DNA of 64,000 nucleotides from an uncultured Pelagibacteraceae bacterium (GTDB lineage Bacteria; Pseudomonadota; Alphaproteobacteria; Pelagibacterales; Pelagibacteraceae), in the NCBI GenBank assembly GCA_902569725.1, contig CACFVG010000002.1:1-64000 (forward strand). The letters run 5' to 3'. The notes below the pieces were generated by a model, which made no database searches, was not told where the DNA came from, and saw only the letters and a program-made list of their open reading frames with translations. The position numbers and the translations under genes were made by a program. Every line of letters begins with the position of its first letter. Position 1 is the stretch's first letter. Shown in pieces: positions 1 through 64,000 of the stretch.

Positions 1-576
1 ATTCAGCCCAATGGCTTGTTTAAACAATTAAGACAAGTGCTTCCTAAAAACTCTGCAATAACTTTAGATGCAGGTACACTTTGTTTACAAGCGACAGATG
101 CTCTTGAATATTATGACCCTCCATCTTTATTTACTCCTTTAGACTTTGGTTTGGTTGGTTTTTCTTTTGCCTGTGGTTTAGGTGTAAAGATTGCAAAACC
201 TAATAAAAAAGTAATTAGCCTAATGGGAGATGGGGGTTTTGGAATGACAATTTCAGAATTAAGTACGGCTGTTGAATATAAGATCAATACAATAACTATA
301 GTCATGAATAATAAAAGTTGGGGAGCTGAGAAAGCTTATCAAAAAGATTTTTATGGAAAAAGATACCTGGGAGCTGATATTAGCAGTCCACCTTTTGATA
401 AAGTTGCAGAGCTATATGGTGCTAAAGGTTTTAAGGTTAAAAAAGTTTCAGAAATAAACCAAGCAGTTAGAGAAGCTTTAAAAATAAATAAACCTGTTGT
501 CATTGATGTTGATGTAGATCCAAAAGCACTATACAGTTTTAGAAGAGATAGTTTTAAACATAGATCAAAAAAATGA
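1..576 (+). CDS. C-terminal part of a thiamine-diphosphate enzyme, acetolactate synthase / sulfoacetaldehyde acetyltransferase (Xsc)-like; 5' truncated by window edge
   Basis: Frame is open from base 1 (IQPNGLFKQLRQ...). ThDP-binding GDGGFGM motif; WGAEKAYQKDFYGKR and SFRRDSFKHR resemble the Xsc C-terminus. Confidence 0.75.
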   Translation: MQPNGLFKQLRQVLPKNSAITLDAGTLCLQATDALEYYDPPSLFTPLDFGLVGFSFACGLGVKIAKPNKKVISLMGDGGFGMTISELSTAVEYKINTITIVMNNKSWGAEKAYQKDFYGKRYLGADISSPPFDKVAELYGAKGFKVKKVSEINQAVREALKINKPVVIDVDVDPKALYSFRRDSFKHRSKK

Positions 577-1160
577 AATTAGAATTAAGAAAGTTTACAA
601 AATTTGTTGATAAGACATTTATTGAAGGTGGAAAAGAAGCAAAAGAACCAGTCTTGCTAGTTTCTGTTGCAGCAGTTTTTAAAAATCCTTGGGATGGTCA
701 AGGATTTGTTGAAGATCTTAAACCTGTAATTTTAGATTTAGCTCCAAAGCTCGGTGATATTTTAGTTCCAGAATTAATAAAAGAAATTGGTTCTCCAGAT
801 AAAATTCTGGCTTATGGTAAAGCAGGAATTGTCGGTTTAAATGGAGAGATCGAGCACGCATCTGCTTTTATTCATACGTTAAGATTTGGAAATAAATTTA
901 GAGATGCAGTGGGTGGAACATCTTATTTAAGTTTTACAAATATAAGAGGGCCTGCTGGATCGAAAATTTCTATACCAATGATGCATAAAACAGACTCTGG
1001 TTTAAGACCATATTATCTAACACATGAATTTACTATTCATGATGCTCCATTTGATAATGAAATAGTAATTGCTATTGGTGGAGCTTCTAGTGGAAGAGCA
1101 CACGCAAGAACTGGTGATAGATATCAAGATATGAAAGAAATGGGCATTGAACCTAAATAA
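573..1160 (+). CDS. amino acid synthesis family protein (AA_synth / DUF1185-like)
   Basis: ORF; family pattern recognised (GGASSGRAHARTGDRYQD, PMMHKTDSGLRPYYLTHEFTIHDAPF); overlaps upstream ORF by 4 nt. Confidence 0.65.
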   Translation: MKLELRKFTKFVDKTFIEGGKEAKEPVLLVSVAAVFKNPWDGQGFVEDLKPVILDLAPKLGDILVPELIKEIGSPDKILAYGKAGIVGLNGEIEHASAFIHTLRFGNKFRDAVGGTSYLSFTNIRGPAGSKISIPMMHKTDSGLRPYYLTHEFTIHDAPFDNEIVIAIGGASSGRAHARTGDRYQDMKEMGIEPK

Positions 1161-1164
1161 TTAA

Positions 1165-1938
1165 ATGATCAATGCTAAAGATTCAAAGAATACTTTTTAT
1201 ATTCTAAATAAAAAAGAAAATACTCCAATAGTTTTAATCCACGGCGTAGGACTTAATCATAAAATTTGGGAGCCTCAGATTAATTCATTTAATAATACTG
1301 TCTTGGCATATGATATCTTGGGACATGGAAACACACCCTTAACAAAATCACAAATAAGTTTTGATGATTTTTCATTACAATTACTAAATTTAATTGATGA
1401 ACTAAAGTTTGAAAAAATGCATTTAGTTGGTTTTTCAATTGGTTCATTAATAGCAAGGAATTTTGCCTCAAAATATAATAATAGATTAGAGTCTTTAACT
1501 TTGCTTTGCTCAGTTTTTAAAAGAAGTAATGAGCAGCAACAAATAGTAAATGATAGATTTGAATTATCAAAAAAAAGTAGATCTTTATCAAAACAAGCTC
1601 TTAAGAGATGGTTCACAGATGATTATATAAATAAAAATCCAAATATTTATGAAAAAATTTGTTCTATGCTTGCAGAAAATGATATGGAAAATTTCCTAAA
1701 AGTTTATGAACTTTTTGTTAAGCACCAAGATAATGAAATATTTGAAAATATAAAAACTAAAACATTAGTTATGACTGGAGAAAATGATATTGGATCAACA
1801 CCGGAAATGTCCCAAAATTTAAGTAAAAAAATCGCTAATTCTAAAGTTAAAATAATAAGCAATGGAAAACATCTCTGTAGTATTGAGTGTGCAGATGATG
1901 TAAATAACGCTATTAAGGAACATATAAAAAATGACTAA
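1165..1938 (+). CDS. alpha/beta hydrolase (3-oxoadipate enol-lactonase-like)
   Basis: VLIHGVGLNHKIWEPQI oxyanion region, LVGFSIGS nucleophile elbow, C-terminal GKHL His. Confidence 0.8.
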   Translation: MINAKDSKNTFYILNKKENTPIVLIHGVGLNHKIWEPQINSFNNTVLAYDILGHGNTPLTKSQISFDDFSLQLLNLIDELKFEKMHLVGFSIGSLIARNFASKYNNRLESLTLLCSVFKRSNEQQQIVNDRFELSKKSRSLSKQALKRWFTDDYINKNPNIYEKICSMLAENDMENFLKVYELFVKHQDNEIFENIKTKTLVMTGENDIGSTPEMSQNLSKKIANSKVKIISNGKHLCSIECADDVNNAIKEHIKND

Positions 1939-3412
1939 ACTTAAGCAATATAAAATGTTTATCGATGGAGAATGGGTAGACTCTGATACTAAAAAAACTT
2001 TTGAAACTTTAAATCCAGAAAATAATAAGCCATGGGCTGTAGTTCCTGAAGCAAGTGCAAATGATGTTGATAGAGCAGTGAAAGCAGCACAGAAAGCATT
2101 TGAAGGAGAATGGCCAAAGTTACTTCCACGAGAAAGAGGAAAATATTTAAGAGCAATAGCGGATAAACTTAGAAAGAATGCTGAGTTACTTGGAGAAATT
2201 GAAACTATTGATACTGGAAAATTGTTTAGAGAAACAAAAAAGCAAGCAAACTATATTGCAGAATATTATGACTATTATGCTGGTATGGCGGATAAAGTTG
2301 AGGGAACAGTTTTACCCATAGATAAACCGAACATTCAAGCAATAACTACGAGAGTTCCAATAGGTGTTATAGCTGCAATTATTCCTTGGAACTCTCAGAT
2401 GTTATTAACAGTAACTAAGCTGGCTCCAGCTTTAGCAATGGGAAATACTGTTGTTATAAAGTCGTCAGAGCTAGCGCCTGCAGTACTATTTGAATTTGCA
2501 AAATTAGTTGAAGAAACAGGAATGCCAAAAGGTGTTGTGAATGTTATTACAGGTTATGGTGATCCATGTGGAAAGGCTCTAACAACGCATAATTTAGTTG
2601 AAAAAATTGCTTTTACAGGAGGTCCTGAAACTGCAAAACACATAATTAGAAATTCAGCTGAAAATTTATCAGAAGTAAGTTTGGAGCTCGGAGGAAAAAG
2701 TCCAGTAGCGGTATTTGAAGATGCACATCAAGAAAATGCAATAAATGGGATTACCGCTGGAATTTTTGGTGCAAGTGGCCAAAGTTGTATTGCTGGTTCA
2801 AGACTTTATTTACAAAAAGGAATTTATAATGAATTTCTAGATAAGCTTGCTGCAAGAGCAGAAAAAATAAAAATTGGTGCGCCTATGGATCCTGAAAGCG
2901 AAATGGGTCCAATTGGTAATTTTAAACAATTAGAAATAATAGAAAAAAATATTAAATTAACTGTAGAACAAGGTGGAAAAATTAAATGTGGAGGTAAAAG
3001 ACATCCATTTTCAAATGAAGGATACTATTTTCCTCCAACAATAATTGAGTGTGATAATCATAATCTTCCCACTGCAGAAAATGAACTTTTTGGTCCAGTG
3101 CTATCTGTAATGAAATTTGAAAATGAAGAAGAAGTAATAAATAAAATGAATGATAACCAATACGGTTTATCATCTGGAGTTTATACTAGTGACTTCTCAA
3201 GAGGTATGAGAGTTTCAAAAGCAATTAGAGCTGGGATTACATTTGTAAATACTTATAGACTAATATCTCCATCTGCTCCATTTGGAGGAATGAAAGATAG
3301 TGGCTACGGTAAAGAAGCAGGTATAGAGTCTATAAAAGATTACACAAGAGTAAAAACAACTTGGTATTATACTTCAGATAAACCAACTCTTGATCCATTT
3401 TCAATGAGATAA
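1931..3412 (+). CDS. aldehyde dehydrogenase (NAD(P)+) family
   Basis: LELGGKSP and GQSCIAGSRLY catalytic Cys motif, PWNSQM, FGPVLSVMKF. Confidence 0.92.
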   Translation: MTKLKQYKMFIDGEWVDSDTKKTFETLNPENNKPWAVVPEASANDVDRAVKAAQKAFEGEWPKLLPRERGKYLRAIADKLRKNAELLGEIETIDTGKLFRETKKQANYIAEYYDYYAGMADKVEGTVLPIDKPNIQAITTRVPIGVIAAIIPWNSQMLLTVTKLAPALAMGNTVVIKSSELAPAVLFEFAKLVEETGMPKGVVNVITGYGDPCGKALTTHNLVEKIAFTGGPETAKHIIRNSAENLSEVSLELGGKSPVAVFEDAHQENAINGITAGIFGASGQSCIAGSRLYLQKGIYNEFLDKLAARAEKIKIGAPMDPESEMGPIGNFKQLEIIEKNIKLTVEQGGKIKCGGKRHPFSNEGYYFPPTIIECDNHNLPTAENELFGPVLSVMKFENEEEVINKMNDNQYGLSSGVYTSDFSRGMRVSKAIRAGITFVNTYRLISPSAPFGGMKDSGYGKEAGIESIKDYTRVKTTWYYTSDKPTLDPFSMR

Positions 3413-3414
3413 AA

Positions 3415-4272
3415 TTGTCTTTTAAACATACAGCAATAATTGTTCTGGTAATGTTTTTTTTAGGAAGTGCATATCCTTTGGGTAAATTTGGTTTAAATGC
3501 ATCTGTTAATCCAATTTTATTTGGAGCTTTAAGAATGATTATAGTTTTTTTGTGCCTTATACCTTTCTGTAAAATAAAAATTCCTCAAAAAAAATATTAT
3601 CTACCTCTTTTAGGATTTTCAATATGTATGGGTGCAGGAGTAAATATGTTTTTATATTTGTCATTAAATACTGCTTCGATCTTGGCTCCTATTACAATTG
3701 GCGCTCAATTATCAATTCCTTTAGCAATTATTTTGAGTTCTATGTTTCTTAATGAAAGTATTAGTTTAAAAAAATGGATTTTAATATTTACATCATTTTT
3801 TGGAATTATTTTGATAGCATTTGATCCAAAAATTTCGGAAGAAATTTTAGCAACATTGTTAATTTTTGCTATGGCATTTTTTTATGGTTTGTCACAAGTA
3901 TTCTCAAGATATCTTAAAGATCTTGATGTAAAATTTACTAATGCTTTTATGGGTTTAGTTGGTTTTATTATATTAATTATTATTTCCCATTTATTTGAAG
4001 GAAATGTATTTCATCAAATATCTAATGTTGAAACAAATGGATGGTTAGCAGTATTGTATGCGGGTGCTATAATTTCGATATTTGGACATATGATGATGTT
4101 CTATTTATATAAATTTTATCCAGTAGGAATGGTTTTGCCTTTTTATGCATTATTTCCTGTTTTTGGATTAATACTAACTTTTTTAATTTTTGGAGAAATT
4201 CCAACGCTCATAATGGTCACTGGTGGAATTATCGTTATACTATCAGTGTTTATGCTTCAAAAAATTAGATAA
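3415..4272 (+). CDS. EamA/DMT-family transporter (TTG start)
   Basis: Multiple hydrophobic helices in duplicated EamA pattern; directly follows the ALDH stop. Confidence 0.8.
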   Translation: MSFKHTAIIVLVMFFLGSAYPLGKFGLNASVNPILFGALRMIIVFLCLIPFCKIKIPQKKYYLPLLGFSICMGAGVNMFLYLSLNTASILAPITIGAQLSIPLAIILSSMFLNESISLKKWILIFTSFFGIILIAFDPKISEEILATLLIFAMAFFYGLSQVFSRYLKDLDVKFTNAFMGLVGFIILIIISHLFEGNVFHQISNVETNGWLAVLYAGAIISIFGHMMMFYLYKFYPVGMVLPFYALFPVFGLILTFLIFGEIPTLIMVTGGIIVILSVFMLQKIR

Positions 4273-4345
4273 TTAATCATTGAAATATTAATTTAATCAT
4301 AATCTAATAACTTTTTATAAATTGTTAACAATTAAAGGGAAAATT

Positions 4346-5527
4346 ATGAGAAAATTAATTTTAGCTGCATTTTTATTTGTTTCTACGATGACAACAAATA
4401 CTTTTGCAGATATTAAAATGGGAGTAATTTTAGGATTTACAGGTCCTATTGAATCTCTAACACCTGCTATGGCTGCATCTGCAGAGCTTGCTTTTAAAGA
4501 AGCTTCAGATTCAGGTTCGTTATTAGGAGGAAAAAAAATATCAGTAGAAAGAGCTGACTCAACTTGTGTTGACTCTGCTGCTGCTACAACTGCTGCTCAA
4601 GGATTAGTAGACGGAGGTGTTGTTGCTATTATGGGAGCTGACTGTTCTGGGGTTACGGGTGCAATTGCAACTAATGTTGCTGTGCCAAATGGAGTAGTAA
4701 TGATTTCTCCATCTGCAACTTCTCCAGGTTTAACTACTTTAGCTGACAATGGGTTTTTCTTTAGAACAGCTCCATCGGATGCAAGAGGTGGTGCAATCTT
4801 GGCTGATATTACTAAAGACAGAAAAGTTAAAAGTGTAGCGATTACTTATACAAATAATGACTATGGTAAAGGTTTATCAGATGTTTATGAAGCAGCTGTT
4901 AAAGCTCATGGCATTAAAGTAACTACTGTTCTTGCTCATGAAGAAGGTAAAGGTGACTACTCAGCTGAAGTAGCAACACTAGCAGCTGCTGGTGGTGATG
5001 CTGTTGCTGTCTTAGGTTATCTTGACCAAGCTGGAGCACAAATTATTCAGGGTTCTCTAGATGCAGGATCATTCGATAGATTTATTTTATCTGATGGTAT
5101 GATTGGAGACTCATTAACTGATAAATTTGGTAAAGCTTTAAACAAATCATTTGGTTCTCTACCTGGATCAACTGGAAAAGGTGCTGGAGTTTTTGCTGAT
5201 GTAGCAAAAGCTGCTGGTATTGATTCTTCAGGTCCTTACACAGGTGAATCATATGATGCTGCTGCTTTAATCACTCTTGCTATGCAAGCTGGTGGAAAAG
5301 CTGACAGAGCTACTGTTCAAGCAAATGTTATGGCTGTAGCAAATGCACCTGGTAAAAAAATCTACCCAGGTGAATTAGGAAAAGCTTTAGATTTATTAGC
5401 TAAAGGAAAAGCCGTTAACTATGAAGGTGCAACAGGTGTTGAATTTACTGATGTAGGTGAAGCATTTGGTTCTTTCTTAGAAAAAGAAGTTAAAGGCGGT
5501 AAGTTTAAAACTAAAAAACAAAGATAA
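4346..5527 (+). CDS. periplasmic substrate-binding protein of a branched-chain amino acid (HAAT) type ABC transporter
   Basis: Signal peptide MRKLILAAFLFVSTMTTNTFA; Leu/Ile/Val-binding fold pattern (IKMGVILGFTGPIE...). Internal ATG at 4346 preferred over the 4322 start. Confidence 0.88.
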   Translation: MRKLILAAFLFVSTMTTNTFADIKMGVILGFTGPIESLTPAMAASAELAFKEASDSGSLLGGKKISVERADSTCVDSAAATTAAQGLVDGGVVAIMGADCSGVTGAIATNVAVPNGVVMISPSATSPGLTTLADNGFFFRTAPSDARGGAILADITKDRKVKSVAITYTNNDYGKGLSDVYEAAVKAHGIKVTTVLAHEEGKGDYSAEVATLAAAGGDAVAVLGYLDQAGAQIIQGSLDAGSFDRFILSDGMIGDSLTDKFGKALNKSFGSLPGSTGKGAGVFADVAKAAGIDSSGPYTGESYDAAALITLAMQAGGKADRATVQANVMAVANAPGKKIYPGELGKALDLLAKGKAVNYEGATGVEFTDVGEAFGSFLEKEVKGGKFKTKKQR

Positions 5528-5540
5528 TACTTAATTGTTT

Positions 5541-5577
5541 AAAACCTCAGCGAATTTATTCGCTGAGGTTTTTTTTT
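5541..5577 (+). terminator. strong rho-independent terminator
   Basis: AACCTCAGCGAA-tttа-type loop-TTCGCTGAGGTT perfect 12-bp stem (5543-5554/5559-5570, 4-nt loop) followed by a T tract. Confidence 0.93.
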
Positions 5578-5579
5578 AT

Positions 5580-5648
5580 TTAAAAAATATATTTATCAGA
5601 TAAATACATCAAAAAAGCCAATGCCATTCCTAAAAGTAAATATTTCAT
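5580..5648 (-). CDS. candidate 22-aa hydrophobic microprotein (MKYLLLGMALAFLMYLSDKYIF)
   Basis: ATG immediately follows the livM TAA stop (5649-5651) on the minus strand; ends just before the terminator; absent from the ORF track because of its size. Confidence 0.45.
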   Translation of the reverse strand: MKYLLLGMALAFLMYLSDKYIF

Positions 5649-7019
5649 TTAATTCTTTATAATTTTCTCTGGTAAAATTCCTTGTGGTCTAAATCTCATT
5701 ATAACCAATAGTGCTGTTCCGATCACTAAAAATCTAAAATAAGGAGCGCTATTTATTAAATGTACTCTAATTTCATTTGTTTCTGGTAAATGCGCTGTGA
5801 AAAGATTAATAAAAAATAGTGCTATTGGTGCTGCTTCAACCCATAAAAACCAAACAACAAAACCACCTAAAATTGCTCCAAAATTGTTTCCTGTTCCTCC
5901 AACAATAACCATTACCCAAATAACGAATGTATATCTCATCGGTCTGTAACTTCCTGGCGTAAATAATCCATCGTTGGTTACCATCATGGCACCTGCTATA
6001 CCAACTATTGCAGAGCCTAAAATAAATATTAACAAATGCTGTTTAACAACATTTTTTCCCATAGCTCCTGCAGCTTCTTCATTGTCTCTTATTGCTCTCA
6101 TCATTCTTCCCCATGGAGAGTAAAGAGCTTTTTGAGTAAAAATTAATAAAATTATAACAACAGTTAAAAATAAACCTGTAAAACAAAGTTTTACATACAC
6201 CGATGAAGCATCAATAACTAACTGGTTTAAAACTTCTTGTTTTTCTGAAACAGAATTAATTAATGCTAGTTTTCCTGAGTGAAATTTTTCAACTAAGTCT
6301 ATAAACCACGGTGATTGCTGAAGATTAATTTCATACGGTGCTGGTCTTTTAAGTCCAATTACATTTTTAACTCCTCTCGCTAACCAATCTTCATGTTTGA
6401 TTATTGATACAACTATTTCTGCAATTAGTAGTGTAGCGATTGCTAAATAATCTGCTCTTAGACCTAATGCTACTTTTCCTACTACGAAAGCTAATCCACC
6501 TGCAAGAAATGCACCTGCTATCCATGAAAATAAAACTGGTAACCCTAATCCCCCTAAAAAGCCAGTTTTAGCTGGTTCTACTGCCTCAATACTTTCAATA
6601 GCAGGTGCTGAAATTAATCTAAGTAATAATATTCCAATTATAATTATAGCAGCTATTAAATAATTTCTTTTTTTGGATTTCGCAATTTTTTTTAAAGTAA
6701 GACGAATTGAAAAAACTATTCCAATTATAACACCTAAACAAATCATCATATTTAAACCACCTACGCTCCAAGCTTCTCCAACGGGTGCCACCGATACAAG
6801 TACAACAGCTAATCCACCTAAAGCGGTGTAGCCCATTATCCCAAAGTTAATTAATCCAGCATATCCCCATTGGATATTTGCACCTATCGTCATAACTGCA
6901 GAAATTAAACAGTAGTTTAAAATTGTTAAAGCAAGAGACCATGATTGCAAGATTCCAACCAAAATAATTAATGTAAACATTATCAAGTATGCTGTAATTA
7001 CATTTAAATATTGCCTCAT
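5649..7019 (-). CDS. livM: branched-chain amino acid-type ABC transporter permease (LivM family)
   Basis: LivM signature GRMMRAIRDNEEAAGAMGKNV; overlaps the LivH ORF. Confidence 0.88.
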   Translation of the reverse strand: MRQYLNVITAYLIMFTLIILVGILQSWSLALTILNYCLISAVMTIGANIQWGYAGLINFGIMGYTALGGLAVVLVSVAPVGEAWSVGGLNMMICLGVIIGIVFSIRLTLKKIAKSKKRNYLIAAIIIIGILLLRLISAPAIESIEAVEPAKTGFLGGLGLPVLFSWIAGAFLAGGLAFVVGKVALGLRADYLAIATLLIAEIVVSIIKHEDWLARGVKNVIGLKRPAPYEINLQQSPWFIDLVEKFHSGKLALINSVSEKQEVLNQLVIDASSVYVKLCFTGLFLTVVIILLIFTQKALYSPWGRMMRAIRDNEEAAGAMGKNVVKQHLLIFILGSAIVGIAGAMMVTNDGLFTPGSYRPMRYTFVIWVMVIVGGTGNNFGAILGGFVVWFLWVEAAPIALFFINLFTAHLPETNEIRVHLINSAPYFRFLVIGTALLVIMRFRPQGILPEKIIKN

Positions 7020-8026
7020 AGTGTTTTTCCTTTAAAAATTCCTGAGGGCCTAAATAATAAAACAATTACTAGAATAGAAAACGAAACTGCAAACTTATAA
7101 TCAGTTGATAGTATTTGCATCATAGAATTAGGTTCTAAAGATTCTGGAAGAATATATGTAAAAAACTTTTTATAAGCATAGGTTAAAAATATTTCAGCAA
7201 ATGCAATAACGTATCCTCCTAGAAAAGCACCAAAAGGATTTCCTATTCCACCAACAATTGCTGCTGCAAATATTGGCAACATATTATTAAAATATACAAA
7301 TGGTCTGTAGCTTTTATCTAGTCCATATAAAATTCCACCAATTGTTGCTAATATTCCAGCAATAACCCAAGTAATTAATACAACTTTTTTTGGATCTATT
7401 CCTGATAGTAAAGCTAAATCCTCATTATCAGAATATGCTCGCATACTTGTCCCAGTCTTGGTTTTGTTTAAAAACCAAAACATTATAGAAACTACAATCA
7501 TAGTAATAACTATTGTTATCGCTTGCGTTGACTTAATAGTTAAGCCCTCATTTAATCCTGTCATTTCTTTAAATTCTGAGGCTTTTAAAATAAATTTCTC
7601 TCCATCAAGAAAAGTTCTATCTGCAGGCCCAATAATTATCCTTATTATTGCTTGAGTAACAAACATTACCCCAACACTAACCATTGCAAGTTGAACAGGT
7701 GGACTTTTTTTAATTCGATAATATTCAAATACAAATTTATCTATAGATAACATATATAAAATCATCATAAAAGTCGCTAAAGGAATTGTAATTAAAGCTG
7801 TTGGAAATATTCCAAGATTTATACCTAAAGATTGAAAATAATATGTAAGAAGAACTGCAAACATGGTTCCAAATGACATCATGTCTCCAGTTGCAAAGTT
7901 TGCAAATCTTAATATTCCATAGATTAATGTTACAAAAATTGCTCCAAGCGCTAACTGTGATCCGTATGTTAAAGCAGGTATTATCGTATAATTTAATAAT
8001 ACCAATATTGCGTTTATAAAATCCAT
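7016..8026 (-). CDS. livH: branched-chain amino acid-type ABC transporter permease (LivH family)
   Basis: LivH-type membrane protein, TKTGTSMRAYSDNEDLALLSGIDPKKV. Confidence 0.88.
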   Translation of the reverse strand: MDFINAILVLLNYTIIPALTYGSQLALGAIFVTLIYGILRFANFATGDMMSFGTMFAVLLTYYFQSLGINLGIFPTALITIPLATFMMILYMLSIDKFVFEYYRIKKSPPVQLAMVSVGVMFVTQAIIRIIIGPADRTFLDGEKFILKASEFKEMTGLNEGLTIKSTQAITIVITMIVVSIMFWFLNKTKTGTSMRAYSDNEDLALLSGIDPKKVVLITWVIAGILATIGGILYGLDKSYRPFVYFNNMLPIFAAAIVGGIGNPFGAFLGGYVIAFAEIFLTYAYKKFFTYILPESLEPNSMMQILSTDYKFAVSFSILVIVLLFRPSGIFKGKTL

Positions 8027-8734
8027 TTAAGCTCCTAAGAAAGACCTTCTAACTTCTGGATTATTAAGTAATTCATTTCCAGATCCTTCAAATTTATTTT
8101 CACCTGTAACTAATACGTATCCTCTATCAGAAATACTCAATGCTTGTTTTGCATTTTGTTCGACCATTATAATTGCTACATTTGTTTCTTTGACTTTAAT
8201 TATATGCTCAAATAATTCGTCCATTACTATTGGTGAAACTCCTGCAGTTGGTTCATCTAACATTAAAACAGAAGGTCTTATCATTAATGCTCTTCCAAGA
8301 GCTACTTGTTGTCTTTGTCCTCCTGATAATTCACCTACTTTTTGTGATTTCTTTTCATTTAAAATAGGAAATAATTCATAAATTTCCTCAATAACTTTAT
8401 CAACATCATCTTCACGTAAAAAAGCTCCAACCTTTAAATTTTCTTTTACAGTTAAATCAGCAAATACATTTCTAGTTTGCGGAACAAATGATATTCCAGC
8501 CTTAACCCTATTTTGAGGAGATAAATTAGAAATATTTTTTCCATCCATTAAAACAGAGCCTGATTTCAAATTAAGAAGTCCTAACATTGCTTTCATTGCT
8601 GTAGACTTTCCAGCACCATTGGGGCCAAGTATTGCAACTATCTCTCCTCTGTTCGCATTAATTGAACATGAGCTAATAATATCTGGACCATTTCCATATC
8701 CAGCTGTCATTTTACTTCCTTCAAAAAAAGCCAT
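8027..8734 (-). CDS. livF: ABC transporter ATP-binding protein (LivF family)
   Basis: Walker A GPNGAGKST, signature LSGGQRQQ, Walker B VLMLDEPT. Confidence 0.92.
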   Translation of the reverse strand: MAFFEGSKMTAGYGNGPDIISSCSINANRGEIVAILGPNGAGKSTAMKAMLGLLNLKSGSVLMDGKNISNLSPQNRVKAGISFVPQTRNVFADLTVKENLKVGAFLREDDVDKVIEEIYELFPILNEKKSQKVGELSGGQRQQVALGRALMIRPSVLMLDEPTAGVSPIVMDELFEHIIKVKETNVAIIMVEQNAKQALSISDRGYVLVTGENKFEGSGNELLNNPEVRRSFLGA

Positions 8735-8747
8735 TAATTATTTTCTC

Positions 8748-9536
8748 CTATTTTGTTTTTGCTCGACCTAAATAGCTTTCTATTACTTTTTCATTTTTCA
8801 TCACTTCGTCTGGTGTACCTTCAAATAATACAGATCCTTCCGCCATAACAATTACTGGGTCACACATTCTTTTTATAAAATCCATATCATGTTCGATCAT
8901 ACAGAATGTATAACCTTTTTCTTTATTTAATCTTTGAATAGCGGTTCCAATATCTTTTAGTAAAGTTCTGTTAACTCCAGCTCCAACTTCATCAAGTAAA
9001 ACTATTTTTGCATCAACCATCATAGTTCTTCCAAGCTCAAGTAGTTTTTTTTGACCACCTGATAGATTTCCAGCTAGTTCATTTGATAAATGCTTTAAAT
9101 TTAAAAAATTGATTACTTCATAGGCTTTTTGTTTTACAATTTCTTCCTCTTTTTTAACTATCTTTGGCTTTAGCAATGCTGTCATCAATTTTTCTCCAGA
9201 TTGGTTGCCAGGAACCATCATCAAATTCTCCAATACAGTTAAATTTGTAAACTCATGTGCTATTTGAAAAGTTCTCAACAATCCTTTTGAAAACAATTCG
9301 TATGAGGGAATTGAAGTTATTTCTTCGTTATTAAACATTACATGACCTGAGCTAGGTTTTAAATTTCCTGCAATCAAATTAAATAATGTAGTTTTGCCAG
9401 ATCCATTTGGACCAATAACTCCAGTGATAGATCCTTTTTTAATGTTTAAAGAACAATTTGATACTGCTGCTAAACCACCAAAATATTTTGAAATATTATT
9501 AATCTGCAGAATATTTTGATCAGGCTGCATAGACAA
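8748..9536 (-). CDS. livG: ABC transporter ATP-binding protein (LivG family)
   Basis: Walker A GPNGSGKTT, LSGGQKKLLELGR, LLDEVGAG. Confidence 0.92.
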   Translation of the reverse strand: MSMQPDQNILQINNISKYFGGLAAVSNCSLNIKKGSITGVIGPNGSGKTTLFNLIAGNLKPSSGHVMFNNEEITSIPSYELFSKGLLRTFQIAHEFTNLTVLENLMMVPGNQSGEKLMTALLKPKIVKKEEEIVKQKAYEVINFLNLKHLSNELAGNLSGGQKKLLELGRTMMVDAKIVLLDEVGAGVNRTLLKDIGTAIQRLNKEKGYTFCMIEHDMDFIKRMCDPVIVMAEGSVLFEGTPDEVMKNEKVIESYLGRAKTK

Positions 9537-10307
9537 TTATACTTTGTTTAATCTTTTAAGAATACTGTTTAATGTTTTTTCTGTTGATCTATAAAATCCA
9601 TATTTTCTTAGTTCTTTAACGCCTTGTTCATTAAGTCCTCTTGGCGTTTGAGATTCTTTTACTAAATATTTCAAATCTTTATTAGAATTAACAACAGCAT
9701 CTTCAGATAATGCTACAAAAAGTGAAGTAATATATTTCTGTGCTTTATCTCTTTTAACACCACGTTTAACTAGCCAATTAGACATAGTGCTTAACAATTC
9801 ATAAAATGGTGCCATCATTCCTGAAGTAGACCAAAAATTTTTAGATAATTTTTCATTATTAATTTCAATCGTTGTTCCAAGTTTATCAAAAAAGTTTTTA
9901 ATTTTCTTATTTGGTGGAAATAATGGAACTGGACCTTTTTTTAATGAAATTGGAGGAAGCGGTACTGCTCTTGCAATTGTCGCTTTTACTTTGATAGCTT
10001 TTTTAAGTTGAGGCAAAGTCATTGTTGAAATAAAACTAACAATTGTTTGACTTGTTTTAAATTTTAAATTTTTAATGATTTTTTCACCTACTGTAGGTGT
10101 AACAGCTAAAAAAACCCAATTACATGAATTAACTATTTCCTGATTATTTTTTGCAATAGAAACTTTTCTGAATTGTCTTTTTAGTTTCTTTGCTACATTT
10201 CTATTCCTAGGTGATAGTACTATCTTATTAAAAGATATTTTAGATCTACATATTCCTGTAACTACAGATGAAGTTATTTTTCCTGTTCCTATAAATCCTA
10301 AATTCAT
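9537..10307 (-). CDS. pyrroline-5-carboxylate reductase-like NAD(P)-dependent oxidoreductase
   Basis: N-terminal Rossmann motif GFIGTGKI, P5CR-like C-terminus with TPRGLNEQG; first gene of the livGFHM operon. Confidence 0.7.
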   Translation of the reverse strand: MNLGFIGTGKITSSVVTGICRSKISFNKIVLSPRNRNVAKKLKRQFRKVSIAKNNQEIVNSCNWVFLAVTPTVGEKIIKNLKFKTSQTIVSFISTMTLPQLKKAIKVKATIARAVPLPPISLKKGPVPLFPPNKKIKNFFDKLGTTIEINNEKLSKNFWSTSGMMAPFYELLSTMSNWLVKRGVKRDKAQKYITSLFVALSEDAVVNSNKDLKYLVKESQTPRGLNEQGVKELRKYGFYRSTEKTLNSILKRLNKV

Positions 10308-10364
10308 ATTTGGTTACAATATTCTTTAATGTAACAAATAACCATATTTAATTAGACAAAAAAA

Positions 10365-10388
10365 AAGGCCAGCAAAATTGCTGGCCTT
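10365..10388 (-). terminator. rho-independent terminator downstream of the 10412-11062 gene
   Basis: 11-bp perfect stem AAGGCCAGCAA/TTGCTGGCCTT with a 2-nt loop; U tract on the minus-strand transcript. Confidence 0.9.
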
Positions 10389-10411
10389 TAAATTTTAATT
10401 TAGGCTTTTAC

Positions 10412-11062
10412 TTAAAAACTTTTAACAACTGATATAGTACCAAAAGCACTCATCATGTCTGTAAGTGTAACTTTTGTACCACCTGCATCTGATGCTGAGT
10501 TAGCTACTTCTACTTCATCGTATTGCGCAGCTGTAACTTCAGCTCTTATGCTAAGACCATCAGCAGCTTCTATACTGTATCCTAATCCAGCCATCATTCC
10601 TGTTGTATCTGTATTTCCATAAGAACCACCAGTTCCTAAATTCTCAATAGAATTTAAGTCAACGTAGATTCCACCAACTTTAGCATATAGTCCACCAAGT
10701 GGTATTGGAATTAAAGCATAAACAGTTGTATGGTTTTCAAATTCACCCTTAACTGTGTTCGTCGTTGTACCTTGAAGGTTTGTATTTTTCGGAGTTTCTA
10801 TCTCTGAAGGAATATAATCCAAACCTACACTAATAGGTCCTATATTATACTCTACAAACACTGACATGTGGTTTGCAGTAAACGCACCTGCTTCTTTGGT
10901 ATCATCAACGCCAGTCTCATCATTGTCAGTTTCTTCAGTACCCACCGCATAATAACCTGAGTGTGATCCTGAAATACCAACGCTAAGCCCCTCTAAGCTA
11001 ACAGCGTAAGAACTAGTCGCTAGTCCTAGAGCTAAAAGCAAAGATATGATTATTTTTTTCAT
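10412..11062 (-). CDS. secreted outer-membrane beta-barrel-like protein
   Basis: Signal peptide MKKIIISLLLALGLATSSYA, alternating amphipathic strands, terminal Phe (VVKSF). Confidence 0.65.
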   Translation of the reverse strand: MKKIIISLLLALGLATSSYAVSLEGLSVGISGSHSGYYAVGTEETDNDETGVDDTKEAGAFTANHMSVFVEYNIGPISVGLDYIPSEIETPKNTNLQGTTTNTVKGEFENHTTVYALIPIPLGGLYAKVGGIYVDLNSIENLGTGGSYGNTDTTGMMAGLGYSIEAADGLSIRAEVTAAQYDEVEVANSASDAGGTKVTLTDMMSAFGTISVVKSF

Positions 11063-11304
11063 ACTATTTATCCTAATAATTAATTAATTATAATTTTTAA
11101 AAATTAACTCATTTAACATCAAAAAATTGATATAAAAAACATTTAATTACCTCAAAAAACGTAAATTTGCATAGTGTAACTAAATTGCAACAATATTATT
11201 GTTGAATTTATTGACTTTTTTAACTCAATTAAAAATTGATAATTAAAAGATATACGTAAGAATTATTAGAAAACTTTATCAATATTCGATTCTAAGGATA
11301 ATTA

Positions 11305-12222
11305 TTAATTAGAAAAAGAACCCCTGATTCTAAGAAGTTCTCGACTTAAATTTTCATTTTTCTCAAATGGCTTTCTTCCATGTAGCCAAAAATGATTATT
11401 AGTAACTACTGCCGAACCTATTGGAAGTCTAGTAGTTATTTTATTATCACTTTCCTCTAAAGAGTCAGACAGTCTTTGAAGAAAGATACCTTGTTGAATA
11501 TTTTGAGGTTCTGGAAATTGGTCTATATAAGAAATGTTTATATTATCATTTTTATCTTTTATAAAAACTGGATGTTCTACTTTATAATCTACATTTTTGC
11601 TTTTGGGAGAGCTCCAAATAAAATTTTGCCTGCCTACCGGATCCTCTGATAATTCTTTTAAATTTTCTAAATCATCCAAATGCAACAAAACAGTTTCTCC
11701 ACCTTTGGCATTTTTTTCTTCAATTTTGGTCATTAAAATCCAATCAGTATTCTCATTAACATAGGTGCCATCTGTATGAAGATCCATATTTACATATGCT
11801 TTTCTTAAATACGAATCACTATTATCTTCATGTTTGACAAAAAATCTTGCATAATATTTTCCTGACATTGAATCATGATTAGGTACTCCAATTAAATGAG
11901 TTATTGCTGTTGCAAGTTTAACTAAGAACTTATCATCTATTTTTTTGTTTTGATTGTTTGTTTTCAATACAAAACATCCTTTAGTTCTATCTTTTAAAAT
12001 TGAATTAATTAATTTACATAATTTATTTTGAGTTAAATCATCTAGATTTTTTGCCAAAGTGAACCTTGCGAAAGGTTTGTATTCTAGTGCAGTAATGTCA
12101 AATCTCTTAAATGGAAAAACTAACTTTTCAATAAATTCATCTTTTAAATGTAAATCTATAATTCTATTAGATTTACTATTTGCTAAAACTTCAAATCCTT
12201 CAATTTTATTTTGGTTATTCAT
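11305..12222 (-). CDS. CsiD/GlaH-like glutarate 2-hydroxylase (2-oxoglutarate/Fe(II) oxygenase)
   Basis: Extensive remembered similarity to E. coli CsiD: TALEYKPFARFTLAKNLDDL, KLATAITHLIG..HDSMSGKYYARFFVKHEDNSDSYLRKAYVNMDLHTDGTYV, NNHFWLHGRKPF, SRELLRIRGSF; HxD...H...R ligands present. Confidence 0.85.
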   Translation of the reverse strand: MNNQNKIEGFEVLANSKSNRIIDLHLKDEFIEKLVFPFKRFDITALEYKPFARFTLAKNLDDLTQNKLCKLINSILKDRTKGCFVLKTNNQNKKIDDKFLVKLATAITHLIGVPNHDSMSGKYYARFFVKHEDNSDSYLRKAYVNMDLHTDGTYVNENTDWILMTKIEEKNAKGGETVLLHLDDLENLKELSEDPVGRQNFIWSSPKSKNVDYKVEHPVFIKDKNDNINISYIDQFPEPQNIQQGIFLQRLSDSLEESDNKITTRLPIGSAVVTNNHFWLHGRKPFEKNENLSRELLRIRGSFSN

Positions 12223-13007
12223 TAACCTCCTAAAAATAATCTTCCAACATCTGGATTTTTAAGTAAATCTTCACCTTTCCCAGCTATTGCTGTTTGGCCC
12301 GATACTAAAACATAACCTATATCGGCAAACTCTAATCCTTTTTTTGCGTTTTGTTCTACAAGTATAATTGTTTTTTTTTCATTTTTTTGGAGATCTCCTA
12401 AAATTTCAAAAACCATATCTATATATTTTGGTTCTAAGCCAATTGAAGGTTCATCTACTAATAAAATAGAAGGTTTCATAACCAGGGCTCTTGAAATTTC
12501 TAATAATCTTCTTTCACCTCCTGATAAAACTTTGGCTGGTTGATTTCTTCTATTTCTTAATCTTTCATATTTTTGAAGTACTCTTTCTGCTTCTTCATAT
12601 GAATCTTCAGTTTTATTTTTTATATAGCCACCCATTAGTAAGTTTTCTTCTACTGTCATATCTGGAAATACTGAATTATCCTGAAGAATATAAGCAATTC
12701 CTTCTGACTTTAGTTTTTGAGCAGGTGATAAATTTGTAATTTCTTTTCCATCAATTTTAATTTGACCGGAAAAAATATTTGTAAAACCATAAATTGAGTG
12801 AAGGATTGTAGATTTTCCTGCTCCATTTGGACCAATTAAACATAACGATTGAGCTCTACTAACAAATAAATCAAAATTATGTAAAATTTCCATTTTTCCA
12901 TATCCAGCAGACAAATTGTTTATTGTTAAATGAACGTTATCAGAAGAAAGTTTCTTTAAGTCTTGAGCGCTGGGTGATTTTCCTAATACTTCATATTGAT
13001 TAGCCAT
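12222..13007 (-). CDS. livF: ABC transporter ATP-binding protein (LivF family), second system
   Basis: GPNGAGKST, LSGGERRLLEISRAL, LLVDEPSIGL. Confidence 0.9.
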   Translation of the reverse strand: MANQYEVLGKSPSAQDLKKLSSDNVHLTINNLSAGYGKMEILHNFDLFVSRAQSLCLIGPNGAGKSTILHSIYGFTNIFSGQIKIDGKEITNLSPAQKLKSEGIAYILQDNSVFPDMTVEENLLMGGYIKNKTEDSYEEAERVLQKYERLRNRRNQPAKVLSGGERRLLEISRALVMKPSILLVDEPSIGLEPKYIDMVFEILGDLQKNEKKTIILVEQNAKKGLEFADIGYVLVSGQTAIAGKGEDLLKNPDVGRLFLGG

Positions 13008-13747
13008 TATTGTGCTCCAAGATAAGCATCAATAACACGCTTATCATTTTTAATTTCATCTGGCTTACCATTCGCTAACATTTGACCGTGAGCTAAACAA
13101 AAAATACTTTCCGCTAATTGCATAATTACTCTCATATTATGCTCAATTACAAGTAGCGTAATTCCAAAATCTTGATTAACTTTTATTAGTCTATCAATAA
13201 TTCCATTTATTAATGTAGGATTTATGCCCGCTGTTGGCTCATCTAGTAGTAGCATTTCTGGCTCATTCATTAATGCCATAGCGAGTTCTAATAATTTTTG
13301 TTGGCCAAAAGATAAATCTCCTGCTCTTAATTTTCTTTTCTGATAAAGCCCAACAAAGTTTAGCAAGTTTTCTGCTTTTTCTGTTAAATTTTTAGGTATC
13401 TGTGAAAATATTTTAATTAAATTCTCATCACTTGCTTTATGGCTAATAAGCATATTTTCTACACAATTTAATTTTCCATAGATTCTTGTTTGTTGAAATG
13501 TTCTTAACAGACCAAGTTTTGCTATTATTGGAACAGGTAGTTCTGAAACTTCCTTATCATTAAATTTAATTGAACCTCGATCTATAGGGTAAGTTCCAAC
13601 AATAGAATTAAACAATGTAGTTTTTCCTGATCCATTAGGTCCAATTAAGCCTACTATTTTTCCTTTTTCTACAGACATTGAAATATCAACATTGGCTTTA
13701 ACACCACCAAATGATTTACTAACGTTATTGACTTCTAGGATTTTCAT
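13007..13747 (-). CDS. livG: ABC transporter ATP-binding protein (LivG family), second system
   Basis: GPNGSGKTT, LSFGQQKLLELAMAL, LLLDEPTAG. Confidence 0.9.
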   Translation of the reverse strand: MKILEVNNVSKSFGGVKANVDISMSVEKGKIVGLIGPNGSGKTTLFNSIVGTYPIDRGSIKFNDKEVSELPVPIIAKLGLLRTFQQTRIYGKLNCVENMLISHKASDENLIKIFSQIPKNLTEKAENLLNFVGLYQKRKLRAGDLSFGQQKLLELAMALMNEPEMLLLDEPTAGINPTLINGIIDRLIKVNQDFGITLLVIEHNMRVIMQLAESIFCLAHGQMLANGKPDEIKNDKRVIDAYLGAQ

Positions 13748-14796
13748 TTAAGTTCAACCTGCGCCTTTCGGTCAGCCTCATCAACTACTTCACCAAATCT
13801 CTCAGGATATTTTTCTCTGAGCCAACCCATAATTCCTTCTGGAAAATAAATTACAATTACAACAATTAAAACTCCAAGAGCAACATACTGCCATCCAAGG
13901 AAGAAAGTCCAAAAACCTTCTTTAAAAATATGAAATATAGTTGCTCCAATAACTGGTCCCCACAAAGTTCCCTTACCACCTAATATTGCCATTAAAACCA
14001 TAAAGACTCCCATCTCTCTTCCATCAAATGCAACATCAGTGGAATCTATGTAGCCTACAAGACCTCCCATTATTCCTCCTGCAAGGCCACAGAAAAATGC
14101 TGAGATCATCCAACCAATAATTTTATATTTCATTGTTTGAATTCCCATTGCTTCAGCTTTGTCTTCATTGTCCCTTATTGCATTAAGGACTAATTTAAAT
14201 CTGGTTGAGTAAATAGATTTAACTACAATAAATGTGAGTATAAGCGAAACAAAACTACAAAAATAAAAAAATTCACCTCTTGCTTCTAAACTTCCTATGT
14301 TTGGAAATGGTGGAGTTGTAAAACCTTGTCCTGCACCTATAATTTCTATTCCTCCTGATATTTCTCCCGCAGCAACACCTAGTCCTAATGTACAAATTGC
14401 AAAATAATGTCCTCTTAATCCTAGAATTGAATATCCTATTAATCCCGCAACTATCGTTGGTACAATTGCAGCAACAGCCAAACCAACTCCAAAGCCTTGA
14501 AAAAATTGAGCTGGTGTGTGAACAAATGTTTTTTCTCCTCCACTTTCAGTCCATTCAGCTAAAGGAAAAAACATTCCCACTTGAACTGATGCGCAAAGAT
14601 ACATTCCTAATCCATAAAATAAAATGTTACCAAAAGAATTATACCCCATCTCACCACCTTGGATATTCCAAGTTATTGCTAAAATTATTAAAACACAAAG
14701 TATTGATAATTGAACTTTGAATGCTGGAAAAATAAATGGGGCAGCTAAACCAAATATTAAAACTGATAAATAAATTATTAAATTTTTATTTATCAT
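13744..14796 (-). CDS. livM: ABC transporter permease (LivM family), second system
   Basis: FKLVLNAIRDNEDKAEAMGIQTMKYK; operon position. Confidence 0.88.
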   Translation of the reverse strand: MINKNLIIYLSVLIFGLAAPFIFPAFKVQLSILCVLIILAITWNIQGGEMGYNSFGNILFYGLGMYLCASVQVGMFFPLAEWTESGGEKTFVHTPAQFFQGFGVGLAVAAIVPTIVAGLIGYSILGLRGHYFAICTLGLGVAAGEISGGIEIIGAGQGFTTPPFPNIGSLEARGEFFYFCSFVSLILTFIVVKSIYSTRFKLVLNAIRDNEDKAEAMGIQTMKYKIIGWMISAFFCGLAGGIMGGLVGYIDSTDVAFDGREMGVFMVLMAILGGKGTLWGPVIGATIFHIFKEGFWTFFLGWQYVALGVLIVVIVIYFPEGIMGWLREKYPERFGEVVDEADRKAQVELK

Positions 14797-15686
14797 TTTA
14801 AATACTCTCTTTTTTTAGATAGCTTAAATCTTCTATAAACAAGAATTAAGACTAATAATAAAAATACTGACCCTATTCTAAACTCTGTTCCTAAAATATA
14901 ATCTGCAAATTCTTCAAAAACCCCAAGACCCATACCAGAAATTGCTACACCTGGTAGATTTCCAAGTCCCGCAACAATTACAATCATAAAAGATCTAATT
15001 GTGTATGGTAATCCCATATAAGGATGAATAGTAAATGTAATTGAAATAAGTGCTCCAGCTACTCCGCATAGGGCTGCATTTATACCAAATGTAGCAGCAT
15101 AAACTTTTTCAGTATCAACACCTAAAATCTTTGCTGCTCTTGCATTTTGGGCCGTTGCTCTGATCGCTCGTCCAAGTTTGGATTTCTTCATATAAACAAC
15201 TAAACCAATTGCAAAAATAATGCTTATTATTGCAGCAAATATTTTTGAATTAGGTAAAACTACGGAGTTATCAAATAACATAGTTGTTCCATAGCCAGAA
15301 TTTGCAAGAACAACATCTGCTCCAAATGCAAAATTCATCAATTGCATAAAAAGAATACTAATTCCAAATGTAGCTAGAATTGATATAAATAAATCTCTAT
15401 CAACAACTTTATTGATAACTAACTTATAAATTCCAATACCTACAAAATACATAATTATCGGTGAAACTATTACTCCCCACGCAGGGTGGATTCCATAAAG
15501 GTACATAAAGTATGCAATGTAGCCACCAAGAATCACAAGATCACCTTGCGCAATATTAATAATATTCATTACTCCCCATTGAAGAGCCATTCCATATGCA
15601 ATTAAAGCAAATAGAATACCAAGAAGAATTCCATCCATTGATGCTTGGACCATTAAAATCGGTACTTGAAAAATTAGTAAGTCCAT
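14793..15686 (-). CDS. livH: ABC transporter permease (LivH family), second system
   Basis: SKLGRAIRATAQNARAAKILGVDTEKVYA; operon position. Confidence 0.88.
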   Translation of the reverse strand: MDLLIFQVPILMVQASMDGILLGILFALIAYGMALQWGVMNIINIAQGDLVILGGYIAYFMYLYGIHPAWGVIVSPIIMYFVGIGIYKLVINKVVDRDLFISILATFGISILFMQLMNFAFGADVVLANSGYGTTMLFDNSVVLPNSKIFAAIISIIFAIGLVVYMKKSKLGRAIRATAQNARAAKILGVDTEKVYAATFGINAALCGVAGALISITFTIHPYMGLPYTIRSFMIVIVAGLGNLPGVAISGMGLGVFEEFADYILGTEFRIGSVFLLLVLILVYRRFKLSKKREYLK

Positions 15687-15699
15687 AGAATTTTAATTA

Positions 15700-15732
15700 A
15701 AAAAAATGCCCCCTAGCATTTAAGGGGGCATA
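15700..15732 (-). terminator. intra-operonic terminator/attenuator hairpin between solute-binding protein and permease genes
   Basis: TGCCCCCT (15707-15714) / AGGGGGCA (15723-15730), 8-nt loop, followed on the minus strand by a U tract. Confidence 0.8.
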
Positions 15733-15744
15733 AAATATTAGTTT

Positions 15745-16983
15745 TTATCTTTCAGACCACTTAGGTATTGGGTGAATTAACTTAGCAGAAGCCCACTTAA
15801 GTGGAGCAACAACTTTGTTTTCACATTTTCCTGAGTTATCACAGATAACTTGGAATAATACCATTGGTTTAGAAACATTTTGACCACCTGGAGCAAATTT
15901 TATATTTCCATAAAAAGTTTGCATATCAGTAGCAGCAAGAGCATCTCTTACTTTTTTCTGATCAAAAGAATTTGCTCTTTCAAAAGCATCTTTGAAAACC
16001 AATAGTGCGGCAGAAGATTCAGCGGCTTGATATGGTGGAGCGTATCCAAACATTTTAGTAAAGTCTGCATCATATGTCATACCATCTTTAAACCACTTGT
16101 CTTTGTAAGTTAAAGTTTTATGCCATTGAGATGCACATAAAGCGTACTGAGAATTTTTACCATGTTGTTTAGATAATTTTGCAGCATCACAGTGTGTCAT
16201 TGCAAGCATTGGAACATCAACTTTCATTTCAGCTATTTGTCTAATAGCTGTTAATGCTCCTTTTGTATGTCCTGATACTACTAAAACATCTGGCTTAGTA
16301 GCTTTAACTTTTGCTAAAGTAGCTGCCATATCATTAAGCTCTTTTGGTAATTTATCGTCAATTATAATTTCAGATCCAGTTTCTTTTGCAGCATCTAAAA
16401 TACCTAATCTAACGTCTTGAGAAAAAGCATCTTGCTCAAAAGCTTGGGCAATTTTTACACCTTTTCCACCATTTAGCTCAACAGCAGTTCTAATAGCTAC
16501 ATCTAAATATAAGTTTGCTGGTGCTAACACAGCAAATAAATATTTATATCCTTTTGTAAACAAAGATCTAGATGCACCATTTGCTTCAACCATTGGAACT
16601 CCATACTTTTCAGTAACTGGTGCCATGGCTTTAGTTAAACCTGAACTGTAAGGTCCAAGCATAAACTCAACACCATCTTGACTAATTAATCTTTCTGCAA
16701 GCTGGGCTGCTCTCTTAGGATTTGATTCATCATCATAGTAAATAATGTCAAATTTATAAGTTTTTCCACCTACTTTAATACCACCCATACTATTAATTCT
16801 ATCAACGGCCATATTGTAACCGTTTTGAGTATGAACACCATTCGATGAATATTTTCCAGTTAGTGAAACAGCTGCACCTAAAATAATTTTATCTCCAACA
16901 ACTTTTGCAAAAGAAATACTTGAGGTAGATAATATAAGTGCAATTGCAGAAACAAATGTAATTATAAAGTTTTTTATTTTCAT
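15745..16983 (-). CDS. HAAT-type ABC transporter substrate-binding protein, second system
   Basis: Signal peptide, LGAAVSLTGKYSSNGVHTQNGYNMAVDRINSMGGI. Confidence 0.9.
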   Translation of the reverse strand: MKIKNFIITFVSAIALILSTSSISFAKVVGDKIILGAAVSLTGKYSSNGVHTQNGYNMAVDRINSMGGIKVGGKTYKFDIIYYDDESNPKRAAQLAERLISQDGVEFMLGPYSSGLTKAMAPVTEKYGVPMVEANGASRSLFTKGYKYLFAVLAPANLYLDVAIRTAVELNGGKGVKIAQAFEQDAFSQDVRLGILDAAKETGSEIIIDDKLPKELNDMAATLAKVKATKPDVLVVSGHTKGALTAIRQIAEMKVDVPMLAMTHCDAAKLSKQHGKNSQYALCASQWHKTLTYKDKWFKDGMTYDADFTKMFGYAPPYQAAESSAALLVFKDAFERANSFDQKKVRDALAATDMQTFYGNIKFAPGGQNVSKPMVLFQVICDNSGKCENKVVAPLKWASAKLIHPIPKWSER

Positions 16984-17084
16984 TTATTTCCCTTCTTTAT
17001 TTAATTAATTAATTATTTCTTAATTAAACTATTAATTTATTAAAAAAACAATATGCTGTTTTTGTATTTGACCTTTGCAAAATA

Positions 17085-17699
17085 TTAATATTGCTGAGTT
17101 ATTGCGATTATTATTGCAATTATAATTAAAACACACGCTGAAATTGTGTTTATAGTTTTTGGATTTGCTTTTAACCAAACAAATAGTTTTTTTGCAAGAA
17201 TTGCATACGTAACTAGAGATAAAAAATCTAATAAAACATAAGTTGTAATTAAAATTAAGAATTGAACAATATAATTTGAGTTAAAGTCAATAAACTGTGG
17301 AAAAATAAATGGAAAAAACATCCAAGCTTTCGGACTTGTTCCGGCAACTACAAAGCCATCTTTAAAAAAAGAAATAAAACTTTTTTCCAAAATTTCATTT
17401 GAATTTATATTTTTTGGTTTGGAGTTATAAATATCGTATGCAAGATAACTTATATAAACTACCCCAATCCATTTAAAAGTAGTCAAGAACAATGGATGAT
17501 CTGAAATGAAAGATCCAATAACAAATATAACCAGAGTTGCTTGAAAAATATTTGCTGTAACATCCCCAAGAGCAGTCCATATGCATTTTTTAACTCCATA
17601 GTTCATAGAGTATGAAATAATTACAATTCTAGGAGTCCCTGGAGTAATGAATAGAAAAAGTACTATTTGTAAAAATAAAAAATATTCAAGGGGAAGCAT
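17085..17699 (-). CDS. LysE/RhtB family translocator
   Basis: FLFITPGTPRIVIISYSMNYGVKKCIWTALGD, hydrophobic, about 204 aa. Confidence 0.75.
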   Translation of the reverse strand: MLPLEYFLFLQIVLFLFITPGTPRIVIISYSMNYGVKKCIWTALGDVTANIFQATLVIFVIGSFISDHPLFLTTFKWIGVVYISYLAYDIYNSKPKNINSNEILEKSFISFFKDGFVVAGTSPKAWMFFPFIFPQFIDFNSNYIVQFLILITTYVLLDFLSLVTYAILAKKLFVWLKANPKTINTISACVLIIIAIIIAITQQY

Positions 17700-17705
17700 T
17701 TTTTG

Positions 17706-17752
17706 GATAGTCCTAAAAAACCGGGAGCTAAAGATGGCTAGATAGGACTATC
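17706..17752. repeat. perfect 10-bp inverted repeat with 27-nt loop in the lysE 5' region
   Basis: GATAGTCCTA (17706-17715) / TAGGACTATC (17743-17752). Confidence 0.75.
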
Positions 17753-17819
17753 TCAAGTGAATATACCACACCCTATTAAAATTGCATTAGGCATTTTTTT
17801 AATATTTATTAAAAAAACT

Positions 17820-18113
17820 ATGAAAAAAAGTCACAGGCCAGTTACTAGAGTAAAAAATCCTGAACCAAAAACAAATAGTCCAGATTGGGTTATCTGGGCA
17901 GCCTGGGCTGATAGGATAACTTTTGAGGATATAAAAATAAAGACTGGAAAATCAGAATCAGAAGTTATCAAAATAATGAGAAAATCTTTAAAAACATCTT
18001 CTTTCAAGTTATGGAGAAAAAGAGCTAAAAATCAAAGTATAAAACATAGAAAAAAGTTTGAATTATCAAGAAAAGAAATAAGAAGAAAATTAAAAAAAAA
18101 TGACTATATATAA
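17820..18113 (+). CDS. small basic protein, TIGR03643/DUF2805-like
   Basis: Recognised pattern DWVIWAAWADRITFEDIKIKTGKSESEVIKIMRKSLK...FKLWRKR; ATG at 17820 preferred over GTG 17757. Confidence 0.65.
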   Translation: MKKSHRPVTRVKNPEPKTNSPDWVIWAAWADRITFEDIKIKTGKSESEVIKIMRKSLKTSSFKLWRKRAKNQSIKHRKKFELSRKEIRRKLKKNDYI

Positions 18114-18116
18114 ACT

Positions 18117-18371
18117 ATGAAAAATATAACGATGTACACAGGTCCATTATGTAATTTCTGTGATGCTGCAAAAAGATTATTTGCAAGAAATAATCTTTCT
18201 TACAAAGAAATAGATATCTCAACAAAAGATGGTTTGAGAGATGAAATGATTAAAAAAGCCAATGGAAAAAGAACAATTCCTCAAATATTTTTTGATGATC
18301 ATCACGTAGGTGGTTATGTAGAGTTAAGAGAATTAGAAAAAACTGGAGAATTAAATAATATTCTTAAATAA
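18117..18371 (+). CDS. grxC: glutaredoxin 3
   Basis: CNFCDAAKRLF redox motif (CxxC), TIPQIFFDDHHVGGYVEL. Confidence 0.9.
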   Translation: MKNITMYTGPLCNFCDAAKRLFARNNLSYKEIDISTKDGLRDEMIKKANGKRTIPQIFFDDHHVGGYVELRELEKTGELNNILK

Positions 18372-18743
18372 TTAAGTTTTTTTTTTAAAAACTAAACAAA
18401 CGCCATTATTGCAGTATCTTTTGCCGGTTGGATCAGGACCATCATCAAATATGTGCCCATGGTGTCCACCACAATTCTTACAATGATATTCAGTTCTAGC
18501 ATAACCTAGTAAGTGATCTGTTTTTGTTTCAAATACATCTGGTAAACTTTTATAAAATGATGGCCAACCTGATCCACTCTCATATTTTGTAATTGAATCA
18601 AATAATTTTATTCCACAGTTAGCACAATGATAGCTTCCTTCTCTTTTTTCATTATTTAATTCACTAGAACCTGGTCGCTCTGTTGCCTCCTCAAATAAAA
18701 TTAATTTTTGCTCGTCTGTTAAATTTGGATTATTTTTTTTCAT
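18372..18743 (-). CDS. msrB: peptide-methionine (R)-S-oxide reductase
   Basis: GSGWPSFY, CxxC zinc sites, GHIFDDGPDPTGKRYCNNG. Confidence 0.93.
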   Translation of the reverse strand: MKKNNPNLTDEQKLILFEEATERPGSSELNNEKREGSYHCANCGIKLFDSITKYESGSGWPSFYKSLPDVFETKTDHLLGYARTEYHCKNCGGHHGHIFDDGPDPTGKRYCNNGVCLVFKKKT

Positions 18744-18745
18744 AA

Positions 18746-19696
18746 TTATTCAATTATCCTTTTTGGTTTACCAGATACGCAAGCTTCTAAATTTTCAATC
18801 ATTTGATTATAAAATATAGAATAATTTTCAGCAGTTACGTATCCAATATGAGGAAGTAATAATGCATTAGGAATAAATCTTAATTTATGATCTGATGGCA
18901 ATGGCTCTTTTTCATAAACATCTATCCCAGCACCTGCAATAACATTTGTAGATAAAGCAATGATTAAATCATCTTCATTAACTATTGGTCCTCTTGAAGT
19001 ATTAATTAAGAAGGAGCTTTTTTTCATCTTATCAAATTCCTTAAGTGTAAAGCAGTTTTTATATCTTTCTCCTCCCTGGACATGAATTGAAATAAAATCT
19101 GCATTTTGAATTAAATCTTCTTTACTTGAAGGCAAAACATCAAGTTCTTTACATTTATCCAAAATTAGATTTTCACTCCAAGCCATAACTTGCATACCAA
19201 AAGCTTTTCCTATTTTTGCTACTTGCGAGCCTACTTTTCCAAGTCCAACTAATCCTAAAATTTTACCTTTTAATTCGACCCCTACTGTTGTTTGCCAATA
19301 TCCTTGATACATATTGTCAATTTCTGGTTTAATATTTCTTGCTAGACCTAATATTAAAGCCCAAGTTAGTTCACAAGTTGGGTTTGTGTTTATTTCAGTT
19401 CCACTTACAATTATTTTTCTTTTTTTTGCAGCATCTAAATTGACTGCTTTGTTTCTCATTCCACTAGTAATAATAAATTTCAGTTTTTTTAAATTAGAAA
19501 TAAGATTTTCTGTAATTTTGGTTCTTTCTCTCATTATTAATAATGCTTCAAAATCACTTAACTGTTCTATTGCGTCATTTTCATCAATAAAAGGCTCACT
19601 AAATACTTTTATTTCATATTTTCCTGATAATTTTTTTAAATCAACAAACTCTTGAGAAACATTTTGATAATCATCTAAAATTGCAACTTTAATCAT
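18746..19696 (-). CDS. D-isomer-specific 2-hydroxyacid dehydrogenase family
   Basis: LGLVGLGKVGSQVAKIGKAFGM, INTSRGPIVNEDDL, LLPHIGYVT. Confidence 0.85.
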   Translation of the reverse strand: MIKVAILDDYQNVSQEFVDLKKLSGKYEIKVFSEPFIDENDAIEQLSDFEALLIMRERTKITENLISNLKKLKFIITSGMRNKAVNLDAAKKRKIIVSGTEINTNPTCELTWALILGLARNIKPEIDNMYQGYWQTTVGVELKGKILGLVGLGKVGSQVAKIGKAFGMQVMAWSENLILDKCKELDVLPSSKEDLIQNADFISIHVQGGERYKNCFTLKEFDKMKKSSFLINTSRGPIVNEDDLIIALSTNVIAGAGIDVYEKEPLPSDHKLRFIPNALLLPHIGYVTAENYSIFYNQMIENLEACVSGKPKRIIE

Positions 19697-20759
19697 TTAT
19701 TTTTTCCATAAGCCATAAAGCATCTTGGGTTAAAAAATATATCTTACCAGTTATAGGGTGAATCTGTATATCTCTAATCCTGCCAATTTTTTTTTTAAAA
19801 ATTATATTTTCTTCAACACTGTTCAAATTAGAAAAATCTAAAGTTCTAAGAGACATATCTTTCAATGATGTAATTAAAGCTAATCCTTTCCATTCCTTAA
19901 ATTCATTTCCTTTGTAAATAGTTATAGCGCTTGTTGCAATTGATGGCACCCAATATTGAATTGCTTTCGTAAAACCTGGTTTCCATTTTGGGCCTATTTT
20001 AGTGCCACTATAATTTGTTCCTCCCCAACCTAAAATTTTCCATCCATAATTCTCACCTTTTTTTATTTCACCAAACCAATCACCACCTTTAGCCCCATGA
20101 TTGCTCGCATATATTTTTCCATCGTATGGCGATAATGTAAGACCTTGAGGATTTCTAACCCCTATTTGGTAAATTTCTGGTAGCCATTTTTTTTTATTTA
20201 TAAATTTTGGATTATCTTTGGGAATACTACCATCTAAATAGATTCTAATTATACTTCCTGGGTGTTTACTTGGATCTTGTGCAATCATACCTTCTCCTCT
20301 TTCACCAGCTGAAGCGTATAAATAATTATCTTTGATTACTAATCTTGATCCAAAGTGATACCCAGAATCAATAGGTGGATTAGCTTGAAAAATATTTTTA
20401 AAAGATAATTTTTTTCTATTAAAATTAGCTTTAGCAATAGATGTACTTGTTTTCCAATCGCCACGATCCTCCGAATACGATATCCACAAATTATTTTCTT
20501 TATAAATGATATCTAAAAGACCACCTTGTCCATGATCTTTAAAATTAAGATTATGTACTAATTCAGAAATCTCTCCTGAATTTACATTAATTATTTTTAT
20601 TTTACCTTTTTTTTCAGTAATTATGATTTCATTCTCATTTATAAAAGAAGATCCCCAGGGTTTAGTTAGGTTAACGATTTTTTTAAATTTAAATTCCTCT
20701 GCTTGTAATATTGATGAAAAAAAAAGTAATATGATAATTGCCAGTATATTTTTAGACAT
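19689..20759 (-). CDS. PQQ-dependent sugar dehydrogenase-like (glucose/sorbosone dehydrogenase fold) secreted protein
   Basis: Signal peptide, GVRNPQGLTLSPYDGKIYASNHGAKGGDWFGEIKKGENYGWK. Confidence 0.8.
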   Translation of the reverse strand: MSKNILAIIILLFFSSILQAEEFKFKKIVNLTKPWGSSFINENEIIITEKKGKIKIINVNSGEISELVHNLNFKDHGQGGLLDIIYKENNLWISYSEDRGDWKTSTSIAKANFNRKKLSFKNIFQANPPIDSGYHFGSRLVIKDNYLYASAGERGEGMIAQDPSKHPGSIIRIYLDGSIPKDNPKFINKKKWLPEIYQIGVRNPQGLTLSPYDGKIYASNHGAKGGDWFGEIKKGENYGWKILGWGGTNYSGTKIGPKWKPGFTKAIQYWVPSIATSAITIYKGNEFKEWKGLALITSLKDMSLRTLDFSNLNSVEENIIFKKKIGRIRDIQIHPITGKIYFLTQDALWLMEKIND

Positions 20760-21650
20760 TTATTTTTTTTTATTTGAAAGTGTTATACCTGCAATAATAA
20801 ATATTGCGCCCCAAATATGGTAGATCATAAATTTTTCATCAAAAATTATCATTGCCATTATTGCGCCCATAATTGGCATCAAATGAAGAAAAATCCCCGC
20901 CCTGTTTGCTCCAATAATTGAAATTCCTTTTATCCAAAAAAAGAATGCAGCTAATCCTGGAAAAATAACCACATATGCTAAAATTAAATAAAATGGTTTT
21001 CCTAAAATAACCTGATTACCCATATTCATTTCAATAATGTAAATTGGTATTAGGAAAACTAATCCGCAAATAATTACAACTTCTAATAAAGACATCTGAG
21101 AAATTTTATATTTTTTACTTTTTAAAAGTGCTGAATAAATTGCCCAAGAAAACATAGCGATAACCATTGATAAGTCTCCTTTATTAAAATTTAAATTTTT
21201 AATTAAATTTAAATCAGCCTTTGTAATAATAAATATTACTCCTGTTAAAGATAAGATAACTCCAATAATTTGAAAGATGTTTGTTTTTTCAATTTTTAAG
21301 ATTGAAGAAATAAAAATTATCCATACGGGAATAGTTGAAATCATTAAAATTCCACTAATGACCTGAGTGTAATAAAGTGAATAATAAACAATAGAATTAA
21401 ATATCGTAATGCTAGTTATTCCCAATATTATAAAAAAACCTAGATTGTTTAAAACATATTTTTTATTATTTATTATTTCTTTGTATGTAAATGGAAGTAG
21501 TATTAGTCCCGCAAAAAACCATCTATAAAAGTTTAGAGAAAATGGTGGTATTTGAAACATACTTGCAGCTTTACCAACAATGAAATTTCCTGACCAAAAT
21601 ATAGTGGTTAATATTAAAATTAAATAGGCTAATTTGTTGTTGTTTTTCAC
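20760..21650 (-). CDS. EamA/DMT family transporter
   Basis: ten-helix EamA-like hydrophobic pattern. Confidence 0.8.
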   Translation of the reverse strand: MKNNNKLAYLILILTTIFWSGNFIVGKAASMFQIPPFSLNFYRWFFAGLILLPFTYKEIINNKKYVLNNLGFFIILGITSITIFNSIVYYSLYYTQVISGILMISTIPVWIIFISSILKIEKTNIFQIIGVILSLTGVIFIITKADLNLIKNLNFNKGDLSMVIAMFSWAIYSALLKSKKYKISQMSLLEVVIICGLVFLIPIYIIEMNMGNQVILGKPFYLILAYVVIFPGLAAFFFWIKGISIIGANRAGIFLHLMPIMGAIMAMIIFDEKFMIYHIWGAIFIIAGITLSNKKK

Positions 21651-21653
21651 GAA

Positions 21654-22898
21654 TTAAGAAAACCTTAAGGAACTGTATGGTTTTAAATCTAAATTAGTAT
21701 TCTCATTTGAAATCATTTTAGAAATTATCTTCCCTGATATAGCGGCTAAAGTCCATCCTAAATGATGATGACCAAAAGAATAATAAACATTATTATAATT
21801 TTTAGAAGGACCTATTACAGGCAGATAATCTGGCAATGTTGGTCTAAATCCTAACCACTCATCATCATGATTATCTGGTAGACCGTCTAATAAAAATTTA
21901 GCATTATCGACTAAATTTTTTATTCTAGATTTTGAAAGTGGATTATTCAAACCACCAAATTCGACAGTTCCAACGACTCTTAGACCTTGTTCCATAGGAG
22001 TCATGCCAAAGCCTCTGTTCTGAAAAACAACAGGACGTGAAATCAAATTATCAAAACCTTTAAAATGAATATGGTAGCCTCTTTCAGTGTCTAATGGAAT
22101 ATTTTCATATAAATTGTCTGTTAATTTTTTTGAAAATGCTCCACAACAAATAACTAATTTGTCAAAAATAAATCTTTGAGCTTCTGATCTTACGATAGGA
22201 TTATATTCATCAAAGTCTACTTTTTGAATATTTAATTTTAAAAACTTTCCTCCTTTTTTAACAAAATTTTCAAATAATTTTACCCAAATTCTTCCTGGAT
22301 TTCTTGCGTGTCTTGCCTTTTTATAAAAAACTCCCGCATGATAAATATTTTTAATATTAGGTTCTAAATCATGAATTTCTTTTTTGCTTAGCAGTTGTTG
22401 TTCAGCTCCTATTTCATTTCTTATATTAATCTCTAATTCTCTACTTTTAAGATTTTGATCATTCCAGATATACATAATGCCTTTATTCTCTACCAAACCG
22501 GATAAATCAATTTCCTCAAATAATTCATCGTATGCAGGTAAAGCTAAGTCTAATATCTGATGCATATATTTTGCCGTATGCATCATATTTTTTTTACTAC
22601 AATTTTTTATAAATTTTAAAAACCATGGAAGCATTTTTGGAACATAGTTCCATTTTAGTGCCAAAGGTCCAGTAGAGCTTAAAAGCATAGCAGGAACATC
22701 GGTTAAAATATCTGGTCTATTTACCGGTACAGAAGCATAAGGTGAAAAATGTCCAGCATTACCATATGAGGTTGCTTGGCTTCCTGGCTCCTCCCTATCA
22801 AATAAGGTAACTTGAAATCCTTTTTTCTGCAAAAAAAGAGCATTGCATACACCTTGAATTCCAGCACCTACAATTCCAACTTTTAATTTATTTGTCAT
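21654..22898 (-). CDS. FAD-dependent oxidoreductase, D-amino acid dehydrogenase (DadA)-like
   Basis: GIVGAGIQGVCNALFLQKKG dinucleotide-binding motif, SYGNAGHFSPYASVPV, GHHHLGWTLAAISGKII. Confidence 0.82.
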   Translation of the reverse strand: MTNKLKVGIVGAGIQGVCNALFLQKKGFQVTLFDREEPGSQATSYGNAGHFSPYASVPVNRPDILTDVPAMLLSSTGPLALKWNYVPKMLPWFLKFIKNCSKKNMMHTAKYMHQILDLALPAYDELFEEIDLSGLVENKGIMYIWNDQNLKSRELEINIRNEIGAEQQLLSKKEIHDLEPNIKNIYHAGVFYKKARHARNPGRIWVKLFENFVKKGGKFLKLNIQKVDFDEYNPIVRSEAQRFIFDKLVICCGAFSKKLTDNLYENIPLDTERGYHIHFKGFDNLISRPVVFQNRGFGMTPMEQGLRVVGTVEFGGLNNPLSKSRIKNLVDNAKFLLDGLPDNHDDEWLGFRPTLPDYLPVIGPSKNYNNVYYSFGHHHLGWTLAAISGKIISKMISNENTNLDLKPYSSLRFS

Positions 22899-22955
22899 AA
22901 TTTGTATAATACATATTTATTTGAAATAATTTAAAGTGACAAATTATACTTATAT

Positions 22956-24080
22956 TTATGATATCAATTGTCTGCTATAGATTTTAGTACTCATAACTAT
23001 TCCTAGCCCTATCATTGTTGCTAACATTGATGAACCACCATAAGACATAATTGGCAAAGGAGATCCAACTATAGGTAGTAAACCTAGAACCATTGCCATA
23101 TTTACAGTTATATAAACAAATATTGCAGAACCAAAACCAAAACAAAAAAATTTACCAAAAAAATTTCTTGATAAAGATCCAATTCTCAAAATTCTAAATA
23201 TTAAAATTGCATATAAAATAAGTAATAAAATTGACCCTATAAAACCGAATTCTTCAGAAAAAAGAGTGAATATAAAATCTGTGTGTTTTTCAGGTAAAAA
23301 TTCTAAATATCCTTGAGTTCCTTTTAAAAAACCTTTGCCAGTAAGGCCTCCAGATCCAACAGCAATTTTTGATTGTATAATTTGATAACCAGCGCCTAAT
23401 GGGTCTTTATCAGGGTCAAAAAAAGTTAGAATTCTTAATTTTTGATATGGTTTTAAAAAAGAAATTACAAATGGTGCTGAAATAATAAAAACTAAAGATG
23501 AATAGAAAAAATATTTAATATTTACACCCGCTAACCACAAAACAATTATACCACTCAATGCAATTAATATTGATGTTCCAAGATCAGGCTGAGTTATCAC
23601 AAGTGCAATTGGCACGAACAGAATTAGTATTGGTATAATTATATTTCTTAATCTGTTTACATGCGCAATTTGAACTCTATGATAATACTTTGCAAAACAA
23701 ATAATAATTGCTATTTTCATTAGTTCAGATGGTTGTAGATTTATAAAATATAAATCAATCCATCTTTGAGATCCTTGGGCAGTTATACCAAATAAAGATG
23801 CCCATACTAAAAGTCCTAATACTATTATGTAAAATAAATAACCTAAAGTATGCCATGTTTTAATATTTATAAATGATATAAAAATCATCATAGTAAAAAA
23901 AACTACAAACCTTATTATATGACTTTCAGAATGATACCTTAGCTCACCTCCATCTGTTGAGTACATCGCAAATGAACTAATTATTCCTATAATTAAAATA
24001 GTAATCAGCATTATATAATCTAAAGATCTTAACTTTTGAAAAAAAGTTGATTTATCGGATAAGGAGCTTTGAATAAACAT
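22956..24080 (-). CDS. rodA: rod shape-determining protein RodA (SEDS)
   Basis: SEDS hallmark sequence, QPDLGTSILIALSG, KHTDFIFTLFSEEFGFIG, SYGGSSMLATMIGLGI. Confidence 0.93.
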   Translation of the reverse strand: MFIQSSLSDKSTFFQKLRSLDYIMLITILIIGIISSFAMYSTDGGELRYHSESHIIRFVVFFTMMIFISFINIKTWHTLGYLFYIIVLGLLVWASLFGITAQGSQRWIDLYFINLQPSELMKIAIIICFAKYYHRVQIAHVNRLRNIIIPILILFVPIALVITQPDLGTSILIALSGIIVLWLAGVNIKYFFYSSLVFIISAPFVISFLKPYQKLRILTFFDPDKDPLGAGYQIIQSKIAVGSGGLTGKGFLKGTQGYLEFLPEKHTDFIFTLFSEEFGFIGSILLLILYAILIFRILRIGSLSRNFFGKFFCFGFGSAIFVYITVNMAMVLGLLPIVGSPLPIMSYGGSSMLATMIGLGIVMSTKIYSRQLIS

Positions 24081-26053
24081 TATATATCAGTAGTAGTTAA
24101 ATTTTTTTTTTTTTCTCTTAATTCGTGTCTATCAATAACAAATTTAAATAATTTTTTTGCAATAGGTGCTGCTGTAGAACTTCCAGATCCTCCATGTTCG
24201 ACTAAAATACTAACAGCGTATCTTGGATTTTTATATGGGCCAAAAGCTACGTACCATGCGTGATCTCTTTCTTTATAGGGAATTTGGTTTGTCTTTAAAT
24301 CAAGCTCTCTTTCTGCTTCAGTAATTCTTTTTACTTGGGCTGTTCCAGTTTTTCCTGCAAACTGGTATTTTGGATCTTCAATTCTAGAAGAAAAAGAAGT
24401 TCCATAAATTTCATTTGTAGATCTAAACATCGCATCTAAAACAAATTTTACATTTTCCTTATTTCTATATAATGCGTCATAAGTTTTTTCATCTTTTTTA
24501 AATAATTTTTCTGTTGCTGATAGTAGGTTTGAGTCTTCTGATTTATTTTCTTCAGCTAGTTTCATTTTTTGTTTTATAGTTTCAACATTTTCTTGATTGT
24601 TTTCATAAATTATTTTTGGATAAATCTTGTGACCACCATTTGCAAGTTGAGCTGTCATTAAACATAATTGCAAAGGCGTTGTTTGAATATAGCCTTGTCC
24701 AATACCATTTATTAAAGTTTCTCCTAAATACCAATTTTGACCAATAGCATCCTTTTTCCATTTTGTTGAAGGAACGACTCCTTTTTTTTCATTAAAATAT
24801 TTACCTAAAACAACATTTCCTAAGCCAAATTTTTTTGCTGTTTCATTTAATCTATCTACACCTAGAAGTCTCGCTGCTTCATAAAAATAAGTATCGCAAG
24901 ATTGTTTAATTGCATTTTGAAGTGACATATATCCATGTCCTTGTTTTTTCCAACAATGGTACTTCATGCCATACAATTCTAAAGGATGTTTATGACCTCT
25001 ACAGTTAACTTTTAAGTTTGTTGTAATAACATCATTTTCTAGAGCAGAAAGTGCTACAATAGGTTTTATTGTTGAGCCTGGAGAATATAAACCAGAAACA
25101 GTTTTATTTAATAAGGGTTTTAATGGATCTTTTGTGATTTCTTTCCACTTATTTTTTTCTATTCCATATAAAAATAAATTTGGATCAAAAGATGGTGAGG
25201 AGTTCATAGCAATTATTTCTCCAGTGTAAATATCCATAACAGAAATTGATCCAGCCCTATTATCTAAAAGTTCTTGAGTATATTTTTGAATTTCTGTATC
25301 AATTGTAAGTTTTATTGTTTTTCCCTGTTCTCCTTCTTTAAAATCTATTTGGTTAATCCTTTTTCCATAAGCATTCACTTCAAATCTTTGAACTCCATTT
25401 GTTCCTATTAATTCTTTTTCTAATGCCTTTTCTAATCCTATTTTACCAACTCTTAGTCCTGGTACATTTCTTTCCTTAATTGTTTCATTGCTTACTAAAT
25501 CCTCAACACTTGCTTCTGAAACATATCCCAAAACATGTGTATAAGTATCATTATACGGATAGTTTCTGCCAACTGTTAAAACAGGTCTTGCTCCAGATAG
25601 TTCATGAAGATAAAAATTTATTTTAGAAAATTCATCCCATGTCAAATTTTCAGATACAATTAATGTTTCCCATGGTTTTTGTTTATTTTTTTTTTTAATT
25701 AATTCTTGTAAATGACTATCGCTTAGATTTAAAATATCTTTTAATCTAACAATTAAAGTTTTAAAATCTTCTACTTGTTCTGGTACTACGTGCAATTGAT
25801 AAACGGTAAGATTTTTTGCTATTCTATTACCGAAAAAATCTACAAATTCTCCCCTTACAGGTGGAAGTCTAGCTTCTCTTAATCTATTTTTATCTGATAA
25901 GGTTAAATATTTTTTATTTTCATTGATTTGAAGAGAAAATAACCTTCCAACTATTCCAAAGAATACAACGGCTTTTGCAGCTGCAAATATAAACATTCTC
26001 CTGTTAATAGTATTTGATTTTTTAAAGCCTGAATCTTCTCCACTACTAATCAT
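24080..26053 (-). CDS. mrdA: penicillin-binding protein 2
   Basis: LYSPGSTIKP (SxxK), AGKTGTAQV (KTG), RodA neighbour. Confidence 0.93.
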   Translation of the reverse strand: MISSGEDSGFKKSNTINRRMFIFAAAKAVVFFGIVGRLFSLQINENKKYLTLSDKNRLREARLPPVRGEFVDFFGNRIAKNLTVYQLHVVPEQVEDFKTLIVRLKDILNLSDSHLQELIKKKNKQKPWETLIVSENLTWDEFSKINFYLHELSGARPVLTVGRNYPYNDTYTHVLGYVSEASVEDLVSNETIKERNVPGLRVGKIGLEKALEKELIGTNGVQRFEVNAYGKRINQIDFKEGEQGKTIKLTIDTEIQKYTQELLDNRAGSISVMDIYTGEIIAMNSSPSFDPNLFLYGIEKNKWKEITKDPLKPLLNKTVSGLYSPGSTIKPIVALSALENDVITTNLKVNCRGHKHPLELYGMKYHCWKKQGHGYMSLQNAIKQSCDTYFYEAARLLGVDRLNETAKKFGLGNVVLGKYFNEKKGVVPSTKWKKDAIGQNWYLGETLINGIGQGYIQTTPLQLCLMTAQLANGGHKIYPKIIYENNQENVETIKQKMKLAEENKSEDSNLLSATEKLFKKDEKTYDALYRNKENVKFVLDAMFRSTNEIYGTSFSSRIEDPKYQFAGKTGTAQVKRITEAERELDLKTNQIPYKERDHAWYVAFGPYKNPRYAVSILVEHGGSGSSTAAPIAKKLFKFVIDRHELREKKKNLTTTDI

Positions 26054-26565
26054 ACCTTAATCCTTAAAAGAATTTTACGATAAATATCAAAAATATATGC
26101 AAAAATATAATATAGAAGAAATGTAAATATTATATTCCCTAATATTTCATAATAATTAATCTCTATTGAAAAAAATAATACTAGTAAAAAATAATTTATT
26201 GAATTTGCAAACAAAATTGTAAATAAAAAATATAACCAATCTTTTGTTAAACTTGGTCTTAAAGTAATATTTCTTAGATAAGCAGCAAATCCACAAATAA
26301 TTAAGTACGTTAAACTACTAATTCCTATTGGAAAACCCAATACTGCATCATTAAACATTCCTGCAATAAAAATAAAACCATAACCAAGTGTTTCTATTCT
26401 TTTTAAACTCCAATAAAAAATTAGTATAAAAGGAAAATTAAATGAAAAATATTGATAGTTTAAATAATTAAAATCAAACTCATTAAATACAGATATAAAT
26501 AAAAGTAAAAGAGGCAGATATAAAAGAAATGTATTTCCAATAGTATTTTTGAATTTTGAACTCAT
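26050..26565 (-). CDS. mreD: rod shape-determining protein MreD
   Basis: small hydrophobic protein at mreD position in mreBCD-mrdAB. Confidence 0.8.
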   Translation of the reverse strand: MSSKFKNTIGNTFLLYLPLLLLFISVFNEFDFNYLNYQYFSFNFPFILIFYWSLKRIETLGYGFIFIAGMFNDAVLGFPIGISSLTYLIICGFAAYLRNITLRPSLTKDWLYFLFTILFANSINYFLLVLFFSIEINYYEILGNIIFTFLLYYIFAYIFDIYRKILLRIKV

Positions 26566-27413
26566 TAATTTTTACTCTCATCAAATGATACCAATTTAAC
26601 AAAAGTTAGTTGGGATAATTTAGAAAAAAAATTTACTATTTCATAACTTTCCTCTGTTTCTTGATAATAAGTGCCAATTGGAATGCCTGGTTTAAACAAT
26701 CCTCCAGATCCTGAAGTATAAACAATACTATTATCTTCAATTGATATATCGGTTTCTAAATATTCTATTTTCCCATTTATCCTTCCAGTTCCTGTCAAAA
26801 TAGATTGTATATTGCCAGGTTCTATTCCAACAGGGATTTTGCTATTTAAATCTGAAATAAGTAATACTCTTGAAGTAGAATAGTTAACTTCAACAACTTT
26901 ACCTACTAGATAACTTTGGTCCAATACAGCCATCCCAAGTTTAACATTATCCTTTGAACCTTTGTTAACAATAATTGACTTTAAAAAAGGGCTATTTTTG
27001 TCGATTAAAACTTTGGCAACTAATTCTTCAGAATTGTAAATATATTCATTAATTGTTTTTTTTAATCTTTTATTTTCTTCTTCAAGAAATTGGGTATTGT
27101 ACTTTTTTGATTGCAGAATTTTTATCTTCTCCTTAACTAACAAATAATCATTATAAACATTAAAGTGATCCTTAATTTTATTAGACAAATCTTGAATTTT
27201 TTTTTCAGGTATAGATACAATAAATGAGGATCTATATACTATTTCATTTAAAGTAATTTTTAGATAATTAGTTACTGGGAAACTGATTTTGCTTAAAATC
27301 AACAATCCTATTGAAAAAAAAATTAATCCTATTAAAGAAAATCGCTGTTTGTTTCCTTTTTTTATAAATGCTGAACGAATAGCTATTACAAAGTCATCTC
27401 TACTCGCTGCCAT
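26565..27413 (-). CDS. mreC: rod shape-determining protein MreC
   Basis: N-terminal TM, coiled coil, VNKGSKDNVKLGMAV, position. Confidence 0.9.
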   Translation of the reverse strand: MAASRDDFVIAIRSAFIKKGNKQRFSLIGLIFFSIGLLILSKISFPVTNYLKITLNEIVYRSSFIVSIPEKKIQDLSNKIKDHFNVYNDYLLVKEKIKILQSKKYNTQFLEEENKRLKKTINEYIYNSEELVAKVLIDKNSPFLKSIIVNKGSKDNVKLGMAVLDQSYLVGKVVEVNYSTSRVLLISDLNSKIPVGIEPGNIQSILTGTGRINGKIEYLETDISIEDNSIVYTSGSGGLFKPGIPIGTYYQETEESYEIVNFFSKLSQLTFVKLVSFDESKN

Positions 27414-27419
27414 AATTTT

Positions 27420-28454
<1,035 letters not shown>

Positions 28455-30038
28455 TTATATTCCTTTCACTTTTTCTTCTTTTTTTTGTTCTGGAGAGTAT
28501 CCAGGTGCAGTTTTGTCTCTTTTAATAATCATTTTATTTAATGCATTTATGTATGCATTAGCTGATGCAACTAATGTATCAGTATCTGCTGCTTGACCAA
28601 CTGTTGTTTTTCCGTTTTCCTCAATCCGAACACTCACAGTTGCTTGGGCATCAGTTCCTTCTGTCACAGCATGAACTTGGTATAGCTGCAAGTTTACATC
28701 ATGAGGATAAAGTTTCTTTATACATTTAAATATTGCGTCTACAGGTCCATCTCCAGTTTCAGATGCTTTTTTAACTTCACCAAAAACATCTAAAGTCATT
28801 TCAGCTCTTTGAGGCTCACCTGTTCCGGCATATACTTTTAATGATTTTAGGTTAATTGCATTAACTTTATTATCAACTATTAAACTATCATCAACTAGTG
28901 CAATTATATCTTCATCATAAACATGTTTTTTCTTATCTGCTAAAACTTTAAATTTACCAAATGCATTTTCTATTACATCATCAGTAACATCTACATATCC
29001 TAGACTAACTAACTTATCTTTGAAAGCATGTCTTCCAGAGTGTTTGCCCATTACTAAAGATGTTTGTTTTACCCCAACACTCTCTGGCGTCATAATTTCA
29101 TAAGTTTGTCTATTTTTTAACATTCCATCTTGGTGAATACCTGACTCATGTGCAAAAGCATTTTTTCCAACAATCGCTTTATTGTATTGAACTGGAAATC
29201 CAGTCGCGTTTGAAACAATTTTTGAAGCTTTGCTTAGTAAAGTTGTATTAATTCCAGTTTCATATGGCATCAAATCAGGTCTTGTTTTCATTGCCATCAC
29301 TACTTCTTCTAAAGCAGCATTACCTGCTCTCTCTCCTATTCCATTTATGGTACATTCTATTTGTCTCGCGCCGGCTTGAACACCTGCTAATGAATTAGCT
29401 ACAGCTAAACCTAAGTCATTATGACAATGTGTAGATAAAATTGCTTTATCTATGTTTGGAACCTTGTTTCTCAAGGTTTCAATAATTTTTGTAAATTCTG
29501 ATGGCACCGTATAGCCAACTGTATCTGGAATATTTATAGTTTTTGCTCCACATTGAATTGCTAACTCAACAGTTTTGCACATATAGTCCATATCAGTTCT
29601 TGTTCCGTCCTCACATGACCACTCAACATCATCGGTAAATTTCCTAGCATATGTTACATGTTCCTTAATCGAATCGTAAACTTCTTCTGGAGATTTATTT
29701 AGTTTGTGCTTCATATGTAATGGGCTAGTTGATATAAAAGTGTGAATTCTAAATCTTGGTGCATGTTTCAATGCTTCATAGCATCTATCTATGTCTTTTT
29801 TAGAATGTCTTGATAATCCTGCAGGAATAGAATTTTTTAAAATTTTGCTTACTTCTGTAACTGCTTCAAAATCACCTGGAGATGCAATTGGAAATCCAGC
29901 TTCAATTATGTCAACTCCAAGTTCATCAAATACTCTTGCAATTTGTATTTTTTCTTCCAAACTCATAGATGCGCCTGGTGACTGCTCACCATCTCTCATC
30001 GTAGTATCAAAAATATATACTCTATTTTTATCGGTCAT
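28455..30038 (-). CDS. leuA: 2-isopropylmalate synthase
   Basis: IFDTTMRDGEQSPGASM, STHCHNDLGLAVANSLAGV. Confidence 0.97.
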   Translation of the reverse strand: MTDKNRVYIFDTTMRDGEQSPGASMSLEEKIQIARVFDELGVDIIEAGFPIASPGDFEAVTEVSKILKNSIPAGLSRHSKKDIDRCYEALKHAPRFRIHTFISTSPLHMKHKLNKSPEEVYDSIKEHVTYARKFTDDVEWSCEDGTRTDMDYMCKTVELAIQCGAKTINIPDTVGYTVPSEFTKIIETLRNKVPNIDKAILSTHCHNDLGLAVANSLAGVQAGARQIECTINGIGERAGNAALEEVVMAMKTRPDLMPYETGINTTLLSKASKIVSNATGFPVQYNKAIVGKNAFAHESGIHQDGMLKNRQTYEIMTPESVGVKQTSLVMGKHSGRHAFKDKLVSLGYVDVTDDVIENAFGKFKVLADKKKHVYDEDIIALVDDSLIVDNKVNAINLKSLKVYAGTGEPQRAEMTLDVFGEVKKASETGDGPVDAIFKCIKKLYPHDVNLQLYQVHAVTEGTDAQATVSVRIEENGKTTVGQAADTDTLVASANAYINALNKMIIKRDKTAPGYSPEQKKEEKVKGI

Positions 30039-30116
30039 TTTATTATTTTAAAGCCCTGGCATCATACATTCTCTCGCCCAGATTGCAAAATAAAATGGAT
30101 ATTTTTTTAAATAAAA

Positions 30117-31704
<1,588 letters not shown>

Positions 31705-31705
<1 letters not shown>

Positions 31706-33471
31706 TAAACTAAAGTCTTTCCCTTTCCAGTAATTTTATTTTCTCTTTGATCTTTGGGACCCAAAAGCATTTGATTATGTGGTTTTCCTGAAGGTATCAT
31801 CGGAAAACAGTTTTCTTGTTTATCTACTCTACAATCAAATATTACCGGTCTATCAGTGTTAATCATTTCTATTATTTTATCATCTAACTCTTGTGGTGTT
31901 GAAGCTCTTATTCCAACACAGCCATATGCTTCTGCAAGTTTTACAAAATCAGGTAACGCAGCAGTATAGCTTTCAGAGTAATTTTTATCATGCAATAGTT
32001 CCTGCCATTGCCTGACCATTCCCATATATTCATTATTTAAAATAAATATTTTTATAGGGAGACTATATTGAACTGCTGTAGACATTTCTTGCATTGTCAT
32101 CAAAACTGATGCTTCTCCAGCAATATCAATTACTAATTTTTTTGGGTGCGCTACTTGTACACCAACAGCAGCTGGCAATCCATAACCCATTGTTCCCAAA
32201 CCTCCTGAAGTCATCCAACGATTAGGTTTGTCAAATTTATAATGTTGAGCTGCCCACATTTGATGCTGACCTACTTCGGTAGTAATGTATGTATCTTTAT
32301 TTTTAGTTAACTCATAAAGTCTTTGAACTGCGTATTGCGGTTTTATAGTTTCATCGCTATTGATAAAGTCAAAAGAATTAACTGATCTCCATTTTTGTAT
32401 TTTTTCCCACCATTTAGAAATCTTTTGTTTGTTTGATTTTGCAAAATCAGGTTTGACTTTTTTTATAGTTTTAATTGTAGAAGTAATAACTTCAGCAACA
32501 TCACCTATTATTGGCAAGTCTACTTTAACATTTTTATTTATTGAAGATGGATCAATATCGATGTGAACTTTTTTTGATTTAGGAGAAAATTCATCTAATT
32601 TTCCAGTTATTCGATCATCAAACCTTGCTCCAATATTTATCATTAAATCACAATCATGCATTGCATTGTTAGCTTCATATGATCCGTGCATACCAAGCAT
32701 ACCTAAAAATTGGCTATCTTCACCTGGATAAGAACCCAAGCCTTGTAATGTTGATGTTATAGGAAAACCAGTTTTATTTACTAGCTCTCTTAAAAGTTCG
32801 CTTGCTTTTGGTCCTGAATTTATAACACCCCCACCCGTATAAAAAATTGGTTTAGAGGCTTTACTCATTAACTTAATCAATTCGTCAATATCTTTTTGTG
32901 AAAAATGACTATGAACTTTGCCGTTTATTTTTTTTTGTTTTTTAAATTTTGTATAATTTGTTTTTTGAAACTGAACATCTTTTGGAATATCAACTAAAAC
33001 AGGCCCAGGTCTACCAGTTGTTGCAACTTCAAATGCTTTATGAATTGTTTTTTCTAAATCTTTTACATCTTTAACTAGCCAGTTATGCTTTGTACATGGT
33101 CTTGTTATTCCAGTCGTATCACATTCTTGAAAAGCATCAGTACCTATTAAGTGTGTAGGAACCTGTCCAGAAATACAAACCAATGGAACTGAATCCATAT
33201 AAGCGTCTGTTAAAGCAGTTACAGCGTTAGTGGCTCCAGGGCCTGACGTAACTAAAAGAACTCCTGGTTTTCCTGAAGATCTAGCATATCCTTCAGCAGC
33301 GTGTCCTGCACCTTGCTCGTGACGAACTAAAATGTGTTTTAAAAAATTAAAATTTTTTAATTCATCATAAATAGGAAGAACGGCACCACCAGGATAACCA
33401 AAAATAAATTCTACATCTTGGTCTTCCAAACACTTAAATACAATCTCAGCTCCTGAATACAATTTTGACAT
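31705..33471 (-). CDS. ilvB: acetolactate synthase large subunit
   Basis: FGYPGGAVLPIYDEL, GPGATNAVTALTDAYMDSVP, ThDP motif region. Confidence 0.96.
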
Positions 33472-33520
33472 TTATCCAATCTAGCTGAAGTTGTGCTAAT
33501 AGGTCAAGTTTAAGACGTGA

Positions 33521-34432
33521 TTATTTTATTTTTTTTAAAGCAAGACCTAAATTTTTAGGATTAATTTTTTGCCAGGATCCCATTTGACCTCTGGCCCACG
33601 TAACCTGTCTCTTGGCATATTGCCTTGTTTTAATAGCAATTAACTCCTTGGTCTGATCAAGAGAGCACTTTTTGTTTAAAAAATTTGTTATTTCTTTAAT
33701 TCCAATAACCTTATTTGAGCTGTTTTCTTTTTTGACCTTAAGCTTGATAAATCGTCGAACTTCCTCAACTGCTCCTTCTGCAAACATATCGTCTACCCTC
33801 AAATTAATTCTTTTTATCAAGCTTTCTCTTGGGTAATCAATATAAATTTTAATAAATTGATCTGAAGAAATATACTTTTTTGTTTTTTTAAACCAATTTA
33901 TAATTGATATTTTTGTATAGTTTTTAATTTCATAAGCTCTGATAGATCTTTGAATATCATTTTTTTCAATTGTATTTTTTATTAAAGGATCAAGTTTCAA
34001 TAATTTATTATAGAATTTTTTTTGACCCAATTTATTTTGCATCAATCTAATTTTATTTCTTACTTTAATCGGAATATTGGGTATTTTTACTAAACCATCA
34101 GTAAGAGCTTTAAAATACAAACCTGTTCCTCCTACTATTATAGGTACCATCTTTCTTTTTCGAATATCTTTAATTTTTTTTAGTAAAAGCTCTAACCAAT
34201 CTCCAGTTGAATAATTTTTTCTTACATCGCAAAATCCGTATAGATGATGTTTTATTTTTTTTAGATCTTTTTTTTTGGGTCTTGCTGTTATAATTTTAAG
34301 TTGCTTATAAACTTGCATACTATCAGCATTAATAATTTCTCCTTTAATTTTTTTAGATAATTTTAATGCGAAATTTGATTTTCCACATGCTGTTGGTCCT
34401 GCAATTAAAATTATTTTGGACTTAAGGTCCAT
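33521..34432 (-). CDS. miaA: tRNA dimethylallyltransferase
   Basis: AGPTACGKSNFA, INADSMQVYK, VGGTGLYFKAL. Confidence 0.95.
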   Translation of the reverse strand: MDLKSKIILIAGPTACGKSNFALKLSKKIKGEIINADSMQVYKQLKIITARPKKKDLKKIKHHLYGFCDVRKNYSTGDWLELLLKKIKDIRKRKMVPIIVGGTGLYFKALTDGLVKIPNIPIKVRNKIRLMQNKLGQKKFYNKLLKLDPLIKNTIEKNDIQRSIRAYEIKNYTKISIINWFKKTKKYISSDQFIKIYIDYPRESLIKRINLRVDDMFAEGAVEEVRRFIKLKVKKENSSNKVIGIKEITNFLNKKCSLDQTKELIAIKTRQYAKRQVTWARGQMGSWQKINPKNLGLALKKIK

Positions 34433-34435
34433 TAA

Positions 34436-35842
34436 TTAATCTAACTTAACACCAATATATCTTTTTTGGCCTTGATTGTTATAAATAGCTATCATTATTG
34501 TTTTATCAGTACTTCTTATAGCAGAATTAACTATATTTTTAAGATCACCAACTGTTTTTATTTTCTTTTTCTGCGCTTCAATAATTATATTGTTTACATT
34601 TAAGTAATTTATTGGGCTATCGTTTTCTATTTTAACAATAACTGCCCCAGATGTATCTTTTGGTAAATTTCTAGCTTCAATATCTTGTTTTGTTAAAGTT
34701 CTTACAGTTATTTTTAAACCTTCTATAATAGTTATTTTAGGTCCTTCAGCTTTTTTAATATTAAAATCTTCAGAAGTTTCTAATCTGCCAAGAGTAATTT
34801 TTTTTACTACTTCTCTTTTGTTTCTCCAAACTTTTACTTCTACAGTTTTTCCTACTTCAGTTTGTGCAACAATCAATGGTAACTCTTTCATTTCATTAAT
34901 TGGTTTTCCATCAAACTCTAAAATAATGTCTCCAGATAAAATTCCACCTTTGCTAGATGGGCTGTTATCAGCAACACTTACGACTAATGCACCTCTTGGT
35001 TTGTCTAGTTTTTCTGCATCTGAAATTTCTTTGGTTACATATTGAATTCTTACTCCTAACCAACCTCTTTTTGTTTCGCCATATTTAATTAATTGATCAA
35101 TAACTATCTTTGCATTGTTTGAAGGAATTGAAAAACCAATACCTATTGATCCTGATTGTCCTAATATTGCAGTATTAATTCCAACTACATCTCCATTCAT
35201 ATTAAATAAAGGACCGCCTGAGTTTCCTTGGTTAATTGATGCATCAGTTTGAATAAAATCTTCATATCTAGTCATACCAATATTTCTATTTCTCGCTGAA
35301 ATTATTCCAGCAGTAACAGTTCCTCCTAAGCCGAAAGGGTTACCTATTGCAATTACCCAGTCTCCAATTCTTGATTTATCTGAATTTCCAAATTTAACAG
35401 GTATAAATTGATCTTTAGATTTAATTTGCAAAACGGCAATATCTGATAAAGGGTCTGTTCCAATTATAGTTGCTTCATATTCTTTATCTCCATTAACTCT
35501 TACCAAGATATCATCAGCATCTTTAATAACGTGGTTATTTGTAATAACAATTCCTTTTTCATCAATTATAAACCCTGAACCAAGTGCGTAGGCTTTTCTT
35601 TTTTGTGGGGTTCCAAAATCTTTAAACATATCTTCAAATGGTGAGCCTGGGGGGAACTCAAATCCAGGAAATGGATTACTTTTTGTCACTACAGTTTGAC
35701 TTGTTGAAATATTGACAACTGATGGCATTAATTTTTCCGCCAAATCTGCAAAAGATGCTGGGGCATCTTTTGAGTGAGATATAGTAGATAAATTAAAATT
35801 AATTATGACTACTAAAAAAACTTTTAAAAATCTAAATGCCAT
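34436..35842 (-). CDS. DegP/Do-type periplasmic serine protease with PDZ domains
   Basis: ITNNHVIKDAD, SDIAVLQIK, NQGNSGGPLFN; C-terminal PDZ-like regions. Confidence 0.94.
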   Translation of the reverse strand: MAFRFLKVFLVVIINFNLSTISHSKDAPASFADLAEKLMPSVVNISTSQTVVTKSNPFPGFEFPPGSPFEDMFKDFGTPQKRKAYALGSGFIIDEKGIVITNNHVIKDADDILVRVNGDKEYEATIIGTDPLSDIAVLQIKSKDQFIPVKFGNSDKSRIGDWVIAIGNPFGLGGTVTAGIISARNRNIGMTRYEDFIQTDASINQGNSGGPLFNMNGDVVGINTAILGQSGSIGIGFSIPSNNAKIVIDQLIKYGETKRGWLGVRIQYVTKEISDAEKLDKPRGALVVSVADNSPSSKGGILSGDIILEFDGKPINEMKELPLIVAQTEVGKTVEVKVWRNKREVVKKITLGRLETSEDFNIKKAEGPKITIIEGLKITVRTLTKQDIEARNLPKDTSGAVIVKIENDSPINYLNVNNIIIEAQKKKIKTVGDLKNIVNSAIRSTDKTIMIAIYNNQGQKRYIGVKLD

Positions 35843-36026
35843 TTTTTTTCATATACCATATTATAATAAAACCAATTATTGTAAAAATTAGACCTCCAAC
35901 TCTTAATTGGCTAACCTTTGCATCTTTTGCTTTAAGCAAAATACTTTTCATTTTTGAAGGAAATAAGGCGTATAAAATTCCTTCTATAAAAAAGAATAGA
36001 CCAAGTGCTATGATCAGTTCTCTCAT
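35832..36026 (-). CDS. DUF2065-like small membrane protein
   Basis: 64-aa two-helix protein between hflC and degP, the usual DUF2065 position. Confidence 0.7.
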   Translation of the reverse strand: MRELIIALGLFFFIEGILYALFPSKMKSILLKAKDAKVSQLRVGGLIFTIIGFIIIWYMKKNGI

Positions 36027-36036
36027 TGTTAAAATA

Positions 36037-36900
36037 TTAGTCTGTTTTTGGTTTTATATTCCCAAAGAATTTAAAGAATTCACTATCCGGAGACAATATC
36101 AAAGATGTTTCTCCCCCTATTAAAGCTTTTTCATAAGCTTGCATTGCTCTATAAAATGCAAAAAACTCAGGATCTCTTCCAAAGGCGTCTGCAAATATTT
36201 TATTTCTTTGACCGTCACCTTCTCCTTTCATAATCTGAGATTGTTTTTCAGCTTCTGCTAAAATTACAGTAACTTCTTTATCTGCTGTTGATGTAATAGT
36301 TATTGCCATTTCAGCTCCTTTTGCTCTAAATTCTTTAGCTTCCCTTTCCCTTTCAGTTTGCATTCTTCTATAGATTGCCTCACTGTTTGCTGGCGGAAGG
36401 TCTGCCCTTTTAATTCTTACATCTACAATTTTAATACCAAATTTTTCTGCTTCTTTATTTACTCCATCTTGAATTAATGCCATTTGATTTGTTCTGTCAG
36501 CAGACAATAAAGTTTGCAATCTCTGTGTTCCTAAAACACTTCTAATTCTTGAATTTATAATTGTTGATAAACGTGATCTAGCTACTCTTTCATTTCCTAC
36601 AGAAATATAAAATTTTAAAGGATCAACTATTTGGAATCTAGCAAAGGCATCAACTATTAATCTTTTTTGATCTGATGCAATTACTTCTTCTGGTGGCGCA
36701 TCCAGGTTTAATATTCTTTTATCTAAGAAAACCACGTTTTGAATAAAAGGAATTTTAAAATTAATTCCTGGAGTAGAAATAATTCTTTTTGGATCTCCAA
36801 ATTGAAGGACTATTGCTTGATTAATTTCTTTAACAATAAAAATTGAAAAGAAAGCAGTCGCTCCTAATAATATAATGATTGGTAATAAAATTTTTTTCAT
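36037..36900 (-). CDS. hflC: protease modulator HflC
   Basis: SPFH/band-7 protein, ERVARSRLSTIINSRIRSVLG. Confidence 0.93.
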   Translation of the reverse strand: MKKILLPIIILLGATAFFSIFIVKEINQAIVLQFGDPKRIISTPGINFKIPFIQNVVFLDKRILNLDAPPEEVIASDQKRLIVDAFARFQIVDPLKFYISVGNERVARSRLSTIINSRIRSVLGTQRLQTLLSADRTNQMALIQDGVNKEAEKFGIKIVDVRIKRADLPPANSEAIYRRMQTEREREAKEFRAKGAEMAITITSTADKEVTVILAEAEKQSQIMKGEGDGQRNKIFADAFGRDPEFFAFYRAMQAYEKALIGGETSLILSPDSEFFKFFGNIKPKTD

Positions 36901-37986
36901 TTAATTTACCTTTTTCAATTCTGGTAGAGGTAGATATGGAACTACACCCGAACCCGCATTCTTGTCGATTATAACTTTATCAATATCAGCTAAAACTTTT
37001 TCCATAGTTTCAAGATACATTCTCTCTTGTGTTACTTTTTTTGCTTTAGCATATTCATTATAAATTGATAAAAATCTACTTGCTTCACCTTCTGCTTTTG
37101 CAACAACTTCTTTTTTGTAAGCTTCTGCTGCTTGCAATATTTTTGCAGCTTCTCCACGCGCCCTTGGTATCACGTCGTTAGCATAGGCTTGTGCTTCATT
37201 TTTAGATCTCTCCATATCTGCTCTTGCGGCCTGCACATCTCTAAATGCATCAATAACTTGATCTGGTGGATCGGCTTTTTGTGTTTGAACTTGTGTAATC
37301 TGTATTCCAGAATTGTATTCATCTAAAATATTTTGAATAATTTCCTGTGTGTCTATCTCTATTTTTGATCTTCCTTCAGTTAAAATTGGCTGGATGTTTG
37401 ATCGAGCAATAACTTCTCTCATAGCTGTTTCTGCGGCAGCTTTAACTGTTCCCTCTGGGTCTTGGATTTTAAATAAAAAATTTCCTGCATCTTTAATTAC
37501 CCAAAATACAGAAAAGTCTATATTTACGATATTCTCATCTCCAGTTAACATTAAACTTTCCTCTGGAACATCTGCTACTCCACTTGAGCCAAACCCACTA
37601 TCTCTTTCTGATCTAAAACCAATATCCATTCTGTTTACTTTTGTAACTTTTGGAGTAAGAACGCTTTCAACTGGAAAAGGTAAATGATAATTTAATCCTG
37701 GCTGGGTTGTTTTTACAAATTTACCAAATCTTAAAACGACTCCTTGCTCATCTGGCAAAACTCTGTAAAGGCCACTCAATGCCCAAATTATCAATAAAAC
37801 GATTAAACCAAAAACTATTGGTTTTCCTCCAGATGTACTTCCACCTGGAATAAATTTTTTTATTTTATCTTGGATATTTTTTACAATTTCATCAATATCT
37901 GGTGGTGTTGGTCCTCTTCTAAAACCATCACCATTTCCACCTCCTGGGGGAGATCCCCAAGGACTTTGATTTTTGAAATCGCTCAT
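36901..37986 (-). CDS. hflK: protease modulator HflK
   Basis: Gly-rich N-terminus, band-7 domain, DVQAARADMERSKNEAQAYANDVIPRARGEA. Confidence 0.94.
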   Translation of the reverse strand: MSDFKNQSPWGSPPGGGNGDGFRRGPTPPDIDEIVKNIQDKIKKFIPGGSTSGGKPIVFGLIVLLIIWALSGLYRVLPDEQGVVLRFGKFVKTTQPGLNYHLPFPVESVLTPKVTKVNRMDIGFRSERDSGFGSSGVADVPEESLMLTGDENIVNIDFSVFWVIKDAGNFLFKIQDPEGTVKAAAETAMREVIARSNIQPILTEGRSKIEIDTQEIIQNILDEYNSGIQITQVQTQKADPPDQVIDAFRDVQAARADMERSKNEAQAYANDVIPRARGEAAKILQAAEAYKKEVVAKAEGEASRFLSIYNEYAKAKKVTQERMYLETMEKVLADIDKVIIDKNAGSGVVPYLPLPELKKVN

Positions 37987-38037
37987 ATGTCAATGTATAT
38001 AGTGTCTTTATCAAGAAAAACAAGATAAGTTGGATTT

Positions 38038-38829
38038 ATGGATACCAAACCGCGACAAAAATCCTTCCAAAAAAACCCCATTAATGGAACAAAATTTACA
38101 ATAGCAATTTCAAGTGCAAAAGGTGGTGTTGGAAAATCAACATTTGCTACGAACCTAGCTTTAGCTCTAAAAAAATCTGGATGCAAAGTTGGATTGTTAG
38201 ATGCTGACATTTATGGACCCTCATTGCCAAAGTTATTTTCAATAAATGAAAAACCGAAAAGTGATGGTAAAACTTTAAATCCAATTTTAAAATATGGTAT
38301 TCAGTGTATGTCTATTGGTTTTTTAACTGAAGAACAAACTCCAATGATTTGGAGAGGTCCAATGGTAACAAGTGCGATAAAAACTTTTACACAAAAAGTT
38401 GCATGGAAAGATTTAGATTTTATAATTGTAGATATGCCACCAGGAACAGGCGATACTCAGCTTACATTTTCACAAGAAATAAAAATGGATGGAGTAATTA
38501 TTATTTCTACACCACAAGAAATTGCATTACAGGATGTAAAACGCGGAATAAGAATGTTTGATAAACTTGGAGTAAAAATTATTGGCTTAATCGACAATAT
38601 GAGTCATTTCATTGGTGATGATGGAAAAAAATATCCTATTTTTGGAGAGAATGGAGTTAAAAGAACTGCAGATGAATTTAATAAAGAATTTTTAGGAGAA
38701 ATTCCAATTAATCCTGAAGTTGGAAAACTTGGTGACCTTGGAACTCCAATTGTTGAAAGCAAACCAGATCATGAAATTTCAAAAATATATCTTAAATTTG
38801 CAGAAAAAATTAAATCAACTTATCTTTAA
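38038..38829 (+). CDS. mrp: Mrp/ApbC-type iron-sulfur carrier ATPase
   Basis: [48 protein letters not shown]. Confidence 0.92.
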
Positions 38830-39757
38830 GATCAAAAGCTATCATTAATTCATTCCATTCTCTTTTTGATAAACCTGATTGATCTACATTAACTTCTTCA
38901 CCTTTTATTAACTTTTGTAATATAATTTTTCCTTTTGCTGATACTTCTGTACCTCCTACTCTATAATCCATAAAAGCTTCAAAAGTAATTGGCACCCATT
39001 TTTTTAGTGTATCTAACATTGCTTCTGCATAAGTTCTTATTTCATATTGAGCATGATGGTCAGCTCTTAATCTTAAAAAATTCATAAGATTTAGTAAATC
39101 AGTTTTCCAATACCATTGAGTATAAGTATTTAAAGTTAAATTCATTCTTGCAAGTTCTCTTGCGAGCCCTGCTTCTTTTTCATCAATAATAGAACCATCA
39201 TAACGTTCGTTAAGCATCATTTCATAATTATTATAAGTTTGTTCTGCATCACTTTTTAATAGGTTTAAAACTTTTTTTGCCTGATCTCCTTTAAGAACAT
39301 CTCCTCTTCCTTGTCTGTTGCTTTGAGATTGAGCCGCTAAGTTTTCTATTTCAGGTAAATAAAATTCTTTATCTAATATTGAATACCTTGCTGAATATTC
39401 ATTTACATTTGCAGTTCTGTGTCTTATCCATTGCCTTGCAATAAAAATTGGTAATTTTACATGATATTTTATTTCACACATTTCAAATGGAGTGCTATGC
39501 CAATGTCTCATTAAATATTTGATTAAGCCTGAATCTGTTGAAACCTTTTTGGTTCCTTTTCCATAGGATACTCTTGCTGCTTGTACAATTGAAGTATCAT
39601 TACCCATATAGTCGACAACTCTTATAAAGCCATGGTCTAAAATAGGTATTGCTTCATAAAGAATTTTTTCAAGTTCAGGTGAGTTGACTCTTTTCGTGCT
39701 AGTTTCTTGACTTTGCTGTTCTTTTATCTCTTGTTCTTGTTCTTTAGTTAATTTCAC
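38810..39757 (-). CDS. thyX: flavin-dependent thymidylate synthase
   Basis: ThyX motif [15 protein letters not shown]. Confidence 0.96.
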
Positions 39758-39769
39758 AATAATTTTCTA

Positions 39770-41038
39770 TTAATCTATTTTTTTTAACACTCCAATATCG
39801 CCTGTACGCTCTAATGCAATAATTATAGCATTAATTTTTTCAATATACTTTATATCTCTTATTCTTTCTCCAATAAAAATTTTTTCTAAATAAAGAATCT
39901 TATTAAATTTATCACTTTGAAATTTTACTCTATAAATGCTTCTGTCGTTTAATGATGCAACTAGGGCGTTGTTTTTCCATTTTTCTTCAAAATTATTTGG
40001 CAAAATAATTATTTCTGAGATCCCTATTGAAGGCACAAAAACATAAATTGGCTCAATAAAACCATTCTCTATGTGACTCTTTAAATATTTACGCTTATTT
40101 TTTTTACTATTATAAGAATTTCCATAAGAAGCTATTGGCCATCCATAATTTCCTTTGAAAGAAATTATATTTATCTCATCTCCACCTCGAGGGCCATGCT
40201 CAGTTGAAATAATTAAATTATCCTTAACATACAAACCTTGTAGATCACGATGACCTTTTGAAAAAATTATATGTTTCTTGGTTTCTAAATTAATAAATAA
40301 AATTTTTCCAAATATTGAACTATCTTCTTGTGGTCTATTATCAGGTTCATCTTGAAAAGAATCACTTGTACTTATCAAAATCCCTTCGTCTCCATTAAAT
40401 AAGTATTTTTGCATTCTACCTGAGCCCAAAGATGTTTTTCCACATTCCAAAAATTTTTTAAAGATTGAGAAATTTAACTCTTTATCAATATCTGCAAAAT
40501 AAATTTTTAAAGTTTTACATTCATTATTGCTATGAGTTGTTGATACAAATATTTTATTTTTTATAATTAGTGTATCTAAAATATTTTTAAACTTAACATT
40601 TGTTTTAATTAAAGAGTAATTTAATTTTTTATTTTTGTTACTAAAATTATCAATATTACTTTTAAAAAAAGATCCTTTTTTTGTAATAATAAATACTTCA
40701 TTTTCAAAATTTTCTAAATAAAAGCTATTTCTGCTTCTTTTTTGCTTAATATTTAATTTTTTTCTTTTAAAATCAATTTTAATTAATTGAGTCTCGGGGA
40801 GGAATTTAACATTATAGTCATTAAAAAGGTTTGAAAATGACCTTTTCCCACTTGATATCATATAAAGTGACTTTACCGGATCAGGTAATTTAAAGAAGTA
40901 TCTAAAAAAAACTTCATAAATTTTGTCTTTATTTAAAATCGTAAAAAAGATTATAAATAAAAACAAAGTTATTATTGATATCGATAAAAATTTTTTTTTC
41001 TTTAGCATGAAAGACCGTTTTTTCTTGAATCTAATCAC
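39770..41038 (-). CDS. membrane-anchored glucose/sorbosone dehydrogenase-fold protein (divergent)
   Basis: N-terminal TM; C-terminal region aligns by eye with 19689-20759 (GPRGGDEINIISFKGNYGWP...; VPSIGISEIIILP...W.NALVASL.DRSIYRV). Confidence 0.6.
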   Translation of the reverse strand: MIRFKKKRSFMLKKKKFLSISIITLFLFIIFFTILNKDKIYEVFFRYFFKLPDPVKSLYMISSGKRSFSNLFNDYNVKFLPETQLIKIDFKRKKLNIKQKRSRNSFYLENFENEVFIITKKGSFFKSNIDNFSNKNKKLNYSLIKTNVKFKNILDTLIIKNKIFVSTTHSNNECKTLKIYFADIDKELNFSIFKKFLECGKTSLGSGRMQKYLFNGDEGILISTSDSFQDEPDNRPQEDSSIFGKILFINLETKKHIIFSKGHRDLQGLYVKDNLIISTEHGPRGGDEINIISFKGNYGWPIASYGNSYNSKKNKRKYLKSHIENGFIEPIYVFVPSIGISEIIILPNNFEEKWKNNALVASLNDRSIYRVKFQSDKFNKILYLEKIFIGERIRDIKYIEKINAIIIALERTGDIGVLKKID

Positions 41039-41052
41039 ATTACTTTTATATT
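41025..41052 (+). promoter_or_regulatory. putative sigma70-like promoter of ssrA
   Basis: TTGAAT (41025-41030), 16-nt spacer, TATATT (41047-41052). Confidence 0.4.
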
Positions 41053-41079
41053 AATATTGTTGGTTTTCCAACTATGACG

Positions 41080-41320
41080 ATAAACGAATTTCGTAATAAA
41101 CATTGCGGACGTGGGGGCAGTACCCACCACCTCCACCAAAATAAATGCGGGGGTGAATTAGAATCGACGAATGTCTAAAGGCTATTCTTTTGTTCGGTAT
41201 TGTTCCGCCGTAAAGGGCTAAATTATAAATGCTAACGAAAGTTACGCAATTGCAGCTTAATTAATTTATTAATTAAGTTACGGGGTCTGGGGCACCTGGC
41301 AACAGAACGCCCCTTCTCAA
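41080..41320 (+). ncRNA. ssrA: two-piece circularly permuted alphaproteobacterial tmRNA; predicted tag ANESYAIAA
   Basis: T-stem GTGGG/CCCAC (41111-41115/41123-41127), 3' acceptor strand CACCTCC + A + CCA (41128-41138) pairs with 5' acceptor strand GGGGGTG (41149-41155) incl. G3.U70; tag ORF GCTAACGAAAGTTACGCAATTGCAGCTTAA (41231-41260). Outer ends approximate. Confidence 0.93.
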
Positions 41321-41390
41321 TTTCAAATTGTTATTTGTTTTTAATAAGAATTAAAGTTTATATTAAATATGATCGGCCATAAGTCGGCAT

Positions 41391-41774
41391 TTAATTCGAT
41401 TTATTTCTCTCACAGTCCTTGTCAATTGATTGCCAATCACCTTCTTCAAATGGTATCTTCACATCATTTAAAAGTCTTTTAAACTTTTCTAATCTGTCTT
41501 TTCTCTCGATTGCTTTTAAATACATACAAAACCATTTAAATGCTGCTCGATCTAATCCTTTTTTATTGATATGAACCCAATTTTCAAAATCCATACATTG
41601 ATCAGTATCATAAGTATATTCGTGATAAATTAATTTTTTGCCATCATCACTTAAAGTATCTGACCAACTATGATGCATAGTTTTATACTTAAACTTGCCT
41701 TCATCAATGACTTCTGCGGCCTCATAATCTCCTAAAAGATTTATCTCATTAAAACCTAGTTTTAATTGTTTCAT
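41391..41774 (-). CDS. hypothetical protein (127 aa)
   Basis: ORF, plausible amino-acid composition, no family recognised. Confidence 0.55.
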   Translation of the reverse strand: MKQLKLGFNEINLLGDYEAAEVIDEGKFKYKTMHHSWSDTLSDDGKKLIYHEYTYDTDQCMDFENWVHINKKGLDRAAFKWFCMYLKAIERKDRLEKFKRLLNDVKIPFEEGDWQSIDKDCERNKSN

Positions 41775-41911
41775 TATTTAGTGTTGTTGAAGTTATTCGT
41801 TAAAGAGCTTTAACAATATTTAATATATATATTTTTAGTGGCAAAAATTAGACAATCGATTATCCAAATAAACCTTTAAATATTATCCATAATAAATTCT
41901 GTACGGGATAA

Positions 41912-41937
41912 ATGTGGGCAAAATTAAATGCCCACAT
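41912..41937. terminator. hairpin (possible terminator, weak U tract)
   Basis: perfect 9-bp stem ATGTGGGCA/TGCCCACAT with 8-nt loop, just downstream of the 57-aa minus-strand ORF. Confidence 0.45.
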
Positions 41938-41949
41938 CTAAGTTGAGTT

Positions 41950-42123
41950 TTATCTTTTATTTTTTATTTTAAAACCCTTTGACTCAAGTACTTTGATCAA
42001 ATTTTTTAATCTCTGTTCTCTAGATGTATTTTGATCACCTATTTTTTCAAAAAAGATAGGTTCTAAACCTCTATCCTTCTTTGATTTAAAATAGTCTTTG
42101 ATTGATTGTATTTTTAGTTTCAT
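41950..42123 (-). CDS. small ORF, 57 aa (MKLKIQSIKDYFKSKKDRGLEPIFFEKIGDQNTSREQRLKNLIKVLESKGFKIKNKR)
   Basis: AAAGGAGG Shine-Dalgarno directly upstream of ATG; not in ORF track (below length cut). Confidence 0.6.
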   Translation of the reverse strand: MKLKIQSIKDYFKSKKDRGLEPIFFEKIGDQNTSREQRLKNLIKVLESKGFKIKNKR

Positions 42124-42197
42124 TTGCCTCCTTTAGCGTTGTGTTTAAAGTCCCAGCAAGTAGAGTTAATTTCTAAATCAGGACTAAATGTATAATA

Positions 42198-42320
42198 CTA
42201 CTTTTTTCCAAAATTGCTATCTATTGCAAATTGAAGTTTTTCAATAGTTTTAGAAGTCTCTGACAGCGTGGTTCCCATAGCAATTATGAATGCCGTGAGT
42301 GCTCTTTTAGCTGAAAACAT
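42198..42320 (-). CDS. possible 40-aa small ORF (MFSAKRALTAFIIAMGTTLSETSKTIEKLQFAIDSNFGKK)
   Basis: Open frame with protein-like composition (hydrophobic N-terminal segment); no clear RBS. Confidence 0.3.
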   Translation of the reverse strand: MFSAKRALTAFIIAMGTTLSETSKTIEKLQFAIDSNFGKK

Positions 42321-42373
42321 TGAAAAAATAATTGATGAAGGAAATAATAAAATAATTACTTCATTAAAATAAA

Positions 42374-42643
42374 TTATTCGACATTGCTTTTTTTAACGCA
42401 ATAATTACCCTGTGTATTCCAACCTGCAGGGCAAGAACCAACTCTTGGTATTGCTTCCGTAGCATTTGGTCCAGCAACACAATAATTACCCGATGTATTC
42501 CAACCTGTAGGACAATTACCATTTTTTGCAATTGCAGGTCTCGCATTTGGACCTGGAACACACATTTTACCCGATGTATTATAACCTGTAGGACAATTAC
42601 CATTTTTTGGTATTGGACTTGCTCTCATTGTCATACTCTGCAC
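42374..42643 (-). CDS. small tandem-repeat protein with three about 27-aa CPxG[YW]NT.G..C repeats
   Basis: IPKNGNCPTGYNTSGKMCVPGPNARPA / IAKNGNCPTGWNTSGNYCVAGPNATEA / IPRVGSCPAGWNTQGNYCVKKSNVE. Confidence 0.7.
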   Translation of the reverse strand: MQSMTMRASPIPKNGNCPTGYNTSGKMCVPGPNARPAIAKNGNCPTGWNTSGNYCVAGPNATEAIPRVGSCPAGWNTQGNYCVKKSNVE

Positions 42644-42669
42644 CTCCCTAATTCTTGTTAAAAGAATTA

Positions 42670-44070
42670 TTAGTAACCATCTGCTTCAAGTTTTTTTCTA
42701 ATTGCTTCTGCAACAAGTTTATATCCCTCAGCATTATAATGACGATATCTCAACCTAAGCGCAAAAAGAGATAATGGGTCAGGATGAGGTTCAAATACCT
42801 CCTTATAAATATCAATGATGGGAATATTCAATTCTGTTACCGTTTGCATTACAAAATTACGATGTATGTTTTCTTCCTTAACACCAATTATTTCTCTTTC
42901 AAATCTAGGCAAGTAGACAAAATACATCTTCCCATCCCATTCGGAGACCATTTGCTTTGATTTTTTTAAAACATCTTTGAAAATAGGAGCGGTACCAAAA
43001 GGTGGGGGCGTGTGTGTTAAGTTAATCATTCTTCTTATTTTGTTTAGTTTTATTATGTTTGTTATCCTATTTTTCTTAAACCTTTTCTTTTTCTTTTTTT
43101 TTTTCTTTTCTTCATTCTTTTCCTTTTCCCACTCAACCTGAACATAATTTTTTAAAACATCATCAATTTCTTCCTGCCTGGAAATAAGGTTTTGAGAATA
43201 ATCATCTTCATCTAAATACCTTTTTAAGAATGGCGATTCTATCTCATTTACCAAATTTGCTAAATCATTCACAAAGTATATCCATAATACTATTTTTGGT
43301 TTTAAGGGTTCAGCATACTCCTTGAGTGCAGCAAGTTCCAACATCGGACCATTTCCTCCCTTTCCAACATTTATGACGTTTAAATCTGGTTGTCGTAGCA
43401 CAGCACTAATCGTTTCATTCGAATGAACAGATTTTCCTTCAGTAAAAGAATCGCCTATCAATAAAATGTCAACCTTGTTTTCAACGTATAATCCTTTTGG
43501 ATTATTAAACCCATGTTCATCTATTTCAATAACAGGAAAATAACCTGCTTCATTATTATGTGCTGTTATAGAATTTGAAATTGTGCCAAGAGGATAGATT
43601 CTACCTTTTTTTGCTTTTAAGCCATTTGATTTTAAAAATGCCTTTGGATAAATATTTGGAAATACATTAGCGCCAGAATCTTTTAAGTCATCCAGTACTT
43701 CCATATATGTTCTTGTATCATACGGAACACCCATTTTTTTTGCAATTATTTCTGGTTGGGGTGTTTTATTGAAAAATTCTAAATAAGTCTCAAATCCATA
43801 AACCAAAATACCTATTGTAAAGAACAAGATTGATAAATTTACTCTCAGGTTATTACTCAATCTTTTCAATCCAATACTAAACAATACTACAAACAAAACA
43901 CCGCATATCATACTGATAATATAAAATGCTGGTAATGCAAATTCAGGCGAACTATAGATTTTGTAAATTGGATAAATTATAAGAATAACAGAAAACGATA
44001 TACCAAATGCAAACACCGTGTTCGCAAACTTGACTGCGATTCGCGGTAGTTCTTTGGGCACGTTTTCCAT
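42670..44070 (-). CDS. membrane protein with SGNH/GDSL-hydrolase-like domain
   Basis: N-terminal TM helices, then LLIGDSFTEG (block I Ser), NVGKGGNGP (Gly/Asn blocks), terminal HYNAEGYKLVAEAI (Asp/His block V-like). Confidence 0.65.
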   Translation of the reverse strand: MENVPKELPRIAVKFANTVFAFGISFSVILIIYPIYKIYSSPEFALPAFYIISMICGVLFVVLFSIGLKRLSNNLRVNLSILFFTIGILVYGFETYLEFFNKTPQPEIIAKKMGVPYDTRTYMEVLDDLKDSGANVFPNIYPKAFLKSNGLKAKKGRIYPLGTISNSITAHNNEAGYFPVIEIDEHGFNNPKGLYVENKVDILLIGDSFTEGKSVHSNETISAVLRQPDLNVINVGKGGNGPMLELAALKEYAEPLKPKIVLWIYFVNDLANLVNEIESPFLKRYLDEDDYSQNLISRQEEIDDVLKNYVQVEWEKEKNEEKKKKKKKKRFKKNRITNIIKLNKIRRMINLTHTPPPFGTAPIFKDVLKKSKQMVSEWDGKMYFVYLPRFEREIIGVKEENIHRNFVMQTVTELNIPIIDIYKEVFEPHPDPLSLFALRLRYRHYNAEGYKLVAEAIRKKLEADGY

Positions 44071-44278
44071 ATTGTTAAATTTTCTTAATAATTAATTTCA
44101 TTATGATTTTCTCATTATTAACAACAATTGATTATCCAATCAATATTAATAAGCAAAAGTTAAATGATGAAATGATTTAAATACCATCTAGTGTGACTAA
44201 CTAACGAATTCAGCATGAATTCATTTGTGCGTCAGAATAAATTAATGACAATTCAATTTCAAGTTGGTAAGTTTTAGT

Positions 44279-45268
44279 ATGGAAGTTAATGCAGAAATAA
44301 AAAAAGCAACTGATCTAATTTATCAGAAAATATCTAATACCATTCCAGAAATAGAGTGGGCAATTCATGCTCCATATATTTATAAAATTAATAAACTTAA
44401 AAAAGAAAAAAATGCAGTAATTCTTGCACACAATTATCAAACACCAGAAATATATCACGGTGTTTCTGATTTTTCAGCAGACTCACTTGCACTTGCAGTT
44501 GAAGCGGCAAAAACAAAAGCAGATATAATAGTAATGTGTGGAGTTCATTTTATGGCTGAAACTGCAAAACTAATGAGTCCTGATAAAAAAGTTCTTCTCC
44601 CAGATATGAGCGCGGGCTGTTCTTTGTCATCATCAATTACAGGTAAAGATGTTAGAAACTTAAAAAGAAAATATCCTGGAGTTCCAGTAGTTTCTTATGT
44701 TAATACATCAGCAGAAGTAAAAGCAGAAACTGATGTATGCTGCACATCAGCTAATGCTGTAAAAATTGTACAATCATTAGGAGTAAAAAAAGTTATTTTC
44801 TTGCCTGATGATTTTTTGGCAAAATATGTTGCTTCTCAAACAGATGTGGAAATTATTTCATGGAAAGGCACATGTGAAGTACATGAACAATTTAATGATG
44901 AAGAAATAAATGAAATTAGAAAAAGCAATCCAGGAATAAAAATAATTGCTCATCCTGAATGTCCTCCAGATGTAATAAGAGCTAGCGATTTTGCAGGATC
45001 TACTAGTGGTATGATAAAATATGTTAAAGATAACCAGCCAGAAAAAGTAATGATGGTTACCGAATGTTCAATGAGTGATAACGTTCAAATTGACAATCCT
45101 AATGTAAAATTTATTCGTCCATGTAATTTATGTCCTCATATGAAAAAAATAACATTACCAAAAATATTAGATTGTTTGGAAAACGAAACTAATGAATTAA
45201 TAATGGATAACAAAACTATAGAAAAAGCCAGAAAGTCTGTAGAAAGAATGGCAGAGATAGGCAGATAA
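44279..45268 (+). CDS. nadA: quinolinate synthase
   Basis: ILAHNYQTPEIYHGVSDFSADSLALA, CNLCPHMKKITL cysteine motif; ATG 44279 preferred over TTG 44264. Confidence 0.96.
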   Translation: MEVNAEIKKATDLIYQKISNTIPEIEWAIHAPYIYKINKLKKEKNAVILAHNYQTPEIYHGVSDFSADSLALAVEAAKTKADIIVMCGVHFMAETAKLMSPDKKVLLPDMSAGCSLSSSITGKDVRNLKRKYPGVPVVSYVNTSAEVKAETDVCCTSANAVKIVQSLGVKKVIFLPDDFLAKYVASQTDVEIISWKGTCEVHEQFNDEEINEIRKSNPGIKIIAHPECPPDVIRASDFAGSTSGMIKYVKDNQPEKVMMVTECSMSDNVQIDNPNVKFIRPCNLCPHMKKITLPKILDCLENETNELIMDNKTIEKARKSVERMAEIGR

Positions 45269-45273
45269 AATCT

Positions 45274-46110
45274 GTGCCAAAAATTAAATTAAGCAAGAAC
45301 TTTATTATTAATGTTTGCAAATTGGCTTTAAATGAAGATTTGTATCCTTCAGGAGATATAACTTCAAATCTATTAAAAAATAATACTATAAAAAAAGTAA
45401 AGTTATTGTCAAACCAGTCAGGAATAATAGGTGGGTTGGAATTTGCAAAACAGACTTTTAAATTGATTGATAAAAGAATTAAAATAAAATTAAAAAAAAA
45501 AGAAGGTTCTCAAATAAAAAAAAGAGATTTAATAGCAATTGTAGAGGGTGATATTAAAAATATATTAATTGGAGAAAGAGTTGCTCTAAATTTTTTATCT
45601 CATATTTCTGGTATTGCAACTAAAACGAATAATTTTGTAAAAAAAGTTAATAAAAAAACTATAATCTGCTGTACTAGAAAAACTATTCCTAATTTAAGAG
45701 TTATTCAAAAATATGCTGTCAAACTTGGTGGAGGAGAAAATCATAGATTTAACTTGAGTGATGAATTTTTGATAAAAGATAACCATATAGCTGCAAATAA
45801 AAATATTATAGAAATAATAAAAAAAGCAATTAAATTTAAAAAAGGAAAAAAAATTACAGTTGAAGTTGATAATTTAAGTCAACTTAAAAATATACTTGGA
45901 TTAAAATTTGATAGAGTTTTATTTGATAATATGAATATAAAGTCACTTAAAGTTGGAGTAAAACTAGCAAGAAAATACTATAAAACTGAAGCATCGGGTA
46001 ATATTACCTTAAGTACTGTTAAGAATATTTCTAAAACTGGAGTAGATAGAATTTCTATTGGCGCTTTAACTCATAGTGTTCCAGCCCTGGATATAAAACT
46101 ACAAATTTAA
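45274..46110 (+). CDS. nadC: nicotinate-nucleotide pyrophosphorylase (carboxylating)
   Basis: EDLYPSGDITS, TRKTIPNLRVIQKYAVKLGGGENHRFNLSDEFLIKDNHI. Confidence 0.95.
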   Translation: MPKIKLSKNFIINVCKLALNEDLYPSGDITSNLLKNNTIKKVKLLSNQSGIIGGLEFAKQTFKLIDKRIKIKLKKKEGSQIKKRDLIAIVEGDIKNILIGERVALNFLSHISGIATKTNNFVKKVNKKTIICCTRKTIPNLRVIQKYAVKLGGGENHRFNLSDEFLIKDNHIAANKNIIEIIKKAIKFKKGKKITVEVDNLSQLKNILGLKFDRVLFDNMNIKSLKVGVKLARKYYKTEASGNITLSTVKNISKTGVDRISIGALTHSVPALDIKLQI

Positions 46111-46116
46111 ATAAAA

Positions 46117-48774
46117 TTATTTTTTTAGTTGTGCTTGTGCTGCAGCTAGTCTTGCTACTGGCACTCTATAAGGAGAACATGAAACATAATCTAAACCTAC
46201 ATCTGAACAAAAATGTATGCTTTTAGGATCTCCTCCATGCTCACCACATATACCTAATTTTATATTTTTATTTTGCTTTCTTCCTTTTTCTGATGCAATT
46301 TTAATAAGATCACCCACTCCTTCATCAACTGATATAAATGGGTCTATGTCAAAAATCTTGTTTTCAATATAATCATTTAAAAATTTACCACTATCATCTC
46401 TACTAATTCCAAATGTTGTCTGGGTTAAATCATTTGTTCCAAAGCTAAAAAATTCAGCATGTTTTGCTATATCTTTGGCTTTTATAGCGGCTCTTGGTAA
46501 TTCAATCATAGTTCCAACTAAAAATTTAATCTTTATTTCTTTTTGATCTTGAACTTTTTTTGCAGTTGTTATTACAAGATCTTTCATAATTTTTATTTCA
46601 GCTTCGGTAGATACTAAAGGTATCATTATTTCTGGAAATGCTGATTTTATTTTTTTCTTTTTTAACTCTGCCAATGCTTCAAAAATAGCTCTACATTGCA
46701 TTTGATAAATTTCAGGATAAGAAATTCCTAACCTGCAACCTCTATGGCCCAACATTGGATTTTGTTCATGTAACTCACTAATTCTAGCTTCAATCTCTTT
46801 AATAGATAATTTTAATTCATTTGCTACTTCGTTAATTTCTTTTGCAGTTCTTGGAAGAAATTCATGCAGTGGAGGATCCAATAATCTTACTGTAACCGGC
46901 AAACCACTCATAATTTTAAATATTTTAATAAAATCATTTTTTTGATGAGGTAAAAGTTTTTCTAATGCTTTATTTCTATCTTCTGTAGTTTTTGAAAGTA
47001 TCATTTCTCTTACAGATAAAATTCTTTCTTCGTCAAAAAACATATGTTCTGTTCTACACAGTCCTATTCCTTCTGCCCCAAAGTCTCTTGCAGTTTTTGT
47101 GTCTAATGGAGTTTCAGAATTTGTTCTAACTTTTAATTTTCTAAAACTATCTGCCCAGCCCATTAATTTTGAAAAATATCCTGAAATTTCAGGTTTTAAT
47201 TTTGGAACTTCTCCTTGAATAATTCTTCCTGTAGAGCCATCTATAGTAATTAAATCACCCTCTTTTATTTCTATAGATGCAGTTTTAAAAATTTTTCTAT
47301 CATAATTAATATCAATTTCACTTGAGCCTGAAACACATGGCCTACCCATTCCTCTTGCAACCACTGCTGCATGACTAGTCATTCCTCCTCTTGAAGTCAA
47401 TATTCCTTTTGCAGCATGCATACCGTGTATATCCTCTGGTGAAGTTTCTACTCTAACTAAAATTGTATCCTGCATCATTTCATTAAGTCTTTGGGCTTCA
47501 TCAGATGAAAAAACTACTTTTCCAGTAGCTGCGCCAGGAGAAGCTGGCAAACCTTTTGCAATAATATTTATTTTACCTTTTTCATCTAGAGTTGGATGTA
47601 AAAGTTTATCTAAAGAATGGGGGTCTATTCTCATAACTGCATCTTTCTTTGAAATTAATTTTTCTTTAACCATATCAACTGCAATTTTTACAGCTGATTT
47701 AGTTGTTCTTTTTCCAGACCTTGTTTGTAATATCCAAAGTTTATTATTCTCAACTGTGAACTCTACATCCTGCATATCTTTATAATGTCTTTCTAAATTT
47801 TTTAAAATTTTATCCAGCTGTTTAAAAATGGTAGGCATTGACTCTTCTAATGAACTCTCTTTAGCTTTAGCTTCAATTCTGGCTTTTTTTGTTATGTATT
47901 GTGGAGTTCTTGTGCCTCCAACCACATCTTCTCCCTGAGCATTAATTAAATATTCTCCATAAATTTCATTTGAGCCTGTTGATGGGTTTCTTGTAAAAAC
48001 TACACCTGTTGCACAATCTTGGCCCATATTACCAAAAACCATTAACTGAACATTAACTGCTGTACCCCAGTCAGAGGGTATTTGATTAAGTTTTCTATAA
48101 ACTTTTGCTCTGTTACTTTGCCAAGATAAAAATACTGCTGATATAGCTCCTATTAATTGCTCATTTACATCCTGAGGAAAATCTTTTTTTGTTTTTTCTT
48201 TTACAATGTTCTTAAAATCTTTGATTAACCCATCCCAATCATTTTCGTCTAACTCATTATCTAACAAAACTCCTTTGGTTAGTTTATAATTTTCAATAAG
48301 CTCTTCAAAATTGTAATTTTCAACCCCCAAAACAACGTTTGAGTACATTTGAATAAAACGTCTATAACTATCTTTTGCAAATCTAAAATTTGATGTTTTT
48401 TTAGCAAGAGCTTGGACAGTTTTATCATTTAGTCCTAAATTTAAAATCGTATCCATCATACCAGGCATTGACACTCTAGCACCAGATCTAACGGAAACTA
48501 GCAAAGGATTTTTTAAGTCTCCAAATTTTTTTCCAGAATTTTTTTCCATATTTTTTATTTCAACTTTGATCTGTTTTAATATTTTTGGAACAATTTTTTT
48601 ATTATTTTTATAAAATAAATCACAAACTTCAGTAGAAATAGTAAATCCAGAAGGAACAGGATATCCAAGTCTTCCCATTTCAGCAAGATTTGCTCCCTTT
48701 CCTCCTAAAATATTTTTTGGAATTTTGATTCTCTTTGTTTCTTTAGATTTAAAATTAAAAACTAATTTTTTCAC
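46117..48774 (-). CDS. ppdK: pyruvate, phosphate dikinase
   Basis: GGKGANLAEMGRLGYPVPSGFTIST, GGMTSHAAVVARGMGRPCV phospho-His motif, C-terminal PEP-utilising domain. Confidence 0.97.
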   Translation of the reverse strand: MKKLVFNFKSKETKRIKIPKNILGGKGANLAEMGRLGYPVPSGFTISTEVCDLFYKNNKKIVPKILKQIKVEIKNMEKNSGKKFGDLKNPLLVSVRSGARVSMPGMMDTILNLGLNDKTVQALAKKTSNFRFAKDSYRRFIQMYSNVVLGVENYNFEELIENYKLTKGVLLDNELDENDWDGLIKDFKNIVKEKTKKDFPQDVNEQLIGAISAVFLSWQSNRAKVYRKLNQIPSDWGTAVNVQLMVFGNMGQDCATGVVFTRNPSTGSNEIYGEYLINAQGEDVVGGTRTPQYITKKARIEAKAKESSLEESMPTIFKQLDKILKNLERHYKDMQDVEFTVENNKLWILQTRSGKRTTKSAVKIAVDMVKEKLISKKDAVMRIDPHSLDKLLHPTLDEKGKINIIAKGLPASPGAATGKVVFSSDEAQRLNEMMQDTILVRVETSPEDIHGMHAAKGILTSRGGMTSHAAVVARGMGRPCVSGSSEIDINYDRKIFKTASIEIKEGDLITIDGSTGRIIQGEVPKLKPEISGYFSKLMGWADSFRKLKVRTNSETPLDTKTARDFGAEGIGLCRTEHMFFDEERILSVREMILSKTTEDRNKALEKLLPHQKNDFIKIFKIMSGLPVTVRLLDPPLHEFLPRTAKEINEVANELKLSIKEIEARISELHEQNPMLGHRGCRLGISYPEIYQMQCRAIFEALAELKKKKIKSAFPEIMIPLVSTEAEIKIMKDLVITTAKKVQDQKEIKIKFLVGTMIELPRAAIKAKDIAKHAEFFSFGTNDLTQTTFGISRDDSGKFLNDYIENKIFDIDPFISVDEGVGDLIKIASEKGRKQNKNIKLGICGEHGGDPKSIHFCSDVGLDYVSCSPYRVPVARLAAAQAQLKK

Positions 48775-50843
48775 TATAAGCTTTCTACTTTAGAAAAATT
48801 TAAATAATTATCGAAGGTTTTACATAACATCTGCAAAATTTCTAGTCTATTTTTTTTAATTAATACATCTTCGTCATTTACTATTACATTCTCAAAAAAG
48901 TCGTTTACTTCTTTTTTAGCTGATGACAGAATTTTTAAAATACCTTCGTAATCATCTTCTCTGCTAACACTTGTAAAATCTTTCCTTATTTCGTGAATTT
49001 TTTTATAAAGCGCTTTTTCAAATTCATTTTTAAACAGTCCTGGATCTGCGTAGCCTGCAAGTTCTAATTTGTTATTTTTATACTCGTTAGAAATAATATT
49101 TGATGCTCTTTTATAACTAAACATCAAATCTTTTCCGATTTCTTTTGAAATTAATTTATTTAAAGTTGAAGTTTTTTTATAAATTTTCAAAATGTTATCA
49201 ATGTTATAATTCAAATTTACACTCTCAATAATATCATTCCTTATTTCTTTTTCTTTCATAAAGTTTTTGTATCTATCGTGAAAAAATTCTGAAAGATCTT
49301 TTTGAACATTCTTCGAATTAAAAATAATATTTTGTTCACTATATAATTGACAACTATAATTAATTAGATCCCTTAATTTTAAATCTTTATTATTTTCTAA
49401 AATCATTTTTAATAAACCAATTGCTGATCTTCTTAGCGCATATGGATCTTTAGAACTTGAAGGTTTTAAATCTAGGCCAAAAAAACCTACTAACGAGTCT
49501 AGTTTGTCACTCAATGATAATGCAATGCTATAAGGCTTTTTTGGAATCTTGCTTTCCAGCCCTGTTGGCAAATAATGTTCACTTACAGCAATACAAACTT
49601 CTTTTTCAAAACCCTGTGCTTCAGCAAAATAGCCTCCTAATATACCTTGTAATTCTGGAAATTCCCCAACAAGATCTGAGAGCAAATCTACCTTGCATAT
49701 TGAAGATGCAATTTCTATTTTTTCTTTACTAATTAATAATTCGTCTGAAATAAGACTGCTTAATTTTCTTATTCTCTGAACTTTATCATAATAGCTCCCT
49801 AGACCCTTAAAATAATTTATATTTTTTAATTTAGATATTTGCTTTACCAAATTTTGCGACTTATTTTTATTCCAAAAAAATTCTGCATCACTTAATCTTG
49901 CATCGATTACTCTTTCATTGCCAATTTTTACTAATTTTTTTGGATCACTTGAATCTGAGACAATAAAAAAGTTATTTGTTAAATTGTCTTTTTTATCAAA
50001 TGTTGGAAAATACTTTTGATGATGTTGCATTGTTATTGTAATAATTTCTTTTGGTATATTTAGATATTTTTTATCAAATGTGCATAAGATTACTTTCGGT
50101 TTTTCAACAATATCTGTTACCTCGTTTAGCAACTTGTCATTGATATTTATTTGAAGGTTTTTTTTTTTGGAAAGGTCCGTTAATTTTTTTTTTATATATT
50201 TTTTTCTTGTATCATTATCAATAATTATATTTAACTTTTTAAAATAAGAAAAATATGAATTAATATTTTTAAATATTTTTATTTTTTCTTCAAAATCTTT
50301 ATCTATATAAGTTGCATTTGAACTTAATAAATGGTGAAATTTAAAATTTAAGGGCTTGTTATCAAAAATTGCAAGTATTGACTTTAAAGGTCTACCCCAA
50401 TAAAGATTGTGCTCTCCCCATTTCATTGATTTTTTCCAGGATAAATTTTCTAATATTTTTGGAATATTGGCTTTTAATACATCAGCTGATTTAATCTTTT
50501 TTGATGGTTTTTTATAAAAAAAAAACTCACCTCTATCTGTGTTTTTTTTATAAATATCTTGTTTTTGTATCAAATTTGATTTTAAAAAACCCTCTATTGC
50601 ATTATCTGGGGCTTTGACATTTGGACCTCTTATCTCTTGTGATTTTTGATGTATTTCTCTTTCAATTTTTTTAAAACATAAAACTAATCTATTAGGTGTA
50701 GAAATAACTTTAGCATCATCTTTATAATTTATATTTTCTTTTTCAAAAAATTTTTTAAAACTTCCAAGTAAATTTATTCTTGCATTAGATTGTAAATTAG
50801 CAGGTATTTCTTCACTAAATAATTCTAATAAAAATTCAGCCAT
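48774..50843 (-). CDS. glyS: glycyl-tRNA synthetase beta subunit
   Basis: MAEFLLELFSEEIPA start (residue 13 of the supplied ORF), position next to glyQ. Confidence 0.94.
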   Translation of the reverse strand: MAEFLLELFSEEIPANLQSNARINLLGSFKKFFEKENINYKDDAKVISTPNRLVLCFKKIEREIHQKSQEIRGPNVKAPDNAIEGFLKSNLIQKQDIYKKNTDRGEFFFYKKPSKKIKSADVLKANIPKILENLSWKKSMKWGEHNLYWGRPLKSILAIFDNKPLNFKFHHLLSSNATYIDKDFEEKIKIFKNINSYFSYFKKLNIIIDNDTRKKYIKKKLTDLSKKKNLQININDKLLNEVTDIVEKPKVILCTFDKKYLNIPKEIITITMQHHQKYFPTFDKKDNLTNNFFIVSDSSDPKKLVKIGNERVIDARLSDAEFFWNKNKSQNLVKQISKLKNINYFKGLGSYYDKVQRIRKLSSLISDELLISKEKIEIASSICKVDLLSDLVGEFPELQGILGGYFAEAQGFEKEVCIAVSEHYLPTGLESKIPKKPYSIALSLSDKLDSLVGFFGLDLKPSSSKDPYALRRSAIGLLKMILENNKDLKLRDLINYSCQLYSEQNIIFNSKNVQKDLSEFFHDRYKNFMKEKEIRNDIIESVNLNYNIDNILKIYKKTSTLNKLISKEIGKDLMFSYKRASNIISNEYKNNKLELAGYADPGLFKNEFEKALYKKIHEIRKDFTSVSREDDYEGILKILSSAKKEVNDFFENVIVNDEDVLIKKNRLEILQMLCKTFDNYLNFSKVESL

Positions 50844-50844
50844 T

Positions 50845-51726
50845 TTAGTTTTGACTTTCGAGCCAAATCTGACCAACATCTTTCGTAAGATCTCTAATCC
50901 TTGCTATATACTCAGCTCTTTGTGCAACACTTATTACTCCTCTAGCATCTAGTATATTAAAAATATGACTAGCTTTTAAACACTGATCATAAGCTGGTAA
51001 AGATAGTTTACTTTCTATCAAAGATTTAGATTCTTTCTCTATCATATCAAATATTTTAAATAAATTATTAGTATTAGCTAATTCAAAATTGTATTTTGAA
51101 AATTCTTTTTCTGACTGGTGAAATACATCTCGATATAAAATTCCATCATTATTCCATTCTAAATCAAAAACATTTTTTTTTCCTTGCGTAAACATACAAA
51201 GTCTTTCTAATCCATATGTTAATTCAACAGAAATAGGATTACATTCGATTCCAGTCATTTGTTGAAAATAAGTGAATTGAGTTATTTCCATACCATCACA
51301 CCAAACCTCCCACCCAAGACCAGCAGCTCCTAATGTTGGACTTTCCCAATCATCTTCAACAAATCTTATATCGTGTTCTTTGTGTTTAATGCCAATTGCT
51401 GAAAGACTGTTTAAGTAAAGTTTTTTTATATTTTTCGGTGACGGTTTAATTAAAACTTGAAATTGATAATAGTGCTGAAGTCTATTTGGATTTTCTCCAT
51501 ATCTTCCATCCGTTGGTCTTCTTGAGGGTTGAACATATGCTGTTCTCCACGGCTTACTTCCTAGAGATCTAAGTGTTGTAGCAGGATGAAATGTTCCTGC
51601 TCCAACTTCTAAATCATATGGTTGTAAAATTACACATCCATGTTTGCTCCAATATTTTTGTAAATTCAAGATTGTATCTTGAAATGATTGATGTTTAAGT
51701 TTTTTAATTTTTTTTTTAGAAGCCAT
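50845..51726 (-). CDS. glyQ: glycyl-tRNA synthetase alpha subunit
   Basis: [43 protein letters not shown]. Confidence 0.97.
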
Positions 51727-52522
51727 ACCTTTGCCAGATAGATCTTTCTTCTAAAATACTAATTGCTTGTTCTGTATGATTTTCTGAAGATAATTTTCTA
51801 GCTAGCCAGCCTTTTGCTTTTTCGAACTTTTTAATTATTATTTTTTCACCAAATTTTTCTCTCAAAATTTGATCAGCATTACCTATTCCATCTATTAATC
51901 CGAGTTCTTTTGCTTTTCTACCTGACCAAAATTCTCCTGAGAATAATTCTATTCCACTATCTTTTTTTAACTTTGTTGACCTGCTGTTCTCTACAACTTC
52001 AATAAAATCTTTATGAAGATCAAGCTGAATAGTTTTTAATCTTTCAATATCTTCTTTTTTTTCTTCCATAAAAGGATCTAGTGTACTTTTATTTTTACCA
52101 GCAGTATAAACTCTTCTTTGAACTCCTATTTTATTTATAAGGTCTTTAAAACCAAAAGATGAAAAAATCACACCTATTGATCCCACTATAGAGCTTTGAT
52201 TTGCATAAATTTCATCTCCAGCACATGCAATTAAATATCCTCCAGACGCAGCTACATCTTCGGCAAAAATTATTACTTTTTTCTTATTTTTTTTTGCCTG
52301 CGATCTAATAAAATCATGTATTAGATGTGATTGAACAGGAGATCCTCCTGGTGAATTAATAGAAATGGCTACTGCAGGCGCTTTTTTAATTGAGAAAGCT
52401 TTTTTAATTATTTCTTCTTGTCCTGCAAAATCAATCCCTTGTTTAAATTTTCCAACATTACCTATAACTCCACTAAGTTTAATGTGTGGTATAATTTTTT
52501 TTTTTTTAAAAAAAGAGAACAT
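51716..52522 (-). CDS. signal peptide peptidase SppA/SohB-like S49 peptidase
   Basis: [40 protein letters not shown]. Confidence 0.9.
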
Positions 52523-52631
52523 ACTTATGCTTATAAAATTTTTGGTTTAATATAAAGTCTACTTATAGTTGAAGTTTTAGGTGCGTCAATTGATAAGTAT
52601 AATATTGCGTTAATTATACTAGTTTAATTAG

Positions 52632-53645
52632 ATGGGAACAGTTGTTCAATTAAAAAATAAGATAAATAATTCATATTCAGAACTTAAAATTTCAGTTGAA
52701 GAAAAATTAGTATTAGTTGAAGAGAAAATTAAATTAAAATTATCTAGCAAAGTAAGTCTTGTAGATCAAATGACAAGCTACCATTTAAGAACTGGTGGAA
52801 AAAGACTTAGAGCTCTTCTCACATTAGGAGCAGCTAAAATTTGTGGATACTCTAAAGGTGGCAGAGATATAAATTTAGCAGCTTGTGTAGAATTAATTCA
52901 TGCTGCTACACTTATGCACGATGACGTAATCGACAATAGTAAAATTAGAAGAGGGAAAAAAACCTTAAATAATATTTGGGGAAATCAATCATCAATTTTA
53001 GTTGGCGACTATTTATTAAGTAGATGCTTTGAAATGATGGTCGAGGATGAAAATTTGGAAATATTAAAACTACTTTCTTCTACTTCTGCAGAAATTTCAC
53101 AAGGTGAAGTCTTACAACTACAACATAAAGGTGAAATAGATATGCTTGAAGAAACTTACCTAAAAATAATTTCTGCAAAAACAGCTTCTCTTTTTGCAGC
53201 TGCAACAAAAGTTGGTTCTATTTTAGCTAATAAAGAGAATAAAATTAAAGAAGCTTTAGAGTTTTATGGAAAAAATCTTGGACTTACTTTTCAAATAGCT
53301 GATGATACCTTGGACTATAATTCAGAACTCAAATTTTTTGGAAAAAAAATAGGTAATGATTTTTATGAAGGAAAAGTTACTTTGCCAATTATTCTTTTAT
53401 ACCAAAAAGCTAATAATAAAGAAAAATTTGAGTTGAAGAAATTATTTGAAAAAGATGAGAGAAACGAAGAAGAGTTTAAAAAAGTTTTATTAATGATTCA
53501 AAATTATAATATAATTTCAAGTTCTTACGCAAAAGCAGAGTATTTTATTAACCTTGCTTCCAATTCATTGAGTATTTTTGAAGAGTCTAAAGAGAAGGAA
53601 ATTCTCAAAAATCTAACTTCATTTAGTTTAGAAAGATCTTATTAA
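52632..53645 (+). CDS. ispB: polyprenyl synthetase (octaprenyl diphosphate synthase-like)
   Basis: HDDVIDNSKIRRGKKTLN and FQIADDTLDY Asp-rich motifs. Confidence 0.88.
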   Translation: MGTVVQLKNKINNSYSELKISVEEKLVLVEEKIKLKLSSKVSLVDQMTSYHLRTGGKRLRALLTLGAAKICGYSKGGRDINLAACVELIHAATLMHDDVIDNSKIRRGKKTLNNIWGNQSSILVGDYLLSRCFEMMVEDENLEILKLLSSTSAEISQGEVLQLQHKGEIDMLEETYLKIISAKTASLFAAATKVGSILANKENKIKEALEFYGKNLGLTFQIADDTLDYNSELKFFGKKIGNDFYEGKVTLPIILLYQKANNKEKFELKKLFEKDERNEEEFKKVLLMIQNYNIISSSYAKAEYFINLASNSLSIFEESKEKEILKNLTSFSLERSY

Positions 53646-54268
53646 GGGCTTAAGAGATTTTTTTCCCACTTATCATTATCTTTTCTAGTATAATGCAGTC
53701 TTTCATGTATTCTGTCTTTTCCATCAAGCCAAAATTCAATTTCAACAGGATATAAATTCCATCCTGACCAGTTTTTGGGTCTTGGTATATTTTTTTCATT
53801 TGGATATTTTTTCTTAAATTCTTCAATTAAATTTAGTAACTCATCTCTGGATTTTAAAACAGTACTTTGCTTTGACGCCCATGCTCCTATTCTACTTCCA
53901 TATGATCTACTATTGTAATAATTGTCAGCATCGGTATCTGAAACATTTGACAATTTCCCAGTAATTCTAACCTGTCTCAATAATGATTTCCAATGAAAAC
54001 ACATTGATGCATTTGGGTTAGATTTTATTTCATTACTTTTTTGACTATTTAAATTTGTATAAAAAATAAATCCTTTTTCGTTAAAGTCTTTAAGCAAAAC
54101 CATTCTAACAGAAGGTATTCCATTTTTTCCTGTGGTTGCTAAAGCTAAGGCATTTGGGTCGTTAATTTCAGTTTTTTTAGCTTCGTTGAACCAGTCTAGA
54201 AACAAATCTATTGGATTATCTAAATCCTTGAAGCATAAATCTAGACCTATCGAATTTTTTTGATTCAT
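53642..54268 (-). CDS. pdxH: pyridoxamine 5'-phosphate oxidase
   Basis: [32 protein letters not shown]-terminal [10 protein letters not shown]. Confidence 0.94.
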
Positions 54269-54301
54269 AATTTCAACAAAATAACTTATATAATATATTT
54301 A

Positions 54302-55387
54302 ATGTCATTTAATACTTTTGGAAAGATATTTCGTTTTACTACTTGGGGTGAGTCTCACGGACCTGCTATAGGGTGTGTGGTAGATGGCTGCCCCCCAGAT
54401 ATAAAAATAACTGAAAAAGACATACAAATTGAACTTAATAAAAGAAAACCAGGTCAATCAAAATTCACAACTCAAAGAAAAGAAGATGATAAAGTGAATG
54501 TTTTGTCAGGTGTATTTGAAGGGAAAACAACTGGCGCTCCGATTTCAATGATAATTTACAATAAAGATATGAGATCAAGAGATTACGAAACAATAAAAAA
54601 TAAATTTAGACCAGGCCATGCTGATTATACATACTTTAAAAAATATGGAATAAGAGATTACCGTGGAGGAGGAAGACAATCAGCTAGAGAAACTGCCAGT
54701 AGAGTAGCCGCTGGAGCTATAGCAAAAAAAGTTTTAGAAAATAAATTAGGAAAAAAATATAAAGCAATTGGAGCAGTTACCCAACTTGGTATTCTTGGAT
54801 GTGACACAAAAAATTGGAATGATAATTTAATAAATAAAAATCCATTTTTTTGTCCTGACAAATCTATTTTAAAACTATGGGAAAAATATTTACTTGGTAT
54901 TAGAAAATCTGGTTCTTCTTGTGGCGCAACTATTGAAATAAGAGTAAGAGGGGTTCCTGTAGGATTAGGAGCACCAATTTATTCAAAATTAGATATGGAT
55001 TTGGCTTCTGCAATGATGAGTATAAATGCTGTAAAAGGAGTCAATATTGGATCAGGAATGAATTCAGCATTTTTAACTGGAGAAGAAAATTCTGATGAAA
55101 TTGTCCAAAAAGGAAAACATCCTATATTTAAATCTAATAACGCTGGAGGAATTCTTGGAGGAATTTCGAGTGGACAAGAAATTATAGTATCTTTTGCAGT
55201 AAAGCCAACATCATCAATATTAATATCAAGAAAAACAATAGATAAATTCGGCAAAAATACTTCTATATCAGTTAAAGGAAGACACGATCCTTGCGTAGGA
55301 ATAAGAGCTGTTCCAATTGGAGAAGCGATGGCACATTGCGTTATATTAGATCATTATTTAATGAATAAAGCCCAGTGTGGTAAATAA
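54302..55387 (+). CDS. aroC: chorismate synthase
   Basis: [49 protein letters not shown]. Confidence 0.97.
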
Positions 55388-55390
55388 ATT

Positions 55391-57304
55391 TTAATTTTTT
55401 TTTTGTAAAATAATTTTTGAATTTAAAGTGTCAAAAACTTTTGAAACTATTGCTTCAGCATCAAGACCAGCTTCTTTGTACATAATTTCTGGTTTATTGT
55501 GATCTATAAACTTGTCTGGAAGGATCATAGATCTAAATTTTAAATTATTATCTAATAATTTTTTTTCTGACAAAAATTGACTAACATGTGAGCCAAATCC
55601 ACCTAATGAACCCTCTTCGATTGTAATTAATGCTTCATGATTAGTTGATATTTCCCAAATTAAATTTTCATCTAGTGGTTTTGCAAATCTTGCATCAACC
55701 AAGGTAATTCCAATACCTTTTTTATTTAATATTTCATTAGCTAGCAAACATTCATTTAATCTTGCACCAAAATTAATTATTGCAACTTTTTTTCCTTCCA
55801 AGATTATTCTTCCCTTTCCTATTTCAATTTTTTCATCAATACCTGGCAGTTCAACTCCTACACCATTGCCTCTAGGGTATCTTAAAGCAGATGGGCTACT
55901 ATTTATATCAACAGAAGTATTAATCATTCTTACAAGCTCAGCTTCATCACTCGCTGCCATAACAATAAAATTTGGTAGTGCTGACAAATAAGTGATATCA
56001 AATGATCCTGCGTGCGTTGGTCCATCTGCTCCCACAAGTCCAGCTCTATCTATCGCAAATCTAACAGGGAGGTTTTGAATTGCTACATCATGAACAACTT
56101 GATCATAAGCCCTTTGTAAAAAAGTTGAATATATTGCTGCATAAGGTTTATAACCCTCAGTAGCTAATCCAGCGGCAAAAGTGACCGCATGCTGTTCTGC
56201 AATCCCTACATCAAACATTCTATTTGGAAACTTTTCAGAGAATAAATCCATTCCTGTCCCAGAAGGCATTGCTGCAGTTATTCCAATTATTTTGCTATCT
56301 TTTTCAGCGTGTTTAATTAAAGTTTTTGCAAAAACTTTTGTGTAAGATGGTGTGTTGGATTTACTTTTTTCCTGAATACCAGTTTTTATATTAAATTTTG
56401 TAACTCCATGGTATTTGTCATGTGATTTTTCTGCAAATTCATATCCTTTGCCTTTCTCAGTTTTAATATGAATCATTATTGGTCCTTCGTGGTTTAATTT
56501 TTTTGCGTTATGTAAAACTAGTATTAAATTATCTAAGTCATAACCATCAATTGGACCAACATAATAAAATCCTAGTGAGCTAAATAAAGTGCCGCCTGTT
56601 ACAGCTGATCTCAAAAAATCTTCTGCTTTTTTGGCCTTATCACTAAACCTCTTAGAAAAAGCTGAAATTATCAGTTTAAATGTTTCTCGCAAACTAAAGT
56701 AAATTTTTCCTGATAGAATTTTTGCAAGATATGTGCTCATTGCTCCTACAGGTTTTGCAATTGACATATCGTTGTCGTTTAATATTACAATCATTTTTGT
56801 TTTTGAGGATCCAGCATTATTCATAGCTTCGTAAGCCATACCGGCACTTATAGCTCCATCTCCTATTACCGCGATTACTTGGTTTGTTTTTTTTTCTAGC
56901 TTATTTGCTGTTGCTATACCGAGTGCAGCTGAAATTGATGTTGAACTATGAGCTGCTCCAAATGGATCGTACTCGCTCTCAGATCTTTTTGTAAAACCTG
57001 ATAGACCTTTGCCTTGTCTTAAAGTTTTAATTTTATCCTTTCTGCCAGTTAATATTTTGTGAGGATAAGTTTGATGGCCAACATCCCAAACAATTTTATC
57101 ATTTGGAGTATCAAATACATAATGTAAAGCTATTGTTAATTCCACAACTCCTAAGCCAGCCCCAAGATGTCCTCCTGTAACTGAAACAGCATCTATCATT
57201 TCCTCTCTAACCTCATTGGCTAAAATTTTTAATTCTGGTATTTTAAGATTTTTTATATCAGAAGGAAAATTAACTTTATTTAGGTATTTATATTTTTTTA
57301 TCAC
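55391..57304 (-). CDS. dxs: 1-deoxy-D-xylulose-5-phosphate synthase
   Basis: [58 protein letters not shown]. Confidence 0.97.
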
Positions 57305-58173
57305 TTTTTTCTTTCAAAAATAAATTGAACTGTTTTTTTTAAATTTTCACTTTTTTTTCCGTAATTATTTATTTTTTTTAAAATATTTTTTTTTATTTTG
57401 TTGGTGTATTTAATAGTATTTTTGTAACCCAGTAAACTGATTAAAGTGGCTTTCCCTTTTTTTTCATCTTTTTTTGTTTTTTTTCCAGCTTTTTTTGTAA
57501 TTCCTTTATAATCAATTAGGTCGTCGGTAATTTGAAATAATAATCCAATTTCATATCCTATTTTTTCAAAATATCTTAAAGTATTCGTTGATTTATTTGA
57601 AATTAGCGCAGGAGCAATACAGCAAAATGCAAATAATTTTCCAGTTTTTTTTATTTGCATATCAATTATTTTATTTTTTTTTATTTTTTTTCTTTCATAA
57701 CTTAGGTCCAAATATTGACCTCCTGCTATTCCAGTATGTCCTGAACATTTGGAAATAAGGTAAATCAATTCAACTTTTGTTTTTTTTTTTAACAACAAAC
57801 TTTTGTCACTTAGTATTTCAAATGCTAATGTGAGTAGTGAATTTCCTGCAAGAACAGCAGTTGCTTCTCCAAATTTTTTGTGTGTAGAAAGTTTGCCTCT
57901 TCTAATTGAGTCATTATCCATACAAGGCAAGTCATCATGAATTAAAGAATAAGCATGTATACACTCTACGGCTGCTCCTATTTTAATTAAAGTCCTATAA
58001 TTTAAATTAAAAATTCTTCCAATATCAACTAAAATTTTAGATCTTATTTTTTTTCCACCAGGCAGCAATCCATACTTCATTGATCTAATCAATTCAGTTT
58101 TCGATTGCTTTTTAACATATAGTTTCAAAAATCTATTTGTATCTTTTGCAATACGATTTAAATCTTTAATCAT
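57301..58173 (-). CDS. ispA: farnesyl/geranyl diphosphate synthase
   Basis: [38 protein letters not shown]. Confidence 0.93.
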
Positions 58174-58405
58174 TTTTTTTTATTATTTTATTTATTTTAT
58201 TTTTTGCTTCAGATGAAATATTTTTTGAATTAGCTTGAAATTTTTTTTCTATAATATTGTTTAATTTGATAAGTTTTTGATAATCTTCAATTGAATTTTC
58301 TAAGTTTTTTTCTTTTTCCAAATTTTCAATGATTTGGTTAACTTCCTTCGTTAATTCATCTAATGTTTTGAGGTTATTATTATTTGGAAAATTTTTTTCT
58401 TTCAT
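58166..58405 (-). CDS. xseB: exodeoxyribonuclease VII small subunit-like
   Basis: 79-aa helical protein overlapping ispA start, in the usual xseB-ispA-dxs order. Confidence 0.75.
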   Translation of the reverse strand: MKEKNFPNNNNLKTLDELTKEVNQIIENLEKEKNLENSIEDYQKLIKLNNIIEKKFQANSKNISSEAKNKINKIIKKND

Positions 58406-58425
58406 ATATTAGTTGGTGATAATAC

Positions 58426-59355
58426 ATGAATAATAATCTTGCAAATATTAAAAAAAGCATCTTTTTTTTAAATAAAAATGATTGTATAGCAATACCAACG
58501 GAAACAGTTTATGGTCTTGCTGCAAATGCATATTCAAGTAAAGCAGCTAAAAAAATATATGCTTTAAAAAAAAGACCAAAAAACAATCCTTCAATTGTTC
58601 ATTATTCAGGTTTAAATCAATTAAAAAAAGATTGTGAATTAAATAAAGATTTTTTTATATTATATAAAAAATTTTGTCCTGGACCAATTACATTTGTTTT
58701 AAAACTTAAGAAAGGAAGTCGTATTTCAAAAATAGTTACCAATAACAAAAAAACTGTGGCAGTAAGATTTCCAAAAAATAAATTAACTCAAAAACTTCTT
58801 AAATTTTTAAATTATCCACTTGCTGCTCCTAGTGCAAACATCTCAACAAATATTAGCCCTGTTTCAGCGGAAGATGTTAAAGAAGAATTTGGGAAAAAGA
58901 TTAAATTTATATTAAATGATGGAGTCTCAAAAATTGGATTGGAATCAACTATAATTAGTTTAGTAAAAAAACCAGAAATATTAAGGTATGGTGGAATTGA
59001 AATAGAAAAAATTAATAAAACTTTAAAAAAAAAAATTAAATTTAAGTCTAAAAAAAATAAAATATTAGTCCCTGGACAAGGAAGAGTTCATTACTCTCCT
59101 CATATACCCATTAGATTGAATGCAAAGAATCCTTTTGAAGGTGAAGCTTATTTATTAATAAAAAAAAGAAAATTGAAAAATAAAAACTATTTTTATCTTA
59201 CAAAAAATAAAAATCTTAAAGAAGCTGGAAAAAAATTATATAAAATGCTTCGACTTATAAAAAAATTGAAATATAAAAAAATATCTGTAGAAAAAATACC
59301 AAAAAAAGGCCTTGGTATTACTATCAATGATAGATTAAATAGAGCTGCTAAATAA
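58426..59355 (+). CDS. tsaC: L-threonylcarbamoyladenylate synthase (Sua5/YrdC/YwlC)
   Basis: AIPTETVYGLAANAYSSKAAKKIYALKKRP, PLAAPSANIS, C-terminal Sua5 domain-like extension. Confidence 0.92.
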   Translation: MNNNLANIKKSIFFLNKNDCIAIPTETVYGLAANAYSSKAAKKIYALKKRPKNNPSIVHYSGLNQLKKDCELNKDFFILYKKFCPGPITFVLKLKKGSRISKIVTNNKKTVAVRFPKNKLTQKLLKFLNYPLAAPSANISTNISPVSAEDVKEEFGKKIKFILNDGVSKIGLESTIISLVKKPEILRYGGIEIEKINKTLKKKIKFKSKKNKILVPGQGRVHYSPHIPIRLNAKNPFEGEAYLLIKKRKLKNKNYFYLTKNKNLKEAGKKLYKMLRLIKKLKYKKISVEKIPKKGLGITINDRLNRAAK

Positions 59356-59356
59356 T

Positions 59357-60094
59357 ATGAAAAATTCAATTATAGTTAATAATTTATCAAAAAGATATTC
59401 AAATAAATTAGCTGTAAAAAATATTAATTTTAAAATTAATGAGAATGAAATTATAGGTTTACTTGGGCCAAATGGTTGTGGAAAAACCACAACTATTGCT
59501 ATGATATTGGGTTTATTAAAACCAACAAGTGGAGAAATTTTAATTAATGGACTTAATATAGAAAAAAACAGAATAAAACTTCTTCACAAAATAAATTTTA
59601 TTTCTCCATATATTGAATTACCAAAAAAATTAACTGTAAAACAAAATCTTACAGTCTATGGAAAACTATATAATGTAAAAGATTTAAATTATAAAATTGA
59701 AAATCTTGCAAAAAAATTAAGATTAGAAGATTTTTTAAATCGTGTAACAGGAGAACTTTCCTCTGGCCAAAAAAATCGGGTTAGCTTAGCTAAAGCATTA
59801 ATTAATGACCCAAGTGTTTTATTATTAGATGAGCCAACTGCTTCTTTAGACCCTGAAACAGGAGATTATGTTAGGTCGTTTTTAGAAAATTACAAAAAAG
59901 AAAAAAAAATATCTGTTCTTTTAGCGTCTCATAATATGGGAGAAGTTGAAAGATTGTGCGACTCTGTTTTGATGATGAAAGATGGAATAATTATTGATCA
60001 AGGTACTCCAAAAAATTTAATTAGTAAGCACGGTAGAAATAATTTAGAAGATGTATTCTTAAAACTTGCAAGGAATTCAAATGAAATTTGGTAG
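59357..60094 (+). CDS. ABC-2 type transporter ATP-binding protein
   Basis: GPNGCGKTTTIAMILGLLKPTSGEI, LSSGQKNRVSLAKAL, LLLDEPTASLDP. Confidence 0.92.
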   Translation: MKNSIIVNNLSKRYSNKLAVKNINFKINENEIIGLLGPNGCGKTTTIAMILGLLKPTSGEILINGLNIEKNRIKLLHKINFISPYIELPKKLTVKQNLTVYGKLYNVKDLNYKIENLAKKLRLEDFLNRVTGELSSGQKNRVSLAKALINDPSVLLLDEPTASLDPETGDYVRSFLENYKKEKKISVLLASHNMGEVERLCDSVLMMKDGIIIDQGTPKNLISKHGRNNLEDVFLKLARNSNEIW

Positions 60095-60872
60095 AATGTA
60101 TGGTCTTTTTTTAAGGCATTTTTATTTGATAACCAGGTCGCTCCCAAGAGTTTTAGATTTAATTTACTGGCCATCTATTCAAATTACTTTATGGGGTTTT
60201 ATTTCAAATTTTTTTGCAAACCACAGTACTTATTACAATGGAGCTGTTGGAGTTATATTAAGTTGCGCTATACTTTATGATTTTTTATTTAGAACAAGTA
60301 TAGGTTTTAATATGCTTTTTTTAGAAGAAATTTGGAGTAGAAACTTTACAAATTTATTTATTGCCCCAATAAAAATGAGTGAGATAATTACTTCTCTTAT
60401 TGTTACTGCTTTAATTAGAGCTTTAATTGGACTCGTTCCAGCAATATTACTTACATCTCCTTTATTCGGAATTTCTATACTTGATTTAGGATTTCCACTT
60501 TTTCTTCTTTTTTTAAGTTTATATATTTTTGGAATTACTTTGGGATTAATGGTTTCTGCAGGATTGCTAAGATATGGTCCATCTTTTGAAAATATAGCCT
60601 GGTCTACAATGTTTTTATTGGCTCCCTTTGGTTGTATTTATTACCCAGTAGAAACTTTACCCGGTATTTTTCAAAATATTGCCTATGCTCTTCCTCTAGT
60701 TTACATTTTTGAAGAAGCAAGAAATATATTAATAAATCAAACTTTTAATTCTGCAGAAATTATTAAAGCGTTCAGTTTAAATGGAGTTTATTTATTTATA
60801 GCTATTTCTTTATTTTACTACTCATTTGCTCAAGCAAGAAAAAGAGGGACTTTGGTAAATATGGGCGAATAA
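60081..60872 (+). CDS. ABC-2 type transporter permease
   Basis: six-helix ABC-2 permease pattern overlapping the ATPase gene; ATG at 60081 preferred. Confidence 0.82.
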   Translation: MKFGRMYGLFLRHFYLITRSLPRVLDLIYWPSIQITLWGFISNFFANHSTYYNGAVGVILSCAILYDFLFRTSIGFNMLFLEEIWSRNFTNLFIAPIKMSEIITSLIVTALIRALIGLVPAILLTSPLFGISILDLGFPLFLLFLSLYIFGITLGLMVSAGLLRYGPSFENIAWSTMFLLAPFGCIYYPVETLPGIFQNIAYALPLVYIFEEARNILINQTFNSAEIIKAFSLNGVYLFIAISLFYYSFAQARKRGTLVNMGE

Positions 60873-60903
60873 TGCTACAAAAAAACTTTGATTTAAATTA
60901 AGA

Positions 60904-62187
60904 TTATTTATCAATTATTATTTTTTTAATTTCATCAGAAACTATTTTATAACCTTTTTCATTAAAATGCCCAAAATGATATTTACCTTCAAAAGGAAAG
61001 AAAGTTTCAAAATTGCTATTATTTTTCATAATTTCATAAATATTAATTTTTTTAATATTTTTTGAATCTATATATTCAAGAATTTTTTTATCAGCATTTA
61101 TATAATCTTTTAGACGCAAGTAATCTAGTTCGGAAAAGAATACAAAGATAATTTCTGAATCTATTTCATTAGAAAGTTCAATAGTATTATCAAAAATAAT
61201 TTTAAATTTTTCAAATTCATTATCATAATTATAATCATTCTCCTTTTCAAATAATTTAATAATCAAATGTCTAGTTTTATAAAGTTTTATAGTGTGAGAA
61301 AATTTTAAATCAGTATCAAATTTTACTTTTTCACTTAAAACATTAATCAAAAAATTATTTACTTTATTTGAAAACTTTTTTAAATTTTGCTTGTAGTCTT
61401 TGTTTAAATATCCAATTAATATGTCATTTTCCATTTCATGTCTTAAATCAGCAAGAGCACTGTATGATTGGTACATCCAAACAATATATTTTGGCCTTAG
61501 ATCGACACCATATTCTTTTAGAGCGCCATACATTTTTAGTGGTCCGCTTCCTTGATATCCTAAGTTTATAAGGTTAAAATTTTTTACTTTATTTAAATTT
61601 TCAGATATCGTATTCTCTACGCAAGCTCCCTGAGCAAATGAGTCTCCTAGTAGAACTGCATCGATTTTTTTATCCCAAAGATTGTCATTATTTCTAAAAC
61701 CATATCTGTCACTATTATAAAAAACATATTGGCCTTCTTGGTTGCAAAAAAGTGTGTATTCATTTGAAATTCCACCTAGAGGAAAAAAATCAAAATTTTT
61801 GTCATCTATATCTTCGTGTCCTATCGGGACAGTAGGTACAACTTTTCTATTTTTGGATACATCATTATAAACAGCTTTTTTGGTTCTTATATCAAAGTCT
61901 TTAAAAACTAATTTTAATTGAGGATAATTTTGTAAAATTTCAAACCCATACACAGGAATTAAAATTGCAAAGAGATAGATTATCGATAAAATTCTAATTC
62001 TATTATTTTTTGTAAAAAAAATATAAACCCAAAAAAATATCAGTAAAAGATCTATTATTAAGTAAACTGTATATATTGAAAAAAAACTATCAGAAATTAT
62101 TACAGATCTAAATATTAAGTAGAAGAAAATAATTAAAAAAAATACACTTAATAAAAATGAGATAATTTTGGAAAGATTAAATTTCAT
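60904..62187 (-). CDS. membrane protein with SGNH/GDSL-hydrolase-like domain (paralogue of 42670-44070)
   Basis: VLLGDSFAQGACVENTISENL...INLGYQGSGPLKMYGALKEYGVDLRPKYIVWMYQ; C-terminal HFNEKGYKIVSDEI. Confidence 0.65.
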   Translation of the reverse strand: MKFNLSKIISFLLSVFFLIIFFYLIFRSVIISDSFFSIYTVYLIIDLLLIFFWVYIFFTKNNRIRILSIIYLFAILIPVYGFEILQNYPQLKLVFKDFDIRTKKAVYNDVSKNRKVVPTVPIGHEDIDDKNFDFFPLGGISNEYTLFCNQEGQYVFYNSDRYGFRNNDNLWDKKIDAVLLGDSFAQGACVENTISENLNKVKNFNLINLGYQGSGPLKMYGALKEYGVDLRPKYIVWMYQSYSALADLRHEMENDILIGYLNKDYKQNLKKFSNKVNNFLINVLSEKVKFDTDLKFSHTIKLYKTRHLIIKLFEKENDYNYDNEFEKFKIIFDNTIELSNEIDSEIIFVFFSELDYLRLKDYINADKKILEYIDSKNIKKINIYEIMKNNSNFETFFPFEGKYHFGHFNEKGYKIVSDEIKKIIIDK

Positions 62188-62358
62188 AATTAATTTCTAT
62201 TTATTATAGCTTTTATTGAAACCAATTTTGCTGTTTTACCAAAATAAAGTTCATTATCAACCATTAAAGATGTTACTATTATATAATTTGAGAATTAATT
62301 GATTTAAATCAATAAATTCTTTAATATTTAGATCGATTATGAAATTTTAAAAATTAAT

Positions 62359-63249
62359 ATGAAACTATACAAATTAATAAATTTTATTGAAAAATATTTT
62401 GGGTATGTTTTTTTTAAAAATTATAATATTTTTAGTTACAATTTATTTGATTTTTTTTTAAAAAAAAAACTAAGTAAAAAAGCAAAAAAAAACTTTTTAA
62501 ATAGCTTTTTGGAAAAAGGTTATACAAAAATCGATTTAAATGCCTCAGAATTTGCAAAAAAACTTAACATTTCAATAGGTAATCAGGAAATACAGCCAAA
62601 TGAAAAAATGTCTTATTATTATGATATTAGTGAAGAGACAAAAAGTCTGATCAGAGATTTTATTAAAAATAATGTTAATAACTACCTTGGCGAAGTTAAA
62701 GATTATTTTAACAATAACGTTTTTGTGACCAATGTTATATTAAAAAGAAATTTTTATTCTGAGGAAGCTGAAAAAACTGAACTATATAATAATTTTTATC
62801 ATAATGATGCTTATGTTTTTACACACTTTAAACTATTTGTAAATTTAATGGATATGAGTGAGGACACTGGGCCAACCCATGTTTATTCAATTGCAGAAAC
62901 AAAAGAAATTATAAAAAAATCTAATAGTTATAAAAGGAATAATTTATTAGATGATTCAAGTATTAATGGTATTAAGCCCTATAAACATATGGGTAAAAAG
63001 GGAGAATGTTTTTTTTGCTTTACAAGCCAATGTCTTCACAAAGCAGGTATTCCACACAAAGAGAATATTAGAGATTATCTAGTTATTACTTTTTGTTCAT
63101 ATCCAAATAAGTCTAATGATTTATTTCATTATGAAAACGAATATTCTGATCAAATTTGGAATGGTAATAGCCAATTGTCAACCAAGTTAGCAAAACCCTA
63201 TGGATATAAAAAACTACTTACTTTATATAAAAGTTTTGCAAATCATTAA
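62359..63249 (+). CDS. phytanoyl-CoA dioxygenase-like Fe(II)/2OG oxygenase candidate
   Basis: YHNDAYVFTHFKLFVNLMDMSEDTGPTHVY (HxD-type) and distal QCLHKAGIPHKENIRDYLVITF. Confidence 0.6.
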   Translation: MKLYKLINFIEKYFGYVFFKNYNIFSYNLFDFFLKKKLSKKAKKNFLNSFLEKGYTKIDLNASEFAKKLNISIGNQEIQPNEKMSYYYDISEETKSLIRDFIKNNVNNYLGEVKDYFNNNVFVTNVILKRNFYSEEAEKTELYNNFYHNDAYVFTHFKLFVNLMDMSEDTGPTHVYSIAETKEIIKKSNSYKRNNLLDDSSINGIKPYKHMGKKGECFFCFTSQCLHKAGIPHKENIRDYLVITFCSYPNKSNDLFHYENEYSDQIWNGNSQLSTKLAKPYGYKKLLTLYKSFANH

Positions 63250-63278
63250 ATAAATAATTAATAAATGTATAAAAAAAA

Positions 63279-63355
63279 TGGTGCGCCTGCTAGGAGTCGA
63301 ACCCAGAACCTCCTGATCCGAAGTCAGGCGCTCTATCCAATTGAGCTACAAGCGC
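63279..63355 (-). tRNA. tRNA-Arg (anticodon TCG), CCA encoded
   Basis: Acceptor GCGCTTG/CAGGCGC, anticodon stem CCTGA/TCAGG with loop CTTCGGA, TTCGA T-loop, encoded CCA. Confidence 0.95.
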
Positions 63356-63379
63356 ATATAATGATTAATAATATAAATT

Positions 63380-64000
63380 ATGAAAAATATCATTAAATTA
63401 ATTGTAAATGAAAATGAAATTGATCAAAGAGTAGATGTATTTATCAATAAACAAGAAAATTCTTTGAGCAGGACTAGAATTAAAAATTTAATATTAAAAG
63501 AAAAATTAAAAATAAATAACTCAATCATTATAAATCCATCAAAAAAACTAAATATTAGAGATAAAATTCAGCTTGAAATACCTGAGCCAGAAAAAGCTTC
63601 ATTAAAACCTTACAATTATAAACTAAACATAGTATACGAAGATGATGATTTATTAGTAATCGATAAATCTGCAGGCATATCTATGCATCCTGGGGCTGGA
63701 AATTACAATAAAACGATTGCCAATGCTTTGATGAACTATTGTGGAAAAAGTTTATCAAATATAGGTGATGAATTAAGGCCTGGAATAGTTCATAGAATAG
63801 ATAAAGATACTTCGGGATTAATAGTAGTTGCGAAAAATAATATTTCTCATGAACATTTATCTAATCAATTTAATAAACATACAATTAAAAGAATTTATCA
63901 AGCTTTAATCTGGGGTAAGCTTCGGCCTCAAAATGGAATTATTGAAACTTTAATTACAAGAAGCTCCAAGAATAGACAGTTGATGGAAGTTAGTTTTAAT
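63380..64000 (+). CDS. rluD: RluA/RluD family 23S rRNA pseudouridine synthase, 3' truncated by window edge
   Basis: S4-like N-terminus, LRPGIVHRIDKDTSGLIVVAKN catalytic motif; open to base 64000 (not in ORF track). Confidence 0.9.
   Translation, partial: MKNIIKLIVNENEIDQRVDVFINKQENSLSRTRIKNLILKEKLKINNSIIINPSKKLNIRDKIQLEIPEPEKASLKPYNYKLNIVYEDDDLLVIDKSAGISMHPGAGNYNKTIANALMNYCGKSLSNIGDELRPGIVHRIDKDTSGLIVVAKNNISHEHLSNQFNKHTIKRIYQALIWGKLRPQNGIIETLITRSSKNRQLMEVSFN

Follow-up and report, generated by a model that had tools for sequence, protein, structure and literature searches.

The locus considered here raises the question why the gene of a glutarate hydroxylase should share an operon with a Liv-type ABC importer, and whether this importer supplies the hydroxylase with its substrate. 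The window, by which we mean the complete stretch of 64,000 nucleotides that was analyzed, belongs to a SAR11 genome (Pelagibacteraceae) of 0.99 Mb and 81% completeness. An initial annotation had described a six-gene operon on the minus strand, and the open reading frames and protein families confirm it in the order SBP-livH-livM-livG-livF-csiD. The gene of the substrate-binding protein (SBP, 15745..16983) is followed by the permease genes livH (14793..15686) and livM (13744..14796), by the ATPase genes livG (13007..13747) and livF (12222..13007), and finally by csiD, also named glaH (11305..12222), for a predicted Fe(II)/2-oxoglutarate-dependent glutarate 2-hydroxylase of 305 residues. From livH through csiD, neighboring genes overlap by 1 or 4 bases at each junction, and the previously described overlap of the livF stop with the oxygenase start is indeed present: in TTAGGAGGTTAATG, a single base belongs to both the stop codon TAA and the start codon ATG (TAATG). 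Upstream of the cassette lies a gene for a LysE/RhtB-type exporter (17085..17699, minus strand; PF01810 with 76 bits), which is often, though not always, found alongside the cassette in syntenic relatives. Between csiD and proC, a small outer-membrane-type beta-barrel protein is encoded (10412..11062, minus strand; PF13505 with 24.9 bits, below the cut-off of 28.7), which occupies the same position in some relatives and lies outside the cassette proper. A second Liv-type set adjoins the cassette, with its SBP gene on the plus strand (4322-5527) and the remaining genes on the minus strand (5649-9536). The absence of lhgO-gabDTP next to csiD was also borne out, as the neighbors scanned between 9.5 and 22.9 kb of the window include no gene of the lhgO or gabT family, and an aldehyde dehydrogenase gene of the broad gabD family (1931-3412) is 8 kb away from the cassette. 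A chance or artefactual origin of the locus can be dismissed, since all of the genes are complete and their synteny recurs in many genomes.

The assignment of the hydroxylase, which had been annotated as CsiD/GlaH-like, is supported on several levels. The protein matches the glutarate dioxygenase GlaH model NF002814 over its full length with 441 bits (cut-off 333) and PF08943 also with 441 bits (cut-off 27), and it is 43% identical to E. coli CsiD. In the E. coli enzyme, iron is bound by His160, Asp162 and His292, glutarate is contacted by Arg311 and Gly163, and 2-oxoglutarate by Arg309 (Knorr et al., PMC6265302). The equivalent iron ligands H149, D151 and H281, the glutarate contacts R300 and G152, and the 2-oxoglutarate contact R298 are all invariant across an alignment of 23 proteins from SAR11 and other Proteobacteria. 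The predicted structure (pLDDT 84) superposes on E. coli CsiD structures with TM scores of 0.84-0.87, and the other dioxygenases listed reach about 0.66 or less. As residues 133-151 of the model, including two of the iron ligands, are of low confidence, the comparison of active-site residues rests on the alignment. By family score and active site, the sequence thus identifies a genuine CsiD/GlaH.

The importer has the architecture of the Liv-type (HAAT) systems, as one operon combines an SBP with PF13458 (168 bits), two permeases with PF02653 and two ATPases with PF00005, the LivG-type ATPase additionally with PF12399. None of these ABC components reaches an NCBIfam equivalog cut-off; the best matches of the ATPases are LivF with 190 bits, below its cut-off, and LivG with 216 bits. 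The SBP is of a non-canonical LivJ type and distant from the canonical leucine-binding proteins, which it matches with 51 bits versus 84 bits for the second SBP at 4322-5527; profile comparison aligns the two SBPs over their N-terminal part only. By fold, the nearest solved structure is 8wch, SAR11_0655 in complex with L-pyroglutamate, where the SBP model used is only fair (pLDDT 67). This relation hints at an unusual ligand without naming one.

In relatives, the locus usually reads LysE-SBP-livH-livM-livG-livF-azlC-azlD-(pentapeptide-repeat protein)-csiD-proC-second liv set. We compared 20 loci of the genus and 80 loci from named genomes, and most of them keep the block SBP-livHMGF-azlCD-csiD, with azlC and azlD between livF and csiD in nearly all. 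The linkage of csiD with liv genes that had been proposed is therefore found in relatives, where the two also co-occur; their tight overlap, which had been read as translational coupling, is a local trait, azlCD usually lying in between. Indeed, the TAATG junction of the relatives links livF to azlC, and csiD of the window starts at exactly that spot. azlCD has no match in the window, and a search of the remaining genome (81% complete) gave no AzlC. Judged from these sequences, the direct overlap of livF and csiD represents a derived state of local occurrence, in which azlCD was lost and csiD came to lie at the livF/azlC junction, and it was consequently discarded as a conserved feature; in the locus L118, too, azlCD is missing and csiD comes next after livF. 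The complete genome G198 (L202), from another genus, carries LysE-SBP-livHMGF-azlCD-csiD at a different position, with neither proC nor the second liv set beside it. Since both of these are missing there and stay in genomes that lack csiD, they were rejected as parts of the system.

Some further variations accompany the block. A pentapeptide-repeat protein precedes csiD in L068, L069, L072, L082, L083 and L120, in the last of these even with liv and azlCD gone. Between livH and livM, differing and unrelated open reading frames of about 170-370 residues are inserted in L066, L068, L071, L074, L080, L082 and L083, several of them with signal-peptide-like starts, which marks an insertion hotspot within the transporter operon. 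Two loci (L075, 3716-6694; L083, 13100-16079) contain, as judged by eye, a tripartite tricarboxylate transporter-like set of three open reading frames (497, 156 and 328 residues) between csiD and proC.

Within the genus, most genomes have either the entire block or none of it. Among 61 genomes, csiD and the SBP occur together in 31 and are both missing from 23, with csiD alone in four and the SBP alone in three (Fisher p about 1e-9, ignoring ancestry and physical linkage, which can account for part of the co-occurrence). In five of the seven discordant genomes, a contig end cuts the locus (G013, G029, G030, G028 and G038). Of the others, G007 (L166) truly has csiD without the importer, and in G020 (L163, L184) proC is directly followed by livF, so that the importer is present and azlCD and csiD are absent. 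In genomes that lack csiD, nothing of the block remains between the flanking genes and proC; proC itself stays, and so does the second liv set in most of them. Two lake genomes (L096 and L134) have kept azlCD-csiD without the importer, and L120 has kept csiD without importer and azlCD. Together with the arrangement in G198, these patterns describe the cassette as an old unit with separable parts. Since some lineages have csiD alone and others the importer alone, neither strictly needs the other, and the importer is no obligatory supplier of glutarate; its proposed delivery of glutarate or a precursor is a plausible hypothesis.

The csiD copy of the window has a history of its own. Its median identity to the other SAR11 CsiDs is 69% versus a typical 76%, the second-lowest value among 101 proteins after that of G198, and the SBP is ordinary in this respect (92% versus 93%). 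In the trees, the CsiD falls together with L084 and L120 (fork 94/81), the SBP with L075, L082 and L118 (fork 96/81). At the sequence level, this suggests either that csiD has been swapped by recombination among SAR11 or that a long branch misplaces the CsiD of the window. Carriage of SAR11 csiD by phages was considered and rejected, as viral matches are limited to eight contigs, whose csiD is 42-43% identical. One of these eight also has LhgO, 88% identical to one from outside SAR11.

If SAR11 CsiD forms L-2-hydroxyglutarate, the enzyme that removes it must be sought. A genome search found no canonical LhgO in the genus: none of 37 genomes, including the closed G012, has a protein above the NF008726 cut-off of 299, and the best matches reach about 64 bits in proteins of over 800 residues. 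The related family f2 of the same order (G061-G084, loci L033-L053) presents the mirror image of this genus, with LhgO-like proteins of up to 235 bits, below the cut-off of 299, and without a full-length CsiD. Of 399 proteobacterial genomes drawn for comparison, eight have csiD, two of these being SAR11, and LhgO adjoins csiD at five of the six loci outside SAR11. The sixth (G458, L205) carries an FMN_dh gene beside csiD where the other five have LhgO. Of 28 genomes sampled in the genus, 26 have FMN_dh genes, as does G198. The genes often come as a tandem pair, lie in a glycolate-oxidase-like cluster and are equally present with and without csiD; none was found in the csiD-plus genomes G022 (90% complete) and G051 (81%). 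As the SAR11 proteins share 31-34% identity with the enzyme encoded next to csiD in G458, and are no closer to it than the other FMN_dh proteins of G458, FMN_dh is a candidate only. In the genome of the window, the first of the tandem FMN_dh genes (G000, contig C9, 25077-27320; L212) is split into two fragments that overlap, one of them containing an in-frame TGA; this may be an assembly error or a real loss. Ldh_2 (PF02615) as the missing dehydrogenase lacks support, since it occurs in csiD-minus genomes and is absent from the csiD-plus, complete G198. With regard to the precursor enzymes, SSADH-like proteins score up to 501 bits (371 in the genome of the window) versus the GabD cut-off of 646, and aminotransferases up to 217 bits (187) versus the GabT cut-off of 507.

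We propose that the cassette serves a C5 carboxylate or amino-acid route in SAR11, and we give this proposal as a whole a probability of roughly 45%. CsiD would convert glutarate to L-2-hydroxyglutarate, with 2-oxoglutarate being turned into succinate, and a non-orthologous L-2-hydroxyacid dehydrogenase, most likely FMN-dependent and of the LldD type, would oxidize L-2-hydroxyglutarate to 2-oxoglutarate. SBP-LivHMGF would import a feed compound, which might be glutarate, a breakdown product of lysine or cadaverine, or another small C5 carboxylate, and which would enter the CsiD route or a neighboring one; the importer may hence feed the CsiD route. AzlCD, where present, would export excess product or an amino acid, and the genome of the window would have lost azlCD, with csiD now at the former livF/azlC junction. 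That many SAR11 cells import C5 compounds by a dedicated Liv-type transporter and process them with CsiD and a non-LhgO dehydrogenase, all through one importer/exporter/hydroxylase cassette that is gained and lost, is a broader statement that we consider doubtful.

The proposal has to be weighed against the view that the glutarate for CsiD arises within the cell, from lysine or cadaverine (as Noell et al. 2021 proposed for SAR11), and that the Liv importer carries an unrelated nutrient. As far as the available part of that study goes, SAR11 strains take up cadaverine, a breakdown to succinate via the lysine route was inferred, and gab (glutarate 2-hydroxylase) appears in the figure of the polyamine pathway (PMC8437039), so that CsiD in SAR11 is already known from the cadaverine/lysine route. 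The genomes with csiD and without the importer (G007, L120, L096 and L134) are also accommodated by an internal source of glutarate, which we take as a serious, if tentative, possibility. It fits less well with the strong co-occurrence of importer and csiD and their shared gain and loss in most genomes, and with the presence of the cassette in a second genus.

The SAR11 CsiD clade could instead have shifted to another C5 or C6 substrate delivered by the importer, such as a lactam or a hydroxy or amino carboxylate; the absence of LhgO from the genus would then be explained. This clade is well apart from other CsiDs, and the SBP is no canonical LivJ, with a nearest solved relative that holds L-pyroglutamate. 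However, all published glutarate and 2-oxoglutarate contacts are kept in SAR11 and in other CsiDs, and E. coli CsiD is strict, not converting oxalate, malonate, succinate, adipate or pimelate (Knorr et al., PMC6265302), and we therefore regard a shift of substrate as unlikely. The initial annotation had also offered a new CsiD substrate as an explanation, for which we see no positive evidence; the CsiD of the window is simply the most divergent copy sampled within the genus. Very improbable, in our opinion, is that AzlCD or LysE exports L-2-hydroxyglutarate as an end product and that CsiD serves to convert 2-oxoglutarate to succinate in an oxygen-linked step. AzlCD is the closest neighbor of csiD and persists in loci that have lost liv (L096 and L134), and the genus has no LhgO to consume the product, but the genome of the window has csiD without azlCD, the export would waste a C5 compound in carbon-limited cells, and the described role of the AzlCD and LysE families concerns amino acids.

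SAR11 are the most abundant bacteria of the ocean and dominate at its surface, and a dedicated glutarate or C5 route, if true, would give ocean models an additional carbon flow. With the cassette, it can also be tested directly how L-2-hydroxyglutarate is handled without LhgO, its usual clearing enzyme, and the context of the cassette is a strong clue to the ligand of the SBP.

Compared to known systems, the importer shares the five-part architecture and the families of E. coli LivJ/LivK-LivHMGF, but the scores of its SBP and subunits fall far short of the Liv equivalog cut-offs, and the better match to leucine-binding proteins in the window is the separate SBP beside the second liv set. With SAR11_0655 (PDB 8wch), the cassette SBP has the fold, the family and the SAR11 origin in common, but an identity of about 22% in the structural alignment does not justify a transfer of the ligand. 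The cadaverine route of Noell et al. (2021, PMC8437039) belongs to the same group of organisms and includes the enzyme in its pathway figure, whereas the csiD-liv-azlCD cassette, the co-loss and the missing LhgO are not mentioned in the available part of that paper; cassette and LhgO-less setting hence look new. In the csiD-lhgO pathway of Pseudomonas putida (PMC5974017), a glutarate hydroxylase likewise acts in glutarate catabolism, but there with LhgO as partner and, in the part of the source at hand, with no ABC importer described. The csiD-lhgO-gabDTP pathway of E. coli is based on the same enzyme family with the same iron, glutarate and 2-oxoglutarate residues and the same fold, at 43% identity to the SAR11 protein and with an LhgO that the SAR11 genus lacks. 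While csiD of E. coli is thus partnered by lhgO-gabDTP, its counterpart in SAR11 is partnered by a Liv importer and AzlCD.
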